The position numbers were made by a program, and so were the translations under genes. From contig NZ_VKOG01000001.1 in NCBI RefSeq assembly GCF_007474545.1, forward strand, positions 682,001 to 746,000: a stretch of DNA of 64,000 nucleotides. Direction: 5' to 3'. The number at the start of each line of letters is the position of its first letter. Position 1 is the first letter of the stretch. This document shows positions 1 to 64,000 of this stretch, in pieces. The notes beneath the pieces are model-generated. The model was given only the letters and a program-made list of their open reading frames with translations. It was not told where the DNA came from and did not search any database. Origin of the DNA: Chryseobacterium binzhouense (GTDB lineage Bacteria > Bacteroidota > Bacteroidia > Flavobacteriales > Weeksellaceae).

Positions 1-2
1 CG

Positions 3-1379
3 GTAGGAGATCCTTTTGTTATTGATTTTGTTGCACACGAAATGGGTCATCAGTTTGGGGCAATGCATACACAAAATAACAACTGTAACAGAAACCCTCC
101 TACAACCATAGAACCGGGAAGTGCCAGTTCTATCATGGGATATGCAGGTATCTGTCCGCCAAACGTACAGCAAAATTCTGATGCTTATTTTCATGCAGTA
201 AGCATTAATGAAATGTATACCAGACTTACAACAGGAAATACATCAACTTGCGGTACCAAAACGCCAATTGCCAACGCAGAGCCTGTGGTAAATGCAGGTT
301 TAGACAAAAGTATTCCTAAAAGTACACCGTTTATGCTTACGGCAACAGCCACAGATGCCAATAATGATCCGCTTACGTATACATGGGAGCAGATTGATGC
401 AGGTGTAGCACCAATGCCGCCTCAGCCGGCAAGTACTGTTGGTCCGCTTTTCAGATCTGTAATGCCTTCAGCATCGCCGTCAAGATATTTTCCAAGACTA
501 TCAACCATTGTTTCCGGATACGATCCTGCAATTGTAACTCCTACGGATTACAGAGCATGGGAAAAACTGCCATCTGGAGCTAGAGAACTTAATTTTTCTG
601 TTCTGGTAAGAGATAATAATGCATTGGGCGGGCAGACAGGACGCGATGATGTTAAACTCACAGTAGTAAACTCTGCTGGTCCTTTTGTTGTTACTTCGCA
701 AAATACTCCAGGTATCGTATGGACAGAAGGTCAGTCACAAACCGTTACTTGGAATGTCGCAAACACTACTGCTGCACCGGTAAGTACACCTAATGTTACT
801 ATATTATTATCAACAGACGGTGGATTAACTTTTCCTTTCGTATTGGTGGCAAGTACGCCGAATGATGGGACTCATACATTTACAGTGCCGGGTAATTTAG
901 GAAACAGTACGAATGCAAGAATTATGGTAAAAGCAATTGATAATGTTTTCCTAAACGTAAATTCACAAAATTTTACGGTTAATTCTTCTGCTGTTGTTGT
1001 ACCTCCGATCCCTAACCCGGGAACGCCTGGAACACCGGGAACACCAGGAACGCCGGGTGTACCAGGAACACCTGGGAATCCTGGTACAACTCCATCTACC
1101 TTCTTTGAAGGGATGATGATTTATCCAGTTCCATCTTATGACGGATATGTATATATTAAATTAGACTTCCCGAGACTGACTCCGCTTCGTCCGTATGCAT
1201 TTAACTATACCATTTATGCAATGGATGGTAAACTGGTAATTCCTAAAAGATCAAGATTATTCTTCTCTGATCATTTAGAAAAAATTGATTTAAGACATCT
1301 TCCTACTGAAACGTATATGATAGAGGTTGAACTGGAAGGTAATCAGATCGTTAAGAAACTAGTAATGTTTAATAAATAA
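3..1379 (+). CDS. Secreted metzincin metalloprotease, C-terminal part, with T9SS sorting domain (5' partial)
   Basis: The frame is open from base 3, so the N-terminus lies outside the window; the first internal ATG at 42 is not the true start. The zinc-binding motif HEMGHQFGAMH (codons from base 36) fits HExxHxxGxxH, and SSIMGYAG downstream fits the metzincin Met-turn, pointing to a reprolysin-like (M12B-type) protease. Ig/fibronectin-like segments follow, then a collagen-like linker of repeated PGTPG units (about 1016-1090). The last 85 residues (from MMIYPVPS to KKLVMFNK) resemble a type A type IX secretion signal, so the protein is probably exported by T9SS and surface-attached or released. 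The substrate cannot be told from sequence. Confidence 0.85.
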   Translation, partial: VGDPFVIDFVAHEMGHQFGAMHTQNNNCNRNPPTTIEPGSASSIMGYAGICPPNVQQNSDAYFHAVSINEMYTRLTTGNTSTCGTKTPIANAEPVVNAGLDKSIPKSTPFMLTATATDANNDPLTYTWEQIDAGVAPMPPQPASTVGPLFRSVMPSASPSRYFPRLSTIVSGYDPAIVTPTDYRAWEKLPSGARELNFSVLVRDNNALGGQTGRDDVKLTVVNSAGPFVVTSQNTPGIVWTEGQSQTVTWNVANTTAAPVSTPNVTILLSTDGGLTFPFVLVASTPNDGTHTFTVPGNLGNSTNARIMVKAIDNVFLNVNSQNFTVNSSAVVVPPIPNPGTPGTPGTPGTPGVPGTPGNPGTTPSTFFEGMMIYPVPSYDGYVYIKLDFPRLTPLRPYAFNYTIYAMDGKLVIPKRSRLFFSDHLEKIDLRHLPTETYMIEVELEGNQIVKKLVMFNK

Positions 1380-1397
1380 TATTTATATCATTAACAT

Positions 1398-1436
1398 AAA
1401 AACCGTTCAGCAACTTAAGCTGAACGGTTTTTTATT
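1398..1436. terminator. Rho-independent terminator after the metalloprotease
   Basis: A 14-bp perfect stem (AAAAACCGTTCAGC / GCTGAACGGTTTTT) with a 7-base loop is followed by a T tract. A-rich on one side and T-rich on the other, it could also stop transcription coming from prfC on the minus strand. Confidence 0.85.
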
Positions 1437-1478
1437 TTTAGATTGTTTATTGTTTCTCAACAATAGTGTATTCTGCTT

Positions 1479-3074
1479 TTATGAATTTTGAAACTCACTG
1501 ATAAAATGCAGTTTCACATTAGGAAATTTTTCCTGCGTCATGTGTATGGTAAAAGAAGAATCTGCTAAAAATACAAGCTGATTGTATTTGTCTCTAGCCA
1601 AAAATCTCTGTTTCAATCTGGCAAATTCCTTGAATTCATCAGATTTTTCATCAGCTTCCACCCAACATGCTTTATGCATAGAAAGTGGCTCGTAAGTACA
1701 TTTTGCACCGTATTCATGCTCTAAACGGTATTGTATTACCTCGTACTGAAGCGCACCAACGGTTCCAATGATTTTTCTGTTGTTCATTTCGAGGGTAAAA
1801 AGCTGAGCAACACCTTCATCCATCAATTGGTCAATTCCTTTAGCAAGCTGTTTTGCTTTTAAAGGATCATTATTATTGATGTATCTGAAGTGTTCCGGAG
1901 AGAAATTCGGAATTCCCTTGAAACTCAATTTTTCACCGCCTGTCAATGTATCACCAATTCTGAAATTTCCGGTATCATGCAAACCTACAATATCACCAGG
2001 GAAGCTTTCGTCTACCACTTCTTTTTTATCTGCAAAGAACGCATTGGGAGAAGAAAACTTCATTTTTTTCCCTTCTCTCACCAACAGATAGTTTTCATTT
2101 CTTTTGAATGTTCCCGAAACAATTTTTACGAAAGCCAGACGGTCTCTGTGCTTAGGATCCATATTTGCGTGGATCTTAAATACAAAACCTGTAAACTGAT
2201 TTTCTTCCGGTTTTACTAAGCGCAAATCACTTTCTTTGGGTTGTGGCATTGGTGCGATATCAATAAATGCATCCAGTAGCTCACGAACTCCAAAATTATT
2301 TAAAGCAGAACCAAAAAATACAGGCTGAAGATCTCCTTTCATATAATCTTCGCGGCTAAATGCAGGATAAACAGACTGTACCAGATCTAATTCTTCTCTT
2401 AGAGTAGCGGCTGCTTTTTCACCGATTACTTCATCAATAGAAGCATCATTAATATCATCAAACTTGATTGCCTCACCAACTTTCTGTTTTTTCTCTTCCA
2501 AAAACAGCTGTATATTATTTTCCCAGATGTTGTAAATCCCCTGAAAATCGCTTCCCATACCAATTGGTAATGAAAGTGGACAAACGGTTAATCCAAGTTT
2601 TTGCTCTACTTCATCCAGAAGATCAAATGCATCTTTACCTTCACGATCCAGCTTATTGATGAAAACCAGCATCGGAATATTTCTCATACGACAAACCTGA
2701 ACAAGTTTTTCAGTCTGTTCCTCAACCCCTTTAGCTACATCAATAACAACAATCACAGAATCTACTGCAGTTAAAGTTCGGTAAGTATCTTCAGCAAAGT
2801 CTTTGTGACCGGGAGTATCAAGAATATTAATTTTGTGATCTCTGTACTCAAATGCCAAAACGGATGTTGCTACAGAAATTCCTCTCTGTCTTTCAATTTC
2901 CATGAAATCGGAAGTCGCTCCCTTTTTTATTTTGTTGGATTTTACGGCACCAGCTTCCTGAATTGCACCTCCGAATAAAAGCAATTTTTCAGTAAGGGTG
3001 GTTTTTCCGGCATCGGGGTGAGAAATGATCCCAAATGTTTTTCTTTTTTGTATTTCTTTGATTAAGTCTGACAT
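1479..3074 (-). CDS. prfC: Peptide chain release factor 3
   Basis: A translational GTPase that recycles RF1/RF2 from the ribosome after termination. G-domain motifs are visible near the N-terminus: SHPDAGKTT (G1), DTPGHKDF (G3) and NKLDREGKD (G4), followed by the EF-Tu-like domain II and the RF3 C-terminal domain. The frame opens 33 codons earlier (base 3173), but I chose the ATG at 3072-3074 (MSDLIKEIQKRKTF). It gives 531 residues, close to E. coli RF3 (529), and places the G1 loop at the usual distance from the N-terminus. It is a single gene, divergent from the CPBP protease. Confidence 0.93.
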   Translation of the reverse strand: MSDLIKEIQKRKTFGIISHPDAGKTTLTEKLLLFGGAIQEAGAVKSNKIKKGATSDFMEIERQRGISVATSVLAFEYRDHKINILDTPGHKDFAEDTYRTLTAVDSVIVVIDVAKGVEEQTEKLVQVCRMRNIPMLVFINKLDREGKDAFDLLDEVEQKLGLTVCPLSLPIGMGSDFQGIYNIWENNIQLFLEEKKQKVGEAIKFDDINDASIDEVIGEKAAATLREELDLVQSVYPAFSREDYMKGDLQPVFFGSALNNFGVRELLDAFIDIAPMPQPKESDLRLVKPEENQFTGFVFKIHANMDPKHRDRLAFVKIVSGTFKRNENYLLVREGKKMKFSSPNAFFADKKEVVDESFPGDIVGLHDTGNFRIGDTLTGGEKLSFKGIPNFSPEHFRYINNNDPLKAKQLAKGIDQLMDEGVAQLFTLEMNNRKIIGTVGALQYEVIQYRLEHEYGAKCTYEPLSMHKACWVEADEKSDEFKEFARLKQRFLARDKYNQLVFLADSSFTIHMTQEKFPNVKLHFISEFQNS

Positions 3075-3202
3075 ATCGTATTTTGAAGTTGCAAAAATCG
3101 TGAATTTTAATGGATTGTGAAAATCAAATATTTCAGAAGAAGGCAACATGCACCTCTTGTTAATTAAAATCAAGATTAAAGTGTTTTAAACAACAAAAAA
3201 AT

Positions 3203-3210
3203 TATCTTTG
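3203..3210 (+). promoter_or_regulatory. Candidate -7 element for the CPBP protease gene
   Basis: TATCTTTG matches the Bacteroidota -7 consensus TAnnTTTG exactly and lies 18 bases before the start codon. No TTG lies at the usual -33 distance, so support rests on this one element. Confidence 0.45.
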
Positions 3211-3228
3211 TTACTGTAATTTTTAGAC

Positions 3229-4059
3229 ATGGAAAAAAGCAGATATCCGAAATTTATTTTTGACTGGGTTGGAGGTTTAATTCTCTTTGCGGGTTATATT
3301 GCAGGGAGTATGTTGGCCGGTTTTTTTGTATTGATGATAAAAGTTCTTTTTCAGATTGATGTAGCTCAGAAACCGTGGTTTTTAATGATGGCAAATGCTT
3401 TGGTTTTCCCTTTAATTATTGCGTTTTTCGATTTTTTTGTAGTTCGTCCTTCTACTAAAATGAAATTAAATTTTAATTTTTCTCCCACAAATTTCTCCAC
3501 TTATCTTCTTATTTTCCCCATGATGTTCGGAATGATGCTGATAGGAGAATTCACGACTTCGCTTATTCCTACAACAGGACCTTTTTTTGGTGATATTTAT
3601 CGCTTTTTTGAAAATGTGATGAAGAGTTTAACCGATGATCCGGCTGTCATGATTATAGCAGCGGTGATTATGGCACCTGTTTTTGAGGAAATCATTTTCA
3701 GGGGAATCATCCAAAAAGGAATGATCAATAATGGTGTAAAGCCCTGGAAAGCAATTTTTATTGCATCTTTATTGTTCGGTCTTATTCATGGAAATCCTTG
3801 GCAATTTGTAGGAGCATCTTTATTGGGAATTGTTTTGGGATTAGTTTATTATAAGACAAAATCTTTGCTTTTGCCCATTCTTTTGCACGGTTTTAATAAT
3901 TTAACCTCATCAATTCTGATTTTTTACACTCAGAAAGAAAGTTTTGCTGAGGTTTTCCGTTTGGAAGAATGGATGATTTTAATTATTGGAATTGTACTGT
4001 TTGCATTATTTTATTATTTATTTATGAAAAAATATAAAATACATTATTCTGAAAATTGA
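3229..4059 (+). CDS. CPBP-family intramembrane metalloprotease (CAAX protease-like)
   Basis: A 276-residue integral membrane protein with about seven or eight hydrophobic segments. It carries the family motifs in order: EEIIFRG (E153, E154, R159), IHGNPWQF (H187) and LLHGFNN (H220), the proposed metal ligands of the CPBP/Abi (Rce1-like) family. Bacterial members are membrane proteases, some linked to bacteriocin self-immunity, but no bacteriocin gene is adjacent here and the substrate is unknown. It is preceded by its own -7 element and followed by a bidirectional terminator, so it is probably monocistronic. Confidence 0.85.
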   Translation: MEKSRYPKFIFDWVGGLILFAGYIAGSMLAGFFVLMIKVLFQIDVAQKPWFLMMANALVFPLIIAFFDFFVVRPSTKMKLNFNFSPTNFSTYLLIFPMMFGMMLIGEFTTSLIPTTGPFFGDIYRFFENVMKSLTDDPAVMIIAAVIMAPVFEEIIFRGIIQKGMINNGVKPWKAIFIASLLFGLIHGNPWQFVGASLLGIVLGLVYYKTKSLLLPILLHGFNNLTSSILIFYTQKESFAEVFRLEEWMILIIGIVLFALFYYLFMKKYKIHYSEN

Positions 4060-4087
4060 TTTCTAATGAATTTAGGAGTACAGTATA

Positions 4088-4121
4088 AAAAAGCATATCA
4101 CGATAAAATGATATGCTTTTT
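4088..4121. terminator. Bidirectional terminator between convergent CPBP and MFS genes
   Basis: A 13-bp perfect stem (AAAAAGCATATCA / TGATATGCTTTTT) with an 8-base loop sits between two genes that converge, with A/T tracts on both sides. Confidence 0.85.
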
Positions 4122-4123
4122 GC

Positions 4124-5344
4124 TTATAAATTTTTAGGCTTAATCATCCATGGGATAAGAAAATAGAATGCTGTGGCGGTTGCTGTAAGCAGAATACCGG
4201 TTCCGATCCATAAAATTGTAAAACCAAATTTTTCAGCGATTAAAGTTCCCAGATAGGGTGTGATAATGAAGGCGATAGAAAAAGCAATTCCATTCAGTCC
4301 CATATAAGCTCCCTTATTGTTTTGTCCGGATCTCAAGGCTGTAATTGTTGACATGAACGGCAATGCCCAGATTTCTCCAACCGAGAGCAAAGTCATCGAA
4401 ATAATCAGCGTTATTATGCTGTAGTCAAAACCAAGCATGGCGTAAGAAAGTCCGCAAATAAAAGTTCCGAGAAACATCGTTCTTGCTAAGTTGAGGTATT
4501 TTTCTGCAGCCTGTACCAATCCCATTTCAAGCAAAACTACAATAAAACCACTGTAACCCAAAAGATAACCAATGTTCTGCTGGCTTAGATGCGCTGTTTC
4601 TTTGTAGAAAATCGTTAAAGTACTGAAAAGCTGAAAAAAACATATTGAAAAAAGCATACACAGAAAGCAGTAAATCAAAAATTTACCGTCTTTATAAGGC
4701 GAGTTCTCTTTTTTTATCTCAATAGCTTCTTTTACTTTTCTAGCTTTCAGTTTTGCTAATTTATTGCGTTTATTGAAAAAGATAATGTATAAAATACCTG
4801 CCGAGAGAGCAGCAAAAGCATTAGAGTAAAATAAAAACTCGTAAGATATTGCCGACAAAATTCCACCTAAAGCCGGACCGATTGAAAACCCCAGATTAAT
4901 TGCCATCCGGTTCAGGGAAAAAGCCCGTGTTATATTTTCGGGTTTTGCATATTTGGTAATGGCAACTGAGTTGGCAGGACGAAAAGAATCGCTTACAATA
5001 CTCTGCAGCAAAATAATTGCTGCCACTCCGATTTCTGTTTTGAATAATGGAATTAAACAAAATAACGGAACACTCAACAATAAGCTAAGATATTGAACTC
5101 TGTATTCCCCAAATTTGTCGGTAATAAAACCTCCAAACCACGAACCGATTACCGAACCGATTCCGAAAAAGCTAAGTACAATTCCTGTATTTTCGATACT
5201 GAATTTTAAATGAGCAGTCATGTACACACCCAAAAAGGGAAGTACCATGGAGCCGGAACGGTTGATAAGCATAACCAGTGCCAACATCCAGCTTTCTTTA
5301 GACAGTCCTTTGAAGGAGTTGGTATATAAATGTATAATTTTCAC
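4124..5344 (-). CDS. Major facilitator superfamily transporter
   Basis: A 406-residue polytopic protein with about 12 hydrophobic helices split by a basic cytoplasmic loop (around residues 195-215, KRNKLAKLKARKVKE), the usual 6+6 MFS layout. The loop between helices 2 and 3 reads GGFITDKFGEYRVQ, close to the family A motif (GxxxDRxGRR). It resembles the MdtH/DHA1-type drug exporters, but no substrate can be assigned. It lies downstream of glnS on the same strand but is separated by a terminator, so it is likely transcribed alone. Confidence 0.85.
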   Translation of the reverse strand: MKIIHLYTNSFKGLSKESWMLALVMLINRSGSMVLPFLGVYMTAHLKFSIENTGIVLSFFGIGSVIGSWFGGFITDKFGEYRVQYLSLLLSVPLFCLIPLFKTEIGVAAIILLQSIVSDSFRPANSVAITKYAKPENITRAFSLNRMAINLGFSIGPALGGILSAISYEFLFYSNAFAALSAGILYIIFFNKRNKLAKLKARKVKEAIEIKKENSPYKDGKFLIYCFLCMLFSICFFQLFSTLTIFYKETAHLSQQNIGYLLGYSGFIVVLLEMGLVQAAEKYLNLARTMFLGTFICGLSYAMLGFDYSIITLIISMTLLSVGEIWALPFMSTITALRSGQNNKGAYMGLNGIAFSIAFIITPYLGTLIAEKFGFTILWIGTGILLTATATAFYFLIPWMIKPKNL

Positions 5345-5388
5345 AATTTCTAAAATTTAATAGTTTATAGTCTGGATTTATAAAACAA

Positions 5389-5419
5389 AAAACAGGACTT
5401 AAAAAATAAGCCCTGTTTT
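5389..5419 (-). terminator. Terminator downstream of glnS
   Basis: The stem AAAACAGGACTT / AAGCCCTGTTTT has one mismatch and a 7-base loop. The minus-strand copy runs into T-rich sequence just after the glnS stop. Confidence 0.75.
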
Positions 5420-5441
5420 ATTTATTTGAAACAAACAAATT

Positions 5442-7115
5442 TTACTCCGGCTTATAAGAGTCCTTTAATGTCACAGTTCTGTTGAATACAAAATTGGTAT
5501 CCGTAGAATCCTGATCCTTTGTAAAATATCCAATTCTCTGGAATTGAAGAGGTTCTCCAACTGCCACATCTTTTAGACTTGGCTCAGCAAACCCCTGAAC
5601 TGTAGTTACAGACTCAGGATTGATGAAATTTAAGAAATCCACATCTTTCTCAGCATCAGGCTGTTCCACAGTAAATAGTTTATCATAATTTCTTACTTCC
5701 ACAGGAATGGCATGCTTCGCAGAAACCCAGTGAATTGTTCCTTTTACTTTTCTTAAACTTTCTTCAGTTCCGCTTCCAGACTTAGATTTTTCATCATAAG
5801 TAGCATATATGGTCGTGATGTTTCCGTTTTCATCTTTTTCTACTCTTTCACCTTTAATGATATAAGCAGATTTCAGACGAACTTCTCCGCCTAACTTTAG
5901 TCTGAAGAATTTGTTGTTTGCTTCTTCCTTAAAATCTTCACGCTCAATATACAATTCTCTGGAGAACGGAATTTCTCTTGTTCCAGCATTTTCCTGTTCA
6001 GGATTATTTTCTGTTTCCAGCCATTCTTCCTGTGCTTCAGGATAGTTTTCTATGATTAATTTCACAGGATCAACCACCGTCATTACACGTTTTGCGACTT
6101 TATTCAGGTCTTCACGAACGCAGAATTCCAATAGCTGAAGTTCAATTAAGTTTTCTCTTTTGGCAACACCTACTTTTTCAATGAAATTTCTAATGGAAGT
6201 TGGGGTAAAGCCCTTTCTTCTCATTCCGGAAATCGTAGGCATTCTCGGATCATCCCATCCATTCACTACTTTTTCAGCGATAAGCCTCTGTAGCTTTCTT
6301 TTCGAAGTAATCATGTAAGAAACATTCATTCTTGCAAATTCCCTCTGTTTGTTTTTTACCTTGCCTTCTTCGTACACCTGATCCAGATACCAGTTGTATA
6401 AAGGTCTGTGGTTTTCAAACTCCAGAGAACACAGTGAGTGAGAAATTTGTTCGATATAATCAGACTCGCCATGTGCCCAATCGTACATTGGATAGATTTT
6501 CCATGCCGTTCCTGTTCTGTGATGAGGTTTATTCAGAATTCTGTACATCACAGGATCGCGCATGTTCATATTGGGTGAGATCATGTCAATTTTTGCACGA
6601 AGAGACATAGAGCCGCTTTCAAATTCTCCGTTTTTCATCCTTTCGAACAAATCTAAAGATTCTTCCAAAGGACGGTTTCTGTACGGCGATTCTATTCCCG
6701 GTTCTGCGGGATTTTTTCTCTGTTCGGTAATCACTTCAGAAGGCTGCTCATCTACATAAGCTTTTCCTTCTTTAATGAGCTGAACTGCCCAATCGTAAAG
6801 CTGCTGGAAATAATCGGAAGCGTACAATTCTTTATCCCATTTAAAGCCCAGCCATTCAACGTCTTTTTTAATTGAATCTACAAATTCCTGTTCTTCTTTT
6901 TCAGGGTTTGTATCGTCGAAACGAAGGTTTACAGGAGCATTGTATTTTTCGCCCAAACCAAAGTTGATGCAGATAGCTTTTGTGTGTCCTACATGCAGAT
7001 AACCGTTGGGCTCAGGCGGAAAACGGAAACGGAGCTGGTCTTTTTCCAGACCGTTTGCCAGATCTTCTTCTATAATTTGCTCAATAAAATTGAGTGATTT
7101 TTTTTCTTCTTCCAT
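5442..7115 (-). CDS. glnS: Glutamine--tRNA ligase
   Basis: A class I aminoacyl-tRNA synthetase charging tRNA-Gln in the cytoplasm. The HIGH-type signature is HVGHTKAICINFG, and the KMSKS-type signature is MITSKRKLQRLI, as in bacterial GlnRS. FPPEPNGYLH and the GlnRS C-terminal anticodon-binding beta-barrels are present. The frame opens 13 codons upstream (7154), but I prefer the ATG at 7113-7115 (MEEEKKSLNFIEQ), which gives 557 residues, near the E. coli length of 554. Presence of GlnRS implies direct glutaminylation rather than relying only on the GatCAB route. Confidence 0.95.
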   Translation of the reverse strand: MEEEKKSLNFIEQIIEEDLANGLEKDQLRFRFPPEPNGYLHVGHTKAICINFGLGEKYNAPVNLRFDDTNPEKEEQEFVDSIKKDVEWLGFKWDKELYASDYFQQLYDWAVQLIKEGKAYVDEQPSEVITEQRKNPAEPGIESPYRNRPLEESLDLFERMKNGEFESGSMSLRAKIDMISPNMNMRDPVMYRILNKPHHRTGTAWKIYPMYDWAHGESDYIEQISHSLCSLEFENHRPLYNWYLDQVYEEGKVKNKQREFARMNVSYMITSKRKLQRLIAEKVVNGWDDPRMPTISGMRRKGFTPTSIRNFIEKVGVAKRENLIELQLLEFCVREDLNKVAKRVMTVVDPVKLIIENYPEAQEEWLETENNPEQENAGTREIPFSRELYIEREDFKEEANNKFFRLKLGGEVRLKSAYIIKGERVEKDENGNITTIYATYDEKSKSGSGTEESLRKVKGTIHWVSAKHAIPVEVRNYDKLFTVEQPDAEKDVDFLNFINPESVTTVQGFAEPSLKDVAVGEPLQFQRIGYFTKDQDSTDTNFVFNRTVTLKDSYKPE

Positions 7116-7268
7116 TAATTTCGCTTTAAAGTCGTACCAAACGACAGTTTGCAAATTTAGTAAATTTAGATGTCTAAAAAAAGCAAAGATTTTTTAAATA
7201 AAACTCACAACTATTGGAACTTTTTTACGATATTTGCTAAACCAAAAAACTAAATATTACCTGTCGCT

Positions 7269-7346
7269 ATGAATAAGTTCAAAAAGAAATTTTCTGAATT
7301 TTTAAATTACATCAAAAAATCAATCTTTATTGATGGAGTAATTTAA
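7269..7346 (+). CDS. Possible 25-residue basic micro-ORF (low confidence)
   Basis: Between glnS and menC a short plus-strand frame starts MNKFKKKFSEFLNYIKK and ends at 7346, overlapping the end of the convergent menC gene by 4 bases. It is basic and amphipathic. There is no ribosome-binding site, and the nearest -7-like sequence is imperfect. It may be chance in AT-rich DNA; otherwise this gap holds nothing I recognise. Confidence 0.18.
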   Translation: MNKFKKKFSEFLNYIKKSIFIDGVI

Positions 7347-8365
7347 CTATTTTCAAGGATATACGTTTCAAAAAAAAGTTTATCCCCATCTAAATGTAAG
7401 GGACTTGGAAAGTTATTTGTAAATAAATTTCCTGTCCCTAATCCTTGTGGCATATTGCTTTTTTTTGTGAAGGTATATTGAGAAATAGCATTCAAACCTA
7501 TGTTGCTTTCCAACGCAGAGGTGATCCACCATTTAATATTTAATTGTTCAGCAAGGGATATCCACTCATCCGAACCTGAAAATCCTCCAGCTAATGCAGG
7601 TTTTAGGATGATGTACTGAGGTTTTACTGTTTCTAAAAGCTTTTTCTTTTCAGAATAATCAATTATACCAATTAATTCTTCATCTAATGCAATTGGAGTT
7701 GGAGTATGGGAGCATAATTCAGTCATGTCATCCCATTTTCCTGCTTTTATGGGCTGTTCTATGGAGTGGATTTGTAAGTCTGCTAATTGTTTCAAAACAA
7801 TTTTTGCTTTATCTTTAGTAAAACCTCCATTAGCATCTACCCGAATTTCAAGTTGATCTTTTGTGAATTTTTTTCTTAACTTTTGAAGAATTGTATGTTC
7901 TGATTGCCAGTTTACACCAATTTTCAGTTTAATACAATAAAATCCTTTTTCCAGCTTATCTGTTATTTGTTCCTGCATGTATTCAATATCACCCATCCAG
8001 ATCAGCCCGTTGATTGTTATTGCTGATTTTCCTTCGGTAAACTCACTCGGAAAATAAATGTTTTTCCCATGTTTCAGATTGAGCAATGCCTGTTCATAGC
8101 CAAACCAGATGGAAGGGGACTCTTTCAATTCATCCTTTAAAAACTCTGGTTTTTGGTTGATGTTATTACAAAGCCATTGCAGTTTTTCTTCATAATCGGG
8201 TCGGTCATCAAAACTTAATCCACGGAAAATTGCACATTCACCAATTCCTTTTTTATCGTTGTCAAAAACTTCAAGAATGTAGGTCTCTTTATCAAGCAAA
8301 ACGCCGCGAGCTGTTCCACTCGGGCGTTTGAAGTTTAATAAATATCTGAAATATTTTGCTGTCAT
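7343..8365 (-). CDS. menC: o-Succinylbenzoate synthase (enolase superfamily)
   Basis: Likely dehydrates SHCHC to o-succinylbenzoate in menaquinone synthesis. The 340-residue chain shows the enolase/MLE-subgroup residues in order: the KLK catalytic lysine motif (YCIKLKIG), metal ligands in RVDANGG, SIEQP and ALDEE, and the second lysine in IILKPALAGG, followed by SALESNIG. Menaquinone is the usual respiratory quinone of this group. It starts inside the last base of fbp (TAATG overlap), so the two are translationally coupled. Other enolase-superfamily roles, such as dipeptide epimerase, are possible but less likely given the size and motif spacing. Confidence 0.82.
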   Translation of the reverse strand: MTAKYFRYLLNFKRPSGTARGVLLDKETYILEVFDNDKKGIGECAIFRGLSFDDRPDYEEKLQWLCNNINQKPEFLKDELKESPSIWFGYEQALLNLKHGKNIYFPSEFTEGKSAITINGLIWMGDIEYMQEQITDKLEKGFYCIKLKIGVNWQSEHTILQKLRKKFTKDQLEIRVDANGGFTKDKAKIVLKQLADLQIHSIEQPIKAGKWDDMTELCSHTPTPIALDEELIGIIDYSEKKKLLETVKPQYIILKPALAGGFSGSDEWISLAEQLNIKWWITSALESNIGLNAISQYTFTKKSNMPQGLGTGNLFTNNFPSPLHLDGDKLFFETYILENS

Positions 8366-9381
8366 TATTTTACACTGTCAATTCGCATAAATTCTTCTGC
8401 TTTTTCTACCATGTCAACACTTCCACAGAAAAATGGTATTCTTTGGTGAAGTTCCGTTGGTTCAATTTCAAGGATTCTTCTAAAACCGTCTGATGCTTTT
8501 GCGCCTGCCTGTTCTGCCAGAAAAGCCATCGGATTGCATTCATACAGCAACCTTAGTTTTCCATTCGGAGCCTGAGAATAAGAAGGGTAGATGTAGATTC
8601 CTCCTTTCAGCATATTTCTGTGAAAGTCTGCTACTAAAGAACCGATATATCTTGATGTATAAGGTCTGTCGCCTTCTTCCATCTGACAATATTTGAGGTA
8701 GTTTTTCACTCCCTGAGGAAATTTTATATAGTTTCCTTCGTTGATAGAATAAATTTTTCCTGTTTTCGGAAACATCATGTTGGGATGCGAGAGATAATAC
8801 GTTCCCAAAGAAGGATCAAGTGTAAAACCATTTACACCATTTCCTGTTGTGTAAACAATCATGGTTGATGAGCCGTAAATCACATAACCGGCTGCAATCT
8901 GATTGATTCCTTTTTGTAAAAAATCTTCAAGCTGTACAGGGGTTCCGGGTTCTGTAACTCTTCTGTAAATGGAAAAAATTGTACCTACAGAAACATTTAC
9001 ATCAATGTTTGATGAGCCGTCAAGAGGATCAATTAGCACAACATACTTACTAAGATGCCCGTTTTCTCCGCATTTGATATCAATAAAATCATCATTTTCT
9101 TCAGAGGCAATTCCGCAGACTACTTCTCTTTGTGATAATGCTGTGATGAAAATTTCGTTGGCAATTACATCCAGTTTCTGCTGCTCTTCGCCCTGTACAT
9201 TTTCATTTCCTGCTTTTCCGATGATATCTGCAATACCTGCTTTATTAACTTCCCTGTTTACAACTTTGGATGCTAATCTTATGGCACTCAGAAGACGCGA
9301 AAACTCTCCTGTGGAATATTGGAAGTCATCCTGTTTGTCAATAAGAAATTCTCCTAAAGTCTGTAATGGCTGATCTGACAT
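8365..9381 (-). CDS. fbp: Fructose-1,6-bisphosphatase class 1
   Basis: Hydrolyses fructose 1,6-bisphosphate to fructose 6-phosphate in gluconeogenesis. The class 1 metal and phosphate motif [17 protein letters not shown] is intact, as are [19 protein letters not shown] and [15 protein letters not shown] of the substrate pocket. Length (338) is typical. It is the first gene of a two-gene operon with menC, sharing one base. The pairing of a gluconeogenic and a quinone gene has no obvious metabolic logic. Divergent from aspartate kinase across a 314-base gap. Confidence 0.95.
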
Positions 9382-9695
9382 ATTTTATCTTTTTACGATT
9401 TGCCCAAATTTCGGAAAATTTATTGCAAATAAAAAATAAAATGCATAGAAGTGTAATGTTATGAAATTCAGTGTTTTATTGTTTTATTCTTTCTGTTGTT
9501 GCCAAATTTGCATGAATTAAAAAAAACTAATTTATTGATTAATATTGATTATTTGGGGGATATCCGGAATTTTAATAAAATCTTAATCCTATTACAATAC
9601 TAGGGTATTTCATATCTCGGTGTAAATTTATAATTTTGTGACCCGTAAAAAACGATCTTCAATTTTTATCTAACAATTTTATTTCTAACTATTTA
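9382..9695. other. Intergenic region between divergent fbp and aspartate kinase genes
   Basis: The 314 bases hold no credible ORF. They are very AT-rich and must carry promoters for both flanking genes. The only exact Bacteroidota -7 match facing the aspartate kinase is at 9631-9638. No riboswitch-like fold such as a lysine element was recognised. Confidence 0.5.
9631..9638 (+). promoter_or_regulatory. Candidate -7 element for aspartate kinase
   Basis: TAATTTTG fits TAnnTTTG and lies 57 bases upstream of the ATG. No TTG is found at -33. Confidence 0.4.
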
Positions 9696-10934
9696 ATGAA
9701 AATTTTTAAGTTTGGTGGAGCGTCGGTAAAAGATGCCGCAAGTGTAAAAAATGTATCTATGGTTCTTGAAAGCCAAGGCTTTGAAAAATGTCTTCTGGTG
9801 ATTTCGGCTATGGGTAAAACAACCAATGAGCTGGAAAAAGTGGTGGAGCACTACTTTAATAAAGAAAATTACCAAACTGAAATTGAAAAGATAAAACGAA
9901 AACACATCGAAATTGCGAAAGGTTTATTTTCTGAAAATCATGCAGTATTTGCAGAAATTAACTTGTTTTTTGATGATATAGATTCATTTTTAAGAAGAAA
10001 TAAATCTCCTAATTATAATTTTGTCTACGATCAGGTAGTGAGCTGCGGAGAAATGATTTCTACAAAAATCGTGAGCGAATATCTGAATGAAATTCAGTTT
10101 AAAAACCAATGGCTGGATGCGAGAGATTTCATCAAAACAGACAATTCTTACCGTGAAGGAGTGGTTAATTGGGAAAAAACGGAACAATTTATTTCACACC
10201 TTAGTAAGGAAATCTGTTATGTAACACAGGGTTTTATAGGTTCTGATGAGAATAACTTTACCGTAACTTTAGGAAGAGAAGGATCAGATTATTCTGCGGC
10301 TATTTTTGCTTATTGTATGAGTGCAGAAGCTATGACGATATGGAAAGATGTTCCCGGTGTGATGACAGGAGATCCCAGAAAATTTGATGACGTAAGTCTG
10401 CTTTCTAATATTTCCTATGAAGAGGCTATTGAGATGGCATATTACGGAGCAAGTGTTATCCACCCAAAAACACTTCAGCCGCTGAAACAGAAAAATATTC
10501 CTTTCTTTGTGAAGTCTTTTGTAGATCCTTCAAAAGCAGGAACCAAAGTAGGTATTTCAGATAAAAATCAGAGTGAGGAATCTTATATTTTAAAGGAAAA
10601 TCAAACATTGCTGAAAATTTCAACCAGAGATTTTTCTTTCATTGCTGAAGATCATATGAGTTTGATATTTAATAATTTAGCTAAATATAAAATTAAGGTT
10701 TCTTTGATGCAGAACTCGGCAATTTCTCTCGAACTGTGCCTTGAAGATAAATTTAATACTGTAGATGATCTGAATGATGAGCTTCAGAAAGTTTTCAAGA
10801 CAGATGTTATAAAAAATGTATCTTTATTTACGGTAAGAAATGTAAAAAAAGAAAATATCGATAAATTTTACCAGGGAAAAAGTGTATTATTGGAGCAGAT
10901 TGCAAACAATACACTGCAAATGGTAACACAATAA
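9696..10934 (+). CDS. Aspartate kinase, monofunctional
   Basis: Phosphorylates L-aspartate, the first step toward lysine, threonine, methionine and diaminopimelate. The N-terminal KFGGASVKDA motif of the amino-acid kinase fold, GREGSDYSAAIF and the PGVMTGDPR stretch are present, followed by a C-terminal regulatory ACT-like region (about 300-412). At 412 residues it has no homoserine dehydrogenase domain, so it is not the ThrA-type fusion also found in Bacteroidota. The downstream acyltransferase starts 23 bases later and may be co-transcribed. Which end product inhibits it cannot be told from sequence. Confidence 0.9.
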   Translation: MKIFKFGGASVKDAASVKNVSMVLESQGFEKCLLVISAMGKTTNELEKVVEHYFNKENYQTEIEKIKRKHIEIAKGLFSENHAVFAEINLFFDDIDSFLRRNKSPNYNFVYDQVVSCGEMISTKIVSEYLNEIQFKNQWLDARDFIKTDNSYREGVVNWEKTEQFISHLSKEICYVTQGFIGSDENNFTVTLGREGSDYSAAIFAYCMSAEAMTIWKDVPGVMTGDPRKFDDVSLLSNISYEEAIEMAYYGASVIHPKTLQPLKQKNIPFFVKSFVDPSKAGTKVGISDKNQSEESYILKENQTLLKISTRDFSFIAEDHMSLIFNNLAKYKIKVSLMQNSAISLELCLEDKFNTVDDLNDELQKVFKTDVIKNVSLFTVRNVKKENIDKFYQGKSVLLEQIANNTLQMVTQ

Positions 10935-10957
10935 AACTAATTTCGACTAAAAAACAC

Positions 10958-12799
10958 ATGAGCTTAATCTCGAAAAACGATTTAATACAAGCTGCCGGTC
11001 TGAATAAAATAGGTTTTCTAAAGAATCCTGTCGCTTCTGCTGTGATGAATATTACAAAAATAAATGAAGTCAACAGGCTTTATGATAAACTAAAAGATAA
11101 AGAAGGTAAAGATTTTTTTGATTCGTTTGTTCGGGAAAGAAATTTAAGCTACATCGCATTTGAAGAAGATCTCGCCAAAATTCCGAAAACAGGACCGTTT
11201 ATCTTGGTTTCCAATCATCCGCTTGGCGCAATAGACGGTATTTTGATGTGCAAAATTCTGTCAGAAATCCGTCCGGATTTTAAAGTAATGGGAAATTTCC
11301 TGTTAGAGAAAATAAAACCGATGGAGCCTTACGTGATTCCTGTCAATCCTTTTGAAGGAAGAAAAGAAATCAGAAACAGTGCCACCGGAATGCGTGAAAC
11401 GCTTAAGCATCTTGGAAACGGAGGCTGTGTAGGAATTTTTCCGGCAGGAGAGGTTTCCAATAAAAATAATCCTTACGGAGAGATTTTAGACCGTGAGTGG
11501 GAAAAACCTGCTTTGAAATTGATCAGGATGGCGAAAGTTCCTGTAGTGCCAATGTATTTTCATGCTAAAAACAGCACTTTATTTTATCAGGTTGCCAAAA
11601 TTCATCCCAATTTACAGACACTTATGCTTCCGACAGAGATGATGAACGACCGTGAGAAGCCAATAAGGATAAGAATAGGGCGTCCGATTACCGTAAAAGT
11701 AATGGATGAAATGGAAAGTATTGAAGAGCTGGGTGAATTTTTGAAACGCAAGGTTTATATGATGAAATCTTACTACGAAAAAAGAAAATCTATTGCACAG
11801 TCTATCAATCTCAAAAATCTATATGTAAAGTTTCCTTTGCTGAAAGAAGAAAATATTGTACAGAATATCATAGATGAAACGCCAAAAGAAGACATTCTGA
11901 AAGATATTTCCAAACTGAAAGGAACAGACAGAATGCTTTTCAGTAACGGGAATTATGAAATTTATTTTACTCCTTACGAAGAAATTCCTTCGGTAATGAG
12001 GGAAATAGGAAGACAGAGAGAGCTTACTTTCCGTGCAGTGGGTGAAGGAAGTAATCTGCCTTTTGATCTGGACGAATATGACCAGCATTATCATCATCTT
12101 TTTTTATGGGATAGTGCCGCTGAAAAACTTGCAGGAGCCTACCGTATGGCATTAGGTAAGGATGTGATGAAGAAATTTGGAATAAAAGGATTTTATACCA
12201 GCTCTTTATTTGAATTTGAGCAGGATATTCACCCATTTTTCAAGAAGGTGATAGAAATGGGTAGAGCCTATATCAGCGAAGAATATCAGCAGAAGCCGCT
12301 TCCGTTATTTTTGCTTTGGCGTGGAATTGTACATGTGTGTTTACGGAATCCCGACCACAAATTTCTGATGGGCGGAGTAAGCATATCTAATAAATTTTCT
12401 GAATTCTCCAAATCATTGATGATTGAGTTTATGCGTTCTAATTATTATGATTCTGCAGTTGCTCAATACATCACTCCGAAAAACGATTTTAAAGTAAAAC
12501 TGAGAGAGCGTGATAAGCATCTTTTTCTGAATGAAATGAACGCAGATCTTAACAAGCTGGATAAGTTTATTGATGATCTGGAACCTGAACTCAGAATGCC
12601 GGTTTTAATTAAAAAATATATTAAGCAGAATGCAAAGGTAATTGCCTTCAACGTCGATCCGAATTTCAATGATGCGATTGATGGTCTTATGTATATCAGG
12701 ATAAGTGATCTTCCGGAAAGCACAATAAAGCCGGTTTTGGAGGAAATGAGTGAGCAGATAAGAAAAGAACAGGAAAATAATCAGACTGAAAATCAGTAA
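10958..12799 (+). CDS. OlsF-like bifunctional acyltransferase (ornithine lipid synthesis)
   Basis: 613 residues with two acyltransferase modules. The N-terminal half is PlsC-like, with NHPLGAID (the NHxxxxD catalytic motif, near residue 86) and GIFPAGEVS. The C-terminal half, from about residue 340, resembles the hemolysin/GNAT-type N-acyltransferase of OlsB (RELTFRAVGEG, LFLWD, AYRMALG). This order matches OlsF, described in Flavobacterium and Serratia, where the C-terminal domain N-acylates ornithine and the N-terminal domain O-acylates the product. Ornithine lipids would go to the membrane. Assignment rests on domain order, and the substrate is inferred. The C-terminus is charged and Glu/Gln-rich. 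Confidence 0.75.
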   Translation: MSLISKNDLIQAAGLNKIGFLKNPVASAVMNITKINEVNRLYDKLKDKEGKDFFDSFVRERNLSYIAFEEDLAKIPKTGPFILVSNHPLGAIDGILMCKILSEIRPDFKVMGNFLLEKIKPMEPYVIPVNPFEGRKEIRNSATGMRETLKHLGNGGCVGIFPAGEVSNKNNPYGEILDREWEKPALKLIRMAKVPVVPMYFHAKNSTLFYQVAKIHPNLQTLMLPTEMMNDREKPIRIRIGRPITVKVMDEMESIEELGEFLKRKVYMMKSYYEKRKSIAQSINLKNLYVKFPLLKEENIVQNIIDETPKEDILKDISKLKGTDRMLFSNGNYEIYFTPYEEIPSVMREIGRQRELTFRAVGEGSNLPFDLDEYDQHYHHLFLWDSAAEKLAGAYRMALGKDVMKKFGIKGFYTSSLFEFEQDIHPFFKKVIEMGRAYISEEYQQKPLPLFLLWRGIVHVCLRNPDHKFLMGGVSISNKFSEFSKSLMIEFMRSNYYDSAVAQYITPKNDFKVKLRERDKHLFLNEMNADLNKLDKFIDDLEPELRMPVLIKKYIKQNAKVIAFNVDPNFNDAIDGLMYIRISDLPESTIKPVLEEMSEQIRKEQENNQTENQ

Positions 12800-12889
12800 G
12801 TTTTTATTTTCATTGAAAAAATGTTGCGTAATACTTGCTTCATATACCAAAACTTCCTACTTTTGCATCACTTTAAAACAACGAAGTAA

Positions 12890-12962
<73 letters not shown>

Positions 12963-12964
12963 CA

Positions 12965-12990
12965 AAAACCGCCTGTAAAAAGGCGGTTTT
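12965..12990 (+). terminator. Terminator after tRNA-Phe copy 1
   Basis: Perfect 9-bp stem AAAACCGCC / GGCGGTTTT with an 8-base loop, starting three bases after the tRNA. Each tRNA copy therefore has its own terminator. Confidence 0.85.
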
Positions 12991-13014
12991 AATTTCAAAA
13001 GTTTTAAATGGTAA

Positions 13015-13087
<73 letters not shown>

Positions 13088-13090
13088 CTC

Positions 13091-13127
13091 AAAACCACTC
13101 TTCTCAGAGTGGTTTTTGTTTTTTTGG
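13091..13127 (+). terminator. Terminator after tRNA-Phe copy 2
   Basis: Perfect 10-bp stem AAAACCACTC / GAGTGGTTTT with a 6-base loop, followed by a long T-rich run. Confidence 0.85.
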
Positions 13128-13163
13128 TCAGAAAGGTAATATTAATGTTGTAATTTTGTTTTA

Positions 13164-14360
13164 ATGAAAGAATGCAAATTACAGCCAAGATTTAAAGATT
13201 CATCTCATTTTAAAAATTTTTGGGAAGAAGGAAATGGTAAACAGCTGATTGAGTTGTCCGGTGCTGAAGTGAGTTTGAAAGACTTTGACCAATTTTCTGA
13301 ATTCTATTATCATATCGACACAGTGGGTGATGAAGTCGTAAAGGATATTTATTTCACAAAAAACTTTCATGAAGCATCCAGAGAAATAGAACAATATATC
13401 AGAAATGGAGTTTCTATAAATGAAAACGTACCTGAAAGCGTAAAAGAATTGTTTGAGCAAACACAGAAAATACCCGACTGGCTCAATTATGACCTTCTGA
13501 AAAGCGGAGCAGAACTTTGTATGAGAAGCAATCTGGATTCGCTTATTTCCTTAAGAGATTATTGTCTGATCGGGGGCTACGACTATGCTTATCTCAACAA
13601 GCCTCTTATGGCTACGGAAGCCCTAAAAAAAGGTGCGGTAAAGAGACTTTCGGAGACGCTTGATTTTTGGGTGAATGTTACCCGTTACAATGCACTGGAA
13701 GTTCATCATAAAGGATACGAATTTGCGATTAAAACAAGACTGATTCACTCTTTTGCAAGGCTTTCCATCAAAAGAAATTATAAAGATTGGGATACTGAAA
13801 ACTGGGGAGAGCCGATTAATTCATGGGATATGATGGCAACCTATATTGGTTTTAGTCTGGTGTTTATGCACAGTCTGAAAAAACTTGGAAATGTGGTTTC
13901 TGATGATGAAGAAAAAGGGCTTTTTCACCTTTGGAAATATGTAGGATATCTGTTAGGAATTCCCGAAAAAATCCTTCCAGACAATAAAAAACAGGCAACA
14001 GAATATTTTTATTTGTGGACTTCCGTTCAGCCATCTTCAGACAATGATTCTATATTGCTTGCTCATTACCTGCTGAATGAGTCATTAGAAAATCCGATAT
14101 TAAAATATCAGTTCCAGCGCAGAAATCTCCGTTATCTGCATATTTGCTGTACCTGGTATCTGCTTGGCGATGAGGTCTGCAAACGATTGAAAATTCCGGA
14201 TGTGCCTTTTAAGGGAGGGTTTCCAGTAACTAAAAAAATTCTTAACAAGGTGTACAATAATGTGGTAAGTCGTGAAGCAAGAATTAAAAGAGGAAACAAA
14301 GATCAGATGAAAGTTCTTGAAGATTATCTGAGCATAACACAGAATTCCAACTTTCATTAG
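13164..14360 (+). CDS. Oxygenase MpaB-family protein (DUF2236)
   Basis: 398 residues resembling the DUF2236/MpaB family related to latex-clearing protein. The diagnostic stretch GGYDYAYLNKPLMATEALKKGAVKRL lies near residues 135-160, and ALEVHHKGYEFAIKTRLIH follows with the histidines expected to bind haem. Characterised relatives are haem-dependent oxygenases of polyisoprene or mycophenolic acid intermediates; the role in Bacteroidota is unknown. A TAATTTTG -7-like element at 13151-13158 lies so close to the ATG that transcription from it would give an almost leaderless mRNA, so the true start could be further in. Confidence 0.75.
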   Translation: MKECKLQPRFKDSSHFKNFWEEGNGKQLIELSGAEVSLKDFDQFSEFYYHIDTVGDEVVKDIYFTKNFHEASREIEQYIRNGVSINENVPESVKELFEQTQKIPDWLNYDLLKSGAELCMRSNLDSLISLRDYCLIGGYDYAYLNKPLMATEALKKGAVKRLSETLDFWVNVTRYNALEVHHKGYEFAIKTRLIHSFARLSIKRNYKDWDTENWGEPINSWDMMATYIGFSLVFMHSLKKLGNVVSDDEEKGLFHLWKYVGYLLGIPEKILPDNKKQATEYFYLWTSVQPSSDNDSILLAHYLLNESLENPILKYQFQRRNLRYLHICCTWYLLGDEVCKRLKIPDVPFKGGFPVTKKILNKVYNNVVSREARIKRGNKDQMKVLEDYLSITQNSNFH

Positions 14361-14506
14361 GATGGTTTATGATTTGGATTTTATTAATTTGAATGCTGAA
14401 AAAAATAAATGTTTTAATCAACGGATTGGTGAAAAATTATAATTTTTTTAACATCAAAAAACATTTTCAGACCCAAATAAAATTAGATTTTAATAGTAAA
14501 ATTTCG

Positions 14507-14514
14507 TATTTTTG
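14507..14514 (+). promoter_or_regulatory. Candidate -7 element of recA
   Basis: TATTTTTG fits TAnnTTTG, 19 bases before the recA ATG. No -33 TTG and no LexA-like palindrome were recognised. Confidence 0.4.
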
Positions 14515-14533
14515 ATAAATTATATTTAATCGA

Positions 14534-15535
14534 ATGAGTAATATTGATGATAAGAAAAAAGCACTTGCATTGGTGCTTGATAAATTAGATAAAACGTACG
14601 GAAAAGGTACGGTGATGACATTGGGAGATGATTCTGTTGATAATACGATTGAAGTTATACCTTCAGGCTCATTGGGATTAGACATCGCACTAGGAGTGGG
14701 AGGTTACCCAAGAGGAAGGATTATTGAAATTTATGGTCCGGAATCTTCTGGTAAAACAACTTTAACCCTGCATGCTATTGCAGAAGCTCAGAAAGCCGGC
14801 GGAATTGCTGCTTTTATTGATGCTGAACACGCTTTTGACAGATCTTATGCTTCAAAGCTGGGTATTGATCTTGAGAATCTGATCATTTCGCAGCCAGATA
14901 ACGGAGAACAGGCTTTGGAAATTGCAGACAACCTTATCCGTTCCGGAGCTATTGATATTGTAGTAATTGACTCTGTGGCTGCATTGACTCCTAAAGCTGA
15001 AATTGAAGGCGAAATGGGGGATTCTAAGATGGGTCTTCATGCGAGATTGATGTCTCAGGCTTTAAGAAAGTTAACGGCTACTATTTCCAGAACTAAATGT
15101 ACTGTGATTTTCATTAACCAATTGAGAGAAAAAATCGGGGTGATGTTTGGAAATCCTGAAACAACAACAGGTGGAAATGCCCTTAAGTTCTATGCTTCTG
15201 TAAGAGTCGATATCAGAAAGGCAAGTGCTCCTATTAAAAACGGAGATGAAGCTATCGGAAGCCGTGTAAAGGTGAAGATTGTGAAAAATAAAGTCGCTCC
15301 TCCTTTCAAACAGGCTGAATTTGATATTATGTACGGTGAAGGAGTTTCTAAAGTAGGAGAGATTCTTGATACCGCAGTTGACTTGGGTGTTGTTAAGAAA
15401 AGCGGATCATGGTTCAGCTACGAAGATTCTAAGCTTGGACAAGGAAGAGATTCTGTAAAAGATGTTCTGAAAGACAATCCTGAACTGGCAGAGGAAATAG
15501 AAGGGAAAATTAAAGAGGAACTGAAAAATAAATAA
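14534..15535 (+). CDS. recA: Recombinase A
   Basis: The ATP-dependent strand-exchange protein of homologous recombination. Walker [10 protein letters not shown], the DAEHAFD stretch, Walker [13 protein letters not shown], the L2-loop region [17 protein letters not shown] and [11 protein letters not shown] are all present. At 333 residues it has a short acidic C-terminal tail ([14 protein letters not shown]), as in other Bacteroidota. It is monocistronic, with a -7 element upstream and a strong terminator downstream. Confidence 0.97.
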
Positions 15536-15555
15536 ATTTTTAGTCATATATAAAG

Positions 15556-15587
15556 AGGATTGCTTTCAATAAGCAGTCCTTTTTTTA
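15556..15587 (+). terminator. Terminator of recA
   Basis: 10-bp stem AGGATTGCTT / AAGCAGTCCT with one G-U pair and a TCAAT loop, followed by seven or more T. Confidence 0.88.
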
Positions 15588-15601
15588 TTTGAAAAAATAA
15601 C

Positions 15602-15635
15602 AAAAAACACGTCTGAAATTCGAGACGTGTTTTTT
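15602..15635. terminator. Terminator for the lipoprotein/TonB-receptor operon
   Basis: 13-bp perfect stem AAAAAACACGTCT / AGACGTGTTTTTT with an 8-base loop, about 27 bases past the minus-strand lipoprotein stop. It is symmetric and could act both ways. Confidence 0.85.
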
Positions 15636-15662
15636 GTTAATATGAAGAAACTAATTATTATC

Positions 15663-16877
15663 TTATAATGCAGACAAAAGATTGACACCATCAACAGTTG
15701 CCCATGCTCCTGCTGGAAGTGATACTTTGGTTACGGTTGTAGAATTGGTGAAAGTCTTTCCTCCATTTGGTGTGAAAGCATACCCCCAAACACCGGCATT
15801 GTCAGAGTCAAGATAAGAAAGAGGTGAAACAGAAATTTTATTATTGTTTACTTGATTGTTTTCTGTTGCTGCATCCTGAATTAATACTGAATAAGCTTTT
15901 TGAGCGCCAATATTTTTATATCCGCTGATATAAACATTACTGAAAATCCCTGAACCCTGTTTTTTAAACTGAATAGCAGAAATTTCTGGAGAATTTGCTG
16001 ATTCAGGATTTGTTCCTGTTGCTCTCATCAAGGTAAGGTTGGTAATTTTTGGAGCAACGTTATCTGCATTACTAGAAGCTTCGATTTCCATTCCGAAATT
16101 TCCTGTTCCTACTTGATAAGCAAACCAATTTGAATTGTTTTGTCCGCTCCATGCATCCTGCCAGTCGAAAGAATCATCAAAATTTCCATAAGAAACTAAA
16201 TTTTTAGCACTTACAGTTCCACCGAACCATTCAAAACCATCATCTGTACCTTTATAAGCTACAAGGTTTTCTAAAACGGTTCCAGCTCCTACAGAGTAAA
16301 ACGTGAACGTGTTGGTTTCGGAAGTACCATCTCCAATTTTCTTACCAGCATATTCTACACGTACGAATTTCATGATTCCAGAAAAGTCATTTGGATTATT
16401 GCCTCCATATGAAAGAGCATTTCCATCTTCTGAAATAGCTGATGTATTTCCATTAAGAGCTTTGATAGGAGCTTCACCATAAATGGTAATTCCACCCCAA
16501 TCTCCCGGAGTTTTTGTAGATGTTGTAAACACAATGGGTTCATTGGCGGTTCCTTGTGCATCAATCAATCCATCATTTAAAATTACCAATGCACTAGTTT
16601 TATTCGTTACAACATTAAATATTGCACCCGGTTCTATTGTTAAGGTTGCTCCATTTGTAATTTTTACAATACCATCTAATGTATAGTTTCCTTTTTTAAT
16701 AAGTAGATCTTTTGATATTGTTCCTTTTAGAGTTCCGGTTCCGCTTAATACGCTTTCTGATGTACCTGGGACATTTGTATTTGTATCTTCGATGCCGTCA
16801 TTCACTTCAATTGTACAAGAAGTCATGCTCAATCCTGTGATCATTGCAATTGCTAATGGTAAAAGTATTCTTTTCAT
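15663..16877 (-). CDS. Lipoprotein with predicted parallel beta-helix
   Basis: 404 residues with a lipoprotein signal peptide ending TGLSMTSC (Cys21), so lipid-anchored, probably in the outer membrane. The body is Gly/Asn/Thr-rich with repeated strand-turn units (TLTIEPGAIF, PIVFTTSTK, LVAYKGTDDGFEWFGG, LVSYGNFDDSFDW) like right-handed beta-helix proteins; the database name 'multidrug transporter' sometimes given to relatives is not supported. It lies 19 bases downstream of the TonB-dependent receptor and is surely its operon partner, by analogy a surface substrate-binding protein. The ligand is unknown. Confidence 0.75.
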   Translation of the reverse strand: MKRILLPLAIAMITGLSMTSCTIEVNDGIEDTNTNVPGTSESVLSGTGTLKGTISKDLLIKKGNYTLDGIVKITNGATLTIEPGAIFNVVTNKTSALVILNDGLIDAQGTANEPIVFTTSTKTPGDWGGITIYGEAPIKALNGNTSAISEDGNALSYGGNNPNDFSGIMKFVRVEYAGKKIGDGTSETNTFTFYSVGAGTVLENLVAYKGTDDGFEWFGGTVSAKNLVSYGNFDDSFDWQDAWSGQNNSNWFAYQVGTGNFGMEIEASSNADNVAPKITNLTLMRATGTNPESANSPEISAIQFKKQGSGIFSNVYISGYKNIGAQKAYSVLIQDAATENNQVNNNKISVSPLSYLDSDNAGVWGYAFTPNGGKTFTNSTTVTKVSLPAGAWATVDGVNLLSAL

Positions 16878-16896
16878 TTTATTTTTATTTATTTTT

Positions 16897-19530
16897 TTAG
16901 AATGTATAGCCTACAGTAAAATTGAAGGTTGTACCTCTGTAGTAGTTAGTGTATTGAAAGTTGTTGTTAGTGTTTACATTATAGTAGCTGCTGTCTCCAA
17001 GCTCAATTCTATATTGAGTATTTAAAATATTTTGAACACCAAATTTGATATTCCAGTTTTTAGTCAACTGTTCTTGGTAAACAAAATCTAATTGATGAAA
17101 TGGTCTTTCGTAGAAATTATCTGTTCCTGAAGTACCTACTGCAAATATTTTGGATCCTGAAACATTGTAAACAAGAGACAATGTCCTCGGCAAAGAATTT
17201 TGTTTTTTAAATTCGTACTTTAAATCTGCATTTATTGTATAAGGAGCAGCACCCTGTAGTCCTCTTTTTCGTAATTGGTCATCTGTAAATCCGTTTGGCT
17301 TTTCAAGCGCCAATTGATCTGTGCTTCTCTCTACATTGGTATGCATTATCGTTGCATTAGCCCCAAATGTAAAATTGTTTAAAGATTCTGAAATTCTTGC
17401 TAAATCAATAATTCCTTCTAACTCAAATCCATAAAGATCTGCTTTTTTGGCATTAAAGAAGGTTACTGTAACACCGTTTGAATTTCCTGAAGTAGTGAAA
17501 GATCTTTCAATAGCATTGTCAATTCTTTTTGCAAAAAGATTGACTGAAAACATTTCTTTTCTTGTAGGAAAATATTCCCATTTCAAATCAATGTTGTAAT
17601 TTTCGCTGTTTAGGATATTAGGATTACCTAAAATTGTTTCATTATCTGGATTTATGTAAGGAATTGCCATAGTCTCTATCAATACAGGTCTTGTTATCGT
17701 CTTACTGAATGCAAGTCTCAGATTATTTCTATCATTGATAGCTTTTTTGATGGCTAATGAAGGAAGGAACATATTTCTGTCCTTCTCTATATTTTCAGTT
17801 TTCTGTTGACCCTGAGGATTAAAACGAATGAGACTTAAATCATTTTCATATCTTGCTCCTAATAAAATATCCCAAGAATCGTTTGGTTTATAGTTAATAT
17901 TTGCATAGCCAGCATTTACAAACTGATAAATAGATGTGAATGATTGATATGCATCAGATTCTTCTTGAAAGAAAAATAAATTGTTTGCCATATCCTGATC
18001 AAAACCTTGTTGTGGCTTATTTCTATCAATAATAAAATTTTGTCCTGCTGTTCCATTTGGTTTTCCAAAAATAAATCGGTAAGAAGTTCTTCTAAGATCA
18101 GCGAAACCATTATATCCAATGCTTAACTGGACTGGGTAATCTTTTCTGTCGCCTTTTTCACCAAATGCAATATTATACTCGCCAAATGCTGAACCATAGA
18201 ATCTAGAATTTACATCCAGATATTGTCTGATGATATTATTACCACCGTAAGTGATTAATAATTGATCATCATTAAGCATATTGCCTTGATTGTCTTGTCG
18301 GGATCCCTCCATGATTTTACGGTCTGGCTGCTGATAATTATTCAGCACGTAACTTCCACCAGCTTTTATGCTTTGTCTGTCATTTATTTTGTGCGATCCA
18401 GTAAGCTGAAGATCCAAAAATCTTGATATATCAAGCTGATTTACTCTGAAAAAACCAATATCTTCATTTTGTACCTGTTGATTTTTATATCCAAAGTAGT
18501 CTTCTATGATATTATTTGCACTTTGCAAATAAATAGCATTGAGGTTAATTTGAGTTTTTCTGTTTTTATAACCAAAACCCATCAAGGCTGAAGATTCCGA
18601 CTCGAAATTGTATTGCTTTCTGTTAAGCTTATTATTAAGGACTATACTCTGTCCTCCGTTATCCAAAAATTGGTTTTTTGCACCTTCTCTAAAAGCAAAT
18701 TTTGAGCTTTGATTTAATGAAAATAAAATCCCAATGTTGCCGTTTTCTCCAGTTTTTATTTTTTGTGCAGTAGTAAATCCAATACTCGTATTAGGCATAG
18801 ATTTTACCTCATCTACATTCCAAGAATCTTTAAAATACCTTTTTGATTCTTCGGAATTAAAACGATAGTTAGAGGGTCTTAAACCATCAAGATTATCAGG
18901 GAGCTGTCTATCTTTGCTGTTTAATCCTAAATATCCTTTCATGCCATCAGCATTTTCAGATACAAAAAAATTGTCTTTAAAGTTACTGATTGTATTTACT
19001 CCAACACTGAATTCAATCTTAGAAAAAGAGCGATCCATCGTCAGCGTTTCAATATCAAATGTAGCTCCTGCAAAATCTCCGTAAAGATTAGAGTTGAATG
19101 TTTTATAGATATTTAATTTTCCAACTACATCAGTAGGGAACTGCTTCAGCGCGATGATTTTTTGGAAAGGATTATTCGATGGTGATCCCAACCCATTTAT
19201 TAGCAGGTAATTATATCTCTCTTCTAATCCTCTTACAAATAAGCCTCGTCCATCTACAGTTGTAATACCCGTTACTTTAGTAAGTCCTTGCTCCACATTA
19301 GATATACCTTTTCTTGAAATTTCCTCTGCACTTACTGCTTGTTTCTGAATGATAGCCTTCTTTTGATCGAATAATACGGCTGTTTCTGTTTTTTTGTTTG
19401 TGCTTCCCTTAATAACAACACCTTCAATACTTCTTTCGTTTTTTAAAGTGTCGTTTTTTTGTTGAGCGTAAAACAATGTTCCTGATGTAGTAAGGAATAG
19501 TGCAGCGATACTCAGTTTTCTATAATTCAT
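16897..19530 (-). CDS. TonB-dependent outer-membrane receptor
   Basis: 877 residues. A signal peptide (MNYRKLSIAALFLTTSGTLFYAQ) is followed by a plug domain (GLFVRGLEERYNYLLINGL, ATFDIETL) and a 22-strand-type barrel ending in aromatic TFNFTVGYTF. Unlike most SusC-like receptors it lacks the N-terminal carboxypeptidase-regulatory domain, and no SusD partner is adjacent. The beta-helix lipoprotein downstream seems to fill the partner role. It is divergent from a PhoB/PhoR-like two-component system, which may control it (inference). The substrate is unknown; phosphorus-containing compounds are one guess from the neighbouring regulator type. Confidence 0.88.
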   Translation of the reverse strand: MNYRKLSIAALFLTTSGTLFYAQQKNDTLKNERSIEGVVIKGSTNKKTETAVLFDQKKAIIQKQAVSAEEISRKGISNVEQGLTKVTGITTVDGRGLFVRGLEERYNYLLINGLGSPSNNPFQKIIALKQFPTDVVGKLNIYKTFNSNLYGDFAGATFDIETLTMDRSFSKIEFSVGVNTISNFKDNFFVSENADGMKGYLGLNSKDRQLPDNLDGLRPSNYRFNSEESKRYFKDSWNVDEVKSMPNTSIGFTTAQKIKTGENGNIGILFSLNQSSKFAFREGAKNQFLDNGGQSIVLNNKLNRKQYNFESESSALMGFGYKNRKTQINLNAIYLQSANNIIEDYFGYKNQQVQNEDIGFFRVNQLDISRFLDLQLTGSHKINDRQSIKAGGSYVLNNYQQPDRKIMEGSRQDNQGNMLNDDQLLITYGGNNIIRQYLDVNSRFYGSAFGEYNIAFGEKGDRKDYPVQLSIGYNGFADLRRTSYRFIFGKPNGTAGQNFIIDRNKPQQGFDQDMANNLFFFQEESDAYQSFTSIYQFVNAGYANINYKPNDSWDILLGARYENDLSLIRFNPQGQQKTENIEKDRNMFLPSLAIKKAINDRNNLRLAFSKTITRPVLIETMAIPYINPDNETILGNPNILNSENYNIDLKWEYFPTRKEMFSVNLFAKRIDNAIERSFTTSGNSNGVTVTFFNAKKADLYGFELEGIIDLARISESLNNFTFGANATIMHTNVERSTDQLALEKPNGFTDDQLRKRGLQGAAPYTINADLKYEFKKQNSLPRTLSLVYNVSGSKIFAVGTSGTDNFYERPFHQLDFVYQEQLTKNWNIKFGVQNILNTQYRIELGDSSYYNVNTNNNFQYTNYYRGTTFNFTVGYTF

Positions 19531-19694
19531 TTTCTTTTTTACTAGATTACTTTCGGTGCAAAGGAATGAAAGTTTAGTATTGTAAATGGTTTAGTAAAAT
19601 TTAATTTTTTTTTAACTAAACATTACGAAAACGCTATTATTGTTAACTTTATATGAACGATAAATATTGAGTTAATTCATCATTCAAAATTTGT

Positions 19695-19702
19695 TAACTT
19701 TG
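19695..19702 (+). promoter_or_regulatory. Candidate -7 element for the response regulator
   Basis: TAACTTTG fits TAnnTTTG, 17 bases before the ATG. A second, weaker copy (TAACTTTA) lies about 55 bases upstream. Confidence 0.45.
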
Positions 19703-19719
19703 AAACGTAAAAATTAAAA

Positions 19720-20397
19720 ATGAATCAAAAGAAAATACTTCTGATAGACGACGAATTGGATATTCTGGAAATTTTGTCTTATAATCTGGAGAAAGAAGGA
19801 TATGACATCTACACCGCTACAAACGGGAATGAAGGAATTGAAAAAGCCAAAGAGATCATTCCAGATCTTATTTTGCTGGATGTCATGATGCCGGAGAAAG
19901 ACGGAATAGAAACCTGTCAGGAACTTCGGAAAGTAAAAGAACTTCAGAAAACACTTATTGTGTTTCTTTCTGCAAGAAGCGAGGAGTTTTCGCAGTTGGC
20001 TGGCTTTCAGGCAGGTGCTAATGATTATGTAGTGAAACTAATCAAACCGAAAATTCTTATCTCTAAAGTAAACGCTTTACTGCAGCTCACTTCACAGGTT
20101 TCAGACAATTCCAAATTAATAGAAATAGGAGATTTGGTAATTGATAAAGACAATTTCAGAGTTTCTAAAAGCGGACAGCAGTTTTTATTGCCCAAAAAAG
20201 AGTTCGATCTATTGTATCTTTTGGCATCAAATACCGAAAAAGTATTCAAAAGAGAAGAAATACTTGAAAAAGTTTGGGGCAATGATGTCATTGTAGGTGA
20301 AAGAACTATTGATGTACACATCAGAAGGCTGCGCGAGAAATTAGGCATCAATACCATTCAGACCTTAAAAGGAATAGGATATAAACTTATTGTTTAA
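19720..20397 (+). CDS. OmpR/PhoB-family response regulator
   Basis: 225 residues: an N-terminal receiver (acidic pocket IDDEL, phospho-acceptor D54 in LLDVMMP, Thr/Ser switch in LSARSEE, Lys in DYVVK) and a C-terminal winged helix (VFKREEILEKVWGNDVIVGERTIDVHIRRLREKLG). After the conserved lysine the usual proline is leucine (VVKLIKP rather than KPI), a single C-to-T change that would remove the cis-peptide next to the active site. The gene pairs with the sensor kinase 45 bases downstream. Closest by type to PhoB, but the signal is not established. Confidence 0.9.
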   Translation: MNQKKILLIDDELDILEILSYNLEKEGYDIYTATNGNEGIEKAKEIIPDLILLDVMMPEKDGIETCQELRKVKELQKTLIVFLSARSEEFSQLAGFQAGANDYVVKLIKPKILISKVNALLQLTSQVSDNSKLIEIGDLVIDKDNFRVSKSGQQFLLPKKEFDLLYLLASNTEKVFKREEILEKVWGNDVIVGERTIDVHIRRLREKLGINTIQTLKGIGYKLIV

Positions 20398-20442
20398 GTT
20401 TTAAATTCCTACATTTACACCTAATCCAAAAATATTGTAAAA

Positions 20443-21474
20443 TTGAAGTTTTACAGGCTTACTTTTGTTTCTTCATGTCTTTTAACGATGGCAATGTTTA
20501 TATTGGTCATCACTTTCGATACACTAAAAGACATTTACTATCCAACTTCCAAGTTTACGATAGGACTTATTTTTGGGGTTATTCTGATGTTTTTTATCAA
20601 TTATGTGGTTTTAGAGCTTTTATTTAACTACTATGCCAAAAAACAGGTCAGAAAAATATCCAAAATCCTTCCCGAAGAGATCGTCTACAGCGACCAGAAT
20701 AATATTACCCTGAAAGAACTGGGAGAAAGGTTTTCTGATTTTAACCAGCAGAAAGTCACAGAAATGGACATGATGAAGGAGATGGAAAGCTATCGTAAAG
20801 AATACATCGGAAATGTTTCCCACGAGCTGAAAACACCTCTTTTTTCAATTCAGGGATATGTAGAAACTCTAATGGACGGAGGAGTTGAAAATCTGAAAAT
20901 CAGAGACAAATATCTGGAAAGAATCGGCACTTCGGTAGAGAGACTTATTGCCATTGTCAATGATCTGGATATGATCAACAGGCTCGAAGCAGGGGAAATC
21001 AATCTTAATATTTCAAAATTTGATGTCAATATTTTAATCAAAGAAATTTTTGACCTTCTTGATCTTGAAGCCGAGAAAAACAACACCATGCTTCAGATTC
21101 AGACCCTGCAGCCGCAGATTTTTGTAGAAGCGGACAAACAAAAAATATCTCAGGTTTTTATCAATTTAATTTCAAATGCCATTCACTATGCCAACAGACA
21201 GGAAGCCAAAGTGATTGTGAAAACCAGTGTTTTGCGAAATAAAGTACTTATTGAAGTGATTGATAACGGAATGGGTATAAAAGCTGAGCTTCTGCCAAGG
21301 ATTTTTGAAAGATTCTACAGGGTGGAAAGCAGCCGCAGCAGGAGACAGGGCGGTTCTGGTCTGGGACTGGCAATTGTAAAGCATATTCTGGAAGCACACA
21401 ACGAAAATATCACCGTAGAAAGCGTCTATCTTGAGGGTACAACATTCAGCTTTATGCTCGAAAAAAGTAAATGA
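20443..21474 (+). CDS. PhoR-like sensor histidine kinase (TTG start)
   Basis: 343 residues. Two transmembrane segments near the N-terminus (about 8-28 and 38-62) enclose only a short loop, so there is little periplasmic sensing surface. A linker, a DHp domain with H-box NVSHELKTPLFSIQGY (His about 127) and a HATPase domain with N, G1 and G2 boxes (NLISNAIHYA, EVIDNGMGI, QGGSGLGLAIVKH) follow. The only in-frame start compatible with the upstream stop is the TTG at 20443. Cognate partner of the upstream regulator. The short sensor loop is like PhoR, which senses through transport proteins. Confidence 0.88.
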   Translation: MKFYRLTFVSSCLLTMAMFILVITFDTLKDIYYPTSKFTIGLIFGVILMFFINYVVLELLFNYYAKKQVRKISKILPEEIVYSDQNNITLKELGERFSDFNQQKVTEMDMMKEMESYRKEYIGNVSHELKTPLFSIQGYVETLMDGGVENLKIRDKYLERIGTSVERLIAIVNDLDMINRLEAGEINLNISKFDVNILIKEIFDLLDLEAEKNNTMLQIQTLQPQIFVEADKQKISQVFINLISNAIHYANRQEAKVIVKTSVLRNKVLIEVIDNGMGIKAELLPRIFERFYRVESSRSRRQGGSGLGLAIVKHILEAHNENITVESVYLEGTTFSFMLEKSK

Positions 21475-21525
21475 TTTCGGCGAAATGTAAGAAAAAAAAC
21501 TTTCTAAAAAAAAGCATAAATATTT

Positions 21526-21554
21526 TTGACGAAATATCAATTATTATATATTTG
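21526..21554 (+). promoter_or_regulatory. Bacteroidota-type promoter (-33 TTG, -7 TATATTTG)
   Basis: TTG at 21526-21528 and TATATTTG at 21547-21554 are 18 bases apart, a full match to the Bacteroidota sigma consensus (TTG, 17-23 bases, TAnnTTTG). It lies 52 bases upstream of the pRiA4b ORF-3-like gene and shows that gene is transcribed independently of the kinase. Confidence 0.7.
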
Positions 21555-21606
21555 CAACAAGAATTTATCATAATAAATAAGGCAAAAAAGTAATTGAAAT
21601 ACTGAT

Positions 21607-22203
21607 ATGGTTTACAAAATCCGGGTAATATTAGATACGAAAGAAGACATTTTCCGCGATGTAGAAATCAAAGGAAAACAAACACTCTGGAACTTACATT
21701 TGGGAATTAAAAGTGCGTTCAATCTCAGCGGAGATGAGTTATCTACTTTTAATCTTCTGGAAGAAGACGGTACTGTGATAAAAAGCGTACCTCTTGAAGA
21801 CATGAGTGATGATGGCGATGGCGAAATTATGTCAGACGTTTACATTGATGAAGCATTTGAATCTGTTGGCAATAAGGCTCAGTTTCAGTATGGTCTTTTA
21901 GATCTCTGGGAGTTTTTCTGTGAGCTTATTGAGATCAGCGATGAGACAAAAGGAGTAAATTATCCTATCACTACGTACAGATTCGGGAATGCTCCTCTGA
22001 AAGCTCCTGTGAAAAGCGGAAATTCTTCCGGTTCAAAAAACAAAAAATCTGCGATGCCTTTGCTGGACGATGATTTTAGTTTTGATGATGACTTTAGCGG
22101 AGGTGCTAACTTTATAGATGAAGATGATGATTTCAATGACGATGAAGACGACTTCGATGATGATGTTTTTGACGATGAAGACGATGATGATAACGAAAGA
22201 TAA
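21607..22203 (+). CDS. pRiA4b ORF-3-like (IS1096 TnpR-related) protein with acidic tail
   Basis: 198 residues. The first 130 (MVYKIRVILDTKEDIFRDVEI, LWNLHLGIKSAFNL, FQYGLLDLWEFFCEL) resemble the pRiA4b ORF-3 / IS1096 passenger fold. A Ser/Lys linker follows, then a tail from about residue 155 made almost wholly of Asp, Glu and Phe (for example DDDFSFDDDF). No transposase or inverted repeats surround it, so it looks like a fixed cellular gene rather than a mobile passenger. The tail resembles acidic tails that mimic nucleic acid or bind basic partners. The function is unknown. It has its own promoter and terminator. Confidence 0.75.
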   Translation: MVYKIRVILDTKEDIFRDVEIKGKQTLWNLHLGIKSAFNLSGDELSTFNLLEEDGTVIKSVPLEDMSDDGDGEIMSDVYIDEAFESVGNKAQFQYGLLDLWEFFCELIEISDETKGVNYPITTYRFGNAPLKAPVKSGNSSGSKNKKSAMPLLDDDFSFDDDFSGGANFIDEDDDFNDDEDDFDDDVFDDEDDDDNER

Positions 22204-22216
22204 GCAGTAAATATAC

Positions 22217-22242
22217 AACCCTGAAATTCTCAGGGTTTTTTT
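22217..22242 (+). terminator. Terminator after the acidic-tail protein
   Basis: 8-bp stem AACCCTGA / TCAGGGTT with an AATTC loop, followed by a run of T. Confidence 0.85.
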
Positions 22243-22277
22243 ATTTCAAAAAACTAAGCCGTAAAAATCTTTATTAG

Positions 22278-22285
22278 TATTTTTG
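22278..22285 (+). promoter_or_regulatory. Candidate -7 element for the GH13 lipoprotein gene
   Basis: TATTTTTG fits TAnnTTTG, 15 bases before the ATG; no -33 TTG is seen. Confidence 0.4.
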
Positions 22286-22300
22286 TGTTAAAATACGATT

Positions 22301-23647
22301 ATGCGAAGAGTTATTTTTGCCGGAATAATTAGTTTGGGACTGATATCCTGCGCTACAAAAACAAATGTAAAAAAGATGAATTTACCACAAAACTGGAAAC
22401 ACACCACCAATATTTACGAAGTCAATGTAAGACAATATACTCAGGAAGGAACCTTTCAGGCTTTTGAAAAAGAAATGCCGCGTCTTAAAAATATGGGGAT
22501 AGAAACTTTATGGTTTATGCCGGTTACCCCAATTGCCCAGAAAAATAAAAAAGGAACTCTGGGAAGCCAATATGCGGCGGCAGATTATGTCTCCATTAAC
22601 CCTGAATTCGGAACAATGGATGATTTTAAAAGACTGGTAAAAAAAGCCCATCGTCTTGGCTTGAAAGTCATCATAGACTGGGTTGCCAATCATACAGGCT
22701 GGGATCATGTCTGGACAAAAACGCATCCTGAATTTTATCTGAAAGACGAAACCGGTAATTTTAAAATAGCATCCGGAATGGATGATATTATTGAACTGGA
22801 TTATCAGAATCCCGAAATGCGGAAAGAAATGATTGAAGCCATGAAATTCTGGATCAGAGAAACAGATATTGACGGATTCAGATGCGACTTGGCATCCTGG
22901 GTGGAAGTAGATTTCTGGCAGGAAGCAAGACCCGAAGTGGAAAAAATAAAGCCTCTTTTCTGGATCGGGGAATTTGATGAACTGGAAAATCCGGATTATG
23001 GAAAAGTATTCGATGCAAGCTATTCCTGGAAATGGATGCACAAATCAGCCGATTTTTATAAAAACAATCAGCCTATTCACGAGCTTACAGATTTGCTGAG
23101 ACAATATTCGCAGATAGGAGATTCATCCATGAGAGCCTGGTTTACAACTAATCATGATGAAAACTCTTGGAACGGAACAGAATATGAAAAATATGGGGAT
23201 ATTGCTTTGCCAATGGCAGTTTTCTCGGTAACATGGAATGGTATTCCGCTTTTATATTCCGGTCAGGAGCTTCCGAATCTCAAGAGACTTGAGTTTTTTG
23301 AAAAAGATCCTATTGCATGGACCAACAATTATAAAATGGCAGATTTCTACAGAACACTGCTCGAGCTGAAATCTTCCAATCTGGCTTTGCGTGGAGGAGA
23401 TCCTAATGTTTCCACATATCTGCTCAACACTACCGCCAACGATAAGATTTTCGCCTACATCAGGAAAAATGGTAAAAATGAAGTTCTTACAGTATTAAAT
23501 TTCTCAAAACAGCCGGTAGAATTCAGCATTGAAGATGATCAGGTTTCAGGAACCTTCAAAAATGTATTTGACGGAAGTAAAAGAGATTTCAGCAACGGTA
23601 AAAACTTCAGCTTTAAAGTTTCTGATTATGCTGTTTTTGAGAAGTAA
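22301..23647 (+). CDS. Alpha-amylase family (GH13) lipoprotein
   Basis: 448 residues with a lipoprotein signal (LGLISC, Cys17), so acting in the periplasm or on the surface. GH13 residues are complete: DWVANHTGWDH (region I), GFRCDLASW with the nucleophile Asp near 192, IGEFDE with the acid/base Glu near 223, and TTNHDENSW with the third acid near 286. A small C-terminal beta domain follows (LTVLNFSKQPVEF). Acts on alpha-1,4-glucans or malto-oligosaccharides; exact specificity is open. No SusC/SusD pair is near, so it is not in a typical utilisation locus. The next gene follows after 17 bases. Confidence 0.9.
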   Translation: MRRVIFAGIISLGLISCATKTNVKKMNLPQNWKHTTNIYEVNVRQYTQEGTFQAFEKEMPRLKNMGIETLWFMPVTPIAQKNKKGTLGSQYAAADYVSINPEFGTMDDFKRLVKKAHRLGLKVIIDWVANHTGWDHVWTKTHPEFYLKDETGNFKIASGMDDIIELDYQNPEMRKEMIEAMKFWIRETDIDGFRCDLASWVEVDFWQEARPEVEKIKPLFWIGEFDELENPDYGKVFDASYSWKWMHKSADFYKNNQPIHELTDLLRQYSQIGDSSMRAWFTTNHDENSWNGTEYEKYGDIALPMAVFSVTWNGIPLLYSGQELPNLKRLEFFEKDPIAWTNNYKMADFYRTLLELKSSNLALRGGDPNVSTYLLNTTANDKIFAYIRKNGKNEVLTVLNFSKQPVEFSIEDDQVSGTFKNVFDGSKRDFSNGKNFSFKVSDYAVFEK

Positions 23648-23664
23648 CGGAGTGAAATTGAAGA

Positions 23665-24105
23665 ATGAATAAACAGGAGATTATTGATGTTTTGCATCAA
23701 AAAACAACAGAGAAAATACAGGGTCTGGAAAAGCTCATTGATGAAACCCGTGCTTCCAACAACGATACCAAAAGTTCAATGGGAGACAAGTATGAAACAG
23801 GAAGAGAGATGCTGCAGCAGCAGATCAATAATCTTCAGATTCAGCTGAATGAAGTGATGAAGCAGCAGGCTTTTCTTAAAAGTATCGTTGCAAAATCTTC
23901 CCAAAAAGTAGAAAAAGGAGCGGTAGTAAGTACAGAAAGAGGAGTGTTTTTTATTTCTGTTTCTTTGGGTGAAATTACCCTCAATGATTATAAAATCATG
24001 TGTATTTCTCCCGAATCTCCTTTGGCTAAAGCAATGAATGGTAAATCAGTCAATGATATTTTTACTTTGAACAATGTAAACCATACAATTATCAACATCG
24101 AATAA
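23665..24105 (+). CDS. GreA-like small protein
   Basis: 146 residues in two parts. An N-terminal antiparallel coiled coil (about 1-75; KLIDETRASNNDTKSSMGDKYETGREML) has a tip sequence like that of GreA/GreB-type factors. A small beta domain (about 85-146; VSTERGVFFISVSLGEI, SPLAKAMNGKSVNDIF) is like the GreA C-terminal FKBP-like fold. Relatives in Bacteroidota are often mislabelled 3-oxoacyl-ACP synthase. It probably binds RNA polymerase at the secondary channel, but this is inference. It lies 17 bases after the amylase and is probably co-transcribed. Confidence 0.6.
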   Translation: MNKQEIIDVLHQKTTEKIQGLEKLIDETRASNNDTKSSMGDKYETGREMLQQQINNLQIQLNEVMKQQAFLKSIVAKSSQKVEKGAVVSTERGVFFISVSLGEITLNDYKIMCISPESPLAKAMNGKSVNDIFTLNNVNHTIINIE

Positions 24106-24146
24106 TTTTTTAATGATTGTCCATAATTTATCATAATTGAAAAAAA

Positions 24147-24236
24147 ACTTTGAGTTCTTTGCTGAGTCAAATGCCTTTGCGAACTTAAAAACAGTTGGTA
24201 TATAAAAAAGCTTTTGCGCTCTTTGCGTGAAAATTA
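24147..24236. repeat. Degenerate CTTTGCG-type intergenic repeat
   Basis: The stretch contains CTTTGAGTTCTTTGCTGAG, CCTTTGCGAACTTAAAAACA and CTTTTGCGCTCTTTGCGTG, related units in the style of the CTTTGCG-rich dispersed repeats common between genes in Bacteroidota. No ORF. Copy number cannot be judged from one window. Confidence 0.4.
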
Positions 24237-24270
24237 AGCAAAAAACTCCATCAAGCTTTTTGATGGAGTT
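24237..24270 (-). terminator. Terminator of the nucleotidyltransferase pseudogene
   Basis: 11-bp perfect stem AACTCCATCAA / TTGATGGAGTT with a 5-base loop. On the minus strand it is followed by TTTTTTG, and it overlaps the stop codon of the broken gene. Confidence 0.85.
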
Positions 24271-25311
24271 ATTTGTATAGCTGCGTCCTGATTTCAATTA
24301 AAAGTTTTTCTGCTTTTTTCTGATCAGGATAATCAGGCAGAGAAGAATTTTCAGACAAAAAGTTTAATTCTTCGATCAGTTGGTCTGAAAACAGCAGCAA
24401 ATCATCATAATCCCATTTTCCGGCTTTGATGTCGAGCAATTCTTCCCGGTTTTTTACCCGGATTTCGAGCTGATTATTCCTGAAAATATTAACTGCAGAC
24501 TGTAACAGGCGAATCGTATGCATCATGTTTTTGCTGTCGTAGTTCTTTCCGTGCTGTTGATTGGTGTTGTATCGGTCTTCGTTTCGTTTGGCAACCCAAT
24601 CCCAGTATTCTTTATAATTTTTGCAATATGTAGAATAGGCATCCTGGTTGAAAAACAAATAAGCATCTGATTTTTCACCTTTGGCAATAGAAGATAAACT
24701 CACCTCGTTAGAATCTTCACTTTTGAAAATTCCTTTGTAGTTTTTGTTTCCTGTTTTGTCATAAAACAATGCAAAAAGACCTTTAGAGTGAGGCATTTTT
24801 ACCAGACCACAAAGCTCTTGTAGAAAATTCCTTTTTTCCAGCCAGTTTTTTGCAGGAATGGAATTTGAATTTTCCAGAATCACACAGAAATCCAAAATTC
24901 CTTTTCGTTCTTTTTCAACCGGATTGACAATTTTTTTATTCAGCCCTCTCGCTTTCTGAATTTGGGCAGAAGCATATCCGCCAAAAGTATCTTTACACAA
25001 TTTTGAAAGAAAATCCTCCTGCTGATAAAGATCCATCAAAGGATTTTTATACAAAATACAATCTTCGGGAGTGGCGAGAATTTCCAGAATATTGGGATTG
25101 TTTTTCAGCAAAAGTTCGGTGAACCGTCCGATTTCGTAATACGTAATATCATTGGTTTCATTAGAAATCTGCGGAATATAATTGAGTCCGAAAAAATTTC
25201 TTTCCGTAAATAATATACTCCTTTTATATCGGTATCTGAGTTTTCTGTTGCCAAACCGAAAGAGCGGCTTTCGGAGATGGCTTGGAAGAGGAGGAGGTTT
25301 TGAATGGTTAT
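24269..25311 (-). pseudogene. RlaP-like nucleotidyltransferase (DNA polymerase beta superfamily), frameshifted
   Basis: The intact part, 24269-25111, encodes 280 residues (from MLKNNPNILEILATPEDCIL) of a predicted nucleotidyltransferase of the RlaP family (PF10127 type) associated with RNA ligases. Upstream on the same strand another frame carries the missing N-terminal catalytic part: TIQNLLLFQAISESRSFGLA, then TENSDTDIKG with the GS/DxD-type metal site. The two join if the T6 run at 25191-25196 is read as T7 (giving KEIFFGLNYIPQI). The codon where ATG is expected before TIQ is ATA, inside the last bases of the upstream gene. So both the start and the reading frame are lost. A homopolymer sequencing error could explain the frameshift but not the missing ATG. 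Confidence 0.7.
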
Positions 25312-26963
25312 TTATTATTTCGAATTGATTTTAGATAGGGATACTCTATTCTATATGGATAAATTATATTAGAAGCAGTTTGTTTTTGAAATTCTATATC
25401 TTCATATGGTTTCATATTTATAAGAATCTTTTTTAGAGCACCTAATGTATAGATTGGAAATTTTGAATCACAATACATGTACAATGTTGGAGTGCTTATT
25501 ATAAAACAACCTATTATATTATAAGTTGATATATCAATATTTTGATCTTTATATTTAATTTGAAAATGTGTGTTTAATAAATCTATATTATCACAGATAT
25601 ACTCTACTTTATTTGTCAATTGTGGCTCAAGTTTAGTTATGAAACTGCTGAAGTCCATTTTATAACCAACATTTTCTGTTCTTAATCTTAAAAATTTAGC
25701 ATCAGCCACATAGATGTTCTTTTTAATTACATCTAAGAAAATGAAATCTATTTCTCCACATTTTTTAATTATATCTATATTTTGATTATTTATAGTTTTA
25801 AGGCTCGTAAGATTCGTATCATAAAATTTATCTTTTAATTTTAGAATATCTTCAATATTTCTTTCTAATGATCTACCAGTTATATTACTAATGTTTTGGA
25901 CATATTCTTTCATTTTTCTATTACTTTTCCATTCGTCATACATTTCATTCCATGGATAAGCTTTTAAATGAAGCATTAGGCTAGTTTCTGTAATTTTATT
26001 TAATGATGATAATACTCTTTTTTCATTATTTATTTTATATACTAAAAGAGGTTTGTAATGAAATCTATTTATATTATGAGGTCGTCTTACAGCTTCTTTG
26101 ATATTTTGTTTATTATCACTAGACATATACAGTCCATTATAAAATTGTCTAACTAAAGTTTCATCTCCACCATTTTTAATAAGGTTTTGTTCGAGAATAC
26201 CAAATTCAATATCCTCTAAATTTGAATATAATGGATTGTGATGTTTTTGAATTTCATTCAAAAGACCTAATGCAAAATCATAATTAAAGCCAAAATTATT
26301 TTGAACTTCAGTTTTGTAATTATTAATTCTTTCAATACTTGCATTATGTTGTGCTTGTTCAAAATGATAATCTGATTCTTTATAAAAATGCTCGTATATT
26401 TTTTCAATATCCGAAGATTTATATTTTATTTCAATTATATTTTCTTTATCAATATCAATATACAAAGAGTCTCCTAACATACTTTGTATTGCTATGAAAT
26501 CGGAGATAAAATATGCCCAACTTCCTATATATAATAAATCTTCTAATGTCTCTCGAAAAATTCTTTTTTTAGAATCATCATATTCAGTTCGAGTAATATC
26601 TACATCACATCCTTGTTCTAAAATAAGACCTAAAACTCTTCTATTTATTACAAAATTTTTATAATTTATTTGTTCAAGTTCTTTTCCGAAATTACTTTTT
26701 AATAAAAGATCAATATAATTGTTGTTGAAATGAAATACATATTTGAAAAACCATACATCCTTTTGATTTTGAATGATAGAAGTAAAAAGATCTGTAATCT
26801 CATCAAATAAGCAGTGTAAAATAGTCTTAACTTTTTCATGCTCCTCAATATTTTGATTACCAAATTTTTCACATATTTTATGCGAAAATAACTTCCAATA
26901 CTTTTCCCAAGATCTATCATCCCAATGTAAAATGAAGATTCCTTGTTCGTTTATTAATGCCAT
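25308..26963 (-). CDS. Unrecognised 551-residue protein with PD-(D/E)xK-like nuclease motif
   Basis: I do not recognise the family. The protein is rich in Ile, Asn, Lys and Tyr, and the gene is markedly more AT-rich than rtcB or the helicase beside it. Near the C-terminus CGEIDFIFLD...IYVADAKFLR (E404, D406, D421, K423) fits the D-x(n)-(D/E)-x-K core of restriction-endonuclease-like nucleases. The N-terminal 350 residues look alpha-helical, with no motif I can name. It sits between rtcB and the broken RlaP gene, and its stop overlaps that gene's lost start, as if inserted there. A single-gene defence nuclease or toxin is a reasonable guess, but only inferred. Confidence 0.6.
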   Translation of the reverse strand: MALINEQGIFILHWDDRSWEKYWKLFSHKICEKFGNQNIEEHEKVKTILHCLFDEITDLFTSIIQNQKDVWFFKYVFHFNNNYIDLLLKSNFGKELEQINYKNFVINRRVLGLILEQGCDVDITRTEYDDSKKRIFRETLEDLLYIGSWAYFISDFIAIQSMLGDSLYIDIDKENIIEIKYKSSDIEKIYEHFYKESDYHFEQAQHNASIERINNYKTEVQNNFGFNYDFALGLLNEIQKHHNPLYSNLEDIEFGILEQNLIKNGGDETLVRQFYNGLYMSSDNKQNIKEAVRRPHNINRFHYKPLLVYKINNEKRVLSSLNKITETSLMLHLKAYPWNEMYDEWKSNRKMKEYVQNISNITGRSLERNIEDILKLKDKFYDTNLTSLKTINNQNIDIIKKCGEIDFIFLDVIKKNIYVADAKFLRLRTENVGYKMDFSSFITKLEPQLTNKVEYICDNIDLLNTHFQIKYKDQNIDISTYNIIGCFIISTPTLYMYCDSKFPIYTLGALKKILINMKPYEDIEFQKQTASNIIYPYRIEYPYLKSIRNNK

Positions 26964-27014
26964 ATTCTTTTATTTTCCAATTTATTAATATTTTAGTTTA
27001 GTCATTTCAATAAA

Positions 27015-27022
27015 CAAATATA
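27015..27022 (-). promoter_or_regulatory. Candidate -7 element for the nuclease-like gene
   Basis: CAAATATA on the plus strand reads TATATTTG on the minus strand, an exact TAnnTTTG match 51 bases upstream of the start. No -33 TTG was seen. It suggests the inserted gene brings its own promoter. Confidence 0.45.
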
Positions 27023-27253
27023 CTTTCTACTTATAGAAAACGACTATGGATTCCCGTAATCGTTTAATTTATAATGCTAATATCTCCCTAAAAACCCTCT
27101 CCATCTCATACTTATCCGAATTTCCAGAAGAAAGCGTTTTAGATTTTTCTTCGTTATCCAATATCATTTTCCCCCGCTGCGCAAAGTCTCCCGACTTTGA
27201 GCTAATTATATATAGTTTTAATTTGAAATTTAGCAAATATAACTTAAGCCAAT

Positions 27254-27285
27254 ACAAAAAAAAGATTACGGCAACCCGTAATCTT
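27254..27285 (-). terminator. Terminator of rtcB
   Basis: 10-bp perfect stem AAGATTACGG / CCGTAATCTT with a CAAC loop, followed on the minus strand by eight T. It separates rtcB from the nuclease-like and nucleotidyltransferase genes. Confidence 0.88.
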
Positions 27286-27289
27286 CTCA

Positions 27290-28690
<1,401 letters not shown>

Positions 28691-28693
28691 TTA

Positions 28694-28805
28694 TTGGGCA
28701 GCTATTCCGCCTTCCACTCCCGCTTTTTTATTCGTCGTTCCTCCTTATAAAAAGAGCTCCGTTCAAGTCGGGCTGCGAGCCATTCGCTGTTCCAGTTTCA
28801 TTGTT
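28694..28805. repeat. GC-richer intergenic segment resembling a dispersed Bacteroidota repeat
   Basis: Between rtcB and the helicase, from GGGCAGCTATTCCGCC to CGAGCCATTCGCTG, base composition rises sharply above the flanks. Read on the minus strand (GCGGGAGTGGAAGGCGGAATAGC) it resembles intergenic repeats seen across Flavobacteriia. The recollection is from family knowledge; copy number cannot be tested here. Confidence 0.4.
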
Positions 28806-28895
28806 TGATGATGCAAAGTAAGGAGACAAGTGCGCAATGTTTTTGCATTGTAGAAAATTTTTATACATTTAATGAAAATTTTTTAAAAACGCAGA

Positions 28896-31800
28896 ATGAA
28901 TAATTTGAATTCAGAAATATTCCAGGCCTTTCAGACCAAGCTGAAAACCGGTAACAGAAGAGGCGTTCACCTCAATGCTATTCCGGGGAATTCCCGATAC
29001 AAATTTGATTTGGCAAGGTTGTCTGAAATTCAGAAAAGTCTTCCCGAACATTTCATTATTGATCTTCTTACGCAGAAAAACATCAGTTTCAGGTTTTCAA
29101 TTCTGGATAAAAAGCAGGAAGCTGCTCCTAAAACTGAAAAGAAAGACAGCACTTATCTTTACGCAGATGAAAAGGAAAATCTTCAGAAAAAAACTGTTGA
29201 AAGTTCTGATAATCCTATCGAAAGCCGTTCCAAAATTCTGGATAAACTTTCGACAGGTTTGGAAAATCTGGTGTTTCAGAACGATGTCATTCAATCGGAA
29301 AAAGGGATCAATTCTTTGGGTTTTGGTTTTCCGCTGCTTATCAGGAGAGATCTGGACGGACAGCTTACTTCGGCACCGGTTCTCATCTGGTCTGTAAAAA
29401 TAAAGCCTGTTAATGAACTTAACACGTGGGAAATCAGCAGAACAGAAGATGATCCGATTTATATGAACGAAGTTCTGGTCAATCATCTGCAGAACGATTC
29501 CGGAATTACATTAGAACAGATTCCTGAGGAAATGTTGCTGGATGGTAAAATCGACAAGCCTGAACTGCTTCAGATCTGCCAGAAACTTCTTGAGCAGCTC
29601 AAAATTTCGCAGAATCTGGATTTTATTCTGAATAATTATGAGGAAATACCATTTATTAAATCAAAATCGACCTTTGAAAATCAGCTTCCTGAAAAAGGCG
29701 ATGCGGTTATTGTAAAATCCGGTCTTTTTTCATTGTTTGAGGTTCAGAAACAGAATATTATCAATGATTATGAAACTCTGAAACAGGAGTACAAACCGAT
29801 AGAGAATTTCGAGAAAAAAGAATTTCAGACGATAACTTCCGTAGAAACAGATCCTTCGCAGCAGGAAATCTTAGAATCGCTTCAGTCACAGTCCAAAATT
29901 CTGATCCAGGGTCCGCCCGGAACAGGGAAAAGCCAGACTCTGACTGCCGTTTTGCTCAATGCGCTGGAAAATAAACAGAAAACCATTGTGGTGTGCGAAA
30001 AGCAAACCGCATTGGAAGTGCTCTACAATGCGCTTCACAAACTAGGACTGGAACGCTATTGCATTATGATAAAAGATTCGGCGGCAGACCGCAGACCGGT
30101 TGTAGATGCAGTTCGGAATACGATAGATTCTGCAGATTTCAAAAAGACCGTTCAGCCATATTCTGTGCAGTCTCTGCAAGCTCAGCTTACGGAAATTTCT
30201 TCTCATAAAAATGTGATCAACTCGGTTCATGAACTTTTAAATCAGGATATTTTATCCGGAAAAAATCGTACGGAAATTGTGGCAAATCTACTTTCTTATC
30301 AGAATCTGAAAGAAAGTATTGATTTGAATGATATTCAGTTCTCGTTTTCGGAAGAGGAGTTCAGTGCCATTGAAAATATTCTGAAAAACGGTAAGGAGCT
30401 GTATCAGGAGTTCCAGCCTTTTAAGGGAAATTTTTTTCTCAATCCCGAAAAATTGGTTCAGAAAGATTTTTACAGCAGTCTGCAAAATCTTGATTTATCA
30501 TTTCAGAATTATGAAAAAGATCTGCACGAGATTCAAAAACTGATTGCGGAATTTAAACCTGTTTTCGAATCAAAAAAGAAAAAAAAATTCTCGGAAAACA
30601 TCAGCAAACTCCATTCGTTGATTGACGAAACGGAAGTAGCCACCGCTGTTTTAAATCAAAATTCAGAAGAATTTCATCCGGAAATTACGAGTGGTTTTTT
30701 CTATCGGTTAACAGCATTTTTTTCAACATCAAAGAAAAATAAGATCAATACGCAGAAGCGTTTGAAGGAGATCAGCGGATTGATAAAGCAGATCAGCCTT
30801 ACCGAATTTTTCCCACCAGTTGAATTGTCTGATAATCTCTGGAACAATAGAAACGAGATCATCAGTTACCGTCAGAAAATTCAAAATATATCGTTTTCAA
30901 TCGAATCAGATCTGGAAGCGCAGTTTGGGAAAACTGATTTTCAGAATGTTTTTGATTCTGTGATTTCAGGAAAAGAAACTGAACTGATTTCACAGAAAAT
31001 TCAACAGTTAAAACAAAATATCAGCAACGAAAACTGGTTAAAAAACACCGATTTCGGAAATTCTTACCAGACTTTTGAGCAATTTTTAACGGAGACTTTT
31101 GAATTATTTAAAATTTACAGAAATCATCCTGAAAACCCTTTGCTGAAGGCTTATAACTGGTATTCTTTTCATCTTCCGCTTACAGTATTCCAGAAAAAAA
31201 TTACTGAGAAATTATTTGCAGTTGAGAATTGGTCGCCATCATTCTTTGCGGCATATTTTCCTTTGGTTTTGAGCCATTATTCAGATCCCGGACTTCACTT
31301 TAATGAAAAAAATTATGAAGATCTTGGTAAGAAAATAAAACAGTTCGGAACATTTCAAAAATCATTCATAGAATATTTTTGGAATACTTCTCAGCAGGAA
31401 GCCGTGAAAAATTTTGAAAAAATCAATAAGGATATTACAGTTGCCAATCTTTATAACAAGAGAAGCAGTACTAACTATAAAAAACTGACGCTGAGACAAA
31501 TAGTGCAGAAAGATATTGATCTGTTTACCAGCTTTTTTCCGGTGATTTTTACCACACCAGATGCGTGCAGCAATCTTTTCCAAGGCAGAAATTTTTATTT
31601 TGATAATGTGGTTTTTGATGAGGCAAGTCAGCTGAAACTGGAAGATAATCTTCCGGCGATGCTGAAAGCTAAAAATATTATCATTGCCGGAGATGAACAC
31701 CAGATGCCGCCTTCCAGTTACTTCAGTAAAGTTTTTGACGGAACAATTGAAGATGAAGAAGATATGGAATCTGAAAATGAAGTGATTACTTACAAAAATG

Positions 31801-32897
31801 CATTGCTGAACATTGAGTCTTTGCTGGATTTTGCAACAGAAAACCAGTTTGAGAAAAATCATCTTGATTTTCATTACCGTTCCAGACATCCTTACCTGAT
31901 AGATTTTTCCAACCATGCATTTTATCATTCCAGACTGAAACCTCTGCCTTCAAAATCTGAAGACAAACCCATTGAGTTTTTCCAGACAGACGGTGTTTTT
32001 GATGAGCATATCAACAAAAAAGAAGCAGAAAAAGTTATTGAAATTCTTGAAAATATTCAACAAAAAAAAGACGGAACGTATCCTTCAATCGGTATCGCAA
32101 CCTTCAATATTACACAGCGAAATTATATCAGGAGAATGATTCTGCAAAAGGCTGCTCTGCCTGAAAATGAAGCTTTCCGAAATAAAATTCAAGCATTGGA
32201 AACCGCCGGATTTTTTATAAAAAATCTTGAAAACATTCAGGGAGATGAACGGGATATTATCATCATATCAACTACTTACGGAAAAAAGCCGGGTGGTAAA
32301 TTTGTTCAAAGTTTTGGACCGGTCAATCATACGAAAGGATATAAGCTTCTGAACGTGATCATAACAAGAGCCAAAGAGAAAATTTATATCTGCAACTCGG
32401 TTCCTGAAGAAATTTTTACCCGTTATAAAGAAGCTCTGGAACTTGAAGGAGCCAACAACAGAAAAGCAGTTTTCTATGCTTATCTTGCGTACTGCAAAGC
32501 GGTGAGCGAAGAAAATGAATCTCAAAGGCAGGAAATTCTGAATACTCTGAATGTTTTTGGACATCAAAATAGTCATAAAAATGAAAAGGCAGCTGATCTT
32601 TTTATTGATGAAATTTACAGCCGACTGACCGACAGTTTTACGGATGTAAAGATTTTTAAAAACCATCATTTCGGAGGTTATGAATTTGATATTCTGATCG
32701 AAAATAAAAATGGAAAGTCACTGGTCGCCGAATGTATGAGCAAAGAAAAATACTCGGGAAATCTTGGATATTTGGAAGATTTGCACAAGGAAAAAGTCGT
32801 TGTAAATTCAGGATTTGACTACATAAGAATCTGGAGCCAGAACTCTTGGCAGAATCTGGATGCAGAATTAGAAAAAATTAAAAAGAAAATAATATAA
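28896..32897 (+). CDS. Superfamily 1 helicase (DNA2/NAM7-like) with C-terminal nuclease-like domain
   Basis: 1333 residues. N-terminal unassigned region (1-320), then Walker A QGPPGTGKSQT (about 338-348), a long helical insertion (about 420-830), Walker B VVFDEASQ (about 905-912) with AGDEHQMPP motif III, YRSRHP (about 993), NIQGDERDIIIIS (about 1112), and motif VI NVIITRAKEKIYI. The last 80 residues (YEFDILIENKNGKSLVAEC) fit a restriction-endonuclease-like fold of the Vsr/DUF559 type. Such fusions act on RNA or DNA ends and are often in defence or repair loci. Its stop overlaps the HopJ-like start by one base. Confidence 0.85.
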   Translation: MNNLNSEIFQAFQTKLKTGNRRGVHLNAIPGNSRYKFDLARLSEIQKSLPEHFIIDLLTQKNISFRFSILDKKQEAAPKTEKKDSTYLYADEKENLQKKTVESSDNPIESRSKILDKLSTGLENLVFQNDVIQSEKGINSLGFGFPLLIRRDLDGQLTSAPVLIWSVKIKPVNELNTWEISRTEDDPIYMNEVLVNHLQNDSGITLEQIPEEMLLDGKIDKPELLQICQKLLEQLKISQNLDFILNNYEEIPFIKSKSTFENQLPEKGDAVIVKSGLFSLFEVQKQNIINDYETLKQEYKPIENFEKKEFQTITSVETDPSQQEILESLQSQSKILIQGPPGTGKSQTLTAVLLNALENKQKTIVVCEKQTALEVLYNALHKLGLERYCIMIKDSAADRRPVVDAVRNTIDSADFKKTVQPYSVQSLQAQLTEISSHKNVINSVHELLNQDILSGKNRTEIVANLLSYQNLKESIDLNDIQFSFSEEEFSAIENILKNGKELYQEFQPFKGNFFLNPEKLVQKDFYSSLQNLDLSFQNYEKDLHEIQKLIAEFKPVFESKKKKKFSENISKLHSLIDETEVATAVLNQNSEEFHPEITSGFFYRLTAFFSTSKKNKINTQKRLKEISGLIKQISLTEFFPPVELSDNLWNNRNEIISYRQKIQNISFSIESDLEAQFGKTDFQNVFDSVISGKETELISQKIQQLKQNISNENWLKNTDFGNSYQTFEQFLTETFELFKIYRNHPENPLLKAYNWYSFHLPLTVFQKKITEKLFAVENWSPSFFAAYFPLVLSHYSDPGLHFNEKNYEDLGKKIKQFGTFQKSFIEYFWNTSQQEAVKNFEKINKDITVANLYNKRSSTNYKKLTLRQIVQKDIDLFTSFFPVIFTTPDACSNLFQGRNFYFDNVVFDEASQLKLEDNLPAMLKAKNIIIAGDEHQMPPSSYFSKVFDGTIEDEEDMESENEVITYKNALLNIESLLDFATENQFEKNHLDFHYRSRHPYLIDFSNHAFYHSRLKPLPSKSEDKPIEFFQTDGVFDEHINKKEAEKVIEILENIQQKKDGTYPSIGIATFNITQRNYIRRMILQKAALPENEAFRNKIQALETAGFFIKNLENIQGDERDIIIISTTYGKKPGGKFVQSFGPVNHTKGYKLLNVIITRAKEKIYICNSVPEEIFTRYKEALELEGANNRKAVFYAYLAYCKAVSEENESQRQEILNTLNVFGHQNSHKNEKAADLFIDEIYSRLTDSFTDVKIFKNHHFGGYEFDILIENKNGKSLVAECMSKEKYSGNLGYLEDLHKEKVVVNSGFDYIRIWSQNSWQNLDAELEKIKKKII

Positions 32898-33229
32898 TGA
32901 TTTTAGAACAGCTTAAAAATTCACCGGAAAGTATTGATTTTAAAGACGTGATTGCTTTTATAGATGAGCATTACGATTTCACGCCAACGAAATTTGCCAA
33001 CGGAAATACGGTAAATGAAGCCAATCAGAATAACGGTTCGTGTAAAGTTTTCAGTTTTGCAAAATTGAATAAACTTTCAAAAGAAGATACGTTGGCTTTG
33101 TTTGGAGATTTTTACAGGAAAGATGTTTTACAGAATCCGGAAGGGGACGACCATCAGAATATCCGTAATTTTATAGAGTTTGGCTGGGATGGGATTTCTT
33201 TTGAAGGGACAGCTTTGGTGAGAAAGTAA
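32897..33229 (+). CDS. HopJ type III effector-family protein
   Basis: 110 residues matching the small HopJ-like family (PESIDFKDVIAFIDEHYDFTPTKF, GSCKVFSFAKLN, FGDFYRKDVL). The name comes from a Pseudomonas effector, but homologues are widespread in non-pathogens and lack a known function. There is no type III system here. It starts within the stop codon of the helicase (TAATG) and so is translationally coupled to it. Confidence 0.85.
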   Translation: MILEQLKNSPESIDFKDVIAFIDEHYDFTPTKFANGNTVNEANQNNGSCKVFSFAKLNKLSKEDTLALFGDFYRKDVLQNPEGDDHQNIRNFIEFGWDGISFEGTALVRK

Positions 33230-33230
33230 A

Positions 33231-33410
33231 CTGTCATTGCAAACAGGCGGGAGGTCTGCGAACCCAGTTCAGAAATAAGGAAGCAATCTCAAATAATTTG
33301 GAAGAGATTGATTTGAGTGCTTCCTTAGTAAGAAAGAGGTCATGAAAAATGGCAACTTTTACCACCCCGTCAAAAAATCAAATATTTTTCGCCACCCCTC
33401 CAGAGGAGGG
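33231..33410. repeat. Dispersed-type intergenic repeats with a large hairpin
   Basis: The 253 bases after the HopJ-like gene hold no gene. They begin TGTCATTGCAAACAGG...AAGGAAGCAATCTC, in the style of the TGTCATTGCGAGGAACGAAGCAATCTC repeats common in Bacteroidota. AAGGAAGCA-CTCAAAT (33277-) pairs with ATTTGAGTGCTTCCTT (ending 33326) in a 16-bp stem with a 2-base bulge. A second motif, CACCCCTCCAGAGGAGGGAATTT (about 33402), is another sequence of this kind. Confidence 0.55.
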
Positions 33411-33482
33411 AATTTCACTGCCTTATATTAGATTCAACATCAATCTAAATTTAAGTGTTAACCTAAAACTTAACCTCATCGT

Positions 33483-34493
33483 ATGTCATCCAACAAAAAC
33501 GCTCTCATCCGGTACAAAACACTGGACAAATGTCTGAAAAACAAGTATAAAAAATATACGCTGGAAGATTTGATGGACGAATGTTCCGAAGCTTTGTTTG
33601 AATTTGAAGGAAAAGAATCTTTCGTAAGCAAAAGAACGGTTCAACTCGATCTGCAGAATATGCGAAGTGAAAAATTCGGGTATGAAGCGCCTATTGAAGT
33701 TTATGAAAGAAAATATTACCGATACAGCGATCCGGATTACAGCATTCATAATATTTCTGTCAACGAAAGTGATCTGAAAGCGATGAATAATGCGGTGCAG
33801 ATTTTAAAGCAGTTCAAAGATTTTTCGATGTTCAAGGAAATGAACGGGGTGATTCAGAAGCTTGAAGATTCGATCCATTCAACGAATCAGAAATCAATTA
33901 TTCATCTGGATAAAAACGAGCAGCTGAAAGGTCTTGAACATATTGATATTCTGTACGAAAGCGTTCTGCATAAAAAGGTTTTGAAAATTTTATATAAAAG
34001 CTTCAAAGCGAGGGAATCCAATTATTATATCGTTCATCCGCAATTGCTGAAAGAATATAATAACCGCTGGTTTTTGATTTGCTGGCATAAAAGCAAAATA
34101 ATGAACCTGGCTCTGGACAGAATAGAAGAAATTTCGATGGAAGAGCAAACCGAATATATTGATAAAGATTTCGATGCAGATCGTTATTTCGGTGAAGTGA
34201 TCGGCGCTACGGTTTCTGAAACACAAAGACCTCAAAATGTAATATTCTGCATCACTCCAAAACACGCTCCTTATGTGAAAACCAAACCTTTTCATCATTC
34301 TCAGGAGATTCTAAAGGAAGATGAGGACGGAACGGTATTTAAAATATGTGTACAGCTTAATTTTGAGCTGGAACGGCTGATTTTGGGAATGGGAGAGTGC
34401 ATCACCGTTCTCAAACCGGATAAGCTTAAAAAGAGGATTTACAAAAGTCTTACAGAAGCTGTGCAGAATTATTCCGAAGATAATGACAGTTGA
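33483..34493 (+). CDS. WYL-domain transcriptional regulator
   Basis: 336 residues: an N-terminal winged-helix part (about 1-80; RYKTLDKCLKNKYKKYTLEDL, SKRTVQLDLQNM), then a WYL domain (about 150-230; VLKILYKSFKAR, HPQLLKEYNNRWFLICW, ALDRIEEI) and a C-terminal extension (WCX-type). WYL proteins sense nucleic acid or nucleotide ligands and often control RNA repair and defence genes; association with rtcB is known in several phyla. Here rtcB is 5 kb away and divergent, with the helicase pair between. Target promoters are not visible. Codon use is like that of the neighbours. Confidence 0.85.
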   Translation: MSSNKNALIRYKTLDKCLKNKYKKYTLEDLMDECSEALFEFEGKESFVSKRTVQLDLQNMRSEKFGYEAPIEVYERKYYRYSDPDYSIHNISVNESDLKAMNNAVQILKQFKDFSMFKEMNGVIQKLEDSIHSTNQKSIIHLDKNEQLKGLEHIDILYESVLHKKVLKILYKSFKARESNYYIVHPQLLKEYNNRWFLICWHKSKIMNLALDRIEEISMEEQTEYIDKDFDADRYFGEVIGATVSETQRPQNVIFCITPKHAPYVKTKPFHHSQEILKEDEDGTVFKICVQLNFELERLILGMGECITVLKPDKLKKRIYKSLTEAVQNYSEDNDS

Positions 34494-34501
34494 TTTTAAT
34501 T

Positions 34502-34538
34502 AAAAAGCTTACACCGCAAAAATCAGAGTAAGCTTTTT
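34502..34538. terminator. Bidirectional terminator between WYL gene and C1q-like gene
   Basis: 11-bp perfect stem AAAAAGCTTAC / GTAAGCTTTTT with a 15-base loop, placed between convergent genes. Confidence 0.75.
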
Positions 34539-34546
34539 GATGTATT

Positions 34547-35908
34547 TTACTTTAGTCTTGTGAAACTGAAATAAGTACCAATCCCGCTTCCTGTAGCTCC
34601 TGTAGGACTAGCAACTAATGTCATAGATTTATTTACCGGTGCTGCTAATCCAAAATAGTAACTTGTACCAGCTGTTAGTGTAACTATACCTTTGGCTAAA
34701 AAGTATCTTGTGTCTGTGGAGTTTTCTATATTAGCTCTGGCTACCCATAAGTTAGTTGAATTACTGGCAACGCCTATTACAGCTCTCTCTGCGCTTACTC
34801 CAAAGTCATTGTCAACAGCATTGGTGCCAAAATATGATGTTGCAAATTCCCATATATATACACCCGTTTCTAATGGTGTAAATAGTCCTGTAGATGTATC
34901 ATATTCATTTTCAAGGTCAATCTGCTCATTGTCTATAATTACTTTAGCAATTGAATTTCCAGTTGACGGCTGTGACATGGAGAAGTTTGTTGTAATGTAG
35001 CCTCCAAATTTTATTCTTTGAAGGAAACTGGTTTTTACTACACCGCTGGGATCAATTACTAAGCTGCTAACATTTGTAGCATTTGTATTTTGTACACCTT
35101 CAAAGCGTACCGGATCTGATGTATCTACCACATGAAACTTATTTGATGGAGATATTGCACCTATGCCCATTTTACCGTCACCTGTTATCCTTGCTTTTTC
35201 AGTGCCTAGAGCACTGCTTCCCGCGCTTGTTATAAATCTGATAGGTACGGAATTAGTAGTTGCATTAGAGCCTATATCTAAAGATATGGCATCTAATCCT
35301 GCAAAAACCTGTGTGTTTGACTCTGGGAAAGCCTGCAGGCTCAATCTAGTCTCTACATTGTTGCTATTTCTATCCGGTGACACTATCAAAATATTTGAAA
35401 GACCCGTTGAAGATGAAGCTAATGATTCCTGACGAATACCTGATCCTGAATTAATAATAGTTCTTTGGTTATTTCCTAGAAAGGTTAAAGTTTTACCATC
35501 CATTGTCATTGTTCTGTTTGAGGTAAGAGTTCCATCATCTTTATAGATGTTAATGTCCGGACTAATTTTAATCCACTCCGTTCCGTTAAAATAATAATAA
35601 CCTACAGATGTAATGTTTACTCTTTGTGAAAGTATGTCTCCGCCAGAAATGTCAGTAATGTATATCAATGCTCCTCTTTGATCCTGAGTATATAGAGTAT
35701 TGCCTTTATTTGTAAGTTCAAGTCTCGTAAGTCTTGGAGCCTGCAAACCTGTGATGTCATTTGTTAAAGATACACCATTGCTGTCAGATCTTCCGTTAAC
35801 ATCTAATGATGTTTTAGGGGATTCTGTATTTATGCCAACCCGCCCGGTTTGAGCAATGAAGAGTGATGCCGCAAGCAGAAGTTGGGCAGTAAATAGATTT
35901 TTTTTCAT
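34547..35908 (-). CDS. Secreted surface protein with C1q/TNF-like C-terminal domain
   Basis: 453 residues. A signal peptide (MKKNLFTAQLLLAASLFIAQ) is followed by the segment TGRVGINTESPKTSLDVNG, a common opening of Flavobacteriia surface and tail-fibre-like proteins (SGALIYITD-like, YYYFNGTEWIKI). The middle has repeated beta units, and the C-terminal 140 residues (KFGGYITTNFSM ... GVYIWEFATSYFG ... GTYFSFTRLK) resemble a C1q-like jelly roll. Probably trimeric and surface-exposed. There is no T9SS tail that I can see. The AraC gene lies just upstream on the same strand. The function is unknown. Confidence 0.65.
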   Translation of the reverse strand: MKKNLFTAQLLLAASLFIAQTGRVGINTESPKTSLDVNGRSDSNGVSLTNDITGLQAPRLTRLELTNKGNTLYTQDQRGALIYITDISGGDILSQRVNITSVGYYYFNGTEWIKISPDINIYKDDGTLTSNRTMTMDGKTLTFLGNNQRTIINSGSGIRQESLASSSTGLSNILIVSPDRNSNNVETRLSLQAFPESNTQVFAGLDAISLDIGSNATTNSVPIRFITSAGSSALGTEKARITGDGKMGIGAISPSNKFHVVDTSDPVRFEGVQNTNATNVSSLVIDPSGVVKTSFLQRIKFGGYITTNFSMSQPSTGNSIAKVIIDNEQIDLENEYDTSTGLFTPLETGVYIWEFATSYFGTNAVDNDFGVSAERAVIGVASNSTNLWVARANIENSTDTRYFLAKGIVTLTAGTSYYFGLAAPVNKSMTLVASPTGATGSGIGTYFSFTRLK

Positions 35909-35965
35909 AATTTTAAAGTTTACTAATTATATAATAAAGCTTTCAGGTAATATGTTTTTTAATTT

Positions 35966-36892
35966 TTACAGTAATGCTTTTTTTCTAAATTGGTTCGGGG
36001 TTATATCTACGTTTTTTTTGAAAAAATTTACAAAATGTGAGGGCTCATTAAAATCCAAAACATAGGATATTTCTTTTATTGATAGATTGGTCTGCCTTAG
36101 AAGGGATTTTGCATCGTGGATAATAAGATTATGAATATGCTCTTTAATTGTTTTACCTGTTTCTGTTTTTAGTCTTCTACTTAAATAGTTGGCATTTATT
36201 TTAAGTGAATTAGCGTAAAAATTGACAGTTTTTTCGTATTTGAAGTCTTTGTTTTTCTTTTCTTTATTAAGAAGTTTTAAAAAAGAGACAACAATATTTT
36301 CATCAGAGTGAGTTATTTTTCCTACAAATTGTGAATCATAGTATTGGTCATATAATTCCTTCACCTTTAACAAAATAATATGAAGGCATGAAGCAAGAAC
36401 TGTCCTGTTTTTTATGCTGTATTTATTATATTCTTTATTGAAAAATTCAAAAAGTATAATTAGGTCATCTATTTCTTCAGGAAGGATTTTAATGGGAATT
36501 GATTTATCTAATTGAAAGTACTGATAGTTGCTAATTAGTTTATTCAAAAAAGGAAATTCTTCTATAAAATTTTCAGAAAAAAACACACCATACTTTATAA
36601 GTATAGACTCTTCTAATTCACAAGACACAGTTTGTCTCGGGGGACAGAGATACACGCTTGGAAACTCCATTTGTTTTTCCCAGTGTGCAATTTTTATTGT
36701 ACCGGTACCTTCAATAAATAAATTGACAGCAAATAAATCTGATTTTAAAGGAGATATAGTGAGATTGGGAGCTACCCAAACCTGCTTTACTTTGTCCAGC
36801 CATATGTCTGAACATTTTGGTGGCGACACATTAAGATAATTGCAAACATCATATATGTTTTTGAAATAAACGACTTCTTGCTGGGAATTCAT
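35966..36892 (-). CDS. AraC-family transcriptional regulator
   Basis: 308 residues. The N-terminal 190 look like a cupin-type sensor (TISPLKSDLFAVNLFIEGTGTIKI). The C-terminal 100 form the two-helix-turn-helix AraC DNA-binding domain (FYANSLKINANYLSRRLK; NLSIKEISYVLDFNEPSHFVNFFKK; TPNQFRKKAL). Its upstream region contains several TTACAAA/TTTGTAA half-sites, so it may regulate itself and the divergent small ORF. The C1q-like surface gene 57 bases downstream is a likely target or operon partner. Confidence 0.9.
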   Translation of the reverse strand: MNSQQEVVYFKNIYDVCNYLNVSPPKCSDIWLDKVKQVWVAPNLTISPLKSDLFAVNLFIEGTGTIKIAHWEKQMEFPSVYLCPPRQTVSCELEESILIKYGVFFSENFIEEFPFLNKLISNYQYFQLDKSIPIKILPEEIDDLIILFEFFNKEYNKYSIKNRTVLASCLHIILLKVKELYDQYYDSQFVGKITHSDENIVVSFLKLLNKEKKNKDFKYEKTVNFYANSLKINANYLSRRLKTETGKTIKEHIHNLIIHDAKSLLRQTNLSIKEISYVLDFNEPSHFVNFFKKNVDITPNQFRKKALL

Positions 36893-36925
36893 AATAATTA
36901 TTTTTCAGATAGGAACAGTTTTCAT

Positions 36926-37003
36926 ATTACAAATTTAACTACAAAATTTTATTTGTAATTGCGAAAAAAAAGAATATTATTGCAAAAATCGTTTTTGTAA
37001 TAA
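36926..37003. promoter_or_regulatory. AraC operator-like repeats and -7 element
   Basis: TTACAAAT (36927-36934) and ATTTGTAA (36951-36958) form an inverted pair. TTATTGCAAAAA-TCG-TTTTTGTAATAA (36977-37003) is a near-perfect palindrome carrying another copy; TTTGTAAT recurs at 36952 and 36994, 42 bases apart (four helical turns). CAAATTTA at 36930-36937 is an exact minus-strand TAnnTTTG (-7) for the AraC gene, so one half-site overlaps the promoter. Confidence 0.55.
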
Positions 37004-37126
37004 AGTATTATTGATTAAAATTATTTGTTTTATCTATTATGTTGTAAACGGCATAATGTATCTTTAACAGGTGAGTTTATTGAAAGATTGGCTTGCTTAT
37101 TGTAATGTTTTTCTAAATTTAAAATT

Positions 37127-37255
37127 ATGAGATCAAGAATATTAAGAACAGCGCTTACGCTTTTAGCCCCAATTGTGATAGAATTTTTCATTAAGAAAAT
37201 TACAGGAAAAAAAGAGGTGAAAAATGCTAATAAACAGATTCCTTCGCCTCATTAA
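37127..37255 (+). CDS. Small 42-residue protein with one hydrophobic helix
   Basis: An ATG-started frame of 43 codons: MRSRILRTALTLLAPIVIEF, then FIKKITGKKEVKNANKQIPSPH. A basic N-terminus, one hydrophobic segment (about residues 9-22) and a basic tail suggest a membrane-associated or secreted micro-protein. It is supported by a strong TTCG-loop terminator 20 bases after the stop and by the operator-like repeats upstream, shared with the divergent AraC gene. I do not recognise the family. Confidence 0.55.
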   Translation: MRSRILRTALTLLAPIVIEFFIKKITGKKEVKNANKQIPSPH

Positions 37256-37560
37256 AGCTTTTCCTTACTTATAAGACCTTACTTCGGTAGGGTTTTTTGT
37301 GTATTGTTTTTTGTTTCAGTCTCAGTGCTTATTCTATGATAGTGAATCCATTGCAGTCTTTCTTTTTTAAAGGAACAATAAATCATCTTAACAATCTAAT
37401 GCGTTTACTATTAAATGGAATTAGGCTGAAAATATTTATCTTTTGCTAATTTGTTGTCTAATAAAGCTTTAATACGTATTCAGAACACAATACTGATCGC
37501 AGTATTTGCTATTGGCATGATTTTTACATCCAGCAAAATGTAAAATTTAAAATCAGAGTT
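37256..37560. other. Intergenic region upstream of the outer-membrane barrel gene
   Basis: 305 bases. It holds the small-ORF terminator at its start and AT-rich sequence without a convincing ORF. CAGTATTTG near 37500 is a partial -7 match for the barrel gene. Nothing else was recognised. Confidence 0.5.
37276..37298 (+). terminator. Terminator of the 42-residue ORF
   Basis: 7-bp stem ACCTTAC / GTAGGGT (one G-U pair) with a TTCG tetraloop, followed by six T. Confidence 0.85.
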
Positions 37561-38133
37561 ATGAAAATGATTAAACAAACCATTATAGCAACAGGAATTT
37601 TAACTGCAGGGTTAGTAAGTGCGCAGGATGCAAGTATGAATAACATGATTAAAGTAGGAGCTACAGCAGGTTTGGCAGTTCCGGCAGATAATCTCTCTGC
37701 GGCAATAGGAGTAGATGTAGCTTATCAGAACCTTATCACTCCGGGGTTTGGTCTTGGTATCGCTACAGGATATACACACTATTTTGGCAAAGACAATAAT
37801 GGCTACAAAAACAATGATGTTGGAGTAGTTCCTGTAGCAGCGCTTATCAGAGTGTATCCGAAACAGACAGGATTTTATTTCGGAGCAGATCTCGGGTACG
37901 GATTTTTGATAGGAGATGACATGGTAGCAAGCAATTCTACCGTAAGCAGACCGGATGGCGGCTTTTACCTGAAACCTGAAATCGGGTATCACAACAGAGA
38001 CTGGAATTTCTTTCTTCAGTATCAGAAAGTATTTGCAGGAAGTAATGGTGATATTGCCGGTCCGGCTTCACAAGACTATAATGTGGGAAGCATCGGAGCA
38101 GGATTTTCTTACAATATTCCTCTAGGGAAATAA
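37561..38133 (+). CDS. Outer-membrane beta-barrel protein
   Basis: 190 residues with a signal peptide cleaved near GLVSA-Q22. Alternating strands with aromatic girdle residues (AYQNLITPGFGLGIATGYTHYFG, GFYFGADLGYGFLIG, GFYLKPEIGYHNRDWNFFLQYQKVF) end in GAGFSYNIPLGK. This fits a small 8-stranded OmpA/OmpW-size barrel. It may be structural or bind a hydrophobic ligand. It is monocistronic, with a terminator downstream. Confidence 0.8.
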   Translation: MKMIKQTIIATGILTAGLVSAQDASMNNMIKVGATAGLAVPADNLSAAIGVDVAYQNLITPGFGLGIATGYTHYFGKDNNGYKNNDVGVVPVAALIRVYPKQTGFYFGADLGYGFLIGDDMVASNSTVSRPDGGFYLKPEIGYHNRDWNFFLQYQKVFAGSNGDIAGPASQDYNVGSIGAGFSYNIPLGK

Positions 38134-38162
38134 TTATTAAAGATACAACCAATTATTAACCA

Positions 38163-38192
38163 AACCTTTTCGACTTTTTGAAAAGGTTTTTT
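38163..38192 (+). terminator. Terminator of the barrel gene
   Basis: 9-bp stem AACCTTTTC / GAAAAGGTT with an 8-base loop and a T tract. Confidence 0.8.
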
Positions 38193-38223
38193 GTTAGGAT
38201 ACAAAAAATACCAAAACAATTAT

Positions 38224-38231
38224 TATATTTG
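38224..38231 (+). promoter_or_regulatory. -7 element deciding the glucokinase start
   Basis: TATATTTG fits TAnnTTTG. It lies inside the longer open frame that starts at 38178 and 16 bases before the ATG at 38247, so the internal ATG is the likely start. Confidence 0.5.
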
Positions 38232-38246
38232 ATAAAATTTGCGATT

Positions 38247-39296
38247 ATGAACTTAAATCCAAAATTTCCTCTCTATTTACCAGGGGTGAAAAACAGCAAT
38301 AACGACCATGTTTCTATTATCGGAGCAAACCTTAGAGAAGACACCACAACTATTGGATATTATCTTTCGGGAAATGCAGGAATAGAACTTCAGCTTAAAA
38401 AAACATATATTACAAAAGAATATTCATCTTTTTCGGATGTTCTTGCTCAGTTCATGCAGGAATCACAGCTTGAAAACATTAAAAGACTGGGAATTTCTGT
38501 TCCGGGTCCGGTCATTGATGGTAAGAGTTATCCTGTAAGACTTAACTGGAATCTGGATATTGCCGAATATCAGGAAAGATTTGGTTTTGAAAAAGTCTAT
38601 ATGCTGAATGATCAGGAGGCAGCTGCATATGGAATCGGTCTTTTGGAAGATTCTGAACTGGATGCAATTTATACCAGCGGACATCTTGAGAAAGGGAATG
38701 TTGCCATTATAGCACCCGGAAATGGATTGGGAGAGGCAGGATATTTCTTTGACGGAAAATACCTCAGACCTTTTGCTACTGAAGGCGGACATTCTGAGTT
38801 TTCTCCAAGAACTAATGTTGAGGTAGAATTTTATCAGTTCCTTAATAATATTTATGGAATCGTAAGTTGGGAAACTGTACTTTCAAAAGCAGGATTATTC
38901 AATATTTACAGGTTTTTGAGAGATGTGAAGAGACATCCTGAACCGGAATGGCTTTCTGAACGTCTTGCTAACGGAAATTTTACTGAAGAAATCTTTAAAG
39001 CTGCCATGGAAGAAGATGTGATGATCTGTAAAATTGCACTAGACACATTCCTGGAATTTTTAGCAAGGGAAGCAAATAATCTTACCCTAAAGCTAAAAGC
39101 TACCGGCGGACTTTTGATTGCTGGAGATATTACGCAGATAGTGAGAAATTATATTAATAAAGATAAGTTTTACGAGAAATTCAAAATCAGCGACAAGATG
39201 GAAAATATGCTCAAAAATATTCCTATTTATCTGATTAATACCGATAATATAAGCATTAATGGTGCTGCACTTTACACTGCTTACTTTACAGAATAA
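38247..39296 (+). CDS. glk: Glucokinase
   Basis: Phosphorylates glucose to glucose 6-phosphate. 349 residues of the Glk family (not ROK): GISVPGPVIDG, RLNWNLDIAEY, MLNDQEAAAYGIG, AIIAPGNGLGEAG (phosphate loop), ATEGGHSEFSP and the C-terminal GGLLIAGDIT. The frame opens at 38178, but the first 23 codons overlap a terminator and a -7 element, so I chose the ATG at 38247 (MNLNPKFPLYLPG). It is slightly longer than E. coli Glk (321). Monocistronic. Confidence 0.88.
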   Translation: MNLNPKFPLYLPGVKNSNNDHVSIIGANLREDTTTIGYYLSGNAGIELQLKKTYITKEYSSFSDVLAQFMQESQLENIKRLGISVPGPVIDGKSYPVRLNWNLDIAEYQERFGFEKVYMLNDQEAAAYGIGLLEDSELDAIYTSGHLEKGNVAIIAPGNGLGEAGYFFDGKYLRPFATEGGHSEFSPRTNVEVEFYQFLNNIYGIVSWETVLSKAGLFNIYRFLRDVKRHPEPEWLSERLANGNFTEEIFKAAMEEDVMICKIALDTFLEFLAREANNLTLKLKATGGLLIAGDITQIVRNYINKDKFYEKFKISDKMENMLKNIPIYLINTDNISINGAALYTAYFTE

Positions 39297-39300
39297 AATC

Positions 39301-39330
39301 AAGCTCCGAAGATACCGGAGCTTTGTTTAA
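39301..39330 (+). terminator. Likely terminator of glk
   Basis: 8-bp perfect stem AAGCTCCG / CGGAGCTT with a 7-base loop just after the stop. The T tract is weak (TTGTTTAATTT). Confidence 0.65.
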
Positions 39331-39371
39331 TTTATTGATGTAGATCAATAGCAACAGCAGACAAAGATGAT

Positions 39372-39379
39372 TATCTTTG
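39372..39379 (+). promoter_or_regulatory. Candidate -7 element of the first YceI gene
   Basis: TATCTTTG fits TAnnTTTG, 23 bases before the ATG. No -33 TTG. Confidence 0.45.
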
Positions 39380-39402
39380 CTTCGTTAAAATTTATTTAAA
39401 AC

Positions 39403-39969
39403 ATGAAAAAAATAATATTATTGGCTGTTTTGGCGAGCGGACTTGCTTTTGGACAGACTAAAAAAGTAGTAAGTTCAGATGTACACTGGTGGGGTTATAA
39501 AGTAGCTAAATCTGCGGCAAGTTCGCACGATGGTACTGTGAATGTTAAATCCGGAAATCTTGTAATGAAAGGGAATGAAGTTGTGGGCGGTTCTTTTGTG
39601 CTGGATATGACTTCCATTAATGCTACTGATCTTTCGGGCGAGATGCAGGGTAAACTAAACGGACATCTTAAAAACGGTGATTTTTTTGAGGTTGAAAAAT
39701 TTCCTACGGCAAATTTTAAAATTACTTCTGTAAAGAAAAATAAAGATAAGAATTACAACCGAACTGTTACGGGAGATCTTACTGTAAAGGGTAAAACAAG
39801 CTCTGTTTCTTTTCCTGCAAATATCACGGTGAAAGATGGTTTGGTCTCTCTCACATCAGACAAATTTTCATTTGACAGACAAAAATTTGATGTGGCATAC
39901 AAATCTTCCATGAAAGATGTATTTGTGAAAGATGAAGTAGATATGACTGTAAAGCTTACTGCGAAATAA
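39403..39969 (+). CDS. YceI-family secreted protein, copy 1
   Basis: 188 residues: a signal peptide (MKKIILLAVLASGLAFGQ) and a YceI lipocalin-like barrel (SDVHWWGYKVAKSAASSHDG, GGSFVLDMTSINATDL, LKNGDFFEVEKFPTANFKIT, YNRTVTGDLTVKGKTSSVSFPA). Family members bind long isoprenoid chains in the periplasm. Closely similar to the next gene, which lies 78 bases downstream with its own terminator between, a tandem duplication. Confidence 0.9.
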   Translation: MKKIILLAVLASGLAFGQTKKVVSSDVHWWGYKVAKSAASSHDGTVNVKSGNLVMKGNEVVGGSFVLDMTSINATDLSGEMQGKLNGHLKNGDFFEVEKFPTANFKITSVKKNKDKNYNRTVTGDLTVKGKTSSVSFPANITVKDGLVSLTSDKFSFDRQKFDVAYKSSMKDVFVKDEVDMTVKLTAK

Positions 39970-39990
39970 TTTATTTAAAAAAAGATTGTT

Positions 39991-40019
39991 AAAAGTGTAG
40001 AAGTTCTACACTTTTTTTT
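39991..40019 (+). terminator. Terminator between the two YceI genes
   Basis: Stem AAAAGTGTAG / CTACACTTTT around AAGTT, with a long T run. Confidence 0.75.
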
Positions 40020-40047
40020 ATTTTTGTTGAATTGTAAATAAAATATA

Positions 40048-40659
40048 ATGAAAAGATTACTATTGTTTGTTATGATGTGTTCATGCATATCATTGGTTTT
40101 TGCCCAAAAGAAGGGAGATAAAGTTTCTAAGGTAATAACTTCTGAGATAAAATGGTGGGGACACAAAGTGGTAAAAACTAAGGCTACATCACATTACGGT
40201 ACTGTAAAGCTGAAAAGCGGTAAGTTTAATTTTGATAAAACTGTGCTTGTTGATGGTGAATTTATTATTGATATGAGGAGTCTGATGGTTGCCGATTTAT
40301 CTGGTGATGACCAGACAAAGCTTACCAATGATCTGAAAGGACCTACTTTTTTTGATGTTAAAAAATTTCCAACAGCTAAATTTCATTTAAAAAGAATCAT
40401 TCCGCTGGCGAATGAAGAGTATAATTCAACAATCGTAGGTGATATTACGATAAAAGGAGTAAGAAAAACAATTTCTTTCCCGGCCAATGCATATATTACC
40501 CAATTTACGGTAGAGATAGAATCTTCAAGATTTTCTTTAAACAGAAGAGATTTCAAAGTATTTTACCAAAGCTCTGTAAAAGATTATTTTATTAAAGATG
40601 AAATGGAGATTCAGTTTAAGCTTTCTACAGAGAAAGTGGATAACGAAAGACCAAGATAA
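40048..40659 (+). CDS. YceI-family secreted protein, copy 2
   Basis: 203 residues: a signal peptide ending SLVFAQ and the same fold as copy 1, with matching stretches EIKWWGHKVVKTKATSHYG, DGEFIIDMRSLMVADLSGDD, KFPTAKFHL, NSTIVGDITIKGVRKTISFPA. The sequences differ enough that the duplication is old. It has a longer, charged C-terminus. Probably binds a polyisoprenoid or amide-like lipid. Separate terminators suggest it is expressed on its own. Confidence 0.9.
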   Translation: MKRLLLFVMMCSCISLVFAQKKGDKVSKVITSEIKWWGHKVVKTKATSHYGTVKLKSGKFNFDKTVLVDGEFIIDMRSLMVADLSGDDQTKLTNDLKGPTFFDVKKFPTAKFHLKRIIPLANEEYNSTIVGDITIKGVRKTISFPANAYITQFTVEIESSRFSLNRRDFKVFYQSSVKDYFIKDEMEIQFKLSTEKVDNERPR

Positions 40660-40681
40660 GGTTAAACTTATGATAAAAATC

Positions 40682-40716
40682 AAAGGACTGCTTTTCATTG
40701 AGCGGTCCTTTTTTTA
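40682..40716 (+). terminator. Terminator of YceI copy 2
   Basis: 10-bp stem AAGGACTGCT / AGCGGTCCTT with one G-U pair, an 8-base loop and seven T. Confidence 0.85.
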
Positions 40717-40744
40717 TTTTAGCTGATTAAAAAATGGTTTTTAA

Positions 40745-41386
40745 ATGAAAATTTATGTAGTAAGCGGTCTTGGCGCAGACTTCAAAGTTTTAGAAAGGCT
40801 TCAGTTTCCAAAACATCATGAAGTTGTTTTTATCAGCTGGCTGATTCCCGAAGCCGGGGAAAGCTTTTCCGCCTATGTAGAACGTATGAGTGCAGTAATT
40901 GATGAGTCTGAACCTTTTTTTCTTTTAGGCTATTCTTTCGGGGGGATTATGGTGCAGGAAATCAATCGTATCAAGCCGGCTCAGAAAGTGGTTATTTTGG
41001 GGAGTATAAGGTCAGATAAAGAAAAATCGCGCCTAATAAAAATGGGAGAAGTTACCAAAATTCCTAAATTTCTTCCGGTAGGTTTTTTCGGAGAGAAAAC
41101 TTCTCTTCTTTACACCCGACTCCGAAAAATGATAGATCCGAAAAATCCGAAAGTCATCCAGTATTTTCAGGTTCGGGATCCGTACTATTTAAAATGGTCT
41201 GTAGAAAGGATTTCGGAGTGGAAGTTTGAAGAAGATCCCAATGTTATTCAGATTTTGGGAGATCGTGATATTGTTTTTCCGATCAAAAACTGCAGACCGG
41301 ATTATGTCATTAAAGGCGGAACTCATCTTTTTCCTGCTACCAAACATAAAGAGGTTTCGCTTATTTTAAACAAAATTTTTGAATAA
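40745..41386 (+). CDS. Alpha/beta hydrolase-fold protein
   Basis: 213 residues. The nucleophile elbow is FLLGYSFGGIMV (Ser near 65), with an acid in QILGDRDIVFP and His in IKGGTHLFP. The short size and lack of a large cap domain fit small esterase-like hydrolases. Substrate unknown. The N-terminal MKIYVVSGLGADFKVLERL is typical of a cytoplasmic member, with no signal peptide. Confidence 0.8.
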   Translation: MKIYVVSGLGADFKVLERLQFPKHHEVVFISWLIPEAGESFSAYVERMSAVIDESEPFFLLGYSFGGIMVQEINRIKPAQKVVILGSIRSDKEKSRLIKMGEVTKIPKFLPVGFFGEKTSLLYTRLRKMIDPKNPKVIQYFQVRDPYYLKWSVERISEWKFEEDPNVIQILGDRDIVFPIKNCRPDYVIKGGTHLFPATKHKEVSLILNKIFE

Positions 41387-41484
41387 TACCTTAGGCTTAA
41401 TGTTTCTTGAGGTGTTCATGAATGAAAAGAAATAATGAAATTATTATGATAAATTATTCTTCCCATTCTAAAATATTTTCCATG

Positions 41485-41492
41485 TATATTTG
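41485..41492 (+). promoter_or_regulatory. Candidate -7 element of the L-serine dehydratase gene
   Basis: TATATTTG fits TAnnTTTG, 25 bases before the ATG. No -33 TTG. Confidence 0.45.
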
Positions 41493-41517
41493 CTTTTAGC
41501 GAAAATGGAAAATATAT

Positions 41518-42936
41518 ATGGAGTCAATATCTGTATTTGAGATTATAAAAGTAGGAATAGGTCCTTCAAGTTCTCACACAATGGGACCGTGGAATGCTGC
41601 TGCGGCATTTGTCAGAATTATCAATCGTGAAAGATCTGTTGCGGAGGTAAAAGAAGTTTTTCTGGAATTTTTTGGCTCGCTGGCAAAAACGGGAATCGGT
41701 CACGGAACCGATATTGCCGGAATGCTTGGTCTGAATGGTGAAGATTTTAAAACTATTGATACTACGAAAATTGATGAAATTGTTGACAGGATAAAAAAAT
41801 CTCAGATCATCAATTTGGGAGGCGAAAAAGAAATTCATTTTATTTATGGACATCATTTAGTTCTCAATATGTCTCAGACGCTTGATTATCATCCCAACGG
41901 AATGATTTTCAAAGCGGTTTTTGAAGATGGAACCGAACTTGTGCAGGATTTTTATTCTGTCGGCGGAGGTTTCATTATGAGCCAGGAAAAAAAATCTATT
42001 GATAAGCACTGTGTGCGCACTTTATATCCGTGTCATAAATCTTCGGATATTGTAAAATACTGTGACAAATTAGGATTTGAAAAGATTTCAGATTTAATAC
42101 TAATTAATGAAGAAAGCTGGAGAACGCAGGAAGAAACCAGAAAAGAGGCTCTTTATATATGGCAGCAGATCAAAGAATGTATTTATAAAGGCGTAAATAA
42201 AGAAGGAATTTTACCGGGCGGGCTCAATGTAACCCGTCGTGCCGCAGGAATCAACAGAAAACTTTTAGGCGATAAAATTTATAAAAATAAAGATGAATGG
42301 TTTCAGCTTGTGGTTGATGCAGAAGAAAATTTCACCAATATCAATAAATGGATTTCCTGTTTCGCATTGGCCGTGAACGAAGAGAACGCTAGTTTTGGGA
42401 GAATTATTACTGCGCCAACCAATGGCGCAAGTGGGGTGATTCCGGCAGTTTTGATGTATTCTCAGGCTTTTACCCATGCGACTACAGAAGATGATATTGC
42501 AAGATTTATTTTGGTTGCGGGAGAGATCGGAACTTTATTTAAAAAGAATGCTACAATTTCGGCAGCAATGGGCGGCTGTCAGGCGGAAGTAGGAGTTTCT
42601 TCCGCAATGGCTGCAGCGGGCTTAACGGAGATTTTGGGAGGCAGCGTCGGTCAGGTTTTAATGGCGGCAGAAATTGCGATGGAACACCATTTAGGACTTA
42701 CTTGCGATCCGATAAAAGGATTGGTACAGATTCCTTGTATTGAAAGGAATACAATGGGAGCTATAAAAGCGATTACCGCTGCAAATATTGCTCTGGAAAG
42801 TGATCCTGCGAAAGCAAAAGTAAGTTTAGATCAGGTAATCCAAACAATGTGGGAAACTGCTTTGTCGATGAATGACCGTTTCAAAGAAACTTCGGAAGGT
42901 GGGCTGGCTATTGCAGTTAATGTTCCGGAGTGTTAA
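41518..42936 (+). CDS. sdaA: L-serine ammonia-lyase (single-chain, iron-sulfur type)
   Basis: Deaminates L-serine to pyruvate and ammonia with a [4Fe-4S] cluster. 472 residues with beta and alpha domains in one chain: GPSSSHTMGPWNAA, GTDIAGMLG, a catalytic-domain stretch APTNGASGVIPAVLMY, MGGCQAEVGVSSAMAAAGL and CDPIKGLVQIPCIERN with the cluster cysteines. Length matches single-chain members such as E. coli SdaA (454). Followed by an unusual double hairpin. Confidence 0.95.
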   Translation: MESISVFEIIKVGIGPSSSHTMGPWNAAAAFVRIINRERSVAEVKEVFLEFFGSLAKTGIGHGTDIAGMLGLNGEDFKTIDTTKIDEIVDRIKKSQIINLGGEKEIHFIYGHHLVLNMSQTLDYHPNGMIFKAVFEDGTELVQDFYSVGGGFIMSQEKKSIDKHCVRTLYPCHKSSDIVKYCDKLGFEKISDLILINEESWRTQEETRKEALYIWQQIKECIYKGVNKEGILPGGLNVTRRAAGINRKLLGDKIYKNKDEWFQLVVDAEENFTNINKWISCFALAVNEENASFGRIITAPTNGASGVIPAVLMYSQAFTHATTEDDIARFILVAGEIGTLFKKNATISAAMGGCQAEVGVSSAMAAAGLTEILGGSVGQVLMAAEIAMEHHLGLTCDPIKGLVQIPCIERNTMGAIKAITAANIALESDPAKAKVSLDQVIQTMWETALSMNDRFKETSEGGLAIAVNVPEC

Positions 42937-42961
42937 AAATAAAAGTCAACAGCATACTATA

Positions 42962-43045
42962 AAAACGTGCGCATCTTTCAAGCAAAAGATGCGCACGTTT
43001 TGAGTAAAAGATACGGGCGTTTTAGATGAAACGTCCGTATCTTTT
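42962..43045. terminator. Tandem long hairpins between sdaA and serine hydrolase genes
   Basis: Hairpin 1: 17-bp perfect stem at 42962-42978 / 42985-43001, loop CAAGCA. Hairpin 2: 17-bp stem with one G-U pair at 43006-43022 / 43029-43045, loop TAGATG. The arms of the two are related (AAAGATGCGCACGTTTT and AAAGATACGGGCGTTTT), so one may derive from the other. They sit between convergent genes and could stop both. Confidence 0.75.
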
Positions 43046-43054
43046 CTACATAGA

Positions 43055-44701
43055 TTATTTCTTATCAAAAATAAGGCTATTTCCGTTTTGAATGAGAGTA
43101 AGCTGTTTCTTTTCCGGCGTAAAGATTATTTTCGCACCGGCATTATCAGATTTAAACTGATCTTTTTCAACATATTCCAAAGGGAATTCAGGTTGATTTG
43201 TACCCTGCGCAAAAAGACTGTCATCTTCAATAAATATTTTTAAACCTAATGGAATTTCTTTAGAACTGTACTCACCTGTATATTTTTGCAAATCTGAAGC
43301 AGGTATTTTTTCATTGTTCAATTTGGGATATTCATATTCTTTATTGTATAAAAGACTCAGAACACCAATGGCAAAATTATTGGCACCAATCCGGTCTGCA
43401 TTCAGAGAATACGAAAAAGAAATTTTGTCTTCGGGATTATAAACCATCAGGGAATTGGTTCCGTAAGTACCGCCACTATGCCCGTAGTATTTTTTGGAGA
43501 AAAAAGGAACAGTTATAATTCCTTTTCCAAAATTGTCATTTCCTTTAGGCATCATTTCAGAAAGTGAAGCTTGGGAAACAATTTTACCTTCAAAAATATG
43601 ATTAATGATGATATTCAGCGTTGTAGGGTCGGTTGCAATATCTCCAACACCTACTACATTATTAAAATCGAAATCTTTTTTGCTTATCCATTTTCCGGTA
43701 AAATCATAAGGCAGATAAACATTAGCAGGATTTTGGCTTGCAGTATAAAAATTATTTAATTGTAAAGGGGTTGTAAATGTTTCTTTCAGATTTTCGGCAT
43801 ACGTTTTTTTAGTGACTTTTTCTAAAATTTTAGTCAGAAGATAATATCCTGTGTTTGAATACCTTTTGTCTGTACCCGGCTCAAAAACAGAACCCTGTTC
43901 TTTGATATGAGCCATTATTTTTTTATCATCAGATTTATTGATGAGCCACATTATATCGTCTTTTCCCTGCACATAATCTCCCAGACCTGAAGTGTGGTTC
44001 AGCATCTGGCTGATGGTAATTTTTTCTGCATTGGGAACCTCCGGGAAAAACTTTGAGAGTTTATCATTCAGATTCATCTGTTTTTTTTCAATCAGTTTAA
44101 AAATCATGGAAGCCGTCATGGTTTTGGTAACAGAACCAATCTGAAAAGCAGAATGTTTTTCTGAGCTGGAAGGAAGATTCTGCTGCCCGAAATTTCTTTT
44201 GTAAATTTCTTTACCGTTTTTGAATAAAGAAATTTCTCCGGCTTCTGCATTGTTTTTTTCAAGGTAAGAAATGAAATCATCAATTCTTTTAATGCTCTCA
44301 TTCAGATTTTGAGGCAGCTGCAAAGTTTCATTTTTCGCAGCATAATTGCCTTTTTCACTTGAAGGTTCTAATATTAGCGGAAGCGAGATACCATTTTGAC
44401 TGAATGTTCCTGTAATTTTTTTTCCTTCCAGCATACCTGTGTAAATTCCTCCGATAGCTGAAATCTCAAGTGTTAACTTATTTTTTTCAAAAACAGTTTT
44501 GTCGACAGGAATATCTTTTACTTGCTGTAACGGGCTGTCTGCAGTAGAAGTATAACCTTCTTTATCTTTTTTGATATTAAAAATCAGTGGTAGTTTTGAA
44601 CCCTGAAAGTTGAGCTCGCCTTTCCACGTACCAGTAATTTCCTGTGAAAAAAATGACGTGAAACAGATCAGCATCAGAAATATTGAAAGTTTTGTTTTCA
44701 T
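43055..44701 (-). CDS. Secreted serine hydrolase, beta-lactamase class C family
   Basis: 548 residues: a signal peptide ending TSFFSQ, an N-terminal beta region (about 20-120, TGTWKGELNFQG, GIYTGMLEGKKITGTF), then the class C / penicillin-binding fold with SVTK (Ser about 192), YSNTGYY (Tyr-x-Asn) and HSGGTYG, and a C-terminal lipocalin-like segment. More like esterases or D-aminopeptidases of this family than a true AmpC. Acts in the periplasm. Monocistronic; converges with sdaA. Confidence 0.85.
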   Translation of the reverse strand: MKTKLSIFLMLICFTSFFSQEITGTWKGELNFQGSKLPLIFNIKKDKEGYTSTADSPLQQVKDIPVDKTVFEKNKLTLEISAIGGIYTGMLEGKKITGTFSQNGISLPLILEPSSEKGNYAAKNETLQLPQNLNESIKRIDDFISYLEKNNAEAGEISLFKNGKEIYKRNFGQQNLPSSSEKHSAFQIGSVTKTMTASMIFKLIEKKQMNLNDKLSKFFPEVPNAEKITISQMLNHTSGLGDYVQGKDDIMWLINKSDDKKIMAHIKEQGSVFEPGTDKRYSNTGYYLLTKILEKVTKKTYAENLKETFTTPLQLNNFYTASQNPANVYLPYDFTGKWISKKDFDFNNVVGVGDIATDPTTLNIIINHIFEGKIVSQASLSEMMPKGNDNFGKGIITVPFFSKKYYGHSGGTYGTNSLMVYNPEDKISFSYSLNADRIGANNFAIGVLSLLYNKEYEYPKLNNEKIPASDLQKYTGEYSSKEIPLGLKIFIEDDSLFAQGTNQPEFPLEYVEKDQFKSDNAGAKIIFTPEKKQLTLIQNGNSLIFDKK

Positions 44702-44826
44702 ATGGATGTTTTTATTGGTTTTTTACGAGAATCGACAATTTTCATTGGTTTGTTTCATATTATAAGGTTGATCAATTTTATTTGCTAATCAGGTAATTTA
44801 ATTCCTGTTTTTCAAAATACTATAAT

Positions 44827-45399
44827 TCAGACTAAAAATTGCGAAACGATAATCGTTATGATAACTGTAAAAGCGAATAATATAATTTTTTTCACATCTT
44901 TTATATTAGTTGCAGTTTTAAAGCCGTTATAAAGTAAAGTGAATCCGTGGGCAATGGTGATTAATGCAAAAAATGCAAAAAAGCAGAGAATAATGAGATC
45001 CGAAGCTGGAATTTGAGGTGTTTTATCTTTCGGAAGTTCTGCGGTGGTCAATATTGCCTGTTCTACAACCGGAATTTCTCCTATTAAAATAAGCAGTAGA
45101 CCCGGAATTTGCGCAATAATGACGGTATTGATGATATCAATAAGTCGTGTTCTCCTGTTGAAAATTTTTCCCAGAGCGAAAAGAACAGCAATAGCGATTA
45201 GGTAGCTTTTCAAAGTGATAAGCACCGTTCTCAATAGAGAATCATTTTCCCCGATGTATCCGTAATGAAAAATACTGTCCATATGAAACCCCAATAAATA
45301 AGTAACAGTAAAATTTATCAGCATAAAAATAAGACCGGCAGTAATCAGCTGTACTTCACTGAATTTTGAGAAAGGATTTAAAAGAATTTTCCACTTCAT
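44827..45399 (-). CDS. Yip1-family membrane protein
   Basis: 190 residues with about five hydrophobic segments (FMLINFTVTYLLGF, LIAIAVLFALGKIF, ILLFAFTVIITII) and the loop FNRRTRLIDIINTVIIAQIPGLLL typical of Yip1-domain proteins. It overlaps operon-wise with the DUF2089 gene, starting 5 bases after that gene's stop. The function is not known. Confidence 0.7.
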   Translation of the reverse strand: MKWKILLNPFSKFSEVQLITAGLIFMLINFTVTYLLGFHMDSIFHYGYIGENDSLLRTVLITLKSYLIAIAVLFALGKIFNRRTRLIDIINTVIIAQIPGLLLILIGEIPVVEQAILTTAELPKDKTPQIPASDLIILCFFAFFALITIAHGFTLLYNGFKTATNIKDVKKIILFAFTVIITIIVSQFLV

Positions 45400-45404
45400 G
45401 AGTT

Positions 45405-45671
45405 TTATTTTTTTAGTTGATTAATTTTCTGAATAAGATCGTCCATTTTATTCCTCATAGTCGGATAAGAGAGTGCAGCCTGTTTTGCCATTTCTTTGAT
45501 GCTTCCGCTGGAAAGAAAGAAATTAAGGATAAAATCCTGCTCATCTCTGTTGAGTTTTAAGAAAATGGGTAGTTCATAATCGCCGTTTACATTTGTGCCG
45601 CAGTCAGGACATTTCATCTGACTTACGTTGAGAGTATGATCGCAACTTGGACAAAATATTGGAAGTTTCAT
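45405..45671 (-). CDS. DUF2089-family zinc-ribbon regulator
   Basis: 88 residues: a CPSC...CPDCG zinc ribbon (Cys 8, 11, 20 and 23), then a helix-turn-helix (SSGSIKEMAKQAALSYPTMRNKMDDLI). The DUF2089 family pairs such a ribbon with an HTH. It starts the operon with the Yip1-type gene, and a 17-bp inverted repeat overlaps its promoter, consistent with autoregulation. Cytoplasmic. Confidence 0.82.
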   Translation of the reverse strand: MKLPIFCPSCDHTLNVSQMKCPDCGTNVNGDYELPIFLKLNRDEQDFILNFFLSSGSIKEMAKQAALSYPTMRNKMDDLIQKINQLKK

Positions 45672-45686
45672 TGAAATTTATTTTTT

Positions 45687-45703
45687 ACAAATGTAATATT
45701 TGT
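45687..45703. promoter_or_regulatory. Inverted repeat over the -7 element of the DUF2089 operon
   Basis: ACAAAT-GTAAT-ATTTGT. Its left half and spacer include CAAATGTA (45688-45695), the minus-strand TACATTTG, an exact TAnnTTTG match 17 bases before the start. A regulator bound here would block the promoter. Confidence 0.45.
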
Positions 45704-45980
45704 TTTAATAAAATTAAAATATTTTTTAATAAAATTAAAATAATATTGAGTTTATAATAAACAATATTCAAGAATAAATTTGGATTAAGTAGATTAAAAC
45801 CTAAAACAAAGGTAAAATTTAAGCACAAAAATTTTTTCTGCTCACATTTAAAAAAGCGAAAACAAACAAAACTATCTTCGTTATGTTATAGATTTAAGTT
45901 TAAGTAAATCAGTAGGTTAATTCAAATTTTCTTTAAGCCTTAAAATAAAATTTTTGTGTTGGAAAAATTAAAATTATGTT
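45704..45980. other. AT-rich intergenic region between DUF2089 and tyrA genes
   Basis: No gene. A direct repeat TTTAATAAAATTAAAATA occurs twice in tandem (about 45704-45742). The remainder is AT-rich and lacks a clear terminator for tyrA. Confidence 0.45.
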
Positions 45981-46826
45981 TTATTTATTCAGAATTTCCC
46001 TTATTCTGTTAGCATTAACGATAAGTTCTTCCAGATAGTCAAAATTATCTTTTTCCAAAGCCGATTTGAATTTTCGGAGCTGGGAAATATGTTCGTTTAA
46101 GACATCCAGAACATTGTCTTTATTTTGCTTAAAGATTGGAACCCACATTTCAGGATGGGATTTTGCCAAACGAACAGTGCTGGAAAAACCCGAACTCGCC
46201 AGCTGAAAGATGGTATCTTCCTCTTTTTCTTTTTCCAGAACCGTGTTGGCTAATGCATAAGAGGTGATATGTGAAATATGTGAAATATAGGCAGTATGGA
46301 TGTCATGATCTTCTGCACTCATATAAATCGGATGCATGTCAAGGTTGGTTACCATGTTTTCTACAAGCTGTAATGCGTCATCCGCTGAATCTTCACGGTT
46401 ACAGATAACGCCGGCTTTTCCTGAAAAACTCTCTGCAACAGCTGATTTCGGACCATGATTTTCTGTTCCCCACATCGGGTGAAATGCCACAAATCTTGAT
46501 CTTTTAGGATGATCTTTTACCGAATTTACGATTCCTGATTTGGTAGAGCCAACATCCATTACCGTTTGTTGATCTGAAATTAAATTTAAAACTTCCGGCA
46601 GAATCTCTCTTGCGAAATCTACAGGAGTTGCAATGATAATCAGATCTGAATTTTTTATTCCATTTTCAAAGTCAGCTTTTCCGCTGATAATATTTAAAGA
46701 TAATGCTTCGTTGAGATTGTCTGTATTGTTGTCAATTCCGTAAATAAAATCTACGGTGTTTTTCTGTCTTAATTTTAATGCAATCGAACCGCCGATTAAT
46801 CCTACGCCAATAATGCTTATTTTCAT
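45981..46826 (-). CDS. tyrA: Prephenate dehydrogenase
   Basis: 281 residues, oxidatively decarboxylating prephenate toward tyrosine. The NAD-binding motif IGVGLIGGSIALKL lies at the N-terminus. DVGSTKSGIV, AFHPMWGTENHGPKSA and DHDIHTAYISHISHITSYAL, with the catalytic His, follow. There is no chorismate mutase or ACT domain, so it is monofunctional. The neighbouring genes are not aromatic-pathway genes. Confidence 0.88.
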   Translation of the reverse strand: MKISIIGVGLIGGSIALKLRQKNTVDFIYGIDNNTDNLNEALSLNIISGKADFENGIKNSDLIIIATPVDFAREILPEVLNLISDQQTVMDVGSTKSGIVNSVKDHPKRSRFVAFHPMWGTENHGPKSAVAESFSGKAGVICNREDSADDALQLVENMVTNLDMHPIYMSAEDHDIHTAYISHISHITSYALANTVLEKEKEEDTIFQLASSGFSSTVRLAKSHPEMWVPIFKQNKDNVLDVLNEHISQLRKFKSALEKDNFDYLEELIVNANRIREILNK

Positions 46827-46983
46827 ATATAAGTCTATATTTTTTAGTTGTCATGTAGATGTCAGATTTTAAAGCCTGAGTTTTCCGGTCATGACCATTT
46901 TCATAATTTAAATTTAAAAAAATAAACCCCGCCAAAAAAGTTTTTTGTTTTTTGACCTCAATAAAATTTAATATTTTTACGCT

Positions 46984-47973
46984 ATGAGTAATTTTATAGA
47001 TTTTAATGCAGCTAAAAAGCTTCACGATATGCAGGAAAATAAAAACAGGCTTACCGAACTTTTCAAAATACAATATCCGATCATTCAGGGCGGAATGATC
47101 TGGCATTCTGGGTGGCGTTTGGCTTCTGCAGTTTCCAATTGCGGAGGATTGGGAATGATTGGTGCAGGAAGCATGTATCCCGATATTTTGCGTGAGAATA
47201 TTCAGAAATGCAAAAAAGCTACAGACCGGCCTTTTGCCGTTAACGTTCCGATGCTTTATCCTAATCTTGAAGAGATTATCAATATAATTTTAGAAGAAAA
47301 AATAAAAATTGTTTTTACATCTGCCGGAAATCCAAAAACTTATACTGAAGCATTGCAGAAAGAAGGAATAAAAGTAGCTCATGTAGTTTCTTCTACAAAA
47401 TTTGCGGTGAAGTGTGAAGATGCAGGTGTGGATGCTATTGTTGCAGAAGGTTTTGAAGCCGGCGGACATAATGGTAGAGATGAAACCACAACACTATGTC
47501 TCATTCCCAATGTAAAGAAACATATTTCTAAACCATTGATTGCAGCGGGCGGAATTGCATTGGGTTCTCAAATGAAAGCTGCCATGATCCTCGGAGCAGA
47601 CGGAGTACAGATCGGAAGCCGTTTTGCAGCCACTTTAGAAGCGAGTTCCCATGATAACTGGAAAAAGAAAATTACCGAACTTAACGAAGGAGATACTCAT
47701 CTTACGCTCAAAGAACTGGCACCTGTAAGAATGGTGAAAAATAAATTTTTCAATGAACTGGAAGAAATTTACAATGCTGGAAGAAATACAGAAGCATTAA
47801 TAGCTTCTTTAGGAAGAGCGCGGGCTAAAAAAGGAATGTTTGAGGGTGATATGGAAGATGGTGAACTGGAAATTGGTCAGGTCTCCGCTTTGATAAATGA
47901 AATACTACCCGTTGAAAAAGTTTTTGAAAATCTTCTGAAAGAGTTTAATGAAATTAAAAATCCTGTTTTGTAA
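46984..47973 (+). CDS. Nitronate monooxygenase / 2-nitropropane dioxygenase-family flavoprotein
   Basis: 329 residues of the FMN-binding TIM-barrel family shared with FabK: YPIIQGGMIWHSGWRLASAVSNCGGLGMIGAG, AEGFEAGGHNGRDE, IAAGGIALGSQMKAAMILGADGVQIGSRF. The ATG used is at 46984; a second at 47026 (MQENKNRLTELF) is possible. Nitronate oxidase and enoyl-ACP reductase activities cannot be told apart here. Converges with an HD-domain gene through a shared terminator. Confidence 0.82.
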   Translation: MSNFIDFNAAKKLHDMQENKNRLTELFKIQYPIIQGGMIWHSGWRLASAVSNCGGLGMIGAGSMYPDILRENIQKCKKATDRPFAVNVPMLYPNLEEIINIILEEKIKIVFTSAGNPKTYTEALQKEGIKVAHVVSSTKFAVKCEDAGVDAIVAEGFEAGGHNGRDETTTLCLIPNVKKHISKPLIAAGGIALGSQMKAAMILGADGVQIGSRFAATLEASSHDNWKKKITELNEGDTHLTLKELAPVRMVKNKFFNELEEIYNAGRNTEALIASLGRARAKKGMFEGDMEDGELEIGQVSALINEILPVEKVFENLLKEFNEIKNPVL

Positions 47974-47984
47974 ACAGGGTTTTT
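47958..47984. terminator. Bidirectional terminator overlapping both stop regions
   Basis: Stem AAATCCTGTTT / AAACAGGGTTT (one G-U) with a TGT loop, overlapping the stop codon of the plus-strand gene. Confidence 0.75.
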
Positions 47985-48603
47985 AATTTAAGTTTTTTAG
48001 CTCATCCATCATATTTTTCCTTGCAGTTGCTTCGTATTTTTCACGGAAAAATTCTGTTTTGTAAATGTTTTCCAAATCGAGAAAATGCTGTAAAACTTTC
48101 TTTCTGCCCGGTTTGTACACGAAGTCAGGATAGATTGAATATTCTTTTCTTATCTGTTGTATATATTGGCTGTAAATTTCAGAATTTTTTCCAAGAATAG
48201 ACAGATCAGCGTCCAGAAGATAATTGGTATCCGTATCGTTTGATTTTTGATGAGATTTTGTTGCTAAAATCTGGCTGCAGATTACCTCAATATCATTTGT
48301 ATTCAGATCTACATCAGTCAGTCTTTTTGCAGCATAATCTGCACTTTTTTCTTCATTAGATTTCGAAGTTGCATTATAAATCACATCGTGATAAAAAATT
48401 GAAAAAGAAATAATTTCAAATTTTTTAATATGCTGTTTTACATGCCCGATTTCTTCAAAAAGTTTTTTTATATGCAGAAGATTGTGATAGTGTCTTGACT
48501 TTTCAGCATAATTTTTACTGACCTCTGTCCATAGTTTTTCTATTAATTTCTGGTCATCATAATAATGAAAACATAGATTTTTAAATGTTTCTTCTAAAAT
48601 CAT
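47983..48603 (-). CDS. HD-superfamily metal-dependent phosphohydrolase
   Basis: 206 residues resembling the COG4339 group of predicted HD hydrolases: HYHNLLHIKKLFEE, SIFYHDVIYNATSKSNEEKSADYAA and an acidic helix LLDADLSILGKNSEIYSQY. His and Asp of HD (FYHD) are intact. Likely acts on nucleotides, but the substrate is unproven. Confidence 0.78.
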   Translation of the reverse strand: MILEETFKNLCFHYYDDQKLIEKLWTEVSKNYAEKSRHYHNLLHIKKLFEEIGHVKQHIKKFEIISFSIFYHDVIYNATSKSNEEKSADYAAKRLTDVDLNTNDIEVICSQILATKSHQKSNDTDTNYLLDADLSILGKNSEIYSQYIQQIRKEYSIYPDFVYKPGRKKVLQHFLDLENIYKTEFFREKYEATARKNMMDELKNLN

Positions 48604-48615
48604 ATTCTTATTAAC

Positions 48616-48640
48616 AAAAAAAGGAACCTGAAGTTCCTTT
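48616..48640 (-). terminator. Terminator of the rhodanese gene
   Basis: 8-bp stem AAAGGAAC / GTTCCTTT with a CTGAA loop; the minus strand continues into seven T. Confidence 0.75.
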
Positions 48641-48645
48641 AATAT

Positions 48646-48924
48646 TTACAGTTGAGATTTCAATTCTGCCCAGCCTCCGCCGTTATATCCTTCTTTCAAA
48701 CCCTGTGAGTTCAGATATTCCAAAGCTTTTCCGCTTCTGTTTCCGCTTCTGCAGAATAGGATTACAGGCTTTTCGATAGATAAAATCTCATCTTTTCTGT
48801 CTTCCACTTCTCCGAGCGGAATATTTTTTGCGCCTTCTATATTTCCGTCCATTTCCAGTTCCATAGGTTCACGAACGTCAATTAATTCATAGTTTCCTGA
48901 TTGTAATACATCTGCTAATGACAT
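48646..48924 (-). CDS. Single-domain rhodanese-like protein
   Basis: 92 residues with the rhodanese fold: YELIDVREPMELEMDG and the active-site loop LFCRSGNRSGKAL with catalytic Cys. This is a cytoplasmic sulfur carrier or sulfurtransferase of the PspE/GlpE size. The HD-protein gene is downstream on the same strand beyond a terminator. Confidence 0.88.
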   Translation of the reverse strand: MSLADVLQSGNYELIDVREPMELEMDGNIEGAKNIPLGEVEDRKDEILSIEKPVILFCRSGNRSGKALEYLNSQGLKEGYNGGGWAELKSQL

Positions 48925-49030
48925 AATGCTTATTTTTTTATTAAATTAATGATTTTGAATAACTGATTATTGATGAAATTCAAATTCAAACAAATTTATA
49001 AAATAATCTTAGTTTTGCAATGCGAAATCT

Positions 49031-49978
49031 ATGAATTCAAAAGCCGAACAATATTCAAAGCTCATAAAAACCAAAGCTAGCAGTTTTGGATTTCAGAATT
49101 GTGGAATTTCAAAAGCTGATTTTCTGGAAGAAGATGCAAAACATCTTGAAAACTGGCTAAAAAGGAATTATCATGGCGAAATGAAATACATGGAAAATCA
49201 TTTCGACAAAAGACTTGATCCGAGATTGCTGGTAGAAGGTTCCAGGTCTGTTATTTCTCTTTCTTACAATTATTTTCCCGAAGAAAAAATTCCTTCTCTG
49301 GACAATTTTAAAATATCTAAATATGCATATGCCGAAGATTATCATGAAGTCATTAAGGATGTTTTAAGAGAAATGGTCACTGAGCTTCAGCAAGAAATAG
49401 GTGAGTTTTCTTACAGGGTTTTTGTAGATTCTGCTCCGGTGATGGAAAGGAGCTGGGCAAAAAAATCAGGAATAGGATGGGTGGGAAAAAACGCTAACCT
49501 GATTACTAAGCAAAGCGGCTCATTTTATTTTCTGGCTGAAATTATTTGTGATCTGGAATTAATTGCAGATCATGAAACAACAGATCACTGCGGAACGTGC
49601 AGAAAATGTATTGATGCGTGTCCAACAGATGCAATTGTCTCAGATAAAATTATAGACGGAAGCAAATGTATTTCTTATGCAACCATTGAGCTAAAAAATG
49701 AAATTCCGGATCATTTTAAAAATAAAATGGAAGACTGGATGTTTGGCTGCGACATTTGCCAGGATGTTTGTCCGTGGAATCGTTTTTCAGTTCCGAATTT
49801 TCAGAATAAGTTTAAACCGAATGATCAGCTCAGAAATTTCAGAAAAGGAGAGTGGAAAGAGCTTACACAAGATCTGTTTTCGGAAATATTCAGAAAATCC
49901 CCGGTAAAAAGAACCAAGTTTTCAGGATTGAAAAGAAATATAGATTTTCTTGCTCAGTCTGAAGAACACAAACTTTAA
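49031..49978 (+). CDS. queG: Epoxyqueuosine reductase
   Basis: Reduces epoxyqueuosine to queuosine in tRNA, using cobalamin and two 4Fe-4S clusters. 315 residues: GISKADFLEEDAKHLENWL, FVDSAPVMERSWAKKSGIGWVGKN, first cluster CGTCRKCIDACPTDAI and second CDICQDVCPWNRF. Length is a little shorter than E. coli QueG (379), as in other Bacteroidota. Confidence 0.93.
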   Translation: MNSKAEQYSKLIKTKASSFGFQNCGISKADFLEEDAKHLENWLKRNYHGEMKYMENHFDKRLDPRLLVEGSRSVISLSYNYFPEEKIPSLDNFKISKYAYAEDYHEVIKDVLREMVTELQQEIGEFSYRVFVDSAPVMERSWAKKSGIGWVGKNANLITKQSGSFYFLAEIICDLELIADHETTDHCGTCRKCIDACPTDAIVSDKIIDGSKCISYATIELKNEIPDHFKNKMEDWMFGCDICQDVCPWNRFSVPNFQNKFKPNDQLRNFRKGEWKELTQDLFSEIFRKSPVKRTKFSGLKRNIDFLAQSEEHKL

Positions 49979-49983
49979 TTCAG

Positions 49984-50015
49984 AAAAAAACCGGAAAATA
50001 ATTTCTCCCGGTTCT
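49984..50015 (-). terminator. Terminator of the carboxypeptidase-regulatory-like lipoprotein gene
   Basis: Imperfect stem AACCGGA / TCCCGGTT with a bulged C; on the minus strand it continues into seven T. Confidence 0.55.
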
Positions 50016-50050
50016 TGGTTATTAGTAATCAGTCTGAAGTGTTCAATTTT

Positions 50051-51229
50051 CTAAAGGTTCAAAATCACATACTGTAAAATTACCCCTGCATTTCCGATGT
50101 TTCCGGTAGCATGATTGTGAAAAGTGGTATAATAGATATATCCGCTGTTGGTAGTTCCGGTACAAGAGCCTACAGTAGCTCCTAAAGCCACAAGATAAGG
50201 TACTGCAATTTGTGGAACAGAAACACTAATTTGAATATTGCCGGGTAGCGTTATGCAAACTGTGGTAAAGGTCGAGTTGGAGGAATTCCCGATAGGTGTA
50301 TTGGGAAGCCCTGTTGCTGTAAATTGATTGGTTCTCAGCATTAATGCATCATTGCTTCCTGCATCTTTTACCATAACTTCCCAGTAATTTGCATCATAAT
50401 TGATGATTTTCTGCCATGCTCCCATGTCATAATCAATATTCAGGGTATTGAAGCCTAAAGCGGTTGATAAACCCGTATTATTAACGGATGCAGCAACCAT
50501 TCCCGATGAGCCGGTGTTTTTAGAACAAAGTTTTGAGTCAGGAACAAAACCTCCGGGAAGCGCACAGTTGTTGGTATTGTCATTACCTCCTACAAGATAA
50601 GAAACATCCCAGTCTGAAGCATAAATACTTCCTCCGTTTGCCACAAAAATAGCTAAATTATTGTCTATAATCGGATAAAGAGAAGCATTGGTGCTGTATT
50701 TTCTGGATCCGCAATTAAGGAATATAATGTCGTACTGTGCAATAGTAAGCATATTGGCAAGATCTGCATTTGTAATTTCAGTTGCGGTATAACCAAGATT
50801 TTGAATAATATCTTCAATTTTATCGAAACTTCCCTTTACATAAGCAATTTTAGCAACCTGATTGAGTTTGGTCTGGGCAGAATTGAGACTTAAAGTTTCA
50901 TTTTCTTTAATTGTTGCAGAGATCTCTGTGCGGAAATTACTTCCGTTACCGGTCTGAATGTAGATGGTATGATTTCCTGCAGGGGCGTCCATTGTAAAGT
51001 TTCCATTGGCATCAGAAGTAGTATGATAAATCTTGTATTTATCGTCGAAAGTAAAAACAGAAGCACCACCAATTGGTTTGTTTCCGTTTTGTGACATTAC
51101 TCTTCCGGATATTTTTCCGGTTTTTACTGTGTTGTCTATAACAGTTTCTACGGCTGTTTCGGATTCCGAACGGCAGGAAATCACCGCCAACAGGAAGATT
51201 AACAGAAAAAGAAGATTAAGCTTTCTCAT
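50051..51229 (-). CDS. Lipoprotein with carboxypeptidase-regulatory-like and amidotransferase-like domains
   Basis: 392 residues: a lipoprotein signal (LLAVISC, Cys19), a carboxypeptidase-regulatory-like beta domain (about 38-100; KISGRVMSQNGNKPIGGASVF, TSDANGNFTM), then a flavodoxin/amidotransferase-like region (about 125-225; KIAYVKGSFDKIEDI, YDIIFLNCGS, FVANGGSIYASDWD) and a beta-rich tail. Outer-membrane anchored. The second domain has no catalytic triad that I can identify. The function is unknown. Confidence 0.7.
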   Translation of the reverse strand: MRKLNLLFLLIFLLAVISCRSESETAVETVIDNTVKTGKISGRVMSQNGNKPIGGASVFTFDDKYKIYHTTSDANGNFTMDAPAGNHTIYIQTGNGSNFRTEISATIKENETLSLNSAQTKLNQVAKIAYVKGSFDKIEDIIQNLGYTATEITNADLANMLTIAQYDIIFLNCGSRKYSTNASLYPIIDNNLAIFVANGGSIYASDWDVSYLVGGNDNTNNCALPGGFVPDSKLCSKNTGSSGMVAASVNNTGLSTALGFNTLNIDYDMGAWQKIINYDANYWEVMVKDAGSNDALMLRTNQFTATGLPNTPIGNSSNSTFTTVCITLPGNIQISVSVPQIAVPYLVALGATVGSCTGTTNSGYIYYTTFHNHATGNIGNAGVILQYVILNL

Positions 51230-51474
51230 AAATGTAAGTTTTTTAGGTTAGGATTACTAAATTAGTTAATTTTTATTAAGTTGTTAATTTTATCATCTTA
51301 TTTTTATTATTAAATTAATTTTTTATAATTTTTATTAATAATAATGCCTATTGGATGAGCGATTAGCGACGGATAATTTATTAGTTTTGTGAAATGAAAT
51401 ATTCAGAAGTATTTTTTTATTTTTATTATGAAAAGGTATGATTATGGGTATTTATTTGATAAATAAATTTAAGG

Positions 51475-51546
51475 ATGAAAGACGAAATAAAAGATACCAA
51501 AAGTTTCTACACGAATTATGCGAGCGTTTTACATACGCAATATTAA
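51475..51546 (+). pseudogene. Possible N-terminal remnant of an MscS-like gene
   Basis: Frame MKDEIKDTKSFYTNYASVLHTQY-stop. It aligns with the start of the channel 679 bases downstream, MKEEIQGTKNFLENFSDEIHYF, at Met1, Lys2, Glu4, Ile5, Thr8, Lys9, Phe11, Asn14 and His20. Nucleotide identity is also visible. Short, so chance is not excluded. Confidence 0.3.
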
Positions 51547-51587
51547 ATCAGTAAAATTATTTGATGTAATAATTTTTTTAATTTTTT

Positions 51588-51618
51588 TTGTTTTTTAATT
51601 TACAATTTATTAGCTTTG
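51588..51618 (+). promoter_or_regulatory. Promoter of the 133-residue secreted protein (-33 TTG, -7 TAGCTTTG)
   Basis: TTG at 51588-51590 and TAGCTTTG at 51611-51618 are 20 bases apart, matching the Bacteroidota consensus, 27 bases before the ATG. Confidence 0.6.
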
Positions 51619-51645
51619 AATTACTAATCAAAACAAATTAATATC

Positions 51646-52047
51646 ATGAAAAATTTCTTATTGAGCTTAATTGCTATTTTTATTTTGTCAGTCTCTGTCT
51701 CTGCAAGACTAAATAATGATGATAATAGATATATCAATGAAAAATTAGCTGCGAATGTTAAAAATAAAGTAACCAAGGAGCCTATAGTAGATAGTTTTGA
51801 AGTTGTTGAAGATGCAGAGGAGGCAAATGGAAGTAATAATAGTGCAGATGCAATAAAACCTTGTAGAATAACTGTTAACTATTATTATGAGGGGCATTTT
51901 GTTGCACAACAAACATATACTGGTAATACATGTCCATTATATGGACAAACCACCTGTAGAGAATGGAAGGCAGATGTTATGAAAATGATTTGGGGTCACA
52001 TTCGTGAACATGAGACAATGATGCCTACTGGAGGACTTACATGTTAA
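51646..52047 (+). CDS. Small secreted cysteine-containing protein, unrecognised
   Basis: 133 residues. A clear signal peptide (MKNFLLSLIAIFILSVSVSA) leads to an acidic linker (DSFEVVEDAEEANGSNNSAD) and a C-terminal region with four Cys (KPCRITVNYYYEGHFVAQQTY, NTCPLYGQTTCREW, TGGLTC) that could form two disulfides. I do not recognise a family. It has its own promoter and terminator. Confidence 0.65.
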   Translation: MKNFLLSLIAIFILSVSVSARLNNDDNRYINEKLAANVKNKVTKEPIVDSFEVVEDAEEANGSNNSADAIKPCRITVNYYYEGHFVAQQTYTGNTCPLYGQTTCREWKADVMKMIWGHIREHETMMPTGGLTC

Positions 52048-52062
52048 GAGAGTTAAAAAAAT

Positions 52063-52098
52063 AAAAAGAGCTGCTTTCATTTGAAAACAGCTCTTTTT
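52063..52098 (+). terminator. Terminator of the small secreted protein gene
   Basis: 11-bp perfect outer stem AAAAAGAGCTG / CAGCTCTTTTT with an inner TTTC/GAAA helix. Confidence 0.85.
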
Positions 52099-52153
52099 AT
52101 TTTAAATAATAATATTTAGAATTTGAAAAAATATTTAAAATACCTTAAAAAAA

Positions 52154-53416
52154 ATGAAAGAAGAAATACAAGGGACTAAAAATTTTTTAGAAAACTTCAG
52201 TGACGAGATTCATTATTTCATAAAAGATAATGTTCACCATGACTTTGTTCTTTCACTGCAAATATTTTTTAAATTTATTTTGCTGATTAGTATAATCTTT
52301 GTAGTTGATTTAACTATTAAGCTTTTTTTAAATACGGTTTTTAAATTTTTTTTCAATAAAGATAGATACCCTGTTTTAAAATCTATTTACTCTTCTAAAA
52401 TAACAAATTCATTTAGTCATTTAATTGCTCTAAATATCGGAAGTTTTTCGATGTTATCTATTTTTTGGAGACATACAAAGAGTCCTGAGTTTTTAGAAAA
52501 AGTAATTAATTTAGCAATTGTTTTCATTATTGCAGGTCTGTTTTATAGATCTTTAACAACTTTTAGATATTATTTCACTATAAAGCAGGATTATTATAAA
52601 GTAATGGCAATCAATGCAGTTTCCGAGACTATTAAAATTCTTGGGATTTTTGTGTTTTCTGTGGTGGGTATCTGTGTAATTTTTGGAATCAAGGGTACTA
52701 CGATTGTCGGTAGCTTAGGAGCAATTACTGCAGTGTTGGTTTTGGTATTCAGAGATACAATTTTAGGATTTGTTACCGGTATTCACGTAGCAACATCTAA
52801 AAGTCTGAAAGTTGGCGACTGGATCGGAATTCCGAAATATAACATTGAAGGAAATATTTTAGATATAAGTCTTTTAACAACAAAAATTGCCAATTTTGAT
52901 AAAACGATTTCTTCTATTCCTACTTACGATCTGCTTACAACTGAGATTAAAAATCTCCAGGTAATGTCAGAATCCAATACCAGAAGAATAAAAAAATCAA
53001 TATTCTTTAATATTAATTCGTTTAAATTTCTGAGCAATGATGAAATTGAAAAATTAAAAGAAATCAACCTGCTTTCAGACTACCTCAACCATAAAACTTC
53101 TGAAATTAATTTTGAAAAAGAAAATATAAAACATAAAGATAAAATTATTAACGGTAGGCAGCTTACCAATATTGGTGTTTTCAGATATTATACACAAAAA
53201 TATCTTGAGCAGGATCCGCAGGTAGATAAAAACAGCCCAATTATGGTGCGTCAGCTAGAAATTACTACACAAGGTCTTCCAATGGAGGTCTACTGTTTTG
53301 CCAATGACTCAAAATGGGAGCATTTTGAAGAAATCCAGGCTGATATTTTTGATCATTTACTGGTAGCTTCCAAAGAATTTGATTTACAGATCATGCAGAT
53401 TGGTTTGCCAAAATAA
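52154..53416 (+). CDS. MscS-family mechanosensitive channel (YbdG-like)
   Basis: 420 residues with about five membrane segments before the MscS pore region (GSLGAITAVLVLVFRDTILGFVTGIHVATSKSLKVGDWI). A YbdG/MscM-type soluble domain follows (IPTYDLLTTEIKNLQVMSESNTRRIKKSIFFNI). It releases solutes under osmotic downshock. The pore helix and the SNTRRIKKSI signature agree with YbdG rather than MscS itself. Confidence 0.88.
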   Translation: MKEEIQGTKNFLENFSDEIHYFIKDNVHHDFVLSLQIFFKFILLISIIFVVDLTIKLFLNTVFKFFFNKDRYPVLKSIYSSKITNSFSHLIALNIGSFSMLSIFWRHTKSPEFLEKVINLAIVFIIAGLFYRSLTTFRYYFTIKQDYYKVMAINAVSETIKILGIFVFSVVGICVIFGIKGTTIVGSLGAITAVLVLVFRDTILGFVTGIHVATSKSLKVGDWIGIPKYNIEGNILDISLLTTKIANFDKTISSIPTYDLLTTEIKNLQVMSESNTRRIKKSIFFNINSFKFLSNDEIEKLKEINLLSDYLNHKTSEINFEKENIKHKDKIINGRQLTNIGVFRYYTQKYLEQDPQVDKNSPIMVRQLEITTQGLPMEVYCFANDSKWEHFEEIQADIFDHLLVASKEFDLQIMQIGLPK

Positions 53417-53552
53417 TCATCATTTTTGTGATAATAATTTTCATTCATTCTGAGATAAAAAGAACTTTATAAAGAGACTTTGAAGAGGTTTCTTTATTTT
53501 TGTATATTAATAAAAAGAGGTAGTGATCATAATCCTCAAATTTTAAGTAAAA

Positions 53553-54272
53553 ATGACAAAACTAAGTGTAAATATTAATAAAATAGCTACCTTAAGAAAC
53601 GCAAGAGGCGGAGAAACGCCCAGTGTAACGGAGGCAGCAGTTAAAATTCAGGAATTTGGAGCGCACGGAATTACCATTCATCCCAGACCTGATGAAAGAC
53701 ATATTACGAGAAAGGATGTCTATGATCTGAAACCTTTGGTTCATACCGAATTTAATATTGAAGGAAACCCGCATCGTGAATTCATCAATATGGTTTTAGA
53801 AATAAAGCCGGAACAAGTAACATTGGTTCCTGATGCTGATGATGCTATTACCTCAAATGCAGGTTGGGACTGCGAGAAAAACCTGGATTTTCTGAAATCG
53901 GTTATTGCTGAATTTAAAAACGCGGGAATCAGAACTTCTATTTTCCTTGATCCGAATCCGGAAATGGTGAAATTTGCTGCAGAAACAGGCACTGACAGAA
54001 TTGAATTGTATACAGAAGCCTATGCTAAAAATTACTCTGTGAATAAAGAACAAGCGATCAAGCCTTATGTTGAAACTGCTGAAAAAGCGGCTGAATTTGG
54101 TTTGGGAATCAATGCAGGACATGATTTGAGCTTAGAAAATTTAAAATATTTTTCAGACCATATTCCAAATCTCCTGGAAGTTTCTATCGGACATGCTTTG
54201 GTTTCTGAAGCTTTGTATATGGGAATGGAAAACACGGTTCAGGCATATCTGAAAAGATTGGCAAAGTGGTAA
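53553..54272 (+). CDS. pdxJ: Pyridoxine 5'-phosphate synthase
   Basis: Condenses 1-deoxyxylulose 5-phosphate and 3-amino-2-oxopropyl phosphate in the DXP-dependent vitamin B6 pathway. 239 residues of the PdxJ TIM barrel: LSVNINKIATLRNARGG, GITIHPRPDERHI, EFNIEGNP, VTLVPDADDAITSNAGWD, GLGINAGHDLSLENL, SIGHALVSEAL. Length is normal. The downstream hydrolase is separated by an inverted-repeat segment. Confidence 0.95.
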   Translation: MTKLSVNINKIATLRNARGGETPSVTEAAVKIQEFGAHGITIHPRPDERHITRKDVYDLKPLVHTEFNIEGNPHREFINMVLEIKPEQVTLVPDADDAITSNAGWDCEKNLDFLKSVIAEFKNAGIRTSIFLDPNPEMVKFAAETGTDRIELYTEAYAKNYSVNKEQAIKPYVETAEKAAEFGLGINAGHDLSLENLKYFSDHIPNLLEVSIGHALVSEALYMGMENTVQAYLKRLAKW

Positions 54273-54275
54273 ATT

Positions 54276-54362
54276 CATAGACATCAGATGTTAGATTCAG
54301 ATATTAGACTAAAACGTCATAATTATAATCTAACATCTTGTGTCTGAAATCTAATATCTAAA
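54276..54362. repeat. AGATGTTAGATT-type inverted intergenic repeat
   Basis: GATGTTAGATT (about 54286-54296) and AATCTAACATC (about 54330-54340) form an 11-bp inverted repeat, flanked by further AGATATTAGA / TCTAATATCT units. Repeats built from these AGATnTTAGA units are common between Flavobacteriia genes; copy number cannot be tested here. Confidence 0.5.
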
Positions 54363-54364
54363 AA

Positions 54365-55159
54365 ATGGAAATTTTACATTCAAAAATATTTGGCGAAAAT
54401 TTATCGTCAACACCGCTCTTAGTGTTTCACGGATTATTCGGAATGCTCGATAACTGGGGAAGTTTTGGGAAAGAAATAGGCGAAATTATGCCTATTCACT
54501 TAATAGATCTGAGAAATCATGGCAGAAGTTTTCATTCCGAAAATATGTCACATGATGATCTTGCAGACGATATCGCTAATTACATGAGCCATTACGGCAT
54601 ACAAAAAGCGCACGTTTTAGGACACTCATTAGGCGGAAAGGCGGTCATGCAGTTTGCTGTCAATTATCCCGAAAAGGTTGAAAAACTTATTGTTGTAGAT
54701 ATTTCTCCAAAATCCTATCCGCCACACCATCAGGGAATTATAAAGGCTCTGGAAACGGTAAATTTTGATGAGATGAAATCTAGAAGTGAAGTAGAAGAAG
54801 TTTTGAGTCAGTATATTCCTGAAAAATCTACTATTCAGTTTTTGGCTAAAAATCTATATTGGGAAGAAAACGGCGATTCTAAAAGGCTGAACTGGAGATT
54901 TAATCTTAAAACTTTAGCAGAAAAATACAGTCAGTTTGTATCTAATGCCATTAAATTTGGTGTTTTTCAAGGTGAAACTTTATTTATTGCCGGGGAAAAA
55001 TCAAACTATATTTTACCGCAGGATGAATTTTCCATCAAACAGCAGTTTCCTAAGGCGCAGTTTGTGAAAATTAAAAATGCGGCGCATTGGGTTCAGGCAG
55101 ATAATCCTGTTGATTTTGCGGTTATAGTAAAAGATTTTTTAGATTTAGCAAAAGTTTAA
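54365..55159 (+). CDS. Alpha/beta hydrolase (YbfF-like esterase)
   Basis: 264 residues with the order typical of YbfF-type esterases: LVFHGLFGMLDNWGSFGKEI, HLIDLRNHGRSFHSENMSHDDLADDIANYM, nucleophile GHSLGGKAVM, DISPKSYPPHHQG, a cap, FIAGEKSNYI (acid) and NAAHWVQADNP (catalytic His). Cytoplasmic; short-chain ester or thioester hydrolase. It precedes the graspetide cluster by 108 bases but has no clear link to it. Confidence 0.85.
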   Translation: MEILHSKIFGENLSSTPLLVFHGLFGMLDNWGSFGKEIGEIMPIHLIDLRNHGRSFHSENMSHDDLADDIANYMSHYGIQKAHVLGHSLGGKAVMQFAVNYPEKVEKLIVVDISPKSYPPHHQGIIKALETVNFDEMKSRSEVEEVLSQYIPEKSTIQFLAKNLYWEENGDSKRLNWRFNLKTLAEKYSQFVSNAIKFGVFQGETLFIAGEKSNYILPQDEFSIKQQFPKAQFVKIKNAAHWVQADNPVDFAVIVKDFLDLAKV

Positions 55160-55267
55160 ATGGCGGTGAATTATAATGTTAAAATTTTCTTAAATAATGT
55201 ATTTTGCTTTTATTGATCACTAATAATTATTACTTTAGTAAAGTCAAATCAATAAAAATATTTCATT

Positions 55268-55465
55268 ATGGAAAAGAAAAAATTAAAAAAACCGTTTTTT
55301 GCTTCGTTTTTAGAAAATCAAATAAAAGATACTAAAGCGGTAAAAGGAGGTGCATCGGGAACAGGACTTACAACTCCTTTGAAAGATACGGTTACGAAGC
55401 CTGTTTATGATACCCATCAAACAATGAAGTATCCGTCAGACGGAGATGAAGGAAGTGATATTTAA
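55268..55465 (+). CDS. Microviridin-like graspetide precursor peptide
   Basis: 65 residues. The leader carries PFFASFLE (residues 9-16), matching the helix motif PFFARFLE by which microviridin ligases recognise their precursors. A GG pair (27-28, AVKGG-ASG) fits the cleavage site of C39-peptidase exporters. The C-terminus HQTMKYPSDGDEGSDI (50-65) reproduces the microviridin core T-x-K-Y-P-S-D-x-(D/E)-E, with Gly59 where the aromatic Trp usually is. Thr52 and Ser57 could give omega-esters with Asp58/60 or Glu61, and Lys54 an omega-amide. Between the GG and the core, TTPLKDTVTKPVYDT adds further Thr/Asp that may be a second modifiable part. A terminator-like hairpin lies between this gene and the ligases. 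Confidence 0.88.
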   Translation: MEKKKLKKPFFASFLENQIKDTKAVKGGASGTGLTTPLKDTVTKPVYDTHQTMKYPSDGDEGSDI

Positions 55466-55503
55466 ATTTTCTCTTAGAAAAGCATATTAACAACTTTATA
55501 TTG

Positions 55504-55536
55504 AAAGGAAACTTAGACGTCAAGTTTCCTTTTTTA
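55504..55536 (+). terminator. Terminator or attenuator between precursor and ligase genes
   Basis: 11-bp stem AAAGGAAACTT / AAGTTTCCTTT with a 7-base loop and seven T. It sits 38 bases after the precursor and 13 before the first ligase, so it could give a high precursor-to-enzyme ratio by partial termination. Confidence 0.8.
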
Positions 55537-55548
55537 TTATGATTAAAG

Positions 55549-56508
55549 ATGATTCTCTGTATCACTCATTCTCAGGACTTTTACAATATTGATCTTTTTT
55601 TTGAATATCTTGCATCGAAAAATATTCCTTTTTTTCGGTTAAATTCTGATTGTTTCAACCATCAGATGAAGTTAAGTCTTAATACTAGTTCGTTTACAAT
55701 AACGGATGAATCGGGAAATCAAATCAGTTCTGAGGATATAAAAGCGGTCTGGCACCGCAAAACCTGGAGTATTAAATTCCCCGAAGATCTTGATGATCAT
55801 TACCGGTCTATTTTTTTAAATGAATATCAAAGCTTAAGATTAAATGTTTTCACGACACTCGAACATCTTCCATGGATCAATCCTTTGCAGTCTGAAAGAA
55901 ACATTGAGTCCAACAAGATTTTGCAGCTGAAAATTGCCAAAAAGAATGGCTTAATAATTCCTGAAACACTTTTTTCAAACAATGAAGATGGGGTAAAAGA
56001 TTTTTTCCGTAATTTCTGTAATGGTAAAGCAATTGCAAAACTTCACGGAACGATTTCTGCGTCTATGAATGGTCAGGAAATGATTTCGACTATAGTTTTT
56101 GATGAAAATAGTCTTGAGCATCTGTCTGATATTACTTCTTGCCCAATGATTTTTCAGCCCTATATTCACAAGCAGTATGAGCTGAGAATTGTGTATGTAA
56201 ATGGTGAATTTTTTACCGGAAAGATCAATAACAGCATTCATGCTGACTGGCGGGTTTCCCGGTCAGACTTTTTCTGGGAAAAATATGATTTGCCGGAAGC
56301 TGTAGAAAACAGTTTAAACTTAATGATGAAAGAAATGGGATTGATTTTTGGAGCTATTGATATGATTAAAAGTACTGATGGAAATTACTATTTTCTGGAA
56401 GTAAATCCGCAGGGAGAATGGGGAATGCTTCAGAAAGAATTAAATTTTCCTATTGCAGAGAGAATCGCAGATTATCTTATAAACAGAATATACACCAATG
56501 AACAATAA
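55549..56508 (+). CDS. MvdC/MvdD-family ATP-grasp ligase, first
   Basis: 319 residues. The opening MILCITHSQDFYNID and VWHRKTW are as in MvdC/MvdD peptide ligases. ATP-grasp residues include QPYIHKQYELRI, KINNSIHADWRVSR, GAIDMIKSTDGNYYFLEVNPQGEWGM. It uses ATP to activate precursor Asp/Glu side chains and close omega-ester or omega-amide rings. The NPQGEW ending resembles ester-forming MvdD more than MvdC, but I cannot prove which bond it makes. It overlaps the next ligase by 11 bases. Confidence 0.85.
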   Translation: MILCITHSQDFYNIDLFFEYLASKNIPFFRLNSDCFNHQMKLSLNTSSFTITDESGNQISSEDIKAVWHRKTWSIKFPEDLDDHYRSIFLNEYQSLRLNVFTTLEHLPWINPLQSERNIESNKILQLKIAKKNGLIIPETLFSNNEDGVKDFFRNFCNGKAIAKLHGTISASMNGQEMISTIVFDENSLEHLSDITSCPMIFQPYIHKQYELRIVYVNGEFFTGKINNSIHADWRVSRSDFFWEKYDLPEAVENSLNLMMKEMGLIFGAIDMIKSTDGNYYFLEVNPQGEWGMLQKELNFPIAERIADYLINRIYTNEQ

Positions 56509-57505
56509 AATATTAATTATTACACATACACAAGACAGTTTTTCCTTAGAAAAAGTTACAGAATTTATCGCTCAGAATAACTTCGAGGTTATCCGTTTCG
56601 ATGTAGATCTATATCCTTTAAAAAATCAACTTTCTACTGTTTTTGAGAATGGAAAATGGATTTCATATTTAAAAACACAAGACACCAAAATTAAATTAGA
56701 TGATCTTTCTGCAGTTTGGTACAGAAGAGCTTACAATATAGGGACTGGCTTAAAAGAAGAGCTGGAAGCTAAATTTTTTGGTCCTGCTATGGGCGAAATC
56801 AGACATACACTTTTTGGTTTTATAGAATCTCTGGATTGCTATTCATTAGGAAAGCCAAGTGTGTACCGCAGAATCGACAGCAAAGAAGAACAGCTTAAAA
56901 TAGCACATAAATTAGAATTTAAAATTCCTGAAACCTGCATTACAAATGATCCGGAAGAAGCTAAAAGATTCATTATGCAGCATCAGAATGTTGTTGGGAA
57001 AATGCAAACAGGTTTTGCAATCTACGAAGATGGCGTTGAAAATGTAGTTTTCACCAATGTTATTGATGAAGAAAGCCAGGAAAGATTAGATTCACTGGTG
57101 TATTGTCCGATGCAGTTTCAGAAGAAGATTGAAAAGAAAAAAGAGCTGCGGATTACGATAGTCGGGCAGGATGTCTATGCGTTTGAAATTGATTCGCAGC
57201 AATCTGAGGATGCAAAAATAGACTGGAGAAAAGATGGCATCAATTTAATTGACAAATGGAAAAAAACGAATATTCCGGCAGATATTGAGCAGAAACTTCT
57301 GAATTTACTTGATGTTTATCATGTAGATTATGGTGCCGTTGATATGATTGTTTCGCCCGAAGATGAATATTATTTTATCGAAATCAACGCCGCAGGAGAA
57401 TTTTTCTGGTTAGATAATCTTTTGGATGATCATGCAATTTCAAAAAGCATTGCCGATGTTCTCTGCGGAAAAGTGCCCAGAAGAAACAATATGGTTTTAA
57501 AATAA
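56498..57505 (+). CDS. MvdC/MvdD-family ATP-grasp ligase, second
   Basis: 335 residues of the same family: KILIITHTQDSF, VWYRRAYNIG, CPMQFQKKIEKKKELRITIVG, DWRKDGINLID and the metal/ATP site GAVDMIVSPEDEYYFIEINAAGEFFWLD. The different end (NAAGEFFW rather than NPQGEW) suggests a distinct ring chemistry, perhaps the lactam step, but that is inference. It starts within the last codons of the first ligase, so both are made together. Confidence 0.85.
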   Translation: MNNKILIITHTQDSFSLEKVTEFIAQNNFEVIRFDVDLYPLKNQLSTVFENGKWISYLKTQDTKIKLDDLSAVWYRRAYNIGTGLKEELEAKFFGPAMGEIRHTLFGFIESLDCYSLGKPSVYRRIDSKEEQLKIAHKLEFKIPETCITNDPEEAKRFIMQHQNVVGKMQTGFAIYEDGVENVVFTNVIDEESQERLDSLVYCPMQFQKKIEKKKELRITIVGQDVYAFEIDSQQSEDAKIDWRKDGINLIDKWKKTNIPADIEQKLLNLLDVYHVDYGAVDMIVSPEDEYYFIEINAAGEFFWLDNLLDDHAISKSIADVLCGKVPRRNNMVLK

Positions 57506-57512
57506 ATTTTTC

Positions 57513-59669
57513 GTGGCAAAAATTACCTTTTACAGGCAGCTCGATTCGATGGATTGCGGACCGACATGTCTTAGGATAATTACAAAATATTTTGGAAAGA
57601 ATTTTTCAGCGGAATATCTTCGCCTGATTACGCTTCAGTCCAGAACAGGGGTGAGCTTTCATGATCTCATTTCCGCTTCTCATGAACTGGGTTTTGAAAC
57701 TCTTGCGGTTGAAACTGATTTTGAAAAGCTGATGTCTAAAGCTCCTAAACCCTGCATTTTACACTGGAAGAATGAGCATTTTGTGGTTTTGCCTCCACAG
57801 GAAAAAACGGATAAAATTCTGATTGCTGATCCTGAATATGGAAAAATATTGCTCTCTGAAGATGAGTTTAAAAGCAGTTGGCTTCAGAACACTGAAACAG
57901 GGAAAGCTCTTTTGCTGCAGCCTGCTCAGAAATTTTATGATAAAAAAGAAGAGAAAATTCAGGAAGGCTTTGGTTTTCTCATCTCATACCTCAAGCCTCA
58001 CAGACAATCTTTGGCTGTGTTGGTTTTTACTTTGCTTTTGACCAGCATAATCACGCTTGCTTTTCCTTTTCTTACACAGAATCTCGTAGATAAAGGAATC
58101 AATTCTAAGGATAAAAATCTGGTTCTGATGATCATTGCTGCGCAGATTTTTCTTTTTTCCGGAAACAGTTTTATGGAATTGATAAGGAGCTGGATTATGC
58201 TGAAAGTCAATACCCGGGTAAATATCAAACTGATCAGCGATTTTATAGAGAAACTCATAAAGCTTCCCGTTTCTTATTTTGAATCTAAAAAGCTGGGTGA
58301 TATTCAGCAGAGGATTTTAGATCATCAGAGAATCAATTCTTTTCTTTCAACCAATACGCTTTCAATTCTTTTTTCATTTTTAAACCTTATTGTATTTTCA
58401 GTGGTTTTGGGAGTTTATAATCTCGTCATTTTACTGATATTCTTTGTCTTGAGTGCACTTTCGGTCATCTGGATTTCTGTTTTTTTAAACCGGAGAAAAA
58501 TTTTAGATCAGAAAGAATTTGTTCTTAACAGTAAAAATCAGAATATTCTGAACGAAATGGTTTTGGGAATGTCTGAAATCAAAATCAATCAATCAGAAAA
58601 TTTCCAGAGAACTAAATGGGAAAATCTGCAGCATGATGTATTTGAAAGAAATAAAAAAGCGCTGAAGCTTTCGCAATATCAGATGATTGGGGCGGGTTTC
58701 ATCTCTCAGCTTAAAAATATTCTTATTACAGGATTTGCAGCCTTTTCGGTTATTGATGGTGATCTTACTTTGGGGATGATGCTTGCCATCAGTTTTATTG
58801 TCGGTCAGATGAATTCGCCTTTCGATCAGCTTCTGTATTTTATAGAGATTTCTCAGGATGCAAAATTAAGCCTGGAAAGAATTGCTGAGGTTCATACCAA
58901 ACCGATAGAAAATACAGCCCAGCATTTTAAAGAAATAAAGAACAATAATGATATTGTACTCAATAATGTAAGCTTTGGTTTTGGAGATTTTGATATTCTG
59001 AAAAACTTGAATGCCGTCATTCCGCATGGTAAAGTAACGGCAATTGTAGGAGAAAGCGGAAGCGGGAAAACTACACTTTTCAAGCTTCTTCTTCGTTTTT
59101 ACGAGCCAGATTCAGGACAAATTGATTTTGGCGGAACTTCATTATCGGACATTTCACTTAATGAATGGCGTAAGATCACGGGAACTGTTCTGCAAGAAGG
59201 TTTTGTTTTTTCTGAAAGTATTCGGAGAAATATAACTTTGAAGCAGGATAATATTGATGAAAATCTGCTGGATTATGCTGTAAAAGTTGCAAATTTGCAA
59301 AAACTGATTCAGCAGCTTCCGCAAGGTATGGATACCATTGTCGGAAACGACGGAATAGGTCTGAGTACAGGGCAAAAACAGCGTATTTTGATTGCAAGAG
59401 CCATCTACAAAAATCCGTCTGTTTTTCTTTTGGATGAAGCAACGAGTGCTTTGGATGCGCAGAATGAAAAGGAAATCATGAGCAATCTTTTTGATTTTTT
59501 TAAAGGAAAAACGGTGATTATCATTGCACATCGCCTTAGTACGGTAAAAAATGCAGACCAGATTCTTGTTCTGAATGACGGAACTTTTATTGAAAAAGGA
59601 ACTCATGCCGAACTGTTGGAAAAGAAAAATTTTTATTTTAATTTAGTAAGTAATCAAGTAGGAATATAA
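57513..59669 (+). CDS. Peptidase-containing ABC exporter (C39 type) of the graspetide cluster
   Basis: 718 residues from a GTG start. The N-terminal C39 peptidase shows DSMDCGPTC (catalytic Cys15), NEHFVVL (His89) and ADPEYG, and should cut the leader after its GG pair. Six membrane segments follow (about 165-460), then the ATPase with Walker A GESGSGKTT (about 513), signature LSTGQKQR (about 615), Walker B VFLLDEATSALD and H-loop IIAHRLSTV. It trims and exports the modified peptide. It lies 7 bases after the second ligase. Confidence 0.93.
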   Translation: MAKITFYRQLDSMDCGPTCLRIITKYFGKNFSAEYLRLITLQSRTGVSFHDLISASHELGFETLAVETDFEKLMSKAPKPCILHWKNEHFVVLPPQEKTDKILIADPEYGKILLSEDEFKSSWLQNTETGKALLLQPAQKFYDKKEEKIQEGFGFLISYLKPHRQSLAVLVFTLLLTSIITLAFPFLTQNLVDKGINSKDKNLVLMIIAAQIFLFSGNSFMELIRSWIMLKVNTRVNIKLISDFIEKLIKLPVSYFESKKLGDIQQRILDHQRINSFLSTNTLSILFSFLNLIVFSVVLGVYNLVILLIFFVLSALSVIWISVFLNRRKILDQKEFVLNSKNQNILNEMVLGMSEIKINQSENFQRTKWENLQHDVFERNKKALKLSQYQMIGAGFISQLKNILITGFAAFSVIDGDLTLGMMLAISFIVGQMNSPFDQLLYFIEISQDAKLSLERIAEVHTKPIENTAQHFKEIKNNNDIVLNNVSFGFGDFDILKNLNAVIPHGKVTAIVGESGSGKTTLFKLLLRFYEPDSGQIDFGGTSLSDISLNEWRKITGTVLQEGFVFSESIRRNITLKQDNIDENLLDYAVKVANLQKLIQQLPQGMDTIVGNDGIGLSTGQKQRILIARAIYKNPSVFLLDEATSALDAQNEKEIMSNLFDFFKGKTVIIIAHRLSTVKNADQILVLNDGTFIEKGTHAELLEKKNFYFNLVSNQVGI

Positions 59670-59672
59670 TTA

Positions 59673-60689
59673 ATGGTTTTCGTAACAGGTGCTACAGGGA
59701 TTTTAGGCAGGGTAATCGTTCTGGAACTTTTGAAAAAAGGGAAAAAGGTACGGGCAGCCAAAAGACCTACCAGTAATTTAATTGAGGTAAAAAATTCTTA
59801 CCGTTATTATACTGAAAATTCTGATGATTTTTTCAGCAAAATTGAATGGGTAGATATTGATTTTGAAGATATTCTTTCTGTTGAAGCTGCATTAAACGAT
59901 GTTACGGAAGTTTATCATTGTGCCGCCAAAGTAGGGTATAACCCAAAAGACAGTAAAGAAATTTATCGTACCAACACAAAAAGCACTGGAAATCTTTTAT
60001 ATGCATGTGAAAATTCCACTGTTAAAAAATTTCTTCATGTAAGTTCTATTGCAGTCTTAGATTTATTCAACGAAAACGGAGAGCTTGACGAGAGCTCAGA
60101 TTTTAATCCTAAAGAAGATCATTCTGCATATGCGATTTCAAAACATATTTCAGAAATGGAAGTCTGGCGCGCTTCTGCGGAAGGATTGAATACGATCATC
60201 ATCAACCCCGGAATGATTATAGGAACCGGAAACTGGGGAAAAAGCAGCGGAGATGTTTTTCCTACTTTTGAAAACAACAGCTTTACATTTTCCGGAGGCA
60301 CAAGCTATGTAGATGTGAGAGATGTTGCAGAAATTGCTGTACACCTTATGGAGAAAGAAAAGTTCGGTGAGCGTTTTGTGATTGTATCAGAGACTAAAAA
60401 ATATGCTGAAATAGGAGAGCAGATAAGAAAAAAATTAGGTCTGAAAGAAGCTAAAATTCTTTCAAAGAATATTCTTCAGATCGGCAGAGTTGCCAATGTA
60501 TTGTTCAGCTGGCTTATTCCTCAGCTGAGAATGGCAACAAAAACTAATATAGAAGCTGTTTCAAACCTGAATTTTATTTCAAATAAAAAAATAAAAGAAA
60601 GACTGGGGTATCAGTTTATTCCTGTTTCAGAAAGCATAGACTTTCATCTTAATAACTATATTAACGACAAAAAGCTGAATAAAAAGTAA
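59673..60689 (+). CDS. NAD-dependent epimerase/dehydratase-family protein
   Basis: 338 residues of the extended SDR family: nucleotide-binding GATGILGRVIV at residue 5, VYHCAAKVGYNPKD, a Ser in HVSSIAVLD and the active YAISKHISE (YxxxK). It lies 3 bases after the exporter stop and overlaps the acyl-CoA ligase by one base. Sugar-nucleotide, steroid-like or lipid-linked substrates are all possible. Whether it belongs to the peptide pathway or to a separate lipid operon is open. Confidence 0.8.
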   Translation: MVFVTGATGILGRVIVLELLKKGKKVRAAKRPTSNLIEVKNSYRYYTENSDDFFSKIEWVDIDFEDILSVEAALNDVTEVYHCAAKVGYNPKDSKEIYRTNTKSTGNLLYACENSTVKKFLHVSSIAVLDLFNENGELDESSDFNPKEDHSAYAISKHISEMEVWRASAEGLNTIIINPGMIIGTGNWGKSSGDVFPTFENNSFTFSGGTSYVDVRDVAEIAVHLMEKEKFGERFVIVSETKKYAEIGEQIRKKLGLKEAKILSKNILQIGRVANVLFSWLIPQLRMATKTNIEAVSNLNFISNKKIKERLGYQFIPVSESIDFHLNNYINDKKLNKK

Positions 60690-62458
60690 TGAATCTTGCA
60701 GAGGCTATCATCAGAAAAAATGTAGAAAAACATCCTTTAAAATCAGCAGTCGGCTTTAAGAAAAAAGATTCGGGATGGAAGGAACTGAGCTGGAATAAAT
60801 TCAGTGAAATTGTTTACAAAACCGCCAATGCACTGAAAAATTCAGGAATTGGAGAAAATGATAAAGTTGCTATTTATGCAGACAATTCAGCAGAATGGAT
60901 GATTTTTGATCTTGCTGTATTATCTGTAGGAGCCATTACTGTTCCTATATATTCAACCAATAATGGTGAACAGACAGAATTTATCCTTAATGATTCGGGT
61001 TCGAAAATGATTTTGGTGGGAAATCAGTCTCAGTATGATGCTTGTCTGGAAATTTTACAGAAACAAAATACTCAGTTCGCAACCATTATTGTTTCTAAAA
61101 AAGCAGTCTGGATTAAAAAAGAGTTCAGCAGTTTTTATCTAGAAGACTTTATTGCTAAATCATCTCCAAAATTTGACTTTATCAATAAAGATGATGAGGA
61201 CACTGCAACATTGATCTATACATCAGGTACAACGGGAACACCAAAAGGGGTGATGCTCTCGCATGGTAACTTTATCAAAGCTTTTGATGCACATTTTGAT
61301 TATTTTAAATTCAGGAATTTTGAAGAAGAATTGTCGCTGGCATTTTTACCTTTAACCCACGTCTTTGAAAGAAGCTGGAGCTTACTTTGCCTTTACGGCG
61401 GTGCAAGAGTTTATTTTCTGGAAGATCCGAAAGATATTGCCAAAACTCTGGAAGAAGTAAAACCGACGATGATGTGCGCTGTTCCAAGATTTTTTCAGAA
61501 AATTTATGCAGGCGTTTTAGAAAAAGCAGAGGAAGGCCCTTCTTTGAAAAAGAAAATTTTCAGTTGGGCACTGGAAACAGGATGGCAAACTGCTGAATTA
61601 AGAAGAAATGAAAAAGCTATCCCTTTTGGATTAAAGATAAAAGAAACTTTTGCCGATCTTCTAGTCTTTAGTAAAGTAAAGGAAAAGATGGGCGGCAGAC
61701 TTTGGTTTCTTCCATGCGGAGGAGCATCTTTGTCACCTGAAGTAACCCGTTTTTTTGAATCTATCGGCATTCATGTAACGGTTGGTTACGGCTTAACAGA
61801 GACAACCGCAACATTAACGGCTATGCCTTTTACTCGTTTTGAACACGGCAGTTGTGGAAAGCCTTTGCCCGGAGTTGAAATAAGAATTGGAGAGCAAAAC
61901 GAAATTCAGGCAAAAGGTAACGGTATTATGAAAGGTTACTACAATAAAGCTGAAGAAACCGAGAAAGTTTTTACTGAGGACGGCTGGTTTAAAACCGGTG
62001 ATGCAGGAAGATTTGATGACCATGGAAATCTTTTCATTACAGATCGCATCAAAGATCTTATGAAAACTTCCAACGGAAAATACATTGCTCCGCAGCAGAT
62101 AGAAAATCTTCTTACCAACAATAATTTTATTCAGCAGATTACTTTAATTGCTGAAGGACGCCAGTTTGTTTCTGCTCTGATTGTTCCGAATTTTGAGTTT
62201 TTAACAGAGTTTTTAAAGAAAAACGCCATAAGTTTTACCAATTGGGAAGAAATTGTCAACAAAAAAGAAATTATAGATTTTTATAAAGAGAAAATAAATG
62301 AACTTCAATCTCATCTTTCAGATTTTGAAAAGGTGAAAAAGTTTACTTTAATGCCGGCTGAATTTGAAATTGGCAGCGGAGAGATTACTCCTACTTTAAA
62401 AGTAAAAAGAAATGTTGTCTTGAAAAAGTATGCTGATGTGATTGAAAAAATGTATTAA
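60689..62458 (+). CDS. Long-chain fatty-acid--CoA ligase (AMP-forming)
   Basis: 589 residues of the ANL adenylating family: TATLIYTSGTTGTPKGVMLSHGN (AMP-binding signature), the A5 motif VGYGLTETTATLTAM, FKTGDAGRFDDHGNLFITDRIKDLMKTSNGKYIAP and a C-terminal lysine region (GEITPTLKVKRNVV). Matches bacterial FadD15-type long-chain synthetases. It overlaps the epimerase by one base and probably shares its message. An acyl-activating gene here raises the possibility of a lipidated product, but general fatty-acid use is the simpler reading. Confidence 0.88.
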   Translation: MNLAEAIIRKNVEKHPLKSAVGFKKKDSGWKELSWNKFSEIVYKTANALKNSGIGENDKVAIYADNSAEWMIFDLAVLSVGAITVPIYSTNNGEQTEFILNDSGSKMILVGNQSQYDACLEILQKQNTQFATIIVSKKAVWIKKEFSSFYLEDFIAKSSPKFDFINKDDEDTATLIYTSGTTGTPKGVMLSHGNFIKAFDAHFDYFKFRNFEEELSLAFLPLTHVFERSWSLLCLYGGARVYFLEDPKDIAKTLEEVKPTMMCAVPRFFQKIYAGVLEKAEEGPSLKKKIFSWALETGWQTAELRRNEKAIPFGLKIKETFADLLVFSKVKEKMGGRLWFLPCGGASLSPEVTRFFESIGIHVTVGYGLTETTATLTAMPFTRFEHGSCGKPLPGVEIRIGEQNEIQAKGNGIMKGYYNKAEETEKVFTEDGWFKTGDAGRFDDHGNLFITDRIKDLMKTSNGKYIAPQQIENLLTNNNFIQQITLIAEGRQFVSALIVPNFEFLTEFLKKNAISFTNWEEIVNKKEIIDFYKEKINELQSHLSDFEKVKKFTLMPAEFEIGSGEITPTLKVKRNVVLKKYADVIEKMY

Positions 62459-62564
62459 TGTAATTATAAGAAAGCTCCAAAAGGACAAAATTACCAATAA
62501 CAGGTTAAATCTGATTTAGAAAAATAAGCAAAACGATGAAGCCCTGAAAAGGCGAATAAAAATT

Positions 62565-63626
62565 ATGACAACAAACGAATTTTTAGGAAAAGAAAATTTC
62601 ACAGTAAAAAATATATCAGTTTTGGAGAGCTGTCCGTCTAATATTGCTTTAATTAAATATTGGGGCAAATATAAAGACCAGATTCCGGCAAATCCGAGTA
62701 TCAGTTTTACTTTGAACCATTGTAAAACCAATACTGAAATAGAGTTTTTTGCTAATGAACCATTCTCTGTTCAGACTTTTTTAGCAGGGAATGAAGAAAT
62801 TAAATTTGCTGAAAAAATAGAAAAATATTTTAAGAATATAGAGCAGTATTTGCCTTGGATTCTAAAGGGAAAATATATCATCAAAACAGAAAATACATTT
62901 CCTCACAGTTCGGGAATTGCAAGTTCAGCTTCCGGTTTTGGAGCTATTGCAAAATGTCTGATGAAATTGGATGAGTGTTTTTCTTCTGACATTCAGGATC
63001 CATCATTTATAACAAGAAAAGCTTCATTTTTGGCAAGATTAGGAAGCGGAAGTGCATGCAGAAGTTTGTATGACGGATTGGTTGTTTGGGGAGCAACTGA
63101 TGAGGTGGAAGGTAGTTCAGATCTGTTTGCAGTTAAATATTCTGATGCTGAAATTCATCCTGTTTTCAAAGATTTTAATGATTGGGTTTTATTAATTCAT
63201 GAAGGTGTAAAAAGTGTTTCTTCCACTGTGGGTCATGGTTTGATGAATACTAATCCTTATGCTGAAAGGAGATTTCAGGAAGCCCGGGAGAATTTTGTTC
63301 CGATGAAAAAAATATTGAAATCAGGAAATATGGAGGATTTCATTAAACTTGTGGAGCATGAAGCATTGACCCTTCATGCGATGATGATGATGAGCGATCC
63401 GGCTTTTATTTTAATGAAAACCGGAACTTTAGAAGTTATCAATAAAATTTGGGATTTTAGAAAAGAAACAAGTTTGCCATTATTTTTTACTTTGGATGCA
63501 GGAGCGAATGTTCATTTATTGTTCCCGAATGATGGTTTCGAAGAGCAAATTAAAACATTTATTGAGTCTGAATTGCTGCAGCATACTCAAAACTATGGAG
63601 TTGTGAAAGATGTGATGAAATGGTAA
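62565..63626 (+). CDS. mvaD: Diphosphomevalonate decarboxylase
   Basis: Makes isopentenyl diphosphate, the last step of the mevalonate pathway used by many Flavobacteriia. 353 residues of the GHMP family: SCPSNIALIKYWGKYKDQIPANPSISFTL, PHSSGIASSASGFGAIAKC (phosphate loop), GSGSACRSLYDGLVVWG and FTLDAGANVHLL. No other mevalonate gene is in the window. Confidence 0.93.
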   Translation: MTTNEFLGKENFTVKNISVLESCPSNIALIKYWGKYKDQIPANPSISFTLNHCKTNTEIEFFANEPFSVQTFLAGNEEIKFAEKIEKYFKNIEQYLPWILKGKYIIKTENTFPHSSGIASSASGFGAIAKCLMKLDECFSSDIQDPSFITRKASFLARLGSGSACRSLYDGLVVWGATDEVEGSSDLFAVKYSDAEIHPVFKDFNDWVLLIHEGVKSVSSTVGHGLMNTNPYAERRFQEARENFVPMKKILKSGNMEDFIKLVEHEALTLHAMMMMSDPAFILMKTGTLEVINKIWDFRKETSLPLFFTLDAGANVHLLFPNDGFEEQIKTFIESELLQHTQNYGVVKDVMKW

Positions 63627-63652
63627 TAAACTTCCATATTAAGAAGCGGCGA

Positions 63653-64000
63653 ATGTCTAGAATCAAAAACCATTTTTTTAAGGAGCAAATTCCGGATAAA
63701 GTTGTGATTGAAAAAAGTAAAATTTCGTACGCACAATATTTCATTATTCCATCAATTTTTACTTTTGTAGGTTTACAATATTTTAAACAAAGTGATTATA
63801 ATCCTACTTTTTTGTTTTTGATTCTGCTTGGTGGTTTATTTAGTTTTGGACTGAATATTTTTCTAACAAGAAAATTCAGAAAAAATCCCGAAATTGTTTT
63901 AAACAAAAAGGGAATAACTTTCTCAGACAGTCGAACAATTTTTTGGAATGAGATTGAATTCTATCATCTACAGCATAAAAATTCAATTTTGAGAATTTTT
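63653..64000 (+). CDS. Small membrane protein, 3' partial
   Basis: Begins at ATG 63653 (MSRIKNHFFKEQIPDKVVIE) and runs open to the window end, 116 codons without a stop. Two hydrophobic segments (YFIIPSIFTFVGLQYF; TFLFLILLGGLFSFGLNIFL) are followed by a charged region with a beta-strand pattern (IVLNKKGITFSDSRTIFWNEIEFYHL) like the PH-type domain of small YdbT-like membrane proteins. I do not assign a function. It starts 26 bases after mvaD. Confidence 0.6.
   Translation, partial: MSRIKNHFFKEQIPDKVVIEKSKISYAQYFIIPSIFTFVGLQYFKQSDYNPTFLFLILLGGLFSFGLNIFLTRKFRKNPEIVLNKKGITFSDSRTIFWNEIEFYHLQHKNSILRIF

Follow-up and report, generated by a model that had tools for sequence, protein, structure and literature searches.

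The stretch of DNA analysed here, referred to as the window, comprises 64,000 nucleotides of Chryseobacterium binzhouense and contains a graspetide precursor gene, the ATP-grasp ligase genes cdnB and cdnC and a C39-peptidase ABC exporter gene, arranged head to tail in this order on the forward strand. All four are uninterrupted open reading frames, those of cdnB and cdnC overlap by 11 bp, and family models match every one of them, in agreement with an earlier note that had described a precursor, two ATP-grasp ligases and a C39 exporter as adjacent. The genes and their immediate flanks are the following:

54365..55159, + strand: alpha/beta hydrolase, cdn flank (Pfam Abhydrolase_1, 2e-25); an action on the peptide is putative
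55268..55465, + strand: graspetide precursor, 65 aa, core at residues 29-65 (NF033738, Inhibitor_I10)
55549..56508, + strand: cdnB, ATP-grasp ligase of the MvdC/MdnB type, predicted to form the Lys-Glu lactam (MvdC model TIGR04185, 402 bits, vs 200 with the MvdD model TIGR04184)
56498..57505, + strand: cdnC, ATP-grasp ligase of the MvdD/MdnC type, predicted to form the esters (MvdD model TIGR04184, 450 bits, vs 261 with the MvdC model)
57513..59669, + strand: C39-peptidase ABC exporter, 718 aa, GTG start as listed (Peptidase_C39, 3.2e-30; ABC_membrane; ABC_tran)
59673..60689, + strand: NAD-dependent epimerase/dehydratase, cdn flank (Pfam Epimerase, 5.4e-28)

The identified neighbours in the window are a mechanosensitive channel, PdxJ and the alpha/beta hydrolase on one side, and the epimerase, an AMP-binding enzyme and a diphosphomevalonate decarboxylase-like protein on the other. 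The precursor exceeds the cut-off of the microviridin/marinostatin model of NCBIfam, NF033738, with 69 against 26 bits (E 3.8e-19) and also matches Pfam Inhibitor_I10 (E 3.1e-7), both results being well above chance. It carries the leader motif PFFASFL, has a GG at residues 27-28 and ends in TMKYPSDGDEGSDI, with Gly at position 59. Both ligases score slightly under the NCBIfam equivalog cut-offs (425 for MvdC, 475 for MvdD). The nearest solved structures are 5ig8 and 7m4s (AMdnB) for cdnB, at about 211 bits, with CdnC (7mgv) at 115, and CdnC (7mgv) for cdnC, at 580 bits, followed by 5ig9 at 218. For both ligases the top score comes from the model and the solved structure of the respective type, so that the proposed MvdC and MvdD types are upheld; by profile and pairwise scores, and not on the basis of a rooted tree, the two enzymes fall with MvdC and MvdD.

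The same arrangement recurs widely in the genus. A match to cdnC at E 1e-147 or better is present in 143 of 174 genus genomes (hand count), and in a draw of 247 genomes of the family all 85 matches at E 1e-60 belonged to this genus, one of the 33 genera covered. For comparison, 80 loci from relatives (L032-L111) were used, taken from scans of one genome per species and comprising Chryseobacterium and a few metagenome bins; the recurrent order in these is hydrolase, precursor(s), cdnB, cdnC and epimerase. The hydrolase orthologue lies upstream in 81/82 loci, the exception being L095, which ends at a contig end, and the epimerase orthologue lies downstream in 76/82, the examined stretch of the other six giving no match. 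Both genes are named as flanks of the cdn locus in section 8 of PMC8939145, which also names the cdn locus of C. formosense. One of the relatives (L101) is C. gregarium DSM 19109, the experimental chryseoviridin host, and has the same order from hydrolase to epimerase, with 76% identity in cdnC and 65% in cdnB. Its locus shares with the window the flanks, the ligase pair and their order (PMC8939145; CdnC, PDB 7mgv), as well as the leader motif, the GG site and the core motif, but it has four precursors and no C39 exporter, whereas the window has one precursor and an exporter between cdnC and the epimerase. Closer still are C. echinoideorum (L032) and C. formosense (L033), which present the same five-gene order as the window, exporter included, and are 96% and 94% identical in cdnC and 95% and 89% identical in the exporter, respectively; they differ from the window in a few core residues and in the tail, the C. 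echinoideorum precursor at four residues. With CdnB and CdnC orthologues in order, both flanks and the core motif in place, the window locus is, by sequence comparison, orthologous to the chryseoviridin (cdn) locus already in print; it is a genuine, intact locus that probably works. The microviridin/graspetide class given in the earlier note, together with its remark that chryseoviridin was already known, thus agrees with the family models and with the cdnC identity to C. gregarium. Because this known cluster is shared by many related species, the window cluster is ordinary apart from two local details. A second graspetide locus was not found in the own genome, where a search returned one precursor and two ligase matches, one at the place of cdnC and the other taken to be cdnB.

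Within the precursor, the following elements can be distinguished:

55346..55351, + strand: Gly27-Gly28 codons, predicted C39 cleavage site; GG at the corresponding place in 193/193 precursors
55370..55387, + strand: first ring unit, T35-T-P-L-K-D40, for which a Thr-Asp ester is predicted; T35 and D40 are the same in 9/9 C39-type precursors
55394..55411, + strand: second ring unit, T43-K-P-V-Y-D48, likewise with a predicted Thr-Asp ester; T43 and D48 are the same in 9/9
55421..55450, + strand: terminal microviridin-like core, T52-M-K-Y-P-S-D-G-D-E61; QTMKYPSDGDE invariant in 9/9 C39-type precursors

By analogy with microviridin and chryseoviridin, the terminal core is predicted to hold T52-D58 and S57-D60 esters and a K54-E61 amide. 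The invariant residues of the nine precursors of the nearest group are T35, P37, L38, D40, T43-K-P, D48 and Q51-TMKYPSDGDE61; T36 varies among them, so that T35-D40 is the likelier first ring. Compared with L032, the window precursor shows 17 synonymous and 4 nonsynonymous codon differences, and the four nonsynonymous ones (codons 32, 46, 49 and 50) lie outside the leader motif and all predicted bond residues, a pattern which indicates that the precursor is under purifying selection.

The earlier note regarded this core as that of a microviridin altered by a Gly in place of the usual aromatic residue and by an added tail, and hence the locus as a candidate for a new graspetide variant. The core of cyanobacterial microviridins has a Trp after PSD, and if the window is set against these, the description holds. 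The genus offers a different standard. Precursors were surveyed in the 81 loci, window included, of which 80 yielded 193 precursors and L095 none (contig end); the survey started from 199 candidate ORFs, from which five matches due to chance (L049, L050 and L053 with one each, and minus-strand ORFs in L099 and L100) and one L037 precursor, with its leader start out of frame, were dropped. In these 193 precursors PSD is followed by Gly in 128, by Ser in 56, by Asn in 8 and by His in 1, and never by Trp, Phe or Tyr; the second residue is Asp throughout, and the third is Glu in 100, Asp in 88, Ala in 4 and Ser in 1. Every precursor continues past the acidic pair with a tail of 3-18 residues, the exact tail GSDI being limited to 2/193, the window and L032, a point that speaks for the variant reading. 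In section 8 of PMC8939145 the cdn core motif is given as TxxxxDxxxTxKxPSDxD[DE], with the residue after PSD left free; the window matches it exactly at residues 43-61, as do 131/193 precursors overall, while the shorter [TS]xKxPSDxD[DE] is found in 188/193 and the string TMKYPSDGDE in 43/193. Gly59 and the tail past the glutamate are therefore both real, but neither is unusual, Gly being the commonest residue at its position and the tail being universal. A second Thr/Asp-rich segment that had been put forward as novel corresponds to the two TxxxxD ring units, which the same section describes as the variable part of chryseoviridin cores; between GG and the terminal core there is one such unit in 1 precursor, two in 22 (window included), three in 91 and four in 79. 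An altered core as a mark of novelty is ruled out by this survey, since the features put forward are the genus norm, and we consider the corresponding reading very improbable.

Cyanobacterial microviridins (class I, MvdC/MvdD) share with the window the PFFA leader, the TxKYPSD frame and the paralogous lactone and lactam ligases; the window differs from them in its Gly after PSD, its extra TxxxxD rings, its GG leader and C39 exporter, and its lack of an N-acetyltransferase. The leader GG and the absent N-acetyltransferase set it outside the cyanobacterial class I, whose members are mostly devoid of GG according to PMC13039773. The class III microviridins of Bacteroidetes, as described in the same source, have a long core that is microviridin-like only at its C-terminus, a GG and a C39 exporter; all of these are present in the window, and no decisive difference was seen. 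In PMC7823629, by contrast, the Chryseobacterium precursors are termed class I. As for the N-acetyltransferase, none is found among the identified neighbours in the window, as the earlier note had stated; its reading of this absence as a departure does not stand, for none was recognised between hydrolase and epimerase in the loci of the 80 relatives either. This search covered extra ORFs of at least 90 aa between the two flanks, which 21 loci had; 10 of these ORFs were scanned in Pfam, and the others were assessed by eye, either from the start of their sequence or because they were taken for precursors or antisense ORFs. PMC7823629 cites a different study in which about half of the Chryseobacterium clusters had an N-acetyltransferase, and the gene is optional even in known microviridin clusters (PMC13039773 and PMC7823629). 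Whichever account of Chryseobacterium clusters holds, its absence is not unusual.

What sets the window locus apart from most of its relatives is the exporter, a circumstance that the earlier note had not noticed. Its predicted role is leader cleavage and export. Exporter orthologues (76-100% identity) were found in 9/174 genus genomes, the own genome included, each directly beside cdnC; these are 8/81 loci of the first set plus L124. The next-best matches, among those listed by score, are about 48% identical. In a draw of 395 genomes of the order, the nearest exporters outside the genus reached only 51% and 50%, and no donor was found. The own genome contains one such distant relative at L125:8009-10204 (minus strand), which has as neighbours an HlyD-type gene and a GG-leader peptide of 78 aa and therefore serves, or can serve, another peptide. 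Beside the window exporter there is no HlyD-type membrane-fusion gene, so that the locus by itself does not account for passage through both membranes; and because most relatives have no exporter at the locus, the pathway in general can do without it. In the cdnC tree the nine exporter loci lie on one side of a branch whose SH-aLRT value of 77 is not strong, and in the hydrolase tree eight of the nine group together at 98, the nine requiring two changes. The simplest reading is that the exporter was gained once in this nine-genome sub-lineage, with loss elsewhere as the alternative.

In all nine genomes the exporter is accompanied by a single, short precursor, whereas only 6 of the 73 loci without it have a single one. 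This link carries no statistical weight, as the nine loci form one group in the cdnC tree and may represent one event. The numbers also bear on the idea that the cluster is degenerate, a relic in which one precursor is left of a larger set and no product is made any longer. Exporter-less relatives mostly carry 2-5 precursors (66/73 loci) where the window has one, and the window precursor has fewer TxxxxD units than the chryseoviridin of C. gregarium DSM 19109 and relatives, three or four being usual (170/193 precursors). Such decay is nevertheless extremely improbable, given that all four genes are open, that nine species keep the same bond residues and that the precursor codon changes relative to L032 are mostly synonymous. 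An intact cluster that probably works is preferred.

The second local detail lies between the precursor and the ligase genes:

55504..55532, + strand: terminator-like hairpin followed by a T run, in the precursor-cdnB intergenic region and conserved in the loci

This intergenic region folds with a minimum free energy of -15.4 kcal/mol (z -2.9). A hairpin with a T run follows the last precursor in 79/81 loci, compared with 6/114 inner precursors and 23/975 shuffled regions. Terminator-like hairpins also occur after cdnC (35/82), the hydrolase (21/81) and cdnB (8/82); being common after cdnC and the hydrolase too, the class of hairpin is not special, but its sequence and position are. Within the own genome the stem AAGGAAACTT...AAGTTTCCTT has a single occurrence, and across 80 loci the stem pairs GGAAACTT/AAGTTTCC vary little or not at all; at position -3, the outer pair, double changes keep the pairing (A-T 53, G-C 25, G-T 2; n=80). 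The core sequence of the hairpin is absent from L067. Peptide operons commonly show attenuation between the precursor gene and the genes of the enzymes. As the stem is conserved in sequence, beyond pairing alone, an RNA-processing or regulatory element is a conceivable alternative to a transcription attenuator, and the near-invariance of the stem pairs and their uniqueness within the genome speak in its favour. With the T run that follows it, however, the hairpin reads as an ordinary terminator, no Rfam family is reached at gathering score (the scan gave three matches, all far under it), and the close kinship of the loci may partly account for the conserved sequence; we therefore consider this alternative unlikely and retain the attenuator. 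Among the matches listed in a literature search on Chryseobacterium graspetides and terminators, only PMC8939145 covers Chryseobacterium graspetides, and its text makes no mention of a terminator, attenuation or a promoter. Upstream of the precursors, a Bacteroidetes-type promoter motif matched only 5/81 regions, inconsistently among close relatives, and a sigma-70 scan found 25 against a mean of 21.8 in shuffles, no better than the chance set.

From these comparisons we infer bonds, closure order, cleavage, export, target and attenuation as follows, the bond pattern, cleavage and target being predictions. The single precursor would recruit both ATP-grasp ligases through its PFFASFL leader. 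CdnC would close the Thr-Asp esters as single six-residue rings, T35-D40 and T43-D48, and also make the bicyclic end through T52-D58 and S57-D60; CdnB would close the K54-E61 amide. Chryseoviridins reportedly contain multiple Thr-Asp macrocycles with a microviridin-like bicycle at the end, and the donor and acceptor residues for such bonds are conserved here. The C39 exporter would cut after Gly27-Gly28 and export a peptide of 37 residues, which is most probably an inhibitor of serine proteases. Its calculated monoisotopic mass is 3924.857 unmodified and 3834.804 after five losses of water, of which CdnC is predicted to account for four. As in microviridins, the residue next to Thr52, Met53, would be expected to determine the specificity. 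Transcription probably continues less often past the hairpin 3' of the precursor gene and into the ligase genes, and it is proposed that substrate would therefore be made in excess. Taken as a whole, the account of a chryseoviridin-type (cdn) graspetide locus, with the proposed rings, cleavage, export and attenuation, is in our view very probably correct.

For the genus, the survey removes the altered core as a candidate novelty, Gly after PSD and a tail being normal in Chryseobacterium, and leaves the narrow spread of the exporter and the conserved hairpin, each of which is a modest addition and not a new kind of system. A wider picture can be drawn only tentatively, its chances falling a little short of even: one sub-lineage may have gained its own C39 exporter in the cdn locus and carry one short precursor, the others would probably use an exporter encoded at another place in their genomes, and a locus-specific hairpin, kept by the genus, would set the precursor-to-ligase ratio. 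PMC8939145 poses the question of which enzyme removes graspetide leaders when the locus has no peptidase. For this question of leader removal, cdn loci that have a C39 exporter of their own and cdn loci that have none represent a simple natural comparison.

Between the precursor gene and the ligase genes lies a terminator-like hairpin whose stem is conserved in sequence. This element is present in 79 of the 81 chryseoviridin-type (cdn) loci, and its stem sequence occurs only once in the C. binzhouense genome itself. The features considered here are as follows:

window 51646-52047, 133-aa protein with a signal-like start
window 55504-55532, terminator-like hairpin between the precursor gene and the ligase genes
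L125:6188-13096 (= C1:392187-399095), second C39-ABC exporter region of the same genome

A Pfam search with the 133-aa protein gave no match.

Among the relatives' loci, L037 carries a second precursor (about 4455-5000) that lacks an intact PFFA leader, the leader start lying in a different reading frame as a result of a frameshift or an assembly error. Downstream of the MvdD-type ligase gene cdnC, four loci (L034, L035, L040 and L095) contain an additional ORF before the epimerase gene, 308-314 aa long, whose product begins in a signal-like manner; a Pfam scan of the L034 copy returned no match. In L079, L082, L085 and L109, the gene set inserted downstream of cdnC encodes an HTH_18 regulator with TPR, a TPR protein and an Ig/fn3 protein that is secreted and carries a Por secretion tail. 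No epimerase match was found downstream of the exporter in L055 and L096. Its place is taken in L055 by a TonB-dependent receptor, identified by domain scan, and the L096 protein, whose start is identical, is presumably one too.

Next to the second C39-ABC exporter are an HlyD-type gene and the genes for a VKOR/thioredoxin protein and a GG-leader peptide of 78 aa; a Pfam search with this peptide gave no match. Together with these neighbors, the exporter probably constitutes a separate secreted-peptide system.
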